38,828 nt of DNA from Clostridia bacterium (GTDB lineage: Bacteria; Bacillota; DSM-521; Neomoorellales; SLTJ01): positions 1 to 38,828 of the forward strand of contig SLTJ01000034.1 of the NCBI GenBank assembly GCA_004347685.1, written 5' to 3'. Positions 1-38,828 of this stretch are shown in pieces (position 1 is the stretch's first letter; each line of letters starts with the position of its first letter). Under the pieces are notes generated by a model. It saw only the letters and a program-made list of their open reading frames with translations. It did not search any database and was not told where the DNA came from. A program made the translations under genes and the position numbers.

Positions 1-214
1 CGTTGACCGCTTCTACCCATACCGCCAAGGTCTCACCTACCTGCTTCGTAGTGGGGTCTATCGGCGTGGCAGTCGCGGCCAGCCCGCTGTATGCCTTGAC
101 CGTGACCTTCTCCACCGCCGCCGCGTCTGCGGCTACGGCCGGCACGGGGATGAAAGCGGCCAGCAGGGCAATGACCATCACTAATGATAAGAAACGCGAC
201 TTCCTAAGCTCCAT
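1..214 (-). CDS. Exported protein of unknown function, N-terminal part only
   Basis: This is the first 71 codons of a minus-strand gene that runs off the left edge of the window. The ATG at 214 follows a strong SD (GGAGAGGTGA) with 9 bases between. The predicted N-terminus is a classical signal peptide: a charged start (MELRKSR), a hydrophobic core (about residues 8-25), then a cleavage-like PAVAA near residue 29. The mature start reads KVTVKAYSGLAATATPID and looks like the first strand of an extracellular beta-sandwich repeat, but no family can be named from this much. The SD block is almost the same as that of the cohesin/dockerin gene at 490-4638, so the two may be expressed alike. The function is unknown. 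Confidence 0.75.
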   Translation of the reverse strand, partial: MELRKSRFLSLVMVIALLAAFIPVPAVAADAAAVEKVTVKAYSGLAATATPIDPTTKQVGETLAVWVEAVN

Positions 215-348
215 AAATAACGCTCACCTCTCCCTGATTTGTCTCGGCTTTCCGCCAGAATAACCTTGTGCTGATCCGATTAACTCTATTGAGAAATTAG
301 CATGAGCCACCCCCTCCGCTCAGTGTGCAACCCTTCGCCCTAGGAGCA

Positions 349-388
349 GGACAAGGCAGGGAACACATTGCGGTTCCCCTGCCTGTCC
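349..388. terminator. Imperfect hairpin, possible weak terminator
   Basis: A stem pairs GGACA-AGGCAGG-GAAC with GTTCCCCTGCCTGTCC around a short loop, with one-base bulges. It is followed on the plus strand by only TTTT and has no T-run on the minus strand. It lies 100-140 bases beyond the stop codon of the cohesin/dockerin gene, so it could end that transcript weakly. The rest of the gap 215-489 shows nothing else I can support. Confidence 0.35.
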
Positions 389-489
389 CGCGCTTTTGCT
401 ATCCATACTAGCTAGAATCCTACCGCCAAGACTACTTACCGGTAACCATGTCAGCCCGGCAACACCTGCTCATGTGGGGAAACAGGTTG

Positions 490-3400
490 CTAATCCCCCT
501 CCTTCCGGTAGTTGGTGGCCAGGAGGGTAAGATCCTGGAGGTTAACCTTGCCGTCGGCGTTCAGGTCGGCCCTGGGGTCGAACCCCTCCTGGCCGGTTTC
601 GGTACGGTAGGCCGAAGCCAGCAGGGTCAGGTCCTGCAGGTTAACCCAGTTGTCACCGTTGATGTCGCCCACCAGCAAGGTGACGGGCTCGATCGTGTTA
701 TCGCCGGCGGCTACTTGTACAACAACCCTCCTGATCAGGTACTTTTCCTTAAAGAACTTCAGTTCCCGCGTCCCCTCGGGCACGTCGCTCAGGACGAAAT
801 TCCCGTTCGCGTCCGTGAGGGTGGCCAGGCGTCCGGACGGCGTATCCACGCTGACCTCTACGCCGCCATACTTCCCTGGATCGCGGCCCTGGAGGATTAC
901 CTGGCCGGTAACGGTGCCCCGGCCTGCCGCCTCACCCGTACCCACTGTCAGATTGAACCCCTTGGTGACCATCTCGTACACAGCATCGGTCACGCTCACC
1001 TCAAAGTTAAAGTTTCCTACCGTTGCCGGCGTGCCGTAGATGCAGCCGGCCACCGTGTCCAGCTCCAGGCCGTCGGGCAAGGACCCGCTCACCAGGGACC
1101 AGGTGTAGGGAGGCTCCCCGCCGGTGGCATCCAGAAGCTGGCTGTAAGACGAACCGACGGCGGCCTCCGGCAGCGAATCGGTGGCAATGGCCAGCGGCTG
1201 CTCCTCGGGCGGCTGGCCGACGTAGAACCACCAGGAGATGGAGCCGGAATCCCAGGAGATGTCGAACCTGTACTCGCCCGGAGCCAGCTCCGGCAGGGTG
1301 AGTTCGAGGTACTGCTCGACCGTATCTGTGACGACCGGGGCTACGTTGTCCCAGGCCTGGACAGGCGTGGCCGGGTCAGCTTCATTTACCAGGTTAACGT
1401 TGAAGCTCTTTCCTTCCAGGTTGATCCCGTAGAACTGCACCACCTGGCCCGACATACCGGGCAACAGATCCCATGGCTGCATGGTGTAAAACGCTGGCTG
1501 GTCGGTGAATTGTACCCAGAGCCCGGGCATGTACGGATCCGGATAGTGAATTTCCTGCACCGGCGATTCTACCACCAGGTTATACTCACCCGGCGGAATG
1601 GGCGCCTCTGCGTGCATGCTTGCCCGCAGGATGTTCTGCGCCGGCCATGAACTGCCGCTCTGCACCCGGTAGGTGCTGCCTTGAGCCTCACCGGTCCCCT
1701 GGGCGGCGTAAGAAGCAGCCCTGCCGGAAATCTTCTCCAGCCGGTACGGCGGCTCGTAAGAAGTGCTACCCGCGGCCTGCGCGGCCATGGGATTCACTAT
1801 CTCTACGCTGGTGCTCCGGGCCACCACCTGGCCCGGGTTTTGGCTCCAGGGCGGCGTGACCAACTTCACGGTGTAGTCGGCGTCGGAACTCAGGTTGTAC
1901 CCGGGGAGCTCTACTACGAAGTCGGTGACCCCGGCCTCATACCAGTACTGGTCCGGGTAGTCGAGGATGGCTCCGGAAGTGGCCTGCACCGGCCAGGGCA
2001 GGCTGAGAACTCCGTTTACTTCCAGCACCACCTCGTACGGCCGGCCGCCAGCCAGGCCGGGGCCAGCGTTAAGGACGGCTTGCACCCAGCCATCGCTGGA
2101 ACTACCGTCTTCCCACGTGCCTACCCAGACTTCGGTAGACTCGGCTACCACGGCTCCAAGGCCGTCAGGAGTAGCCTCCCGCACCAGCACCCGCACCTGG
2201 GCCGGGTCGAGGGAGATATTGGCCGCGTCCATCCACACGGCAAGCTCAGAAGTGCCGGCTGGGAACATATGGGGCCCGAGCCAGTAGATGTGGGGATCGC
2301 CTATCACCAGCAAGGCTAGCTTGAAACTCCGGGTTTCTTCATTCTGGGTGACGTCCAGCACGATCTCATACTTACCGCTGGCCAGGCCTGCCGGGAGGCC
2401 GTAGCTAACTTCACCAAAGGTCGGGCCATGGCTGGTATAGGCGAGCAGGCTGGGATCCAGTGTGACTTCCTGCCCCGGCCCTACCGGCACCAGCCGCACC
2501 GCCAGGTCTGGCTGGGAGACCTCCAGGTTGCCTATGTACGCCCACCCGCTTATGCCGGCAGGGTCATATTCTGCCGGCAGCACCAGGGGATTCCACGGAC
2601 CGGGATAACCCGGCTCCACGTAGGTGCCCACGTGGGTGACTTCAAAGAACACGGTCGCCAGAAGCTGCCCGGCTACCGACACCTCGATTGTGTAGTACCC
2701 AGCCTTCAGACCGCCGGGGATGACGGCGCTGATCTGGTCGTCCTGCACCGCAATCACTTGCGCTTCCTTCACCAGGAGCGCGTCCGGCGGCAGGTAGTAT
2801 TGGTTTTCCCGCACCTTCACCGTCACCTGGCCGACGTCAGTGCCGAAGCCCTGGCCGTGGATGGTGATGGGGATGTCCTGGTCGGTTTCGGGCACTGTAC
2901 CCGGCTCTACCCAGAACCCTGGGGGCGGCGGCGTAGAATAAACCACCAATTCCAGGTCCCGCGTGGCCGTGGACCCGGCATTATCGGTTACCTGTACCGT
3001 GAAACCGAAGGTTCCTGCGGCTACCGGCGTGCCGTGGATGCGGCCTACCGTGTCCATCTCCAGGCCGTCGGGCAAGAACCCGCTCACCAGGGACCAGGTG
3101 TAGGGTGGCTCCCCGCCGGTGGCATACAGAAGCTGGCTGTAAGGCGAACTGACGGCGGCCTCCGGCAACCAGTCGGTGGCAATGGCTACCGGCGGAGGCG
3201 TTTCAACCACCTGCACCAGGGCGTCCCGGCCCAGGTAAGCCACGAAAGCCTCTACCATGACTGTTTCTGGATTGTTATCATCGTCAACCAAAGTGGCCAG
3301 CTTTACCAAGGCCGTGGCTCCGTCCAGCGTCAGGTCACCCGGACCGCCGCTACTGGTGAACCGGATGGGCAACTGCGGCCCCTGGGAAAGGTCAACATTA

Positions 3401-4638
3401 TCCTTCACTCGAAAAGTAACTTCTACCAGGCTCTCGCCATCAGGGGCCGCCGGTATGCCGGAAGTTTCCTGGCCCAGTAGCGTGACGGCATAGCTTAACA
3501 GGCCCTGGGTGTTAATATCCGGGTCGAGACTGCCGTCCCCCAGCCAGGGGCTGACCGGAATAGCGTATCCGGCCGGGTCCAGGCCGCTGAAGAGAGAGCC
3601 CTGGTTCACGTAAACGACTTCCACCACGGCGGGGTCAAACTTGAAGTCCAGGGAAGCGCCGTAGAGGGCCGGGACACTTCCGACCATGAAGTCCAGGTTG
3701 AAGGTTTCGCCCGGCGTCACGCTCCAGGCATCCGGCCCGGTCTGGGTCGCGTCGCTCTGCACCCAGACCTCCGGCGGGGGTAGAGGGGTGGGAAAATCCA
3801 ACGCCACGTTATAGATTTGCAGTTCGTCGTAGGCGCCGGTCATGGTGTGGGGGCCGTAGGGCCAGTAGCTCTCCCCCCAAAATTCCCAAGGCGCCTGGCC
3901 GAGGAAAAAGGGCTCACTGCTGTTCAAAGAGGCGTTATAACTGCTTTCGGCCACCTTTTGCCCGTCAACGGCAACAGCGATCTTACCCGTGGTTCCGCTC
4001 CAGGTGACGGCGATGTCGTACCAGTGATCAGAAAGCCACCGGCACCCTTCTGGGGTAGACCAGGTGGCGTTAGACCAGCCGGAGTCGCTCCAGGTGCCAA
4101 AACTCAGGGAAGTGGCCAAGACGCCAGGCTCAGGGCTAAATCCAAGCCACAAGCCAGAGGCGCCGGAGAAGGCCCCAGCCCAGCCTACCGTATCCAGGAG
4201 AAAACCACCAAGCGGCGTTGGGAAACTCCCATAACCGGTCCAGCCTTCGTGGGGCGTCTGATAGCTCTCGTAAAGATTGGCATCGGGTTTCCACCAGAAA
4301 CGGATAGTACCTTCGGTGGGGTTCAACAGGCTGCCGTTATACCCTATGTAACTGGTATCCCCGTCCAGGTGGGCGGCGCTGCCTTCCTTCCCGTCCACCC
4401 AGCTTACTCCATAAACTGCACTGCTCAAGGTCTGCCCGAAGTGGGGGCTGGTGACGGCCCCCGTATTTGCCGCCCCGTCTAGCGAGTCAACAAAGGTCGG
4501 TGCCGGCGGCGGGGACCCTTCTCCACCCTCCCCGGCCAGGGCCGGGGGAGCGGCCGGTACCAGTATGCTCAGCAGCATAATGAGTGCGGAAATAACCGCC
4601 AGACTGCCATGCCTCATTTTGGTCATTCTCATTGCCAA
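490..4638 (-). CDS. Large secreted protein with LamG-like, cohesin-like, Ig-like and dockerin domains
   Basis: A 1382-residue exported protein. Residues 1-36 are a signal peptide ending in PPALAG. Residues 45-283 resemble a LamG/concanavalin-like sandwich. Residues 290-470 resemble a cohesin (VTPGETFNLDF, LDFKFDPAVVEVV, LVEVTFRVKD). Residues 483-567 and 1148-1233 are two near-identical putative Ig (He_PIG) modules with GGEPPYTWSLVSG. Residues 575-668 resemble an IPT/TIG fold, followed by further beta-rich repeats. Residues 1240-1322 resemble a carboxypeptidase-regulatory domain. Residues 1323-1382 are a dockerin with two calcium loops (GDINGDNWVNLQDL and DLNADGKVNLQDL). The start is TTG at 4638, 8 bases after GGAGAGGTG; an ATG two codons in is the alternative. 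Carrying both a cohesin and a dockerin suggests self-assembly or a link to the dockerin protease next door, but binding is inference. No catalytic domain is visible. A CRP-like site and promoter lie upstream. Confidence 0.93.
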   Translation of the reverse strand: MAMRMTKMRHGSLAVISALIMLLSILVPAAPPALAGEGGEGSPPPAPTFVDSLDGAANTGAVTSPHFGQTLSSAVYGVSWVDGKEGSAAHLDGDTSYIGYNGSLLNPTEGTIRFWWKPDANLYESYQTPHEGWTGYGSFPTPLGGFLLDTVGWAGAFSGASGLWLGFSPEPGVLATSLSFGTWSDSGWSNATWSTPEGCRWLSDHWYDIAVTWSGTTGKIAVAVDGQKVAESSYNASLNSSEPFFLGQAPWEFWGESYWPYGPHTMTGAYDELQIYNVALDFPTPLPPPEVWVQSDATQTGPDAWSVTPGETFNLDFMVGSVPALYGASLDFKFDPAVVEVVYVNQGSLFSGLDPAGYAIPVSPWLGDGSLDPDINTQGLLSYAVTLLGQETSGIPAAPDGESLVEVTFRVKDNVDLSQGPQLPIRFTSSGGPGDLTLDGATALVKLATLVDDDNNPETVMVEAFVAYLGRDALVQVVETPPPVAIATDWLPEAAVSSPYSQLLYATGGEPPYTWSLVSGFLPDGLEMDTVGRIHGTPVAAGTFGFTVQVTDNAGSTATRDLELVVYSTPPPPGFWVEPGTVPETDQDIPITIHGQGFGTDVGQVTVKVRENQYYLPPDALLVKEAQVIAVQDDQISAVIPGGLKAGYYTIEVSVAGQLLATVFFEVTHVGTYVEPGYPGPWNPLVLPAEYDPAGISGWAYIGNLEVSQPDLAVRLVPVGPGQEVTLDPSLLAYTSHGPTFGEVSYGLPAGLASGKYEIVLDVTQNEETRSFKLALLVIGDPHIYWLGPHMFPAGTSELAVWMDAANISLDPAQVRVLVREATPDGLGAVVAESTEVWVGTWEDGSSSDGWVQAVLNAGPGLAGGRPYEVVLEVNGVLSLPWPVQATSGAILDYPDQYWYEAGVTDFVVELPGYNLSSDADYTVKLVTPPWSQNPGQVVARSTSVEIVNPMAAQAAGSTSYEPPYRLEKISGRAASYAAQGTGEAQGSTYRVQSGSSWPAQNILRASMHAEAPIPPGEYNLVVESPVQEIHYPDPYMPGLWVQFTDQPAFYTMQPWDLLPGMSGQVVQFYGINLEGKSFNVNLVNEADPATPVQAWDNVAPVVTDTVEQYLELTLPELAPGEYRFDISWDSGSISWWFYVGQPPEEQPLAIATDSLPEAAVGSSYSQLLDATGGEPPYTWSLVSGSLPDGLELDTVAGCIYGTPATVGNFNFEVSVTDAVYEMVTKGFNLTVGTGEAAGRGTVTGQVILQGRDPGKYGGVEVSVDTPSGRLATLTDANGNFVLSDVPEGTRELKFFKEKYLIRRVVVQVAAGDNTIEPVTLLVGDINGDNWVNLQDLTLLASAYRTETGQEGFDPRADLNADGKVNLQDLTLLATNYRKEGD
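1040..1197. repeat. Repeated Ig-module segment, copy 2
   Basis: This segment encodes the second He_PIG-like module and is nearly identical at DNA level to 3010-3192. Shared runs include the parts coding for LPEAAV, GGEPPYTWSLVSG and LPDGLE. Such low divergence inside one gene points to recent duplication or gene conversion. Confidence 0.8.
3010..3192. repeat. Repeated Ig-module segment, copy 1
   Basis: This is the partner of 1040-1197 and encodes the first He_PIG-like module. The copies differ mainly by scattered substitutions and by one extra codon in copy 2 near its cysteine (VAGCIYGTP against VGRIHGTP). Confidence 0.8.
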
Positions 4639-4854
4639 TCGAATTTCACCTCTCCACTAACCAAAATGTTAGGGCCGCGGCCCCGCCCCGGCGTATGGCC
4701 ATAGCCCCTCATCCCAGGTCAAGCTGACTAATGTCGCCTACAGCCACCCCCCAGGTAATCATCAGCGACAGCGCTACGCATACCATTTGCGGAAGCCACC
4801 CACACCACAACTTCGAGCAACAATGACAAGAATCTGCCGCTACACCCTGCTGCG

Positions 4855-4897
4855 ATTATAAGCCCCAATTCCGCCTCATAGTGTGATGGCCATCACC
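4855..4897 (-). promoter_or_regulatory. Class II CRP-type promoter of the cohesin/dockerin gene
   Basis: On the minus strand a perfect TATAAT lies at 4860-4855, giving a predicted transcription start near 4848. No good -35 box exists 17 bases upstream. Instead the palindrome TGTGA-TGGCCA-TCACC occupies 4882-4897, with a perfect 14-bp core (GTGATGGCCATCAC). Its centre at 4889.5 is 41.5 bases above the predicted start, the classical position for activation by CRP bound over the -35 region. The leader to the TTG start at 4638 would be about 210 bases. The remainder of the 4639-5142 gap holds no other feature I recognise. Confidence 0.65.
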
Positions 4898-5142
4898 CTA
4901 GCCAAATTTTAATCGGCGGTTGAAAATACTGCCTTAACCCCTCATTGGCTGAGGGCGCGGCTAAAGCGGAAGGCCACCCGGGACAAGTGTTGAAAAATCC
5001 TCCACGGCAAGGGCCCGGAAAAAGCTCCGTCTGGCTCAAGAATTCTCTCATGGCGTAATCAGTTCCCCTGACCCTTCTTTAAAAGTCTCCGGGTAAACGC
5101 CCAGGGCGCCCCGGCTACCACCGACAGACGGGTGACAAGGGG

Positions 5143-6489
5143 CTACCTGGTGCCATACCACTCGGCTACCAGACGCAGGTCACCCAGGGTGATCTCGCCG
5201 TCGCCGTCCAGATCCAGGGATGACTCGTATCCCGGTTCCCCAGGACGCCGGCCGTAAATCCCGGCCACCCGCACCAGGTCGTAGAGATCCACCAGACCGT
5301 CGCCATTGACATCTTCCCGCCCGGCCATTTCACCATGGTAACTGAGAACCTTCCAGGCGTCTACCTCCCCATGGCCGCTGATCTCGTCCCACCCGGCGGC
5401 CCCCACGTCCGTCGTGCCCGTCTGCAGTCGCTGGCGCACCTGCTCCGGCGCCAGCCAGGTCTCCCTGGACCGCAGCAAGGCGGTTATTCCCGAAACGTAC
5501 CCCGCAGCGTAAGAGGTGCCGCTGCCCAGAGCCGTTCCCCCGCCCAACCTCAGGCCGTGGACGCCGATCCCGGGAGCCACCACGTCAAGCCCGGCACCCC
5601 GGTTGGATTTCACCCATACACTGCCGTCCTGCTGAATGGCGCCTACGGCCACCACTTCCGGGATGGCTGCCGGATAAATCACCGGGCCGCCGTCATTACC
5701 GGCTGCCGCTACTACCACGACACCCTTCCCTTCTGCGTAGGCCACCGCTTCGGCCAGGGTTTGGGAATACTCGGCCCCCCCCAGGCTGAGGTTGATCACC
5801 CTGGCCCCCTGATCGGCGGCAAAGATTATCCCGGCGGCGATATCGCTGTCATAGCCGTAACCGTTACTATCCAGCACCTGCACCGGCAACAGCGTAACCT
5901 CCCAAGCCACCCCGGCCATGCCGATCCCGTTGTCGGTAAGGGCACCGATAATCCCGGCCACAAAGGTCCCGTGGCCAACCCCATCTTCAGGGAAGGCGTC
6001 ATCGTTAACGAAGTCGTACCCGGGAAGGAGCCGGCCAGCCAGGTCTTCATGCCCTGCGTCCACCCCGCTATCCACCACCGCCACCACCATCTCGCGGCTG
6101 CCCAAGGTAGCTTCCCAGGCTTGGGGCAGTTTCAGGCGGGCCAGCGCCCACTGCTGGCCGAACAAGGAGTCGTTGGGATATACTGCCAGGGCGCGGCGGG
6201 CATAATCCGGCTCCACATATTCTACCCGCTCGTCGCGCTGGAAGCGGGACAGCAGGCTGTCAACGCTTTCGGAGGGCCCCTTCGGCACTGGTACTACTCC
6301 CAGCCTAGCCAGTTGCCGCCCCGGGGCCCCGGCTGAAGGCAGGGCCGAGAGCGGCACCCGGCCGGGTTTATATTTGACAATGACCCCCCGCGCTTCTGCC
6401 GCCAGGGCAGAAAGAGGCGAAAGAAGCACCGCGGCCAGCAGGAGAATAATCACTAGGCACACCCGTGGCCCTGTTTTGTTGTTGGGCAT
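5143..6489 (-). CDS. Secreted subtilisin-like serine protease with C-terminal dockerin
   Basis: An S8-family protease of 448 residues from the ATG at 6489. The frame stays open upstream to 6663, but that extension has no signal peptide; a GTG at 6501 is also possible. A hydrophobic signal peptide ends near LSALAAEA. An I9-like propeptide follows (about residues 33-100, KYKPGRV through VEYVEPDY). The catalytic triad is complete: Asp140 (VVDSGVD), His173 (GHGTFVAG) and Ser326 (GTSYAAG), with the oxyanion Asn265 in AAGND. The last 60 residues are a dockerin with two calcium loops (DVNGDGLVDLYDL and DLDGDGEITLGDL). Proteases with dockerins are normally tethered to cohesins, and a cohesin-like domain lies in the next gene, so the two products may associate outside the cell. 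The partner is inferred, the protease activity is well supported. Confidence 0.93.
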   Translation of the reverse strand: MPNNKTGPRVCLVIILLLAAVLLSPLSALAAEARGVIVKYKPGRVPLSALPSAGAPGRQLARLGVVPVPKGPSESVDSLLSRFQRDERVEYVEPDYARRALAVYPNDSLFGQQWALARLKLPQAWEATLGSREMVVAVVDSGVDAGHEDLAGRLLPGYDFVNDDAFPEDGVGHGTFVAGIIGALTDNGIGMAGVAWEVTLLPVQVLDSNGYGYDSDIAAGIIFAADQGARVINLSLGGAEYSQTLAEAVAYAEGKGVVVVAAAGNDGGPVIYPAAIPEVVAVGAIQQDGSVWVKSNRGAGLDVVAPGIGVHGLRLGGGTALGSGTSYAAGYVSGITALLRSRETWLAPEQVRQRLQTGTTDVGAAGWDEISGHGEVDAWKVLSYHGEMAGREDVNGDGLVDLYDLVRVAGIYGRRPGEPGYESSLDLDGDGEITLGDLRLVAEWYGTR

Positions 6490-6744
6490 AATCAGTCGCA
6501 CCCCTGTCTCCTGTTGTTGGCCGGATGCGGCCGGCGGAGAGGCGCATCTGGCAAGTGTAACGCCCATGTAATCACACTGAAAGCCGGCCCCCAAGCTGAG
6601 CCCCGTACCCCGGGAGTTATTCTGCAGGTAAAGTTTTCTACACCTCACTTTGTTTTCCTGCAATGCTTATGAAAAAACATCCTGCCGGTAATATCAAATA
6701 CTTCTCAAATTTTCTATGACAACCGTTAGCGACTGCAAACTTTT

Positions 6745-7467
6745 TCAGGTTTGCTCCTCACCGGCGAGCAGAATGTCACCCATGGCAGCGCGGTTAACCA
6801 CCAGGCTGCCCCGCCGCGATTGAACCACCCCTCTCTTTTCCAGTTCGGCCATCACACGCGTCACCGTCTCGCGGGAAGTGCCGGCCATCCCTGCCAGTTC
6901 CTGATGGCTGAGGGGCAGGACTATGCGGTCCCGGCCCGGCTCCAGCAGGCTCAGCTCGGTAACCATGGCTACCATGGCGCGGATAATCCTGGCCCTGGTG
7001 TCACGAAAGGCCAAGTCCTGTATTTGCTCGTTCGCCTGGCGCAGGCGCTGGCTGAGAACCCGGCTTAAATTGAGGGCCACTTGGGGATATTTATCTAGCA
7101 GCCGGCGGAAATCGGCCTTCTCCATGACTAATAATTCAACCCGTCTCAGGCTCACGGCCCCGGCTGAGCGGGGGCTGTCATCCAAAAGCCCCATCTCTCC
7201 AAAGAAATCGCCCTCACCACAAACGTCGAGGATTTTTTCGCGCCCTTCCTCGGTAAGGCGGTAGATCTTCACCAGTCCGGACTTGATCATATAGAAGGCA
7301 TCAGCCGGAGCGTCTTCCAGGAAAATAGTTTCCTGGCGGCCGTAAGTTTTCTGCCGGCAGGCGCCAGCCCACTCCTCCAGGCCAGCCGGCTCAACACCCC
7401 GCAACAGATTTACCCGCGCCAGGAAGGCAACCGTCACCTCTCCCCACCCTCCGACTCCTGCCGCCAT
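6745..7467 (-). CDS. CRP/FNR-family transcriptional regulator (CRP-type DNA specificity)
   Basis: A 240-residue CRP-family protein. Residues 15-125 form the cyclic-nucleotide-binding beta roll with the phosphate cassette FGEMGLLDDSPRSA (Arg100, Ser101). Residues 126-155 form the dimer helix. Residues 186-215 are the helix-turn-helix, with recognition helix SRETVTRV. The R-E-x-x-x-R pattern matches E. coli CRP and predicts TGTGA half-sites; FNR has a different pattern. There are no N-terminal cysteines for an iron-sulfur cluster, so it is not FNR. The two C-helix residues that contact adenine in CRP (Thr-Ser) appear to be Ala-Asn here, so the ligand is less certain than the DNA site. The ATG at 7467 was chosen; a GTG at 7434 would trim the N-terminus. 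A predicted target site lies at 4882-4897 and a cyclase gene lies at 9736. Confidence 0.92.
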   Translation of the reverse strand: MAAGVGGWGEVTVAFLARVNLLRGVEPAGLEEWAGACRQKTYGRQETIFLEDAPADAFYMIKSGLVKIYRLTEEGREKILDVCGEGDFFGEMGLLDDSPRSAGAVSLRRVELLVMEKADFRRLLDKYPQVALNLSRVLSQRLRQANEQIQDLAFRDTRARIIRAMVAMVTELSLLEPGRDRIVLPLSHQELAGMAGTSRETVTRVMAELEKRGVVQSRRGSLVVNRAAMGDILLAGEEQT

Positions 7468-7508
7468 GGCCTTTCCAGCCGCTAGCTACAAATATGTACC
7501 TGGACTTT

Positions 7509-7537
7509 ATTATCCGGCCTCCCTTTCCCCTTGTCTA
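7509..7537 (-). promoter_or_regulatory. Predicted promoter of the CRP-family gene
   Basis: On the minus strand TAGACA (7537-7532) and GATAAT (7514-7509) are separated by 17 bases, each matching 5 of 6 sigma-A consensus positions. An inverted GGATGAT copy (7543-7537) touches the upstream edge of the -35 box. Confidence 0.55.
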
Positions 7538-7698
7538 TCATCCCCGGGCCGCTTCCAGGATGATCTTGCCGGCTTGGGGATGATATGAAAGTGATATGGG
7601 GGATGATGTGGGGATACTTTGCGAAAATTTAACCCCAACGAGGATGATGTTTCCTTTGGAAATTGTGCCGTGATATGGTATACTCAGTTCAGGATGAT
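7537..7698. repeat. GGATGAT repeat cluster in and around divergent promoters
   Basis: Five direct copies of GGATGAT start at 7558, 7578, 7601, 7642 and 7692, and one inverted copy (ATCATCC) lies at 7537. Two copies of a related GTGATATGG lie at 7591 and 7670. Spacings between direct copies are 20, 23, 41 and 50 bases, roughly whole helical turns for the first three. The cluster fills the space between the crp-type promoter and the LuxR-fusion promoter and reaches the predicted start of the latter. It looks like an operator array for an unidentified regulator, perhaps the LuxR fusion itself. Confidence 0.55.
7656..7684 (+). promoter_or_regulatory. Predicted promoter of the MFS-LuxR fusion gene
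   Basis: TTGGAA (7656-7661) and TATACT (7679-7684) are 17 bases apart, predicting transcription from about 7691. This excludes translation from the upstream open frame at 7619 and supports the GTG at 7766 or the ATG at 7790. Confidence 0.55.
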
Positions 7699-7765
7699 AC
7701 CTTTTGAGCACTTAAGGCCGTTAGCCACACTATCGTCTTGTGACGGCAAGGGAAGATCAAGCAAC

Positions 7766-9646
7766 GTGAATGTGGACGAAAAAGGGCTTATGCCCCGGAT
7801 AGCCTTGCTGGTATTCTTGGCCGCCCTGTTCGGCTGGCTGCTTTCTTTCCCCCTGTTCGGCCCCGGCCTGGACTGGTTTACCGCCCAAGGGGCCAAGACC
7901 CTGGACGGCGTGTACCTGTTTCTCGTGTTCCACGCCCTGGGCCTGGTGGCCGGGTCCGGGTCCGGGGCGTGGCGCGCCTGGTCCCCGTGGACCATGGCCG
8001 CGATCGGCCTGGCCGTCTGTCTGGCAGCCAGCGGCCTGAGCCTCCGCTGGCCGCAAGGGTGGCCGGCTTTCGCCGCCGTCATGGGCATAGCCTCGGCCCC
8101 GGCGGTGCTGGCCTGGTGCACGGTCTTTACCGACACCGTCCCGGATCACCTCCGGGGCCGTACCCTGGCCATGAGCATGGCCCTGGCCAACGGGCTCCTA
8201 TACGCCGACACGTGGGTAAGTATACCTGGAGACCGGCCCCTGGCCGGGCTGCTCCTGGCCGTTGTCTCCCTGGCGGCCAGCCTGGGGATAGCCACCCTGC
8301 TGGGCGTGAGAGCGCATCTGATCGGGGGTGCCGCCGGGCCGCCTCCCACCTTGGCCCCTGGCGTAAGGACAAACGACGGCCCTCCGCCGGATCCGGGGCC
8401 GGACAGAACGGGCCGATCGGGCACCTCGTCCAGGGTTTCGCGGCTGTCCTTCCAGCCCCGGCTGCTTCGCCTGCCGACCGGGCTGGCCCTGTTCATCCTG
8501 TGCATCTACTTTACGACCGGCCTGGTATCCGAAATGGTCTACCGGCCTCTACAGAATTTACCGGCCGGGGGGACATACTACGGTGTTCTCCCATACATAG
8601 GCTGTGCCGTCTTAGCCGGGTTTCCCACTGACAGCCACGGGCGCCGGTGGCTGGCCCACTGGGCTCTGGCCGTGATCGGTATTTCCCTGACCCTTTCGGT
8701 CTCCCGCTCCTGGTTTCTAGTCGCCTTTCTCGCGCCGGCTTTGACCCAAGCGGGCTATGCTTTAGCTGATCTGTATTTGTGGACAACCCTAGCCGATCTC
8801 TCGCGCCCGGGAGAGGCCCCGCGATACTTCGGCCTGGGCCTGGGTTTAAACGTTTTCACCGTCGGCCTGGGGGCCTACCTGTCGCCCCTGGCGGCCGAGA
8901 CGATCATGGAACCCCGGCTACTCGCCCTCCTTGCCCTCTTCGCGGCCGTCCTGGCTTCGACCAGGCTGGAGGAGACCCTACACCGGCAGGCGGTAGCCCT
9001 GGCTATTGAGATCACCCCGGGACTGGAGATATCTCTTCCCACCCCAGCAGCAACTACCGTTGCCGCCAGCCAAGCTGTGGCGTCTTCTTTTCTTGCCTTC
9101 CCCGGCCCGGGCCCCGATGACTGCGGTCCAACCCCGGACGAATGGCGCGGGGAAAAAACAGAGGTATCTGCCTGCCCGGACGCGGGTTCGGCCCCGACGG
9201 CTCATGCTGGAGACCCAGCCCAGGTGGTTGCCGGCAGTTCCAAGCCGGTATTGGAGGAATCCACACCGGTAGGGGCCGGAATCGCCCTTAGTCCGGCCGC
9301 CGAGTCATTGCCGGCCGCAGAACAGCCGGACCCTCCTCAGACGGCCGGGCCATGGCTCGACAGTCATGGTGGCGTCCAGCCGCACCCGGGAGAGGAGCTA
9401 TTAAGGCCCTTTGCCGGGCGCCTAACCCCCCGGGAACAGGATGTGGTGCTGCTTCTGGTACAGGGCTTAAGCTACGCCGATATCCGGGAGCAGCTTTACA
9501 TTTCCGAGGGCACCCTGAAAACCCACCTCCGGAACATTTACCGCAAATTCGAGGTAAGACGCCGGCGGGAGTTGCTGGAAGCTCTAACCGGCAAAGTCCA
9601 CGGGGAGATGGCCTACAGCGAAGAAGAAAAAATACGGAAGAAATAA
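7766..9646 (+). CDS. MFS-type membrane protein fused to a LuxR-family DNA-binding domain
   Basis: About 626 residues from the GTG at 7766; the ATG at 7790 is an alternative. The first about 410 residues are strongly hydrophobic with around twelve membrane segments in the major-facilitator pattern, including a loop with HLRGRTLAMSMALANG and a central cytoplasmic loop rich in Pro and Gly. A Pro/Ala/Glu-rich linker of about 130 residues follows. The last 80 residues are a LuxR/GerE helix-turn-helix (LTPREQDVVLLLVQGLSYAD, then SEGTLKTHLRNIYRKF). Such fusions are thought to be membrane-anchored regulators in which the transporter-like part senses a ligand. The substrate cannot be predicted. It is divergent from the crp-type gene and shares a repeat-filled promoter region with it. 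Confidence 0.88.
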   Translation: MNVDEKGLMPRIALLVFLAALFGWLLSFPLFGPGLDWFTAQGAKTLDGVYLFLVFHALGLVAGSGSGAWRAWSPWTMAAIGLAVCLAASGLSLRWPQGWPAFAAVMGIASAPAVLAWCTVFTDTVPDHLRGRTLAMSMALANGLLYADTWVSIPGDRPLAGLLLAVVSLAASLGIATLLGVRAHLIGGAAGPPPTLAPGVRTNDGPPPDPGPDRTGRSGTSSRVSRLSFQPRLLRLPTGLALFILCIYFTTGLVSEMVYRPLQNLPAGGTYYGVLPYIGCAVLAGFPTDSHGRRWLAHWALAVIGISLTLSVSRSWFLVAFLAPALTQAGYALADLYLWTTLADLSRPGEAPRYFGLGLGLNVFTVGLGAYLSPLAAETIMEPRLLALLALFAAVLASTRLEETLHRQAVALAIEITPGLEISLPTPAATTVAASQAVASSFLAFPGPGPDDCGPTPDEWRGEKTEVSACPDAGSAPTAHAGDPAQVVAGSSKPVLEESTPVGAGIALSPAAESLPAAEQPDPPQTAGPWLDSHGGVQPHPGEELLRPFAGRLTPREQDVVLLLVQGLSYADIREQLYISEGTLKTHLRNIYRKFEVRRRRELLEALTGKVHGEMAYSEEEKIRKK

Positions 9647-9653
9647 TGGGTTA

Positions 9654-9683
9654 TTGCTACCATGGGCCTACCTATGGTAAGAT
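9654..9683 (+). promoter_or_regulatory. Predicted promoter of the cyclase gene with overlapping inverted repeat
   Basis: TTGCTA (9654-9659) and TAAGAT (9678-9683) are 18 bases apart. An inverted repeat, TACCAT (9658-9663) and ATGGTA (9674-9679), spans the spacer and touches both boxes. That placement would suit a repressor or a spacer-remodelling activator. Confidence 0.45.
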
Positions 9684-9735
9684 AGCTGTGTGCTTGTACG
9701 TAGCATAGCCTGGTGGGTGGGGGGAGGAGTGTTTT

Positions 9736-11637
9736 TTGCGCCGGAGTCGGCGGTACGTGGCCGTAGTCGTGCTCCTGGCGGTGATGCTTGCTACGGCGGG
9801 CCTAGGCCTCTGGGAGCGCTGGGAACTGATGCTTTATGATACCTGGTTCGGCCTGCGGGGCCGCGAGACCCCGGACCCACGGATAGTGCTGGTGGAGATA
9901 GACGATGCCTCCATCCGGGAGATCGGGCCCTTTGTCTGGCCGCGCAGCGTCCACGCCGACCTGATAACCAAACTGGCCAGCGCCCGGGTGGTGGGGTGGG
10001 ATCTCCTCCTGGACGCTCCCGGTGATCCGGCCGGGGACGAAGCCCTGGCGCGGGCTCTGAAGGCGAGCGGGCCGGCCACGGTGCTGGCTTCGACCTTTAC
10101 CTTCTCCCAGGAAAACGGCGAGTGGATGCAGCAGCTTCAGCAGCCGTGGTCGCCTCTGGCGGCCGCCAGCCACAGCACTGGTTTCATCAACACGCCCACT
10201 GATGTGGATAATGTCGTCCGGGGGGTTATTCCGGCTGACCTGAACACCTTTGCCCGCCCCTATCCCTCTTTTAGCCTGGCCGTAACCCTGGCCTACCTGG
10301 GCCTGGACGTAGACGACCTGACCCTGGGCCCGGCGGGCCTGGTGGCCGGCCACCTGCGGGTGCCGTGGAACGGCGCCAGCAGGGTACTGGTGGACTTCGC
10401 CGGGCCGGGGCGGACTTTTCCTATTTACCGCTATGCCGACGTGCTGGCCGGCCGCATTGATCCGCAAACCTTTCGCGATAAGATAGTCCTTATCGGCCCG
10501 ACTTCGCCCCTTTTCCACGACGAATACAACAACCCCTTTACCCGAAGCAACCTGGTACTGGGAGCGGCCTTGCCCAGCCCGGGTTTGGAGCTCCACGCCA
10601 ATGCCATTGCCAGCTTTTTGCGTGGCCGGTACTTCCACCGGGCCGGAACGCCCTTGAACCTGCTCGTCTTGCTGCTGGCGGGAGCCGGAACCGTACTGGC
10701 CACCCGCCGCCTGCGGCCGTGGCTGGGAACGGCGGCGATGCTGGGAATGGCCGGCGGCCTGGCCGCCATCACGTACTGGCTCTGGCTCTCCATGGGCCTA
10801 TGGCTCAACTTCTTAGCCCCCTTGATCACCATTGCCCTCACCTTCACCCTGGTGACCCTGAGTAACCTCATCGAAGCCGAACTTAACCGCCGCCGCGTCC
10901 AAGAGCTTTTCGGCCGTTATGTCCCCCCCGAAGTGGTAAGCGAACTGGTGCAGCACCCGGAGATGGTCCCCCTTGGCGGACAGCGTCAGGAAGTAACGGT
11001 GATCTTCTCGGATATCCGCGGTTTTACCAGTTACAGTGAGGGGCAGGCCCCGGAAACAGTGGTGGCCAGGCTCAACGAGTACTTTACCGCCATGACCGAG
11101 GTGATCTTCCGCCACGGCGGCACCCTGGACAAGTACCTGGGAGACGGCCTGATGGCCCTTTTTGGCGCGCCGGTGCCTTCGCCGCACCATGCCCGCCAGG
11201 CCCTGAAGGCGGCCGGGGAGATGCTGACCCGGGTGGAGGAACTAAACCAGACCTGGGCCGAAAGGGGAGAAAAGCTTTTCCGCATCGGTATCGGCATTAA
11301 CAGCGGCCCGGTGCTGGTGGGCAACATCGGCAGCCCCCGGCGCCTGGAGTATACAGCCATCGGCGAGGAGGTCAACCTGGCCTCGCGGCTGGAAAGCCTG
11401 AACAAGGAGTTCAAGACCTCGATGATTATCAGCGAGAGGACACTGGCCTGCCTAGAGCAACAGGGCTTCGCAACCGCCGGCCTGCGGGAACTGGGAACAG
11501 TGGCGGTGCGGGGCCTGGAGCAACCGGTGAAAATATTCACTGCTCATTTCTCAAGTCAGGAAGGTGGAGAGGATGGAGACCGGGCCGAGCAAGGTAGAGA
11601 AACTGTCCACCCTGCTGGAAATCAGCCGGGAGCTTAA
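9736..11637 (+). CDS. CHASE2-domain class III adenylate/guanylate cyclase
   Basis: A 633-residue membrane sensor. The TTG start at 9736 follows GGAGGAG. A membrane segment (residues 7-25) leads to an extracellular CHASE2 domain (about 27-300; YDTWFGLRG, IVLVEIDDASI, DKIVLIGPT). Three more membrane helices (306-376) precede the cyclase domain (about 415-600). Metal-binding Asp426 (FSDIRGF) and Asp470 (YLGDGLMALFG), and transition-state residues Asn547 and Arg551 (VNLASRLE), are present. Lys466 and Thr540 fit the Lys/Thr pair of ATP-using class IIIb enzymes, so cAMP is the likely product. Three kilobases away is a CRP-type regulator, the obvious receiver. The C-terminal end overlaps the next gene by 65 bases, implying cotranscription and translational coupling. 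Confidence 0.93.
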   Translation: MRRSRRYVAVVVLLAVMLATAGLGLWERWELMLYDTWFGLRGRETPDPRIVLVEIDDASIREIGPFVWPRSVHADLITKLASARVVGWDLLLDAPGDPAGDEALARALKASGPATVLASTFTFSQENGEWMQQLQQPWSPLAAASHSTGFINTPTDVDNVVRGVIPADLNTFARPYPSFSLAVTLAYLGLDVDDLTLGPAGLVAGHLRVPWNGASRVLVDFAGPGRTFPIYRYADVLAGRIDPQTFRDKIVLIGPTSPLFHDEYNNPFTRSNLVLGAALPSPGLELHANAIASFLRGRYFHRAGTPLNLLVLLLAGAGTVLATRRLRPWLGTAAMLGMAGGLAAITYWLWLSMGLWLNFLAPLITIALTFTLVTLSNLIEAELNRRRVQELFGRYVPPEVVSELVQHPEMVPLGGQRQEVTVIFSDIRGFTSYSEGQAPETVVARLNEYFTAMTEVIFRHGGTLDKYLGDGLMALFGAPVPSPHHARQALKAAGEMLTRVEELNQTWAERGEKLFRIGIGINSGPVLVGNIGSPRRLEYTAIGEEVNLASRLESLNKEFKTSMIISERTLACLEQQGFATAGLRELGTVAVRGLEQPVKIFTAHFSSQEGGEDGDRAEQGRETVHPAGNQPGA

Positions 11638-12679
11638 CTCTTACCTCCAGCCAGAAGACCTGGTGCAACTGGTGTTGGAGAAGGCCATGGAAGTGGCGGC
11701 GGCCGAGGCCGGTACCCTGTGGCTGGTGGAGGAGGACGGGTATCTCGCCCCCCTGATGGCCCGCGGGCCCAGGGCCGACAGCCTCAAAGGCCTGCGCCTG
11801 GCGCCGGGCGAGGGCCTGGCCGGGCAGGTGGTGGAGAGAAACGAACCGCGCCTGGTAGAGGACGTTACTAAGGATCCGGCCTGGGCCGGACGCTTTGACC
11901 AGACTACCAGCTTTGTCACCCGCTCCATCCTCTGCGTGCCGCTGCGGGCCAGGGCAAAGGTTATCGGCTGCCTGCAGTTGATCAACAAGTTATCCGATAA
12001 CAGTCTCTTCGGCCAGGACGACCTGGAACTGGCCCTGGCCTTTGCCGGCCACGCGGCCATCGCCCTGGAAAACGGCCGCTTATACTCCCAACTCCACACC
12101 CTGCTGCACAGCTTGATCGGCGCCCTCACCTCCTCCCTGGACGCCCGTGACCCGTACACCCATGGTCACTCCGAGCGGGTGGCCCGTTACTCCCTGATGA
12201 TCGGCAGGGAACTCGGCTTTACCGCGGAAGAAATGGCGAACCTGGAGCGGGCCGCCCTGTTGCACGATATTGGCAAGATCGGCATCCGGGACCACGTCTT
12301 GTTACAGGAGGGGCCGCTGGATAAGGAGAAATACGAGATAATGAAGACCCACCCCCAGATCGGAGCGCGAATTCTGGAGGATGTGACCCCGCGCTCCCTG
12401 GTGCGGGGCATCTACGAAGGGGCCCTCTACCACCAGGAAAAATGTGACGGCACCGGCTATCCCCAAGGCCTGAAAGACGGCGAGATCCCCCTGGTAGGCC
12501 GGATAATATCCGTGGCCGACACCTTTGACGCCATCACCACCGACCGGCCCTACCGTAAAGGAGCGCCGGTACCCGAAGCCCTGGCCGAAATCCGCCGCTG
12601 CGCCGGCACCCAGTTTGACCCGCAGGTGGCTGCGGCCTTCTGCCGGGCCATGGAAAACTCCCTGCCCAGTGGGACTTAG
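11573..12679 (+). CDS. GAF domain / HD-GYP phosphodiesterase
   Basis: A cytoplasmic 368-residue protein from the ATG at 11573, five bases after AAGGTGG; the GTG at 11564 lacks room for an SD. An N-terminal GAF sensory domain (about 15-170) precedes an HD-GYP domain (about 180-365) with HGHSERVARYS, ALLHDIGKIGI (His231, Asp232) and CDGTGYPQGL. HD-GYP proteins usually hydrolyse c-di-GMP or related cyclic dinucleotides. The usual HHE in the second metal motif reads HQE here, so one metal ligand may be missing and the metal number may differ. It overlaps the cyclase gene upstream, joining cyclic-nucleotide synthesis to a phosphodiesterase in one operon. Confidence 0.92.
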   Translation: METGPSKVEKLSTLLEISRELNSYLQPEDLVQLVLEKAMEVAAAEAGTLWLVEEDGYLAPLMARGPRADSLKGLRLAPGEGLAGQVVERNEPRLVEDVTKDPAWAGRFDQTTSFVTRSILCVPLRARAKVIGCLQLINKLSDNSLFGQDDLELALAFAGHAAIALENGRLYSQLHTLLHSLIGALTSSLDARDPYTHGHSERVARYSLMIGRELGFTAEEMANLERAALLHDIGKIGIRDHVLLQEGPLDKEKYEIMKTHPQIGARILEDVTPRSLVRGIYEGALYHQEKCDGTGYPQGLKDGEIPLVGRIISVADTFDAITTDRPYRKGAPVPEALAEIRRCAGTQFDPQVAAAFCRAMENSLPSGT

Positions 12680-12815
12680 GGTGCGGGGTCAGGCCGGCGA
12701 CAGATAGAAAGCAAAACACTTCCCGCCTCGGGACGCAGGCAGGCCGATTCCCGGCCAGCCAGGGAACTGGACACATCTTGTTTCTCTAAATAACGGCGAG
12801 AGGAGAACAGAACCC

Positions 12816-13163
12816 TTGGGAGGCCAAACCGAACCCTTATCCTGGCTGCTGGTCGGCCATCTGGTCGGCGACTACCTGGTGCAAACCTCCTGGATGGCCA
12901 ACAACAAAGCCAGCCAATGGCTGCCGCTCCTGGCCCACGTGGTGGTGTACACAGCCTGCGTTTACCTGTTCAGCCTTCCGGCCGGGGGGATCGGCTACTC
13001 CGGCCTGGCCCTGATACTCATCGCCCATGTAATCCTGGATCATCGGCGGGTAGTTATCTGGTGGGTGCGGACCGTATGCCAGGCCGATGACATCCCCTGG
13101 ATGGCAGTAGTGGTGGACCAGAGCTGGCACGCCCTGGTGCTGGCCCTAGCCAGCCTCATGTAG
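12816..13163 (+). CDS. DUF3307-family small membrane protein
   Basis: A 115-residue integral membrane protein with three or four hydrophobic segments. The motif HLVGDYLVQTSWMANNK near residue 19 is typical of DUF3307. A second conserved part, LDHRRVVIWW, lies near residue 75. The function of the family is unknown. The TTG start at 12816 has AGGAG 10 bases upstream. It lies 136 bases beyond the HD-GYP gene in the same direction and may be its last operon member, or separate. Confidence 0.8.
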   Translation: MGGQTEPLSWLLVGHLVGDYLVQTSWMANNKASQWLPLLAHVVVYTACVYLFSLPAGGIGYSGLALILIAHVILDHRRVVIWWVRTVCQADDIPWMAVVVDQSWHALVLALASLM

Positions 13164-13246
13164 CCGGGGTGGGGGAGCCTGACCCCGACCAGGCAGTGAA
13201 TCGCCGGCTAAAAAGGACGCCGCCGGCTGAGTGTCACTATTTTGTT

Positions 13247-13310
13247 GACATAATGTCCTAATAAAATGGGACATTTGTCCCATAGACTTTTGCGAAATCC
13301 ATGTTAAAAT
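13247..13310 (+). promoter_or_regulatory. Tandem palindromes above a candidate promoter
   Basis: Two related palindromes sit about two helical turns apart: GACAT-A-ATGTC (13247-13257) and ATGGGACA-TT-TGTCCCAT (13266-13283). The second abuts the -35 position of a TAAAAT box at 13305-13310, whose -35 hexamer is poor. The motif family (GGACA/TGTCC) was not identified, and no gene starts just downstream on either strand. Confidence 0.45.
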
Positions 13311-13317
13311 ACCATTA

Positions 13318-13520
13318 AGGCAATGGCCATGGCCCGACACGGGAGATCCCAGAGGCCAATTGAGCCCAGAGGACCCATGGATCATTGCCGGCCAGGTTGA
13401 GCCTGAACCCAACGGGTAAAGCCCTGACCCTGAGCCTGGGCAGGCCAAGGGGAGCGTAAGCCCTGGAGGTAAGGCCAAACCGGAGCTACGACAGCAGGAA
13501 GACGGGATAAAGGTCAGGAT
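13318..13520 (+). ncRNA. Candidate structured RNA (unassigned)
   Basis: The 425-bp gap 13164-13588 has no convincing reading frame on either strand. From the predicted transcript start, GGCAATG (13319-13325) pairs with CATTGCC (13383-13389), and after a one-by-two internal loop CCATGG (13327-13332) pairs with CCATGG (13375-13380), making a 13-bp helix around 42 bases. Inside are CCCG-aca-CGGG and a twice-repeated CCCAGAGG. A second block starts and ends with GGCC (13390-13393 and 13443-13446). It matches no riboswitch class I could recall. The downstream boundary is a guess, and a decayed element could look the same. Confidence 0.3.
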
Positions 13521-13588
13521 TGGGTCCGGTTCCGGCGGCACCGCCCCACTACGGGAGCGAAGGGCAATCTGGCCATGAACTCCCGGTT

Positions 13589-14242
13589 TTACCCAGGGCC
13601 GGCGCCCTGGCCCCTGCTCCGGGCCAGGCACCTGGTTATCTCCCAGTACATCCTCACTCTAGCCCGGGAACCGCGCCAGAAGCCCATCTTTTCTTCCTTC
13701 ATGACATGGGAAAGGTTATAAAGCGGGACGGCGACCGGGCGGCAGCCACGCTCTCCCAGGAGGCGGCTGAGGGACACCTCCAGGCCGAAGCGGCTGTCCT
13801 TCAGGGATTCCGCCGCCAGAAGCATTTCCTTCCGCACGGCACGCTGGCCGGAAAGAAACGGGGTGAGGCGGTGGGCTACGTCGGTGAGCCAGCGCCCGCC
13901 GGCAAAGATGCCCACCGTCATCTCGGCTGTGCCGTGCAGGACGGGAGCGAGCAAGGCGTCAATATGCGCGGGCTCGAGGCCCACCAGGTCGGCGTCCAAA
14001 AGCAGCAGGATTTCCCCGCCGGCCACCCGGGCGCCGGCCATGATGGCCGCGCCCTTGCCCAGGTTCTGCGGCAGATCAACGACGTGCGCCCCCGCCCGCC
14101 GGGCGGCCCCGGAAGTCCCGTCCTCCGAGCCGTCGTTAACCACGATTACTTCGGTAACCTGCGGGTGCGGCTGGAGCGTTCGGACCACGGCGGCGACGGT
14201 CTTTTCTTCGTTGTAGGCGGGAATGACGGCCGAAATACCCAA
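13589..14242 (-). CDS. Family 2 glycosyltransferase
   Basis: A 217-residue soluble GT2-like enzyme. The N-terminus carries the GT-A nucleotide-sugar motif (VIPAYNEEKTVAAVV), then VVNDGSEDGT and a DxD-like metal motif in LLLLDADLVG (about residues 78-82). It resembles dolichol-phosphate-mannose/glucosyl-3-phosphoglycerate synthase-like transferases, but it ends soon after the catalytic fold and has no membrane helices, so acceptor and sugar are unknown. The TTG start at 14242 lies 9 bases after GGTGA. It follows proS on the same strand after a 264-base gap and may read from that transcript. Confidence 0.85.
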   Translation of the reverse strand: MGISAVIPAYNEEKTVAAVVRTLQPHPQVTEVIVVNDGSEDGTSGAARRAGAHVVDLPQNLGKGAAIMAGARVAGGEILLLLDADLVGLEPAHIDALLAPVLHGTAEMTVGIFAGGRWLTDVAHRLTPFLSGQRAVRKEMLLAAESLKDSRFGLEVSLSRLLGERGCRPVAVPLYNLSHVMKEEKMGFWRGSRARVRMYWEITRCLARSRGQGAGPG

Positions 14243-14249
14243 TGTTCAG

Positions 14250-14333
14250 GTTCACCGCTCCTCATGTGAAACTGCGGCCCCTCCCCGCCTGATTCTCCCA
14301 AGCATACGGCTAGTCTCGCCGGACTCCCTACCG
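14250..14333 (-). other. Possible remnant of a group II intron 3' end
   Basis: On the minus strand, GAGACTAGCCGTATGC (within 14301-14318) followed about 45 bases later by CAGTTTCACATGAGGAGCGG (14277-14258) resembles the 3' part of bacterial group II introns (domain V GCCGUAUGC, then a GGTTTGATGAGGGGCGG-like run). The returning strand of the domain V stem is not clear and no reverse transcriptase is present. If real, it is a decayed stub in the proS-glycosyltransferase gap. This rests on pattern memory only. Confidence 0.25.
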
Positions 14334-14506
14334 CCACTGTCCACCTGAAAGGCGGCCGTTTTGGCCCTGGTGTTTTGACAAGACTTCGCCGCTTCCCCGA
14401 AACTCCCATACCTGATATATCTCCCAAAGCTGAAGTTTTATACCCGCAGCGCCCCAGCAGGTAAAAGGTCCGGCTCGCGGCCCCAGCGCACATCCCTACG
14501 AACCTC

Positions 14507-16231
14507 CTACCGGCCCTGGTCCAGGGCCTCGGCCAGGTAACCGGATACCCGGTCCACGGGAACCGCTTCTTCCTGCCCGGTAGCCCGCTCTTTCACATCC
14601 ACCGTACCCTGCTCCAGGGTACGCCGGCCCACGGTTACCCGGTAGGGGAAGCCGATCAAATCCGCGTCGGCAAACTTCACCCCCGGCCGTTCGTCCCGGT
14701 CGTCCAGGACCGCCTCTATCCCCTGGTCCCGGAGAAGGCCATAAACCCGCCGGGCAAGTTCCATCTGGCGGCTCTCCTTTTCGCTTACCGGCACCACAAC
14801 CACGGCAAAAGGAGCCGCGCTCACCGGCCAGATAATGCCCTTTTCGTCATGGCGCTGTTCGATAATGGCCGCCACCGTACGGCTCACGCCAATGCCGTAG
14901 CAACCCATGATCACCGGTTTTTCGCCGCCGTCAGCGTCGGTGTAGGTGGCGCCCAGGGTCTGGCTGTACTTGGTGCCCAACTGGAAGATCTGCCCCACTT
15001 CGATGCCCCGCGCCTTTTCCAGGGGGTGGCCGCAGTTTGGGCACGGCTCCCCGGCCTCCACCGTGCGCAGGTCGGCCACCACGTCCGCGGCAAAGTCGCG
15101 ACCCGGCTCCAGGTTTACATAATGACAACCCTCCCGGTTGGCCCCAGCCGCGGATCGGCGGATAATAGGAACTTCGGTGTCGGCGTAGACCGGGATACCG
15201 GCCGGCAGGCCCACCGGGCCCACGTAGCCCGGGGGACAGCCCAGGGCCGCGGTCACGGATTCGTCCGGCGCCAGCTCCAGGTCCAGACAACCAAGCTGCC
15301 TTTGCAGTTTCACTTCGTTTACCTGCCGGTCCCCACGGACCAGGACGGCCACCAGGCGACCGTCAGCTTGGTAAATAAGGGTTTTGATGAGCTGCGCCGC
15401 CGGCAGCGAAAGATACGCCGCTACCTCGGCCATGGTCCTGGCCCCGGGAGTTGGCACTATCTCCGCCGCCTCCAAACCCGTACCGGCGGCGGCCGTCACC
15501 CCGGCCGGCCGCGGGTGGCATGCCGCCTTCTCCACGTTGGCCGCGTAGTCGCACTCCGGGCAGTAGACTATTTCGGCCTCGCCGCTGGCAGCCAGGGCCA
15601 TGAATTCGTGGCTCACAGCCCCGCCAATGGCCCCGGTATCAGCCTCGACCATGCGGAAATGCAGCCCGCACCGGCTGAAGACGCGGTGATAGGCTTCACC
15701 CAGGATCCGGTAACTTTCCTCCATGCCGGCCGCATCGCGGTCAAAGGAATACATATCCTTCATGACAAACTCCCGGCCGCGCATCACCCCAAAGCGGGGC
15801 CGGCGCTCGTCGCGGTATTTATTCTGGATCTGATACAGGCGCAGGGGCAACTGGCGGTAGGAATTCACTTCCTGGCGTACCAGCACGGTGATCAATTCCT
15901 CGTGGGTGGGTCCCAGACAGAAGTGGCGACCGTGGCGGTCCTGCAGGCGGAACATTTCCGGCCCGTACACGTCCCAGCGGCCGCTTTCCTGCCATATTTC
16001 CGCCGGCTGGACAATGGGCAGGAGGAGCTCCTGCCCGCCGGCCCGGTCCATTTCCTCACGAATTATGTTGCCCACCTTCTGCAGGGCGCGGAAGCCCAGA
16101 GGCAGGTGGGTGTACATGCCGCTGGCTACCTGGCGGATCAGGCCGGCGCGCAGCATTAACTGGTGGCTGACGGTTTCGGCCTCAGCCGGCATCCCCCGTA
16201 GGGTGGGGGCCAGTAACTGGCTGGCTAGCAA
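14507..16231 (-). CDS. proS: Prolyl-tRNA synthetase, bacterial type with editing domain
   Basis: Charges tRNA-Pro with proline in the cytoplasm. The 574-residue length and layout fit the bacterial form. The class II catalytic core is split by the INS editing domain (about residues 225-385), which removes mischarged alanine. Visible motifs are [20 protein letters not shown] (motif 1 region), [24 protein letters not shown] and [20 protein letters not shown] (motif 2), and [15 protein letters not shown] (motif 3). The C-terminal part is the anticodon-binding domain. The TTG start at 16231 lies 11 bases after AAGGAGA. A terminator-like hairpin sits about 35 bases before the start. Confidence 0.97.
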
Positions 16232-16265
16232 ATCGGGTTATTCTCCTTTCTTCCTGGAGGGTATT

Positions 16266-16294
16266 AAAAAAGCCTTCGGCCGGCCGCAGGGCTG
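16266..16294 (-). terminator. Rho-independent terminator between ispG and proS
   Basis: On the minus strand AGCC pairs with GGCT around an inner CGG/CCG stem, followed directly by six T. It lies about 35 bases before the proS start, so proS expression needs readthrough or attenuation; I found no T-box sequence in the 95-base gap. Confidence 0.6.
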
Positions 16295-16326
16295 TACCTG
16301 GAGTAGCGACGAGCGTCCGGACCGGA

Positions 16327-17484
16327 TTATGCTCCGGCCCTTGATTCCATCTCCTGCGCCATCCTCTCCGCCTCGGCCACGAGCACGTCGGCCATTTCGG
16401 CCAGGGAAACCTTGCGGATAACCTCGCCCCGGCGGAAAAGGAGCCCGCCGCCCCGGCCGCCGGCCACCCCCACATCGGCCATCCGCGCTTCCCCCGGCCC
16501 GTTCACCTCGCAGCCCATAACGGCCACCTTCAAGGGGGTCGTGAGGTGGCGCAACCGCCTTTCGACCTCTTCAGCCACCGGTACCAAGGCGATCTGGCAG
16601 CGGCCGCAGGTGGGGCAAGAGATGAGTTCCACTCCCCGCTGCCGCAGGCCCAGGGCCCTGAGGATTTCAAACCCTACAATTACCTCCTGCACCGGGTCTC
16701 CGGTGAGGGAGACCCGCAGGGTATCGCCTATCCCTTCGGCCAGGAGGATACCCAGACCCACGCTGGACTTGACTGTGCCGCCGATCGCGGTCCCGGCCTC
16801 GGTAACACCCAGGTGCAAAGGGTAGTCAGAGGTGGCGGCCATCAGACGGTAGGCCGCCAGCATCAACGGGACATCGGTCGCCTTGAGGGAAACCTTGATC
16901 TGGTCAAAGCCCATGTCTGCCAGCAGCCGGACCTGGCTCATGGCGCTCTCCACCATGGCCGCGGGGGTGGGCCGGCCGTAACGGGCCAGCAGTTCCTTCT
17001 CCAGGGAGCCGGCATTGACGCCGATGCGGATGGCTACCTGCCTCTCCCGCGCGGCCCGCACCACCGCCCGGACGCGGTCGGGGCCGCCGATATTGCCCGG
17101 GTTCAGGCGCAGGCCGTCCACGCCCTGTTCGATGGCTTCCAGGGCCAAGCGGTAGTCAAAATGAATATCCGCCACCAAGGGGATGTTAATTCCGGCCTTG
17201 ATGGCGGAAAGCTTTCTCGCCGCCTCCATGTCCGGCACTGCGACCCGTACCAGCTCGCACCCGGCCCGCTCGAGCTCCAGGATTTGGGCCACGGTCGCCC
17301 TTACGTCCCAGGTATCGGTATTGGTCATGGACTGAACGCTGACGGGATTATCACCGCCAATCGCCAGACGGCCGACATGAATAACCCGACTCTTGCGTCG
17401 CTGAAGCAAAGGATTCACCTCGAAAACCGGAGACTGGAGGTGACGGAAAGTGGGCGAGAGGCATCCCGCCACCACTGCCCTCAT
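16327..17484 (-). CDS. ispG: 4-hydroxy-3-methylbut-2-en-1-yl diphosphate synthase
   Basis: Catalyses the penultimate step of the MEP isoprenoid pathway, reducing MEcPP to HMBPP with a [4Fe-4S] cluster. The TIM-barrel half shows SVQSMTNTDTWDV, GINIPLVADIHFDY and LRLNPGNIG. The C-terminal half holds the cluster ligands: CPTCGRC gives two or three cysteines and MGCEVNGPGEA gives the last Cys with the conserved Glu. The ATG at 17484 gives 385 residues and has a poor SD; a GTG at 17418 (VNPLLQRRKS) fits the usual family length better. It follows rseP by about 100 bases, and a terminator closes the unit. The ferredoxin at 23305 could be an electron donor, which is only inference. Confidence 0.96.
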   Translation of the reverse strand: MRAVVAGCLSPTFRHLQSPVFEVNPLLQRRKSRVIHVGRLAIGGDNPVSVQSMTNTDTWDVRATVAQILELERAGCELVRVAVPDMEAARKLSAIKAGINIPLVADIHFDYRLALEAIEQGVDGLRLNPGNIGGPDRVRAVVRAARERQVAIRIGVNAGSLEKELLARYGRPTPAAMVESAMSQVRLLADMGFDQIKVSLKATDVPLMLAAYRLMAATSDYPLHLGVTEAGTAIGGTVKSSVGLGILLAEGIGDTLRVSLTGDPVQEVIVGFEILRALGLRQRGVELISCPTCGRCQIALVPVAEEVERRLRHLTTPLKVAVMGCEVNGPGEARMADVGVAGGRGGGLLFRRGEVIRKVSLAEMADVLVAEAERMAQEMESRAGA

Positions 17485-17581
17485 ACCCCGGGCCCACCAG
17501 ACGGACGGCCCGGGGAGAGCGGTGGGGAGGACCTTCTACCGGGCAGCGGGGTCTGGCGTCCGGGGAGCTGGCAACGCTCGG

Positions 17582-18607
17582 CTACCCGCCGAAAATATTG
17601 GTTACATCCCGGTAGGTGACGGCAATCATAAACAGGATGAGGAGCATGAAACCGATCAGGTGCACCAGGTTCTCCTTCTCCGGGTCCAGGGGCCGGTGCC
17701 GGATTCCCTCTACGGCCAGAAAAACCAGACGGCTCCCATCCAGGGCCGGGATGGGCAGCAGGTTGATAACCCCCAGGTTCAGGCTGATGAAGGCAGCAAA
17801 GCTGAGGACGCTGGCCAGGCCAAACCTGGCTGCCTGGCCCACCAGTTGCACTATGCCTACTGGCCCTACCAGGTCCGCCGGCACCTGCCCGGTGAGCATC
17901 TGCCACAACCCCACCACTAGCAAAACCAGGAACTGCCCCGTTTGCTTGAAGCCCATCACCAGGGATTGCCCGGGCGAATACCGGATCAGGCTCTGCTCAA
18001 TGCCCACCATGCCTAGGGAACTCCGCGGATCCTCTCTGGGGGTCATGGTAAAGGTAAGCTGTTCTCCGTCCCGTTCCGCCACCACCCGTAATGGGTCCCC
18101 AGGCCGCTGGTGGATGATTTCCACCACCCGGTTCCAGGTAGTGACCTTTTCTTCCTGGATCTGCACAATACGGTCTCCAGGACGGAGGCCGGCCTGATCC
18201 GCCGGCCAGCCCGGCGTCACCCGGCCCACCACCGGCTCGTTTACAGGCACCCCGGCCGTGAGGAAGACCAGGAAGTAAAGGAAAACCGGCAGGGCAAAAT
18301 TCATCAAGGAGCCAGCGCTGATTACCCCCAGGCGCCAGCCCAGGCTCTGGCGGTTAAACCCCTTGGGGTCGTTGAAATCATCCCCTGGCTCCATACCGGC
18401 CATCCTGTTATAGCCACCGATGGGCAAGAGGCGGAGGGAATAAAGGGTCTCGCCGCGCCGGTGCTTGACCAGGGCCGGGCCCATACCCAGGCTAAACTCC
18501 TCTACCCTGATCCCGGCCGCCTTGGCCACCAGGAAGTGGCCCAGTTCGTGCACCACGATGAGCAGACCAAAGATCAACAGGGCGATAATGATAGTAGCCA
18601 CAGTCAA
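17582..18607 (-). CDS. rseP: Site-2 membrane metalloprotease
   Basis: An intramembrane zinc protease of the RseP/RasP (M50B) family that cuts anti-sigma factors and signal-peptide remnants. The zinc motif is VVHELGHF in the first membrane helix, the third ligand is in PIPALDGSR near the C-terminus, and one PDZ domain lies between (VGRVTPGWPADQAG, LRPGDRIVQI). Four membrane segments are visible. The frame is open to an ATG at 18697, but that ATG falls inside the -10 box of a predicted promoter, so I chose the TTG at 18607 (GTG 18601 is close by). A short leader frame with a good SD stops exactly across this TTG. Confidence 0.95.
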   Translation of the reverse strand: MTVATIIIALLIFGLLIVVHELGHFLVAKAAGIRVEEFSLGMGPALVKHRRGETLYSLRLLPIGGYNRMAGMEPGDDFNDPKGFNRQSLGWRLGVISAGSLMNFALPVFLYFLVFLTAGVPVNEPVVGRVTPGWPADQAGLRPGDRIVQIQEEKVTTWNRVVEIIHQRPGDPLRVVAERDGEQLTFTMTPREDPRSSLGMVGIEQSLIRYSPGQSLVMGFKQTGQFLVLLVVGLWQMLTGQVPADLVGPVGIVQLVGQAARFGLASVLSFAAFISLNLGVINLLPIPALDGSRLVFLAVEGIRHRPLDPEKENLVHLIGFMLLILFMIAVTYRDVTNIFGG

Positions 18608-18654
18608 CGGCAGGGCCGCCGGTCCCCCGGCATCAACCGGGCCGGGGCCGGCAG
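18604..18654 (-). CDS. Possible 16-codon leader peptide upstream of rseP
   Basis: The best SD in the leader, AAAGGAG (18667-18661), has no in-frame rseP start behind it. Six bases later a CTG opens a different frame of 16 codons (an internal ATG is at codon 8) that ends in TGA at 18606-18604. That TGA overlaps the rseP TTG as TTGA, a geometry typical of translational coupling. CTG initiation is rare, so this is a hypothesis. Confidence 0.3.
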   Translation of the reverse strand: MPAPARLMPGDRRPCR

Positions 18655-18695
18655 GCTTCTCTCCTTTCAGACACTGATTATGACTTCTTGAGAGC

Positions 18696-18725
18696 ATTAT
18701 ACCTTAAACCTTGCCGGGATTGCAA
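18696..18725 (-). promoter_or_regulatory. Predicted sigma-A promoter of rseP-ispG
   Basis: On the minus strand TTGCAA (18725-18720) and a perfect TATAAT (18701-18696) are 18 bases apart, predicting transcription from about 18689. Confidence 0.6.
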
Positions 18726-18796
18726 GGCGCGCGCAGAAGTTTGGGGCCAGGGATGAATAAAACACTCATCCGGGCAAGCAGTCAGCCAAAAACTCC

Positions 18797-18825
18797 TTGC
18801 TGGCTAGCAGCTTGCATGATATAAT
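18797..18825 (+). promoter_or_regulatory. Predicted sigma-A promoter of the small coiled-coil gene
   Basis: TTGCTG (18797-18802) and TATAAT (18820-18825) are exactly 17 bases apart, with an SD (AGAAGGAG) 20 bases further on. The promoter is divergent from that of rseP. Confidence 0.7.
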
Positions 18826-18858
18826 AGGGACAGAAAAACCTAGAAGGAGTACAGGTTT

Positions 18859-19206
18859 ATGCCTCAGGAAGCCACCAAAGAAATAGCGGTCAGCGGCGAA
18901 CAGGAAACCATTACCGGCAGCTTCGATGCCTTTGGTTATTTGCTTACGCGTACTGATGCGATGGAGGCCGGCTTGCGCAAGGAAATTCAGGCTACCCGCA
19001 CCGAATTGAAAGAGGAGATTAGCGGCGTCCGCCAAGAGATCGGCGGCGTCCGCCAGGAATTGAAGCAGGAGATTAGCGACGTCCGCCAGGAGATCGGCGG
19101 CGTGCGCCAGGAACTTCGCGCTGTCACCCGGTGGGCCATCGGCATTTTTATCACTCTTATTGCCGGCTTCATCGCTGTCATCATCCCCCTACTGCGCCTT
19201 CTGTAA
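18859..19206 (+). CDS. Small coiled-coil protein with C-terminal membrane anchor
   Basis: A 115-residue protein of unknown function. Residues 40-88 form a heptad-like coiled coil built from repeats of the type EIxGVRQE (EEISGVRQEIGGVRQELKQ, then a second copy). Residues 91-113 are one hydrophobic membrane helix, which would anchor it with the coiled coil on one side of the membrane. It resembles the loose group of Bdr-like/DUF1640-like coiled-coil proteins, but I cannot assign a family. The ATG has AGAAGGAG nine bases upstream and its own strong promoter. It is the only gene in the opposite direction between 13.6 and 35.2 kb, ending one base before the dxr stop. Confidence 0.85.
   Translation: MPQEATKEIAVSGEQETITGSFDAFGYLLTRTDAMEAGLRKEIQATRTELKEEISGVRQEIGGVRQELKQEISDVRQEIGGVRQELRAVTRWAIGIFITLIAGFIAVIIPLLRLL
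19015..19113 (+). repeat. Intragenic repeat coding coiled-coil heptads
   Basis: Units of about 21-24 bases coding EI(G/S)(G/D)VRQE occur four times, grouped as two larger copies of about 54 bases that differ at few positions. The pattern shows growth by in-frame duplication. Confidence 0.65.
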
Positions 19207-19207
19207 G

Positions 19208-20428
19208 CTATTTTCCCGCCAGCGAGGCGGCCCGCTCCCGCGCCCAGGCGTCCGCTTCCTTGATGGCGGCCAGGTTCGCCTCGGCGACCGGGACGTGCTC
19301 CTCCAGAACCTTCTCAATCAGTCTGGGAATCTCCGTAAACCCGATTTCGCCTGCCAGGAACATCTCCACCGCTACCTCGTCGGCCGCGTTCAGCACCGCC
19401 GGATAGGTGCTCCCCTGTCGCGCTGCGGCCAGGGCCAGGTCAAAGCAGGGGAATTTTTCCCGTTGCAGAGGCGCGAAATGCAGCAGCCCCACCTGCGCCA
19501 AATCCAGGTACTCTACCGCTCCAGGCCACCTCTCGGGGTAGGTCAGGGCGTACTGGATGGGCAGGCGCATGTCCGGCCGGGCCATTTGCGCCAAGACGCT
19601 GCCGTCGGCAAAGGCTACCAGGGAATGGACGATGCTTTCTGGGTGCACCACCACTTCCACCTGCTCCGGGCGGAGACCAAAAAGCCATGTAGCTTCAATC
19701 ACCTCCAGCCCCTTGTTCATCATGGTGGCCGAATCTACCGTCACCTTGGGGCCCATTTGCCAGGTGGGGTGGGCCAGGGCCATTTCTGGCGTGACACCGC
19801 CCATTTCCGCAACCGGGAAGGAACGAAAAGGCCCCCCGGAAGCCGTAAGGATAATCCGGCTCACGGCCCCTCGCGCCTGGCCCTGCAGGCACTGAAATAT
19901 GGCCGAATGCTCGCTGTCCACTGGGATGAGCGGGACCCCGTGGCGGGTAGCCTCCTCCAGCACCAGGCGGCCGCCGACCACCAGGCTTTCCTTGTTGGCC
20001 AGGGCCAGGGTCCGGCCCAGCTCCAGGGCCGCCAGGCTTGGCCCCAGCCCGGCCACGCCGCTGAAGGCATTCAGCACCAGGTCTACCGGCACTGCCGCCA
20101 GGGCCTGCCGTATCTGTCCCGGTTCCCAGGAATCTTCCCTGGTAAATATTACCTGCGTTCCGGCAGGAACCCGCAGGCGGGAACGCATCTCCCTCTCTGC
20201 GCTCCGGCTGGTAAGCAGGACGAGTTGGGGATAAAAAGCGTCTATCTGCCGCTGCAGCACCTCCGGCCGGCTTCCCCGGGCCACCAGCAGGCTGACCGCA
20301 AAGGATCCCGGGTAGCGCGCTACAACCTCCAATGCCTGGCAGCCGATGGAGCCGGTGGAACCGATGATAGCCAGATGCTTGATCTTGTCCTCCTCCTTCC
20401 CACTATCCTCACCCGCTTTTCCCGCCAC
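19208..20428 (-). CDS. dxr: 1-deoxy-D-xylulose 5-phosphate reductoisomerase
   Basis: Converts DXP to MEP with NADPH, the committed step of the MEP pathway. The NADPH-binding motif IIGSTGSIG is at the N-terminus. The metal and substrate motifs PVDSEHSAIFQCL, LTASGGPF and SATMMNKGLEVIEA, and the hinge region VVHPESIVHSLV, are all intact. The span here uses GTG at 20428. However, a perfect AAGGAGG lies 8 bases before an ATC at 20383, exactly where homologues start with Met (M-KHLAIIGSTG), so initiation may occur there on a non-standard codon. The gene lies downstream of cdsA and the AI-2E family gene on the same strand. Confidence 0.96.
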   Translation of the reverse strand: MAGKAGEDSGKEEDKIKHLAIIGSTGSIGCQALEVVARYPGSFAVSLLVARGSRPEVLQRQIDAFYPQLVLLTSRSAEREMRSRLRVPAGTQVIFTREDSWEPGQIRQALAAVPVDLVLNAFSGVAGLGPSLAALELGRTLALANKESLVVGGRLVLEEATRHGVPLIPVDSEHSAIFQCLQGQARGAVSRIILTASGGPFRSFPVAEMGGVTPEMALAHPTWQMGPKVTVDSATMMNKGLEVIEATWLFGLRPEQVEVVVHPESIVHSLVAFADGSVLAQMARPDMRLPIQYALTYPERWPGAVEYLDLAQVGLLHFAPLQREKFPCFDLALAAARQGSTYPAVLNAADEVAVEMFLAGEIGFTEIPRLIEKVLEEHVPVAEANLAAIKEADAWARERAASLAGK

Positions 20429-20514
20429 CCAACTCCCCGCACCCGGCAGATGCCGGCAGTGCCCTTGGCCTCACCACCAGAAAAAGCGAGATAGCGCCAC
20501 GGTAGCAGACAACG

Positions 20515-21606
20515 TTATTTTTCCCGGCGAAAAAATCCGGCCTGGGCCGCGGCCTTGAAGGTAATCACTACCAGCGGCCCGATGATTACCCCCCACGGAC
20601 CCAAAGCCTTAAGACCGACGTAAATGGCCGCCAGGACGGTCAGGGGGTGCAGCCCCAGGCTGCGTCCCAGTACCCGCGGCTCCATGACATTCCTCACGAT
20701 GACGGTGATGGCGTACAGCACGGCCAGGGCCAGGCCCAGGGAGTAATTGCCGAGGGCCAGGTGCAGGGCGGCCCAGGGGACAAAGATGGTACCCGGGCCC
20801 AGCACCGGCAGGATATCAAAGATGGCCGAGACAATACTGATGGTAACCGCGTATTTAACGTCCAGGATGAGCAACCCAGCCAGCACCTGCAGCCCAGTAA
20901 AGGAAATGAGAACGGCCTCGGCCCGCAAGTAACCCAGGATGGAAACACCCACCTCCCGTCCGGCGGCCTCTACTCGGGCGGCCCAGGCCGGGGGCAGGGT
21001 CGCCCGGACCGTACCCCAGACGGCTTCCCGGTCCCGGCTGAAATAGAAGGTGGCAATGATGGTTATCAGCAGCATCAGAAAAAAACCCGGCAGGGTGCTA
21101 AGCCATCCCACCAGCCAGCCCACGGCCCGGCCGCTGAAGTCGGTCAACAGGCCCACCACGGTATCAATGGAACCCCGCAGGGCGTTTTGAGCCCCGGATG
21201 GCAGTTCAAAGCGCAAGTAAAGGGCCTGGACCTGGGAGAGGAAATCTTCAAGCTGGGAAGCATACCCGGGCAGGGCGGCTGACAGGGCCCCAAGCTCCGC
21301 CACCAACTGGGAGATAATAACCACCAGCAGCCATACTGCCAGCCCCAATACCAGGGTAATACTGATCACTGCGGCCAGACCACGGGGAAGGTGCAGGCGG
21401 GCCTCCAGGAAGTCTACCAGCGAGTTTACCGCCGTGGCCAGAAACAGGGCCAGTAGAAACGGAAGAACCAGGGGGACGACAAAGTTGATGAGGCTCCAGA
21501 CGGCGGGCAGGAACTGGTAATAAAAGAGGTAAAAAACCAAAAGAAATACCAGGAGGTAGAGCAGAACCCGCCCGGATCGCCGCCAAAATTCCGACAACCA
21601 GATCAC
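20515..21606 (-). CDS. AI-2E family (YtvI/UPF0118) membrane protein
   Basis: A polytopic membrane protein with about seven or eight hydrophobic segments and the family signature near the C-terminus (DILPVLGPGTIFVPW, then VMEPRVLGRSLGLHPL). Members are described as AI-2 exporters, ion antiporters or sporulation membrane proteins (YtvI); which applies here is unclear. The frame is open to 21672, overlapping cdsA by 59 bases. The GTG at 21606, eight bases after the cdsA stop, is the likelier coupled start, giving 363 residues. Its place between cdsA and dxr is not part of the usual firmicute core order. Confidence 0.88.
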   Translation of the reverse strand: MIWLSEFWRRSGRVLLYLLVFLLVFYLFYYQFLPAVWSLINFVVPLVLPFLLALFLATAVNSLVDFLEARLHLPRGLAAVISITLVLGLAVWLLVVIISQLVAELGALSAALPGYASQLEDFLSQVQALYLRFELPSGAQNALRGSIDTVVGLLTDFSGRAVGWLVGWLSTLPGFFLMLLITIIATFYFSRDREAVWGTVRATLPPAWAARVEAAGREVGVSILGYLRAEAVLISFTGLQVLAGLLILDVKYAVTISIVSAIFDILPVLGPGTIFVPWAALHLALGNYSLGLALAVLYAITVIVRNVMEPRVLGRSLGLHPLTVLAAIYVGLKALGPWGVIIGPLVVITFKAAAQAGFFRREK

Positions 21607-21613
21607 CGTCGTT

Positions 21614-22519
21614 TCAACCCAGCCAGGGGTAGTAGTAAAAAGCCAAGGGGACGTTGAAAATAAAGGAGTCAAACCGGTCCAGAAAGCCGCCGTGGCCAGC
21701 CAGAATGGTCCCGGCGTCCTTGACGCCGGCGGCCCGCTTCCAGGCCGATTCCACCAGGTCCCCCACCTGGCCCCCGGCGGCCAGGAGAACGGCCAGCGGC
21801 AACAGGTGACCTGGGCTCCAGGGCCAAACCCAGGCGGCGACCAGAGCTACCAGGAGGCAACCGCCCACCCCTCCCGCCGCTCCCTCCCAGGTTTTGCCGG
21901 GGCTGAGGGACAGGGTCAACGGATGCCGCCCCCAGCGCCGGCCGACAAAAAAAGCTGTGGTATCGTTAGCCCAGGTCAGGAGGAGGACAAAAAGCAGGTA
22001 GTGCCAGTTGCCGCCCAGGGCCCGCAATGGTACGGCCAGGCCCAAAAAACCTCCGGTATATAAGATGCCCCAGAAGATGCCGGCCCAGACCCAGGGTGAG
22101 GACCGAAAAAGAAAAACCGGAGCCGCAGCGCAGATCAGGCCAGCCAGCACCAACGCCCGCAAAAGGCCGGCCTCTCCCCCCAGGTGGGCGGCCAGTATCA
22201 GCAGGCCGTTCATCACCACCCCGAACCAGAGCCCCGTACTGGAGGTTGGAGGTTGGAGGTGGGAGGTTGGCCCTGGATGGCATTGGCCTGAGCCAGTTTC
22301 ACTGGCCGGACCCAACTCCGGCTGTGCCTCGGGTTCCGGGCTGCCGGCACCGGAGGCAAGCCCCCCGCCAGCCAGACGGTAAAACTCGTAATAACCCGCC
22401 AGGCTCAGGACCCCAACCGCCAGGGTCCAGAAGGGGCCCCCCAGGTAGGCCAAAAGCAGCATCCCCGGTATGCCCAAGGCCGCAGTAAGCAAGCGCCGGC
22501 GCAAATCAGAGGCCCCCAA
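21614..22519 (-). CDS. cdsA: Phosphatidate cytidylyltransferase
   Basis: Makes CDP-diacylglycerol from CTP and phosphatidate in the membrane, the branch point of phospholipid synthesis. About seven membrane segments are visible. The family signature is at the C-terminal end (AAGVKDAGTILAGHGGFLDR), preceded by SLSPGKTWEG. The TTG start at 22519 overlaps the uppS stop by 14 bases, so the two are translationally coupled. The first loop after two helices carries an unusual Pro/Gly/Ser/Glu-rich insert of about 40 residues (about 55-95), and part of that insert is coded by a seven-base tandem repeat. Confidence 0.95.
   Translation of the reverse strand: MGASDLRRRLLTAALGIPGMLLLAYLGGPFWTLAVGVLSLAGYYEFYRLAGGGLASGAGSPEPEAQPELGPASETGSGQCHPGPTSHLQPPTSSTGLWFGVVMNGLLILAAHLGGEAGLLRALVLAGLICAAAPVFLFRSSPWVWAGIFWGILYTGGFLGLAVPLRALGGNWHYLLFVLLLTWANDTTAFFVGRRWGRHPLTLSLSPGKTWEGAAGGVGGCLLVALVAAWVWPWSPGHLLPLAVLLAAGGQVGDLVESAWKRAAGVKDAGTILAGHGGFLDRFDSFIFNVPLAFYYYPWLG
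22241..22270. repeat. Four tandem copies of GGAGGTT inside cdsA
   Basis: Units at 22241, 22248, 22255 (GGAGGTG) and 22262, plus a partial unit. Seven bases is not a multiple of three, so gain or loss of one unit would shift the cdsA frame. The repeat codes for a low-complexity linker. Confidence 0.8.
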
Positions 22520-23255
22520 ACCGGCGTTCCCGCCGCTGGTAGGCCAGCAATGCCTGGTAGTAATCGCTGCGAGTGAAGTCAGGCCAAAAGGTATTTGTTA
22601 CCCAGATTTCACTATAGGCTGCCTGGTAGGTCAGGAAGTTGCTCAGGCGCATCTCCCCCGCCGGGCGGATTACCAGGTCCGGGTCCGGCAGACCGGCGGT
22701 ATAGAGGGAATTGCTGAAGACCTCAGGCGAAATCTCCTCCGGCCTGATCCGGCCCTCCTGGACCAACCCGGCCAGGGTGCGGCAGGCCCGGATGATTTCC
22801 GCCCGGCCACCGTAGTTTAAAGCCAGGTTAAAAACCAAGCCCCGGTTCGCAGAGGTCAGCCGGGCGACAGCGGCCAGCTTTTCCTGCGCCTCAAGGGGCA
22901 GATCCTCCACCTGGCCGATGGCCCTGACCTGCACGTTGTTCCGGCGCAGGTTTTCGGCCTCCAGGTCGAGATATTCGACCAGGAGCTGCATGAGGGCCAG
23001 CACTTCATCCTGCGGCCGTCTCCAGTTTTCGGTGGAGAAGGCGTAGACGGTCAACACCTCTATTGGCAGCTCGACGCTGGCTTTAACTATCTCCCGGAGG
23101 GTGCTTACCCCGGCGCGGTGTCCAATCGCCCGGGGCATACCCCGCCTGGTGGCCCAACGGCCGTTGCCGTCCATGATAATGGCCACGTGCCGGGGCATGC
23201 GCTCAGGGTTCAGCTTCTGTTTCAGGGTTTCGTGGTTCTGTGCTGATTTTCTCAT
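22506..23255 (-). CDS. uppS: Undecaprenyl diphosphate synthase
   Basis: A cis-prenyltransferase that extends farnesyl diphosphate with isopentenyl units to make the lipid carrier for peptidoglycan and teichoic acid synthesis. The catalytic motif HVAIIMDGNGRWA is near the N-terminus, followed by GHRAGVSTLREIV, YAFSTENWRRP and the C-terminal RPAGEMRLSNFL and EIWVTNTFWPDF. The ATG at 23255 gives 249 residues, the usual family size. The frame stays open upstream to 23498, but that part is the other frame of the ferredoxin gene and should not be included. It starts 20 bases past the terminator at 23276-23299. Confidence 0.96.
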   Translation of the reverse strand: MRKSAQNHETLKQKLNPERMPRHVAIIMDGNGRWATRRGMPRAIGHRAGVSTLREIVKASVELPIEVLTVYAFSTENWRRPQDEVLALMQLLVEYLDLEAENLRRNNVQVRAIGQVEDLPLEAQEKLAAVARLTSANRGLVFNLALNYGGRAEIIRACRTLAGLVQEGRIRPEEISPEVFSNSLYTAGLPDPDLVIRPAGEMRLSNFLTYQAAYSEIWVTNTFWPDFTRSDYYQALLAYQRRERRFGGL

Positions 23256-23275
23256 TATCCAACCCGGCCTATGTA

Positions 23276-23299
23276 AAACCCCCTCTAGCGAGGGGGTTT
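23276..23299 (-). terminator. Strong terminator after the ferredoxin gene
   Basis: A perfect 10-bp stem, AAACCCCCTC paired with GAGGGGGTTT around a four-base loop, continues into TTTT on the minus strand. It begins five bases after the ferredoxin stop. Confidence 0.85.
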
Positions 23300-23304
23300 G
23301 GCTA

Positions 23305-23481
<177 letters not shown>

Positions 23482-23688
23482 TCAACACCCCCTTTCAAAT
23501 GTCGGCCCCACTTCCACCGACAGGCACAACAGGCTCACTTCGCCCTCGCCGCTTTCCCGCTGGCGCACGATCAGCAACTCCCCCGCGCCTGCCGGAGCCG
23601 ATTCCTTTTCCAGCACCACCTTGTACCCCGCCCGGGCTAAGATTTCCCGGCCGGCCGGCAGTGAATACCCCACCACGTCAGGGACCAG
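23482..23688 (-). CDS. Small PASTA-like protein
   Basis: A product of about 68 residues that reads like a single PASTA domain: LVPDVVGYSLPAGREILARA, then LLIVRQRE, the usual VPDVVG...VxxQ frame. There is no signal peptide or membrane helix, so it would be cytoplasmic, unlike PASTA domains of kinases and penicillin-binding proteins. The start is uncertain. GGAGG inside the frr stop region lies 10 bases before a CTG at 23688, which would include the whole domain; the first standard codon is GTG at 23676, which cuts the first strand. It ends three bases before the ferredoxin start, so the two are cotranslated. Confidence 0.7.
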   Translation of the reverse strand: MVPDVVGYSLPAGREILARAGYKVVLEKESAPAGAGELLIVRQRESGEGEVSLLCLSVEVGPTFERGC

Positions 23689-23693
23689 GACGA

Positions 23694-24251
23694 TTACACC
23701 TCCATGATCTCCTGTTCCTTGAGGGCCAGGGTCTCATCTATCTTCTTAATAAATTTGTCCGTCATTTTTTGCACTTCGTCCAAGGTCCGCCTGGTTTCGT
23801 CCTCCGAGCCGCCTTTTTCTTTTTCCCGCGTCTTAGCCTCGTCATTGGCCTCCCGCCGGACATTGCGGACGGCTACCCGCGCCTCCTCAGCCTTTTTCCG
23901 CGCCACCTTGATTATCTCCTTGCGCCGCTCCTCGGTCAGCGGTGGAATGGCGATCCGCACCACGGCGCCGTCGCTTGACGGTACCAGCCCCAGGTCAGAT
24001 TTTAAAATCGCCTTTTCTATCTGCGGCAGCATCGCCCTGTCCCAGGGCTGCACCAGCAGCAGGCGGGCTTCCGGCGCGCTGATGTTTGCCACCTGGTTTA
24101 GCGGGGTAGAGACACCATAGTAGTCCACCTGCACCTTGGCCAGAAGGCCCGGATTGGCCCGGCCGGCCCGCAGGGCGGCAAGTTCGTTTTGCAGGTTTTC
24201 CACCGACTTGCCCATATTTTGCTCGGCTTTCTTCACCACTTCATCGTACAT
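23694..24251 (-). CDS. frr: Ribosome recycling factor
   Basis: Together with EF-G it splits the post-termination ribosome. The 185 residues match the family. Motifs are LRAGRANPGLLAKVQVDYYG near residue 28, VSTPLNQVANISAPEAR, and the C-terminal helix of domain I (RRKEIIKVARKKAEEARVAV, VRNVRREAND). The ATG at 24251 has GTGAGGG seven bases upstream. It follows pyrH by 24 bases in the normal bacterial order. Confidence 0.97.
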   Translation of the reverse strand: MYDEVVKKAEQNMGKSVENLQNELAALRAGRANPGLLAKVQVDYYGVSTPLNQVANISAPEARLLLVQPWDRAMLPQIEKAILKSDLGLVPSSDGAVVRIAIPPLTEERRKEIIKVARKKAEEARVAVRNVRREANDEAKTREKEKGGSEDETRRTLDEVQKMTDKFIKKIDETLALKEQEIMEV

Positions 24252-24275
24252 GCGGATTCCCTCACTCTGCCCACT

Positions 24276-25082
<807 letters not shown>

Positions 25083-25106
25083 CTACATCCAGGGCCAGAA
25101 TCCTGC

Positions 25107-25703
25107 TCATGTTTCGCCGAGCTGGTACCGCGTGAACCGCCTGACCACGATATTTTCTCCCAGGCGGGTGATAGCCTCGGTGATAATATCTTTGACCGAG
25201 CGGTCCAAGTCTTTAACGAAGGGCTGGTCGAGCAGGCATACCTCCTGGTAGAATTTATCCAACCGGCCGGCCACTATCTTGTCCACCATCTTCTCGGGCC
25301 GGCCCTCGTTCAGGGCCTGGATTCTGAGAATTTCCTTTTCCTTTTCTATCCTTTCCGCCGGAATCTCTTCGCGAGAAACGTATTCCGGCCGCGAGGCCGC
25401 CACCTGCATGGCCAGGTCCCGGCAAAGCGTCTTGAAATCGCCGGTCTTGGCCACGAAATCGGTCTCACAGTTTACTTCAATAAGCACGCCTATTCGGCCC
25501 CCGCCGTGGATATAGGCCTCGACAATCCCCTCGGCCGTAGTCCGCCCGGCTTTTTTCGCTGCTTTGGTTATCCCCTTTTCCCGCAGCACCTCGATGGCTT
25601 TTTCTATGTCCCCGCCGGCTTCGGTGAGGGCCTGTTTGCAGTCCATCATGGGAGCCCCGGTGCGCTCCCGCAACTCTTTCACCAGGCTAGCTTTGATTTC
25701 CAA
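25107..25703 (-). CDS. tsf: Elongation factor Ts
   Basis: The nucleotide-exchange factor for EF-Tu. The N-terminal UBA-like domain reads [20 protein letters not shown] and the core shows [17 protein letters not shown]. The TTG at 25703 was chosen because GGGAGG lies seven bases upstream and the family begins at this point ([11 protein letters not shown]). The ATG at 25718 has an SD almost touching it. With 198 residues this is the short form typical of Firmicutes and thermophiles, lacking part of the long coiled-coil arm. Confidence 0.97.
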
Positions 25704-25721
25704 TACCTGTCCTCCCATCTC

Positions 25722-26465
25722 CTAGGCCATGCCCGCTACCTCTTGCTCTGCCGGCGCCGGGATATCCGCGGTTGGCTGGTCAAGCCCCTGCCGGCCCTCC
25801 AACACCGCGTCCGCCATCTTGGCGGTCAACAGCTTCACGGCTCGGATGGCGTCGTCATTTCCCGGAATAACATAATCAATCTCGTCAGGGTCACAGTTGG
25901 TATCAACAATGGCCAATGTCGGAATGCCTAGCTTCCTGGCCTCGGCCACAGCAATCCGCTCCTTGCGGGGATCCACGATGAACAGCGCCCCCGGGAGGGA
26001 CTCGATATTCTTGATCCCGCCAAGGAAGCGCTCCAGCTTTTCTTTTTGCGCCCGTAGGGCTGCGGCCTCTTTCTTGGACAGCCGTTCCAGATCGCCGCGG
26101 GCCTCCATTTCCTCCAGCTTCCGCAGCCGCTGCACCCGCTGGCGGATGGTGGCAAAATTAGTCAAGGTCCCGCCCAACCAGCGCACGTTAACATAATACA
26201 TGCCACACCGCTCAGCCTCAACCCGGATTGACTCCTGGGCCTGTTTCTTGGTGCCCACGAAAAGCAGCTTGCCACCAGAAGCCGAAAGCTCACGGACAAA
26301 ATGATAAGCCTCTTCGATTTTCCTAACCGTCTTCTGCAGGTCAATGATGTAAATGCCGTTGCGCTCGGTGAAAATGTAGGAGGCCATTTTCGGGTTCCAC
26401 CGCCGCGTCTGGTGGCCAAAATGAACCCCGGCCTCAAGTAATTGTTTCATGGAAATAATTGCCAC
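25722..26465 (-). CDS. rpsB: Ribosomal protein S2
   Basis: A 30S subunit protein on the back of the small subunit. Motifs are [43 protein letters not shown] and [17 protein letters not shown]. The GTG at 26465 lies seven bases after AGGAGG. The C-terminal tail is acidic and alanine-rich. It opens the rpsB-tsf-pyrH-frr unit with its own promoter and an 80-base leader. Confidence 0.98.
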
Positions 26466-26544
26466 ACAAGCACCTCCTGGGTTTGCCTCCGCCCGCTAAC
26501 ACCATTTGCACCCAGCAGTTTACGGGCGTGTGGGGTTAACAACC
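26466..26544 (-). promoter_or_regulatory. Structured rpsB leader, possible S2 autoregulation site
   Basis: The predicted leader contains a hairpin pairing GCGTGGTT with AACCCCACACGC and a second long pairing of GCCCG with GCGGGC just before the SD. Leaders of rpsB in other bacteria bind S2 and repress translation. Whether this one does is inference. Confidence 0.4.
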
Positions 26545-26550
26545 ACGCGT

Positions 26551-26579
26551 AGTATAGCATAACTTCCGGCTTCAGGCAA
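26551..26579 (-). promoter_or_regulatory. Predicted sigma-A promoter of rpsB
   Basis: On the minus strand TTGCCT (26579-26574) and TATACT (26556-26551) are 17 bases apart, with the transcript predicted to start near 26544. Confidence 0.65.
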
Positions 26580-26618
26580 GGATTTTGCCGCGCCAGGACG
26601 GTAAAATTTGACCACCGG

Positions 26619-26652
26619 AAAAAAGCGGGGAGGAGCTTAGGCCCCTCCCTTC
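26619..26652 (-). terminator. Rho-independent terminator after codY
   Basis: On the minus strand GGGAGGGG pairs with CTCCTCCC (one mismatch) around a short loop and is followed by GC and six T. It separates the xerC-hslVU-codY unit from the rpsB unit. Confidence 0.85.
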
Positions 26653-26698
26653 GCCACCCGACCTCCGACCGGCCTGTAGTTGCAACTCCAACCTCCAG

Positions 26699-27481
26699 TT
26701 AGTGCCGGTACTTCTCCAGTTCTTCCAGCAGGTTGGGGTTGAGCACCCGGATATAGGTGCCCTTCATGCCCAGAGACTTGGACTCGATCACGCCGGCGCT
26801 TTCAAATTTACGCAGCGCATTGACGATGACCGAACGGGTGATGCCGGCGCGGTCGGCGATCTTGCTGGCCACCAGCACCCCTTCGCTGCCGCCAAGCTCG
26901 GCGAAGATATGCTGTACCGCCTCCAGTTCGGAGTAAGACAGGGTGCCCAGAGCCACGTGGACCGCCGCCCGCTTACGCGCCTCTTCCTCTATCCTTTCGG
27001 CCTTGGACCGGAGTATTTCCATCCCGACCACCGTGGCTCCATACTCGGCCAGGATCAGGTCTTCATTGGAGAACTCCACGTTGAACTTGGCCAAAACCAG
27101 GGTACCAAGGCGTTGCCCGCCGCCGGCGACAGGCACCACTGTAACCAGCTTGCCGGTGAAGAAGCACTCCCGGCCGGGCTGGAACACGCAGCCATTACCC
27201 ACCTGGGCGAAATTAGCATTGGTGCGGTCCATCCGCAGGAGTTCCTCGTTATAGTCCTCGGGAAAATGCTCCGACCGGTAGACGATATCCTCCATGATCT
27301 CGCAGGCAAACCCTTCCATGAAGGAATAACCGAGGATGGCTCCCGAGCGGCTGAGGATATAACAATTGCAGGTAATGGTATCCGATAATACTTTAGCCAT
27401 TTCGCTAAAGTCCACCGGGTTCCCAGCCGACCTTTGCAGCAACTTGTTGATATCACGGGTCTTTTCTAGTAGCGCCTTCAA
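26699..27481 (-). CDS. codY: GTP- and branched-chain amino-acid-sensing repressor CodY
   Basis: Global repressor of nutrient-scavenging genes in low-GC Firmicutes, active when GTP and branched-chain amino acids are plentiful. The N-terminal GAF domain starts [15 protein letters not shown]. The C-terminal winged helix is highly conserved ([20 protein letters not shown], then [20 protein letters not shown]). The TTG start at 27481 has AAGGAGG eight bases upstream. Position after xerC-hslV-hslU matches the codV-codW-codX-codY operon of Bacillus subtilis. No full CodY box (AATTTTCWGAAAATT) was found in this window. Confidence 0.98.
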
Positions 27482-27502
27482 TCAACATTCCTCCTTGAAC
27501 AT

Positions 27503-28891
27503 CTAGAGAATATAACGGCTCAAGTCTACGTCTTGCATGATACCACCCAACTTGGCACTTACATAGTCTTCGTCTATCTCAACCTCCCGGGCCTCAACCT
27601 CAGGAGCGGCATAAAGGAGATCGTGCAGCAGTTTCTCCATGATGGTGTAAAGGCGCCGCGCGCCGATATCCTCCCCCTGGGCATTAACAGTATAAGCTAT
27701 TTCTGCTATCCGGGCAATAGCTTTTTCTGTAAAATTTAATTTTACGTCTTCACTGCCCAGCAGGGCCGTATACTGCCTGATCAAGGAGTTTTCCGGTTCG
27801 GTCAATATCCGCTGTAGGTCGGCGCAACTGAGGCTGGTCAGTTCCACGCGGATGGGGAAACGCCCCTGCAGCTCGGGAATCAGGTCAGCCGGCTTACTGA
27901 CGTGAAAAGCTCCGGCGGCAATGAACAGGATGTGGTCGGTCTGTACCGGACCGTACCTGGTCATAACGGTCGTGCCCTCCACCAGCGGCAGGATGTCCCG
28001 TTGCACCCCCTCCCGGGAAACGTCCGGTCCCGCCCCCTGCTCCCGGCCGGCAATCTTATCAATCTCGTCAATGAAGATAACCCCCTCCTCCTGCGCCCTT
28101 CTGAGAGCTTCCTCAGCCACTTCCTCAGCGTCAATAAGCCTGTCGGCTTCTTCGGCGGCCAGGATCTTACGCGCCTGAGCCACCGTTACCCGCCGCCGCT
28201 TCTTCCGTGGCGGCAGGAGATTTCCCAGCACGTCCTGCATGTTGATCCCCAACTGCTCCATACCCGAGCCGGTGAAGAGCTCCACCATGGGCGGCATACG
28301 GTCGTCTACTTCAATTTCCACATACTCGTTCTCCAGCTCCTGGCGCCGCAGCTTTTCCCGGTAGATGTCCCGGTGCTGGCGGATTTCCTCGTCGCTGGCG
28401 GTGGCTGCCGGGCCAGACTCCACTGTCCCCCGCCCGAGCAGCATGTCCAGGGGGTTGCGGCCGGAGGCCGGGCGGCGCAGGGGGGCGAAGATGTCCAGCA
28501 GCCTGTCTTCCGCCAGGGCCTGGGCGTGGTCAGCCACCTGGGCCCGTTTTTCCCGCTGCACCATGTGCACCGCAGCCTCTGCCAGGTCCCTGACCATGGA
28601 TTCCACATCCCGGCCGACATACCCGATCTCCGTAAACTTGGTGGCCTCTACCTTAACGAAGGGCGCTCCCACCAGCCTGGCCAGGCGCCTGGCAACCTCT
28701 GTCTTGCCCACCCCGGTGGGCCCGATCATGAGGATATTCTTCGGGGCGATTTCGTCCCGCAGGTCCGCCGGCAGCTTTTGCCGCCGGTAACGGTTGCGCA
28801 AAGCCACGGCTACGCACCTTTTCGCTTCTTCCTGCCCGATGATGTAGCGGTCCAGCTCGGCGACAATCTCCCTCGGTACCAGGAACGCCAT
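27503..28891 (-). CDS. hslU: HslU ATPase subunit of the HslVU protease
   Basis: The AAA+ unfoldase that feeds proteins to HslV. Walker A is [14 protein letters not shown] and Walker B is [11 protein letters not shown], both intact. The I-domain lies between them (about residues 110-245), and the C-terminal tail ends DVDLSRYIL, the segment that docks into HslV. The ATG overlaps the hslV stop as TAATG. Confidence 0.98.
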
Positions 28892-29430
28892 TAAAGGTCC
28901 TCCACGGTTATATGATCATTGGTGTAGATACAGATAGAAGCGGCTATCACCAGGGACTCCCGGACAATTTCCCCGGCCGAAAGCCCGGTGTGGGCTACCA
29001 GGGCCCGGGCCGCCGCCAGGGCATAAGGCCCACCTGAACCTACGGCCACAATACCGTCATCAGGCTCCAGCACCTCGCCGGTACCGGAAAGGAGGAAAAT
29101 GCGCTCGGCGTCAGCTACCACCAGCAGGGCCTCCAGGCGGCGGAGGAAGCGGTCGGTGCGCCACTCCTTGGCTAGCTCCACCGTGGCCCGGGCCAGGTTG
29201 CCGTGGAACTCATTCAGCTTCCCCTCGAACTTTTCGAACAGGGCCAGGGCGTCGGCCACGGCCCCGGCAAACCCGGCCAGCACCTGCCCTTGGTACAGGC
29301 GGCGTACCTTCCTGGCTTGGTGCTTGGCCACCGTGGCATTCTGCATGGTGACCTGTCCGTCGCCGCCGATGGCCGTGTGGCCGTCACGGTGGACGGCTAC
29401 AATAGTGGTGCCGTGAAACATCGCCATCAT
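28891..29430 (-). CDS. hslV: HslV peptidase subunit
   Basis: The threonine protease core, a dodecamer related to proteasome beta subunits. The active-site Thr8 follows Gly7 in [14 protein letters not shown] and would be exposed by removal of the first seven residues. Further conserved parts are [16 protein letters not shown] and [20 protein letters not shown]. The ATG at 29430 or the one at 29421 could be used. Bacillus CodW uses a catalytic Ser, whereas this protein keeps Thr. Confidence 0.97.
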
Positions 29431-29441
29431 CCGTCCCGTCC

Positions 29442-30347
29442 TTACCTGGCCCGCGGGTGGGCCCGCTCATACACTTCCTTCAGGCGCCAGCCGGTCACAT
29501 GGGTATAGATCTGGGTCGTGGACAGGCGGGCATGCCCCAGCAACTCCTGCACCGACCGCAGGTCAGCGCCGCCCTCCAACAGGTGAGAAGCAAAGCAGTG
29601 GCGCAGCGTATGCGGCCCGACACCAGGGGCCAGGCCGGCCTCCCGCGCGTACCTGGATACCAGAGCGTATACCGCCCGGCGGGAAAGCCTGCGGCCGCGC
29701 GCACTCAGGAAAACGTACCCGGCTTCTTCGGGCCGGTGGGGCCGCGGCCTGTTTTGCAGGTAGCGCTCCAGCCAGCCGGAAGCCACCGACCCCAGGGGCG
29801 CCAGCCGCTCGCGTTGCCCTTTGCCCAAAACCCTGAGGCACCTCCCGGAAAGGTCCACGTCGCCCAGGCCCAGGCCGGTCAGCTCGCTGACCCGCAGCCC
29901 CGAACCATACAGGAGTTCCAGGATGGCCCGGTCGCGCAGGCCCACCGGAGTATCCACCCGGGGGGCCGCCAGGAGAGCCTCCACCTGCTCGTAACGCAAC
30001 ATCACCGGCAGGTGCCGGGGAAGCCTGGGGCTGTGCAGGACCCCCACCGGATTCTCCCGCAGCCAGCCCGCACGCACCAGAAACTTAAAATACGTGCGCA
30101 GGGCACTTACCTTGCGAGCAATGGTGGTGCGGGCCAGACGTTTCTGCCCCAGCCAGGCCAGGTAGCGGCGTAAGGCCCAGGTTTCGAGCTCGGCCGGGCC
30201 GTGGTAGCCCTGGGCCTCGGCCCAGTCCCAGAACTGCTCCAGATCCCGCTGGTAGGCGGCCAGGGTGTTGCCGGCCAGTTGCTTCTCCCCTACCAGGTGA
30301 TTGCGAAAGAATTCTCTTTTCCAAGCTTCTTCGCCAGCAGTAGTCAT
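29442..30347 (-). CDS. xerC: Tyrosine recombinase XerC (CodV)
   Basis: Resolves chromosome dimers at dif. The N-terminal SAM-like core-binding domain spans residues 10-100. All catalytic residues are present: Arg152 (SGLRVSEL), Lys176, His246 and Arg249 ([12 protein letters not shown]), His272 (LLGHARLS) and Tyr281 (IYTHV). At 301 residues it has the standard length. It is the first gene of the codY operon, 11 bases before hslV. Confidence 0.96.
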
Positions 30348-30397
30348 TTTTCCTGCTTCCGCTCACCGCTCCCGGCAATGTTCCTCATCTGTACGTA

Positions 30398-30426
30398 AGT
30401 GTAACACAGTCATAATGTTCCGACAA
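30398..30426 (-). promoter_or_regulatory. Candidate promoter of xerC-hslVU-codY
   Basis: On the minus strand TTGTCG (30426-30421) and TACACT (30403-30398) are 17 bases apart, each matching 4 of 6 consensus positions. It lies between the trmFO stop and xerC. Confidence 0.4.
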
Positions 30427-30430
30427 GCCC

Positions 30431-31732
30431 CTAGGCCAAAAAATTTTTTAACGTCTCCAGACTCCTGGCGACGATGGCCTGCCTGCGCTCCTGCCTGTTG
30501 CTATTTTTTCCAAGATATGGTGGAAATAAACTAAAATTGATGTTCATTGGGGCGAAGCCCCCGGGGTTAGCCGCGCAAATATAATGAGCCAGGGCACCGA
30601 TGGCCGTTTCCTGGGGGAAGGCGACCGGTTCCTTGCCGCAGGCCACGCGGGCAGCGTTGATTCCGGCCACGAGGCCCATAGCGGCGGATTCCACGTACCC
30701 CTCCACGCCGGTTATCTGCCCGGCGAGGAAAAGCCCTGGATGACCGCGCAGCTCAAGGGTGCGGAGCAACAGCCGGGGAGCGTTGATGTAGGTGTTGCGG
30801 TGCATCACGCCAAAACGAACGAACTCCGCCTGCTCCAGACCCGGGATCAAGCGGAAGACCCGTTCCTGCTCCCCCCACCGTAGGGACGTCTGGAAACCCA
30901 CCAGGCTGTACAGCCGGCCCTCCCGGTCGTCCTGGCGCAACTGGACCACGGCGTAGGGTTCCCGGCCCGTGCGGGGGTCCACCAGGCCGACCGGTTTCAG
31001 CGGGCCGTAGCACAAGGTCTCGGGGCCGCGGGCCGCGATTTCCTCCACCGGCAGGCAGCCCTCGAAGAAGATGGCCTTTTCGAACTCATGGCGGGGGTGA
31101 ACCTCGGCCGCGACCAGGGCCCGGTGAAACCGCTCGTACTCATCCCGGTCCATGGGACAGTTCAGGTAGGCCGCCTCGCCCTTGCCGTAACGGGAGGCGC
31201 GGAAGATCTTCTCGTAATCCAGGGATTCCGCCGTCACGATGGGGGAGGCCGCGTCGTAGAAGTAAAAGAAGTCTTGCCTGGTCAACTCCTGCAGGGCTTG
31301 GGACAGGGCCGGGCTAGTCAAGGGACCGGTGGCGATAATCGCCGGACGCTCGCTCGGAACAGCCGTCGCCTCCTGCCGGACGACAGAAACCAGGGGATGT
31401 TCTTCCAGCCGCTGGGTCACCGCGGAGGCAAATTCCCAGCGGGCCACGGCCAGGGCGCCCCCACCCGGGACCCGGCTTCTTTCCGCGCAGGCCATGACCA
31501 GCGAATCCAGCCGCCGCATCTCTTCCTTCAGGAGGCCGACGGCATTTTCCAAGCCCTCGGCCCGCAGGGAGTTGCTGCATACCAGCTCCGCCAGGTAGGC
31601 GGAATGGTGGGCCGGTGTATTCTTGCCGGGCCGCATTTCCAGCAGCCGCACCCGGACACCCAGCCGGACCGCCTGCCACGCCGCTTCCGCTCCGGCCAAC
31701 CCGCCGCCGACGATTGTTACCTCGGATGTCAC
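30431..31732 (-). CDS. trmFO: Folate-dependent tRNA (uracil-54-C5) methyltransferase TrmFO
   Basis: A flavoprotein that makes ribothymidine-54 in the T-loop of tRNA using methylene-tetrahydrofolate and FADH2. The FAD motif is TIVGGGLAGAEAAWQA at the N-terminus. Family motifs are ELVCSNSLRAE, GALAVARWEFA, YLNCPMDRDEY and GQITGVEGYVESAA, and the C-terminal region shows NINFSLFPP. The GTG start at 31732 follows GGGAGGAAGG. It lies downstream of topA, as in many Firmicutes. Confidence 0.97.
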   Translation of the reverse strand: MTSEVTIVGGGLAGAEAAWQAVRLGVRVRLLEMRPGKNTPAHHSAYLAELVCSNSLRAEGLENAVGLLKEEMRRLDSLVMACAERSRVPGGGALAVARWEFASAVTQRLEEHPLVSVVRQEATAVPSERPAIIATGPLTSPALSQALQELTRQDFFYFYDAASPIVTAESLDYEKIFRASRYGKGEAAYLNCPMDRDEYERFHRALVAAEVHPRHEFEKAIFFEGCLPVEEIAARGPETLCYGPLKPVGLVDPRTGREPYAVVQLRQDDREGRLYSLVGFQTSLRWGEQERVFRLIPGLEQAEFVRFGVMHRNTYINAPRLLLRTLELRGHPGLFLAGQITGVEGYVESAAMGLVAGINAARVACGKEPVAFPQETAIGALAHYICAANPGGFAPMNINFSLFPPYLGKNSNRQERRQAIVARSLETLKNFLA

Positions 31733-31815
31733 GAGCTGCCTTCCTCCCTTCCGCCCTATTCTACCGCCCGGAGCAGCGCGCCAGCAGGCTTGCCGCGGAC
31801 GGCAGGGCTACACCC

Positions 31816-33903
31816 CTAACTTCCCGCCTCCACCTTTTCGCCTCCCGACCGACCGCCCTCCTTCTCCGTATACCCGCACCCCTTCCGGGGGCAGGCCAGG
31901 GCTCCCCCGCCCCGCCGGGACTGTTTTTTTACCAAGCGCTCGCCGCACCGGGGACAGACCTTCTCCGTGGGCTGCTGCCACGAAACGTAGTCGCAATTGG
32001 GGTATTTGCTGCAGCCGTAAAAGACGTGACCCTTCTTGCTCCGCCGCAGCACTACTTCGCCGCCACATTTCGGACAGGAGACGCCGATACTCTCCAAATA
32101 GGGCTTGGTAAACTGGCATTCCGGAAAGCCGGGACAGGCCAGGAACTTGCCGTACCGGCCCCGCTTGACCACGAGCTTCCGGCCGCAGTGAGGGCAGGTT
32201 TCGTCCACCACTTCCTCTGCCAACTGCACCCGCCCCATTTCGTTTCTGGCCCGGGAAAGATCAGCGGCAAAGGGGTCGTAGAAATCCCGGATCACCCTCT
32301 GCCAGGGCAGGTCCCCTTCTTCTATCTCGTCCAGGCGGGCTTCCATCTGGGCCGTAAACTCCACGTCAATGACATTTGGGAAGTAAGCCTTTAAGAGGTC
32401 GGTAACCACAAAGCCCAGGTCTGTAGGCACCAGATTCTTCCCTTCCCGCCCCACATAACCCCGTTCCAAGATGGTGTCAATAATAGGAGCATAGGTGCTC
32501 GGCCGGCCAATGCCGTTTTCCTCCAGGGCCTTGACCAGACTGGCGTCGTTATACCTGGGGGGCGGCTGGGTGAAATGCTGCTCGGGTTTCAACTCCAGGA
32601 GTTGGAGCTCCTCCCCCGCGGCCAGGGGCGGCAGGGTACCCTGCTCCTCATCGTCTCCGGCATAAATAACGCGGAAACCGGGGAAGACCACCGCCGAACC
32701 GCTGGCCCGGAAATTATACCCGTCAGCGGCCACGGTGACCGTGGTCTGCTCAAAGACGGCCGCCGCCATCTGGCTGGCCAGAAATCTCTCCCAGATCAAC
32801 TTGTACAGCTTGTGCTGGTCGGCTGTCAGAGCCTGCCTGAGCTCCAGTGGCCGGCGGCTGGCCAGGGTGGGCCGGATGGCTTCGTGGGCGTCCTGGGCCT
32901 TATCGCCGGCCTTGAAGGCCGGAGCCTTCTCGGGAAGGTAGTCCGTGCCGAAGTCCCGGGCAATAAACTGCCGGGCTTCCTCCTGGGCCAGGGACGAAAT
33001 GCGGGTAGAGTCGGTTCTGAGGTAGGTGATCACTCCTACCCGTCCCTCGCCCGGTACCTCTACTCCCTCGTAGAGCTCCTGGGCCACCCGCATGGTGCGC
33101 TTGGCCGTGAAGTTGAGGCGGCGGTTGGCTTCCTGCTGCAAGGTGCTGGTGGTGAAGGGGGCCGGTGGCCGGCGGCTGACCCGGCGCTTGTGTACCTTGC
33201 TCACCACGTACCTGGCCCCGGCTAGGTCGGCCAGCACTTGCTCCACCTGCTCCTGGCGGCCCAACTCCACTTCCACCAGTTTGGCCGCGAAACTCTCACC
33301 ACCGGCCGTCCTAAGGGCCGCCGTGAGACTCCAGTATTCCTCGGGAACGAAGTTCCTTATTTCCTTCTCCCGCTCGCAAAGCAGCCTCACGGCCACCGAC
33401 TGCACCCGGCCAGCACTGAGGCCGCTGCGCACCTTTTGCCACAAGAGCGGGCTGATCATGTAGCCGACCAGCCGATCCAGGATACGCCGCGCCTGCTGGG
33501 CATTTACCTGGTCCAGGCCGATGGGCCGTGGCTTCTTGATGGCCTCCTGCACGGCCGGCCGGGTGATTTCGTTGAACACGACGCGACAGGGAGTTTCCTG
33601 GGCTATGTTCAGGATTTCCTGCAGGTGCCAGGCAATGGCCTCCCCTTCCCGGTCCGGGTCAGCCGCCAGCAGCACCCGTGAACTATCCTTGGCCGCCTCC
33701 CGCAATTCCTTGATGATATTACCCTTGCCGCGGATGTTGATGTATTTGGGCGCAAAGTCGTGGTCTACGTCCACACCTAACTGGCTCTTGGGCAAATCGC
33801 GCACATGTCCCATGGAGGAACGGACCACATAGTTGCTGCCTAGAAACTTGCTGATGGTTTTGGCCTTGGCCGGTGATTCCACAATCACCAGGGTTTTAGC
33901 CAT
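31816..33903 (-). CDS. topA: DNA topoisomerase I
   Basis: Relaxes negative supercoils (type IA). The TOPRIM domain carries VIVESPAKAKTI and LAADPDREGEAIAWH. The active-site tyrosine is in GVITYLRTDSTRIS. The C-terminal part holds three zinc-finger repeats: CPHCGRKLVVKRGRYGKFLA ending in CPGFPEC, CPKCGGEVVLRRSKKG ending in CSKYPNC, and CPRCGERLVKK ending in CPRKGC. At 695 residues it has the firmicute size. The ATG follows AAAGGA. Confidence 0.98.
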   Translation of the reverse strand: MAKTLVIVESPAKAKTISKFLGSNYVVRSSMGHVRDLPKSQLGVDVDHDFAPKYINIRGKGNIIKELREAAKDSSRVLLAADPDREGEAIAWHLQEILNIAQETPCRVVFNEITRPAVQEAIKKPRPIGLDQVNAQQARRILDRLVGYMISPLLWQKVRSGLSAGRVQSVAVRLLCEREKEIRNFVPEEYWSLTAALRTAGGESFAAKLVEVELGRQEQVEQVLADLAGARYVVSKVHKRRVSRRPPAPFTTSTLQQEANRRLNFTAKRTMRVAQELYEGVEVPGEGRVGVITYLRTDSTRISSLAQEEARQFIARDFGTDYLPEKAPAFKAGDKAQDAHEAIRPTLASRRPLELRQALTADQHKLYKLIWERFLASQMAAAVFEQTTVTVAADGYNFRASGSAVVFPGFRVIYAGDDEEQGTLPPLAAGEELQLLELKPEQHFTQPPPRYNDASLVKALEENGIGRPSTYAPIIDTILERGYVGREGKNLVPTDLGFVVTDLLKAYFPNVIDVEFTAQMEARLDEIEEGDLPWQRVIRDFYDPFAADLSRARNEMGRVQLAEEVVDETCPHCGRKLVVKRGRYGKFLACPGFPECQFTKPYLESIGVSCPKCGGEVVLRRSKKGHVFYGCSKYPNCDYVSWQQPTEKVCPRCGERLVKKQSRRGGGALACPRKGCGYTEKEGGRSGGEKVEAGS

Positions 33904-33982
33904 TTGGCATGTTCCTTTCTCAAAACGGGGCCTCTACGCCGCAGGGCGCCGCGATTACCCTGCCCTACCCTGGCAAGCGCCT

Positions 33983-35161
33983 TCACGGTCCATCCCCCGA
34001 GGCGGAGATAAAAAAGCCTCCCGGTAACCGCCGCACCAACCCCCGGACTTCCAGCAGGGTCAAGAGGGGCAGAAGCTCGGATACCGGCCGGCCTGCCTCC
34101 GCGGCCAAGACCTCCAACTGCACCGGCCCGCCGGCAAGAGCGGACAGAACTTCCCGTTCCGCCGGTTCCAAGGCTATTTCCGCTCCGGCCGCCGGCTCCA
34201 CCTCTGCCTCCCACAACCGGGGCAGGGCAAGTTCTTCCAAGATGTCAGCAGCAGACTCTACCAGCCGCGCCCCCTGCTTGATCAGCCGGTTAGGCCCGAC
34301 GCTCACCGGGCTGGTGGCGGGCCCGGGCACGGCGAATACCTCCCGCCCTTGTTCCAAGGCCAGATCAGCGGTTATCAAAGCCCCGCTTTTCTCACCGGCC
34401 TCAACTACTACTATGCCCAGGGCCAGCCCACTAATAATCCGGTTGCGCCGGGGGAAATTCTGACTCAGGGGTGGGGTTCCCGGCGGGAACTCGCTCAAGA
34501 GCACCCCCCCGGCGGCAATCTCGGCGGCCAGGTCCTTGTTTTCCGGCGGGTAAATGACGTCGAGCCCTGAGCCCAAAACCGCGGCCGTCTTCCCACCGGC
34601 AGCCAGGGCCCCGCGGTGGGCGGCGCTGTCAATGCCACGGGCCAGACCGCTTACTACCACCATGCCGGCGCGGGCCAGGTCAAAGGCCAGGGTTTTGGCC
34701 ATCTGGCGGCCATACGCCGTAGCCTTCCTCGTCCCGACAATGCCTATCCCCGAAATTCCCTGGCAGGCGGTCAGATCTCCCCGGGCATACAGGACCGGCG
34801 GCGGTGCGTTAATGCGCTTGAGGCTCAGCGGGTACCCCGCATCGGCCAGGGTATACATATGAAAGCCATGGGCTGCAATCTGCTTCAGCAGCCGGTGCGG
34901 ATCGTCCTTTTGCCGGGCCGCCACCAGGGCTTCCCGCATCCGCGGGGATACCCCCGGGACCTGTCCCAAGAGCCTGGGGTCGGCCTCCCAGACGGCCCGG
35001 GCCGTGCCGAAATGCCGGACCAGGCCCAAGATACTCACCGGGCCCAATTCCGGCACTTGGTTCAATGCCACCCAATAGGCCAGGTCCGCCTCCACCCGGC
35101 CGGGCCGGTTCTCCCGGACCGCTCCGGCGTGTCCACGCTGACTCTCCTCACTCGCTGACAA
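33983..35161 (-). CDS. dprA: DNA-processing protein DprA
   Basis: Binds incoming single-stranded DNA and loads RecA during transformation. The Rossmann-like core shows GIVGTRKATAYGRQMA, VVSGLARGIDSAAHRGAL, AVLGSGLDVIYPPENK, SEFPPGTPP and FPRRNRIISGLA, all hallmark motifs. A C-terminal winged-helix (DML1-like) domain spans about residues 325-390. The TTG at 35161 has little space from a GATAGGG; an internal GTG (about codon 23, VEADLAYW) is an alternative start. It begins the dprA-topA-trmFO unit. Confidence 0.96.
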   Translation of the reverse strand: MSASEESQRGHAGAVRENRPGRVEADLAYWVALNQVPELGPVSILGLVRHFGTARAVWEADPRLLGQVPGVSPRMREALVAARQKDDPHRLLKQIAAHGFHMYTLADAGYPLSLKRINAPPPVLYARGDLTACQGISGIGIVGTRKATAYGRQMAKTLAFDLARAGMVVVSGLARGIDSAAHRGALAAGGKTAAVLGSGLDVIYPPENKDLAAEIAAGGVLLSEFPPGTPPLSQNFPRRNRIISGLALGIVVVEAGEKSGALITADLALEQGREVFAVPGPATSPVSVGPNRLIKQGARLVESAADILEELALPRLWEAEVEPAAGAEIALEPAEREVLSALAGGPVQLEVLAAEAGRPVSELLPLLTLLEVRGLVRRLPGGFFISASGDGP

Positions 35162-35220
35162 CCCTATCGGCCCCCGCCCGCCAGCCGCACCCGCAGCCCT
35201 TCAGCGTTAACTCTGCCCAT

Positions 35221-35248
35221 ATTATAACGATTAGCCAGGTATTGTCAA
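35221..35248 (-). promoter_or_regulatory. Strong sigma-A promoter of dprA-topA-trmFO
   Basis: On the minus strand a perfect TTGACA (35248-35243) and a perfect TATAAT (35226-35221) are 16 bases apart, with a start predicted near 35214. Confidence 0.75.
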
Positions 35249-35319
35249 TGGCCGGAAGGCGAGCATAACCAGGCCCGGGCGCCCTCACGCCATGCCCGCC
35301 CGCGCTTTTGAGCCGCCGT

Positions 35320-35445
35320 CTAGTAAACGTAAAATACCGTGCTGGCCACCGGCCCGGTGGTCTTGCCGCCCTTGAAGTAGGCCTTTACCTGGTAGGTGCC
35401 AGCCGCCAGGCGCGGCAGGTGGCTACGGTAGACCATGGAGCCCCC
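35320..35445 (-). pseudogene. C-terminal fragment of a secreted-type protein
   Basis: The minus strand codes for a convincing beta-strand ending (LAAGTYQVKAYFKGGKTTGP, then STVFYVY and stop), like the last strand of an extracellular Ig-like or triple-tyrosine repeat. Upstream of about 35445 the frame loses this character and runs into the methyltransferase promoter, and no start or signal peptide is visible. I read it as the truncated tail of a lost gene. Confidence 0.35.
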
Positions 35446-35478
35446 GGCCCCATTTCTGGCCGGGCGCGAAGCTAATCC

Positions 35479-35507
35479 TTGATCGTAGGACCGTTTGATG
35501 GTATTAT
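35479..35507 (+). promoter_or_regulatory. Predicted promoter of the DNA methyltransferase
   Basis: TTGATC (35479-35484) and TATTAT (35502-35507) are 17 bases apart. The transcript would start near 35514, about 33 bases before the GTG start. Confidence 0.55.
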
Positions 35508-35546
35508 TGGCTGAGGAAGTACCAGGGAGGGGAGGCATGAGGAACG

Positions 35547-36449
35547 GTGAGAGATATGCTGTCTGAGCAGCCACATACCTTCTCTAGCAAGGCCGGTGTA
35601 ACTCCGGAAGGGCTGGTACTCGTTGATAATCCATGCACCGGGAGCTATTCCCTCCCGGAGGTATTGAACCGGGTGATCCTAGGCAATGCCCTGGAGGTAC
35701 TGGGGAAACTGCCTCCGGCCTCGGTGGATATGGTTTTTATGGACCCGCCCTATTTCCTCCAGTTGCCCAAGAAAGAACTGAGGAGATGGACAGTTAAGAC
35801 GGCGGTGGAAGGCGTAGAGGATGACTGGGACAAATTCGCATCCTTTGCCGAGTACGACGCCTTCATTGCCCGGCTGCTGGAAGAGGTCAAGCGGGTGATG
35901 AAGCCCCAGGCCACCCTCTGGGCCATCGCCACCTACCACAGTATTTTCCGCATCGGCAAGATTATCCAGGACGTGGGCTATTGGATTCTCAACGACGTCC
36001 TCTGGGTAAAGACGAACCCTATGCCCAACTGGCTGGGAGTGCGGTTCACCAATGCCACAGAGACCCTCATCTGGGCAGTTAAGGATAAGAAGGCAAAAGG
36101 CTACGCCTTCGATAGAGAACTGGCCCGGGCCTTCGGGATGGGGAAGGTGGGCGCGAACGTGTGGGTCCTGCCCATCTGCACCGGCGCGGAGCGGCTCAAA
36201 GACGAGCACGGGAAAAAGCTGCACTCCACACAGAAACCCGCAGAGTTATTGCGGAGGGTCATCCTCACCTCCACGCGGGAGGGCGACGTGGTCCTGGACC
36301 CGGTGGCCGGGGTGGGCACCAGCGGCCATGTGGCCCGGGCCCTGGGCCGGGACTTTATCATGATCGAGATCAATCCCAGGTATGTGGAAGGCATAAGAAA
36401 AAGGTTCCAGACAGTGCCGAAACCCTTTAGCGAACCACCGTCACCATGA
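35547..36449 (+). CDS. CcrM/HinfI-like DNA adenine methyltransferase
   Basis: A 300-residue beta-class N6-adenine methyltransferase. The catalytic DPPY is at residues 66-69 and the AdoMet motif DPVAGVGTSG is at 251-260, giving the order DPPY, target region, AdoMet motif. The middle strongly recalls CcrM (EDDWDKFASFAEYDAF, YHSIFRIGKIIQDVGYWILN, NPMPNWLGVRFTNATETLIW), whose target is GANTC. The protein stops soon after the AdoMet motif and lacks the C-terminal extension of about 60-80 residues that CcrM and M.HinfI have. No restriction endonuclease lies beside it, so it looks solitary. The GTG at 35547 or the ATG at 35556 may be the start. The GANTC specificity is inferred from similarity. Confidence 0.92.
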   Translation: MRDMLSEQPHTFSSKAGVTPEGLVLVDNPCTGSYSLPEVLNRVILGNALEVLGKLPPASVDMVFMDPPYFLQLPKKELRRWTVKTAVEGVEDDWDKFASFAEYDAFIARLLEEVKRVMKPQATLWAIATYHSIFRIGKIIQDVGYWILNDVLWVKTNPMPNWLGVRFTNATETLIWAVKDKKAKGYAFDRELARAFGMGKVGANVWVLPICTGAERLKDEHGKKLHSTQKPAELLRRVILTSTREGDVVLDPVAGVGTSGHVARALGRDFIMIEINPRYVEGIRKRFQTVPKPFSEPPSP

Positions 36450-36458
36450 TCCCTCGGG

Positions 36459-37310
36459 TTATGCTAAACTCCCTTCCCCCACGAGGCTCCTGGCGAAGGC
36501 TAGCTGCGGCCCGTAGTCTTCGTACTTATCTACGGGGGTTTCCAGGAGCAGAGGCAACCGGCCCAGGAAGGGGTGGACGATGATGGCGGATATCCCGGTT
36601 TCTCCCAATTCCCCCCGGCCTAGGACCGCATGGCGATCCTTACGGCTGCCCATGGGCACCAGGGAGTCGTTCAGGTGCATGCACTTTACCCGCTCCAAGC
36701 CCACTTCGGCCTCCAACCTGTCCACCAGCCGGTCACAACCCGCGCGCGTGCGCAGATCCCAGCCGGCGGCGAAGAGATGGGCGGAATCCAGGCATACCCC
36801 CAGGGCTGCCGGAAACCCCAATGCTCGTAGGATGTAGCCCAGGTCCTCCAGGGAACCGATTTCCCGGCTTTGCAGGGCCATGGTTTCCAGGCATAAAACC
36901 GGCCGGTTGGGCACGTCCAGCTCCAGGGACTTTTCCAGCAAAGAGGTTATCTGCCGCAAGGCCGTCTCGCGGTCCGCCTCGTAGTGCCCGGGATGGCTGA
37001 CCAGGATTTCGCCCTCTAGTTCCCCGACCCGCTGCAAGTCTTCCTCCACCACCATGGCCGCGAAATCACCCGGGCGGCCGCCCGTGGCCGCTAGGTTTAC
37101 CGTATAGGGCAAGTGGCCCACCACCGGGTAAATATCATGCTCCTCCCGCGACCGTCGCCAGCGGCCGATTTCCTCCGGCCCGATCCGGCGGGCCGCCCCG
37201 CCCCGGGGATTGCGGGTAAAGTACTGGAAGGTATTGGCGCCGATGCCGGCGGCAAAGGCTGCTGCCTTATCCAGGCCTTTGGTAATGGTGAGGTGGCAGC
37301 CGATCCGCAC
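36459..37310 (-). CDS. nfo: Endonuclease IV (AP endonuclease)
   Basis: A zinc-dependent TIM-barrel enzyme that cuts DNA at abasic sites in base-excision repair. Recognisable parts are RIGCHLTITKGLDKAA, VGHLPYTVNLAA, ILVSHPGHYEADRETALRQI, LCLETMALQSREIGSLED, GVCLDSAHLFAAGWDL and CMHLNDSLVPMGSRKDRHAV, which supply the three-zinc site residues (His, Glu, Asp). At 283 residues it has the usual size. The GTG at 37310 lies close behind GGGGGAGG. It converges with the methyltransferase gene with only nine bases between. Confidence 0.96.
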   Translation of the reverse strand: MRIGCHLTITKGLDKAAAFAAGIGANTFQYFTRNPRGGAARRIGPEEIGRWRRSREEHDIYPVVGHLPYTVNLAATGGRPGDFAAMVVEEDLQRVGELEGEILVSHPGHYEADRETALRQITSLLEKSLELDVPNRPVLCLETMALQSREIGSLEDLGYILRALGFPAALGVCLDSAHLFAAGWDLRTRAGCDRLVDRLEAEVGLERVKCMHLNDSLVPMGSRKDRHAVLGRGELGETGISAIIVHPFLGRLPLLLETPVDKYEDYGPQLAFARSLVGEGSLA

Positions 37311-37357
37311 GGGCCTCCCCCTTTCTCAAAGCCGAAGCTTGCGGTCAAAACCGCGCT

Positions 37358-38635
37358 TCAGATGGCTGGGTTCCGTACCCGCTTGCGAATTTGCCAGTTC
37401 AGGGCCCAGAGCCCCGGCCCGTAGCGGTGAAACAGCCCCAGGCGGCTGGCAATAGAGCTGAGGGAATAAAACTCCTTCCAGGCCCAGTTACGGCCTTCCT
37501 GCAGCGTCTTGGCCGACATGCCCCGGGGTTCAAAGACTACATGGCTCACATCATAATGCGCCCAGTTGTCGTCTATTATGCGCCCCTGTTGTTCCATTTC
37601 GGTGTAGAGAGGCGTCCCTGGATACGGGGTCAGAATAGCAAACTGAGCCGCTTCCATCTTGTTGCGCCGGGCGAAGTCTACGGTGCGCTCAAAAACAGCC
37701 TCGTCATCCTCGTCGAAGCCGAAAACAAAAGCCCCCTCTACACTTAAACCGTGCCGGTGGATGGTGGTGATGGCCTCCTCGTACTCCTCCACCTGGTTTT
37801 GCTTCTTGTGCATCTCCTTCAGGGTGGTCGGCGACAGGGACTCAAAGCCGATAAACAGGCCGATGCAGCCGCTCTCCCGGGCTAGATCCAGCAGGTCGGG
37901 GTGTTTGGCTATGTTAATGGAACCCTGGCTGAACCAGGTTATCTTTTGCTGGACGAGGGCCTGGAACAGATTCCGGGCGTAGCGCAGATTACCTATGATA
38001 TTGTCGTCCACAAAAGCTACCAGTTTGTTTGGCAGCGTCCCGATCTCCTTCACTACCTCCATTACCGGCCGAAAGCGGTAAGTATGGCCGAAAAAGGTGG
38101 TCACGGAGCAAAAGCTGCAGGCAAAGGGGCAGCCCCGGGTGGTGTAAACAGTGCTGGGAAGCAGATAGCGTTCGTGGTTCAGCAACTGGCGGCGGGCCGG
38201 GGACAGGCTGTCCAGGGAAGGATACTGGGCCGCGCGATAAAAAGGCTGCAGGCCGCCAGCCAGGAAATCTTTGACAACCTGCGGCCAGGTGGCTTCGGCC
38301 TCGCCGATAACCACGGCGTCGGCATGTTGGATCGCTTCCTCCGGCAAGGCCGTGGAATGAATCCCTCCCAGGACCACCTTCACCCCCCGGGCCCGGAAGG
38401 CGTCGGCGATCTGATAGGCCCGGGGAGCCAGGGAAGTCATGGCCGTTATCCCTACCAGATCCGCATCCAGGCTGGTGTCCACATCTTCCAGGTTCTCGTC
38501 AACAATGCGGATTTCCCAGTCTTCTGGAGTTAGACCAGCGACGATGGCCAAATTCAGGGGCGGAAAAATACCCTTGGTTTTTTCCTTTTTCCACAGAGGG
38601 TCGGCCCAGGAAGGGGCGATAAGGACCAGCTTCAC
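37358..38635 (-). CDS. B12-binding radical SAM protein
   Basis: A class B-type enzyme with an N-terminal cobalamin-binding Rossmann domain (residues 1-130; VLIAPSW, DLVGITAMTSLAPRAYQIAD, VVLGGIHSTALPEEA) and a radical SAM barrel with the cluster motif CPFACSFC in TTRGCPFACSFCSVTTFFG. The C-terminal part (YPGTPLYTEMEQQGRII) resembles the DUF4070 end of this group. Members include BchE-like cyclases and HpnJ/HpnR-like hopanoid enzymes, but the substrate here is unknown. The B12 motif DxHxxG is not intact, so cobalamin may bind base-off without a His ligand or not at all. The GTG at 38635 has GGGGGT seven bases upstream and is preferred over the frame start at 38677. Confidence 0.92.
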   Translation of the reverse strand: MKLVLIAPSWADPLWKKEKTKGIFPPLNLAIVAGLTPEDWEIRIVDENLEDVDTSLDADLVGITAMTSLAPRAYQIADAFRARGVKVVLGGIHSTALPEEAIQHADAVVIGEAEATWPQVVKDFLAGGLQPFYRAAQYPSLDSLSPARRQLLNHERYLLPSTVYTTRGCPFACSFCSVTTFFGHTYRFRPVMEVVKEIGTLPNKLVAFVDDNIIGNLRYARNLFQALVQQKITWFSQGSINIAKHPDLLDLARESGCIGLFIGFESLSPTTLKEMHKKQNQVEEYEEAITTIHRHGLSVEGAFVFGFDEDDEAVFERTVDFARRNKMEAAQFAILTPYPGTPLYTEMEQQGRIIDDNWAHYDVSHVVFEPRGMSAKTLQEGRNWAWKEFYSLSSIASRLGLFHRYGPGLWALNWQIRKRVRNPAI

Positions 38636-38666
38636 CTTCAGACCCCCCTTCCGGCACTGCGCGCCG

Positions 38667-38695
38667 GAGGCACGCAATTCCTTGCGCGTGACCTC
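38667..38695 (-). promoter_or_regulatory. Leader hairpin before the radical SAM gene
   Basis: On the minus strand GAGG pairs with CCTC, CACG with CGTG and CAA with TTG around a GGAA tetraloop, with small bulges. It lies about 30 bases before the chosen start in the leader, may affect translation or transcript stability, and has no T-run. Confidence 0.35.
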
Positions 38696-38778
38696 GAATA
38701 AATAGGGGCCCTAGTTACGGCATGACCTTTTACTTGCACCTGATAGTACCTCCATCTTTTTGCTGGCGGGCTGGCTCT

Positions 38779-38807
38779 ACTCTAGCACATTCCGAGCTTG
38801 ATAGCAA
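38779..38807 (-). promoter_or_regulatory. Candidate promoter of the radical SAM gene
   Basis: On the minus strand TTGCTA (38807-38802) and TAGAGT (38784-38779) are 17 bases apart, predicting a leader of about 140 bases. Confidence 0.45.
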
Positions 38808-38828
38808 GATCTGGCGAAAAACGGCCCC

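Follow-up and report, generated by a model that had tools for sequence, protein, structure and literature searches.

A putative cyclic-nucleotide switch at a cohesin/dockerin gene of a Clostridia bacterium

The promoter of a cohesin/dockerin gene in a Clostridia bacterium is probably of class II and read by a nearby CRP-like regulator under a cyclic nucleotide (cAMP being the likeliest) that a CHASE2 cyclase would make; we give this reading a probability of about 0.55. All three elements lie in the window, i.e. the whole stretch of 38,828 nucleotides that was analysed (Table 1). A cyclic-nucleotide switch for cell-surface genes is probably real, because a textbook site adjoins a CRP and a cyclase whose relatives are linked in many Firmicutes. 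An earlier note, made from the sequence, had proposed a cAMP-type circuit. Its class II geometry, an intact pocket, a single ATP-type cyclase and recurrent linkage with CRP palindromes in Bacillota speak for it, but the reader of the site could be one of two paralogues, C4 or C19.

Under the preferred reading, the cyclase would make its cyclic nucleotide upon an extracytoplasmic or membrane signal, and the CRP-like protein, the most likely activator, would be switched on by it. A CRP-type dimer on 4882-4897, overlapping the would-be -35 region, would then recruit RNA polymerase to the TATAAT hexamer. The regulon probably extends to a further dockerin gene and to genes for cell-surface sugar nucleotides, and the circuit would therefore tune the cell surface. 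More speculatively, the HD-GYP gene that overlaps the cyclase gene may connect the circuit to c-di-GMP.

Table 1. Features of the putative circuit, with positions in the window.
Feature	Position	Strand	Remarks	Basis
Target gene, 1382-aa secreted protein	490-4638	-	laminin-G-like, cohesin, Ig-like, C-terminal dockerin; TTG start	domain search
Predicted 5' leader	4639-4848	-	~210 nt; no Rfam match	
Predicted transcription start, +1	4848	-	last T of TATAAT taken as -7	-10 box
-10 hexamer, perfect TATAAT	4860-4855	-	21 nt past palindrome; no -35 box	sequence, phasing, sigma-70 scan
CRP-type palindrome GGTGATGGCCATCACA	4897-4882	-	centre 4889.5 = -41.5	window sequence
CRP-like regulator	6745-7467	-	cNMP-binding domain; E72/R82/S83 equivalents; recognition helix RETVTR (SRETVTRVM)	domain search, alignment
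Promoter-like site of CRP-like gene	7509-7537	-	TAGACA-17-GATAAT	sequence, sigma-70 scan
GerE/LuxR-type membrane gene	7619-9646		between CRP-like gene and cyclase	domain search
CHASE2 sensor + class III nucleotidyl cyclase	9736-11637	+	ATP-type Lys/Thr pair	domain search, residue alignment
GAF-HD-GYP phosphodiesterase-like gene	11564-12679	+	overlaps cyclase gene	domain search, relatives

The palindrome TGTGATGGCCATCAC at 4882-4896 is the one exact TGTGA-N6-TCAC match in the window sequence. As the earlier note had stated, the site is centred at -41.5 from the predicted start and the perfect TATAAT lacks a -35 box: CACTAT stands at the -35 position, a 17-nt spacing being assumed, and a sigma-70 scan of this promoter called none. 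Given a +1 set by the -10 box, this is the arrangement of a class II promoter, from which we infer CRP-dependent activation. Neither the 210-nt leader nor the shared C30 leader matched a riboswitch or other known RNA, and riboswitch control via either was dropped. The 1382-aa protein has no orthologue in the relatives, so there is no orthologous dockerin promoter to compare, and a good palindrome is absent at all three dockerin loci of genome G019.

A genome-wide search for TGTGA-N6-TCAC, as the earlier note had proposed, returned 30 matches (17 + 13) against 5 (1 + 4) for a reversed control, and the longer TGTGA-N6-TCACA was found 9 times against 0. Across all sites, TA---T hexamers (at least 4/6 match) stand exactly 21 nt past the 16-mer in eight cases, compared with 0-3 at each of 34 other distances. 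Since three of the eight are copies of one duplicated leader, these represent six independent promoters, for which our own Poisson estimate is ~1e-5. The excess of matches and the exact phasing of the -10 box together argue that the CRP-type site is not a product of chance. A permissive search for the YGGCCR type (3 mismatches) showed no enrichment (49 vs 42 in the control), and therefore the signal is confined to near-perfect sites.

The promoter type extends to other surface genes. CGTGATGGCCGTCACA-N21-TATAAT precedes a second dockerin gene with an unrelated spacer, and is thus an independent copy of the architecture. Near-identical promoters were found at G000:C14:74456-74414 and in the C30/C21 copies; the leader of rmlA, in a rhamnose-nucleotide (sugar-nucleotide) operon, has nearly the same promoter, and a nucleotide-sugar dehydrogenase gene shares the type. 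The neighbouring S8-dockerin gene carries no CRP-type site. The earlier description of a self-contained set controlling dockerin proteins was therefore too narrow.

The CRP-like protein matches the cNMP-binding domain (PF00027, 2.2e-27) and the Crp-type winged helix (PF13545, 5e-16). Among seven aligned CRP-type regulators of this genome it alone has the E-R-S phosphate pocket (equivalents of E72, R82 and S83); in the alignment, C4 has FPA and C19 has QPL at these positions, and in the CRP tree both fall in a starred clade with the relatives' degenerate-pocket regulators, nearly all from cyclase-less genomes, which favours the preferred reading. The S128 equivalent is Asn, as in Mycobacterium tuberculosis CRP. 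That of T127 is Ala, which counts against the preferred reading; Ala also occurs in several cyclase-linked CRPs. Among solved structures, the protein is closest to M. tuberculosis CRP and corynebacterial CRP-family regulators, followed by Escherichia coli CAP, and an NCBIfam CRP equivalog score of 113, with a cut-off of 266, indicates that the protein is not the E. coli orthologue. In the preferred reading, this protein would bind cAMP and depend on it for DNA binding. The RETVTR helix highlighted in the earlier note is indeed present, and R180, E181 and R185 are R-E-R; however, this is common to the pocket-less paralogues and is no evidence for cAMP, because cAMP-independent regulators of the CRP family share the helix and read TGTGA-N6-TCACA. 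No TGTGA palindrome was found upstream of the CRP-like or the cyclase gene, which again counts against the preferred reading. There is thus no sign of autoregulation at the promoter-like site of the CRP-like gene, and autoregulation of either gene was dropped.

The cyclase combines CHASE2 (8.5e-53) with a Guanylate_cyc domain (1.9e-27), the sole such domain in the genome, and is its sole class III cyclase (only class III enzymes were counted). Two metal-binding Asp, the ATP-type Lys/Thr pair and the catalytic Asn/Arg are present (FSDIRGFT, DKYLGDG, YTAIGEEVNLASR), the purine-selecting Lys and Thr lying in GTLDKYLGDG and EYTAIGEEVN. The Lys corresponds to a Glu in the PDB match 2w01, a guanylyl-type enzyme. 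In the preferred reading, the enzyme would make cAMP from ATP. The gene lies 2.27 kb beyond the CRP-like gene on the opposite strand, in agreement with the membrane cyclase of ATP type noted earlier at 2.3 kb. The intervening gene is of the GerE/LuxR type, and no FecR-domain gene lies between regulator and cyclase. The closest cyclase orthologues (G062, G099, G035) had no CRP in the fetched flanks, a further point against the preferred reading.

CHASE2-type cyclase and pocket-bearing CRP genes are linked at 11 other Bacillota loci (G107, G069, G059, G045, G022, G087, three in Paenibacillus, one in a Paenibacillaceae strain and one in a Limnochordaceae MAG), and every CRP of these loci keeps the E-R-S pocket. 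Seven of the 11 contain TGTGA palindromes (at least 9/10), at 9 sites in all, whereas permuted half-sites gave 0.97 on average and never more than 4. The only genome-wide match to TGTGAYGGCCRTCACA in G069 falls between its cyclase and CRP genes, the Limnochordaceae locus contains CGTGACGGCCGTCACA, and class II-like spacing is seen again at L254 (N21 TATAAT) and L100 (N21 TAAAAT). A single ancestry of the cyclase-linked CRPs was unsupported in the tree, where the window CRP sits on a long branch in an unresolved fork with them.

Pathways from CHASE2 cyclases to CRP are known in rhizobia (PMC5498481, PMC13001267). In the CyaD1/CyaD2/CyaK-cAMP-Clr system of Sinorhizobium meliloti, a CHASE2 class III cyclase likewise feeds a CRP-family activator, with genes for polysaccharide (succinoglycan) and for FecR-domain proteins downstream (PMC5498481, PMC13001267), and a pSymB protein aligns over 94% of the window cyclase at 32% identity. 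However, this alphaproteobacterial system has many cyclases instead of one class III enzyme, a Clr box (HGTYHCNNNNGRWACA) unlike TGTGA-N6-TCACA, and targets that are not dockerin proteins. CHASE2 adenylate cyclase clusters of Campylobacterota pair the cyclase with a FecR-domain gene (PMC9239204), as does the G059 locus by Pfam search; as described, they hold a phosphodiesterase and a TPR protein and list no CRP. M. tuberculosis CRP (Rv3676) and Corynebacterium GlxR resemble the window CRP in the E-R-S/T pocket, the Asn at S128 and the R-E of the helix, but the similarity is only distant, the window CRP differs by its Ala at T127, and a neighbouring cyclase is not described as part of their loci.

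A less probable reading, and an unlikely one, is that the class II CRP-family promoter is real but is read by a cAMP-independent HcpR/Fnr-like paralogue of the C4 (26.8 kb) or C19 (50.7 kb) type, the window CRP and cyclase serving other targets. Both paralogues have the R-E-x3-R helix of the window CRP (RETVAR and RETVSR) and could bind 4882-4897. Moreover, the same consensus and phasing occur upstream of hcp-like (Prismane), RACo and multihaem cytochrome genes, and TGTGA-N6-TCACA is enriched in many cyclase-less relatives; its abundance was dropped as a cAMP marker. HcpR/Fnr-like regulators of anaerobes share the consensus wTGTGAnnnnnnTCACAw and R180/E181, with CRP-like motifs in Desulfovibrio HcpR and Thermoanaerobacter Crp2 (PMC1274295), although they are not cAMP regulators and control nitrosative/redox genes. 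Lacking the cAMP pocket, C4 and C19 would fit such a role better than the window CRP. Against a paralogue as reader, the targets in this genome split by function, with YGGCCR cores at surface genes and mostly other cores at redox genes, and YGGCCR palindromes recur within cyclase-CRP loci. The core bases of the window site also score closer to linked-locus sites than to those of cyclase-less relatives, on few sites and with leave-one-out values of -6.2 to +5.2 for the linked ones. The YGGCCR core alone is weakened as a mark of the regulator because some CODH-region sites share the Y-G step.

It is improbable that the cyclase-CRP pair works with cGMP or another nucleotide, or that several CRP paralogues overlap in control. 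The Ala at T127, the overlapping HD-GYP gene and the genome's own TrmD, with Leu instead of the Tyr/Phe said to mark cAMP producers, would suit another effector, but the cyclase has Lys where 2w01 has Glu. TrmD was dropped as an independent cAMP marker, given this Leu and that Tyr/Phe does not track cyclases in the relatives (2/12 vs 11/69, p = 0.6, in a survey with ~29 genomes unparsed and a few motif mis-hits). Less probable still is a coincidental or relic palindrome with no regulator bound: TGGCCA palindromes do occur in coding sequence as well (such as C6:110963, within a gene resembling formate-tetrahydrofolate ligase), but the phasing at six promoters and the recurrence before the second dockerin gene oppose it.

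The earlier note had called cAMP signalling rare or absent in most Firmicutes. Adenylate cyclases are uncommon there but not absent, and the use and distribution of 3',5'-cAMP within Firmicutes are described as an unsettled question (PMC5217690). At rather short of even odds, many Bacillota may have a CHASE2-cyclase/(FecR)/CRP pathway not yet described, which would sense the outside of the cell and use class II CRP promoters to govern surface polysaccharides and surface proteins, the latter being cohesin/dockerin proteins here. If so, cAMP would act as a second messenger in a group that is generally described as lacking it. One genome here unites a regulator whose pocket is intact, one class III cyclase of ATP type and a few precisely phased surface-gene promoters and, with related pairs and sites in other Bacillota, this makes the Firmicutes cAMP question testable. 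The arrangement points to second-messenger control as a possibility for dockerin-type surface proteins. Lastly, two further genomes keep the cyclase/HD-GYP gene pair, at 59% and 56% identity.

The TATAAT without a -35 box, and the palindrome centred at -41.5, which the earlier note had described before the cohesin/dockerin gene were both confirmed. On the minus strand of the window the sequence upstream of this gene, whose product carries laminin-G-like, cohesin, Ig-like and dockerin domains, reads GGTGATGGCCATCACA-N21-TATAAT. The start predicted from the -10 box is 4848, so that the palindrome is centred at -41.5. None of the permitted spacings offers a -35 hexamer (17 nt gives CACTAT), and a sigma-70 scan found no promoter here. 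The claim is strengthened by genome-wide phasing in the source genome (3.12 Mb in 54 contigs, the window being all of contig C29). The TGTGA-N6-TCAC search proposed beforehand returned 30 matches, against 5 with the reversed pattern, and TGTGA-N6-TCACA returned 9 sites against 0 in the control. All TGTGA-N6-TCAC-type sites were then scanned without bias for TA---T hexamers 10 to 44 nt past the 16-mer. Hexamers matching at least 4/6 positions numbered 8 at exactly 21 nt and 0-3 at every other distance; raising the cut-off to 5/6 left 6 at this distance and no more than one at any other. A single duplicated leader accounts for three of the 8 (one on C21, two on C30), which leaves six independent cases; class II geometry is therefore characteristic of the genome as a whole and is not confined to a single site.

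The most telling of the related promoters is on contig C14, where CGTGATGGCCGTCACA-N21-TATAAT precedes a gene for a 1527-aa dockerin protein; only the palindrome, spacing and -10 box are common to this and the window promoter, the spacer sequences being unrelated. The control of dockerin proteins proposed earlier gains a second gene with a near-identical promoter. However, no TGTGA palindrome was found at the S8-dockerin gene adjoining the target gene, and sites also precede rmlA and a nucleotide-sugar dehydrogenase gene, one C30 copy each. This rmlA (glucose-1-phosphate thymidylyltransferase) scores above the NCBIfam equivalog cut-off and is followed by genes resembling rmlC, rmlD and rmlB. 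The duplicated leader had no Rfam match; its upstream part joins an apparent FtsZ C-terminal fragment, and contigs end within it.

Positions of the promoters, genes and other features discussed (window unless a contig is named)
Feature	Position	Context
Cohesin/dockerin gene	490-4638 (-)	1382 residues
CRP-like regulator gene	6745-7467 (-)	
Apparent membrane protein	7619-9646	Between CRP and cyclase
Cyclase gene	9736-11637 (+)	
Perfect palindrome	13267-13282	Intergenic
Presumed codY-like gene	26699-27481	
Presumed codY-to-xerC-like gene order	26699-30347	
Second dockerin promoter	C14:74456-74414	
TGTGA-N6-TCACA class II promoters, second set	C1:205-225 kb, C7:53.8 kb, C19:1-12 kb (L201, L202, L213, L210)	Before genes for Prismane (hybrid-cluster) protein, RACo protein, multihaem cytochrome, iron-sulphur/flavin oxidoreductases
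Duplicated leader, ~330 nt, nearly identical copies	C30:17851-17350, C30:28086-27654, C21 end, C54 (L203, L208, L209)	Before rmlA and nucleotide-sugar dehydrogenase

Three of the seven CRP-type regulators aligned from this genome (the window CRP and its paralogues on C4 and C19) have an R-E-x3-R helix. The RETVTR helix, read earlier as the mark of CRP, is indeed present, but is no proof of a cAMP regulator, as C4 and C19 share R-E-x3-R without the pocket. Of all seven, the window CRP alone retains the phosphate pocket known from E. coli CRP (E72/R82/S83), and this is the better argument. In the tree, C4 and C19 group in a starred clade with regulators from relatives whose pocket is degenerate; most of these relatives lack a cyclase. 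HcpR and Fnr-like regulators recognise the same consensus as CRP-type sites (PMC1274295), and C4 and C19 therefore probably account for the redox-gene sites, which have other cores; the second promoter set is probably the redox/nitrosative regulon of a C4- or C19-type CRP. The window site is assigned to the window CRP mainly on the palindrome footprint in linked cyclase-CRP loci elsewhere. Core-base scoring agrees, with few sites behind the scores.

Against cAMP, the window CRP has Ala in place of the adenine-contacting Thr, and no palindrome was found before its gene or the cyclase gene. The genome's own TrmD (tRNA methyltransferase) has Leu (ILLSPQG) where Tyr/Phe is said to mark cAMP producers (PMC5217690). 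This is weak evidence, since the marker showed no association with cyclase presence among the relatives examined.

In 11 loci of other Bacillota (relatives G107, G069, G059, G045, G022 and G087, three Paenibacillus species, a Paenibacillaceae strain and a Limnochordaceae MAG) a pocket-type CRP is found alongside a class III cyclase, which usually has CHASE2, and often another, FecR-like gene lies between the two (confirmed by Pfam in G059). All 11 linked CRPs keep E-R-S in the alignment. TGTGA dyads (at least 9/10) number 9 in the linked gene blocks, from 7/11 loci, whilst 29 permuted half-sites, the composition-matched control, average 0.97 (maximum 4) in the same blocks; among all 1024 half-sites TGTGA is exceeded by low-complexity and GC-rich ones. 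Nearly the window's site are CGTGACGGCCGTCACA in the Limnochordaceae locus and TGTGACGGCCGTCACC between cyclase and CRP in G069, the latter being that genome's sole match to TGTGAYGGCCRTCACA with at most one mismatch. Class II-like spacing recurs (G022, N21 TATAAT; CAVE-418, N21 TAAAAT; G069, N20 TAAACT; G087, N22 TAAAAT). The window-type core is not exclusive to cyclase-CRP loci, being found also in genus g19 (G029, G075, G113), where the search found no cyclase; there the TGTGACGGCCRTCACG-type core must be read by another regulator. These sites (L278-L280) adjoin a predicted membrane protein, and no CHASE2 cyclase was found in the genus.

The CHASE2 cyclase with an ATP-type Lys/Thr pair was borne out: CHASE2 and class III catalytic domains are present, with the metal, Lys/Thr and Asn/Arg residues typical of ATP-using enzymes, and this gene is the sole Guanylate_cyc match in the genome. 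The self-contained cAMP-type circuit is accordingly supported in part, by promoter geometry, pocket, ATP-type cyclase residues and linkage; binding of the window site by the window CRP, its effector and the enzyme activity are what we infer from sequence. The parts of the circuit are already known. In Sinorhizobium meliloti, CHASE2 cyclases are established to feed a CRP-family activator driving exopolysaccharide synthesis (PMC5498481, PMC13001267); 94% of the window cyclase is covered by its alignment with a pSymB protein. CHASE2 cyclases cluster with FecR genes in Campylobacterota (PMC9239204), and adenylate cyclases are predicted in 9/78 representative Firmicutes (PMC5217690). None of the open-access papers searched was found to describe the cyclase-CRP pair as a module that recurs in Bacillota, with class II promoters in front of dockerin-protein genes.

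A GAF-HD-GYP gene overlaps the cyclase gene, and this pair is conserved in relatives G062 and G099. The hydrophobic, apparently multi-pass membrane protein between CRP and cyclase has a C-terminal LuxR-type DNA-binding domain. The intergenic 16-bp palindrome is TGGGACATTTGTCCCA. Lastly, the gene that we take from its translation to be codY-like, and the order codY-like, hslU-, hslV- and xerC-like, as in Firmicutes, lend support to a Bacillota (Firmicutes) origin.
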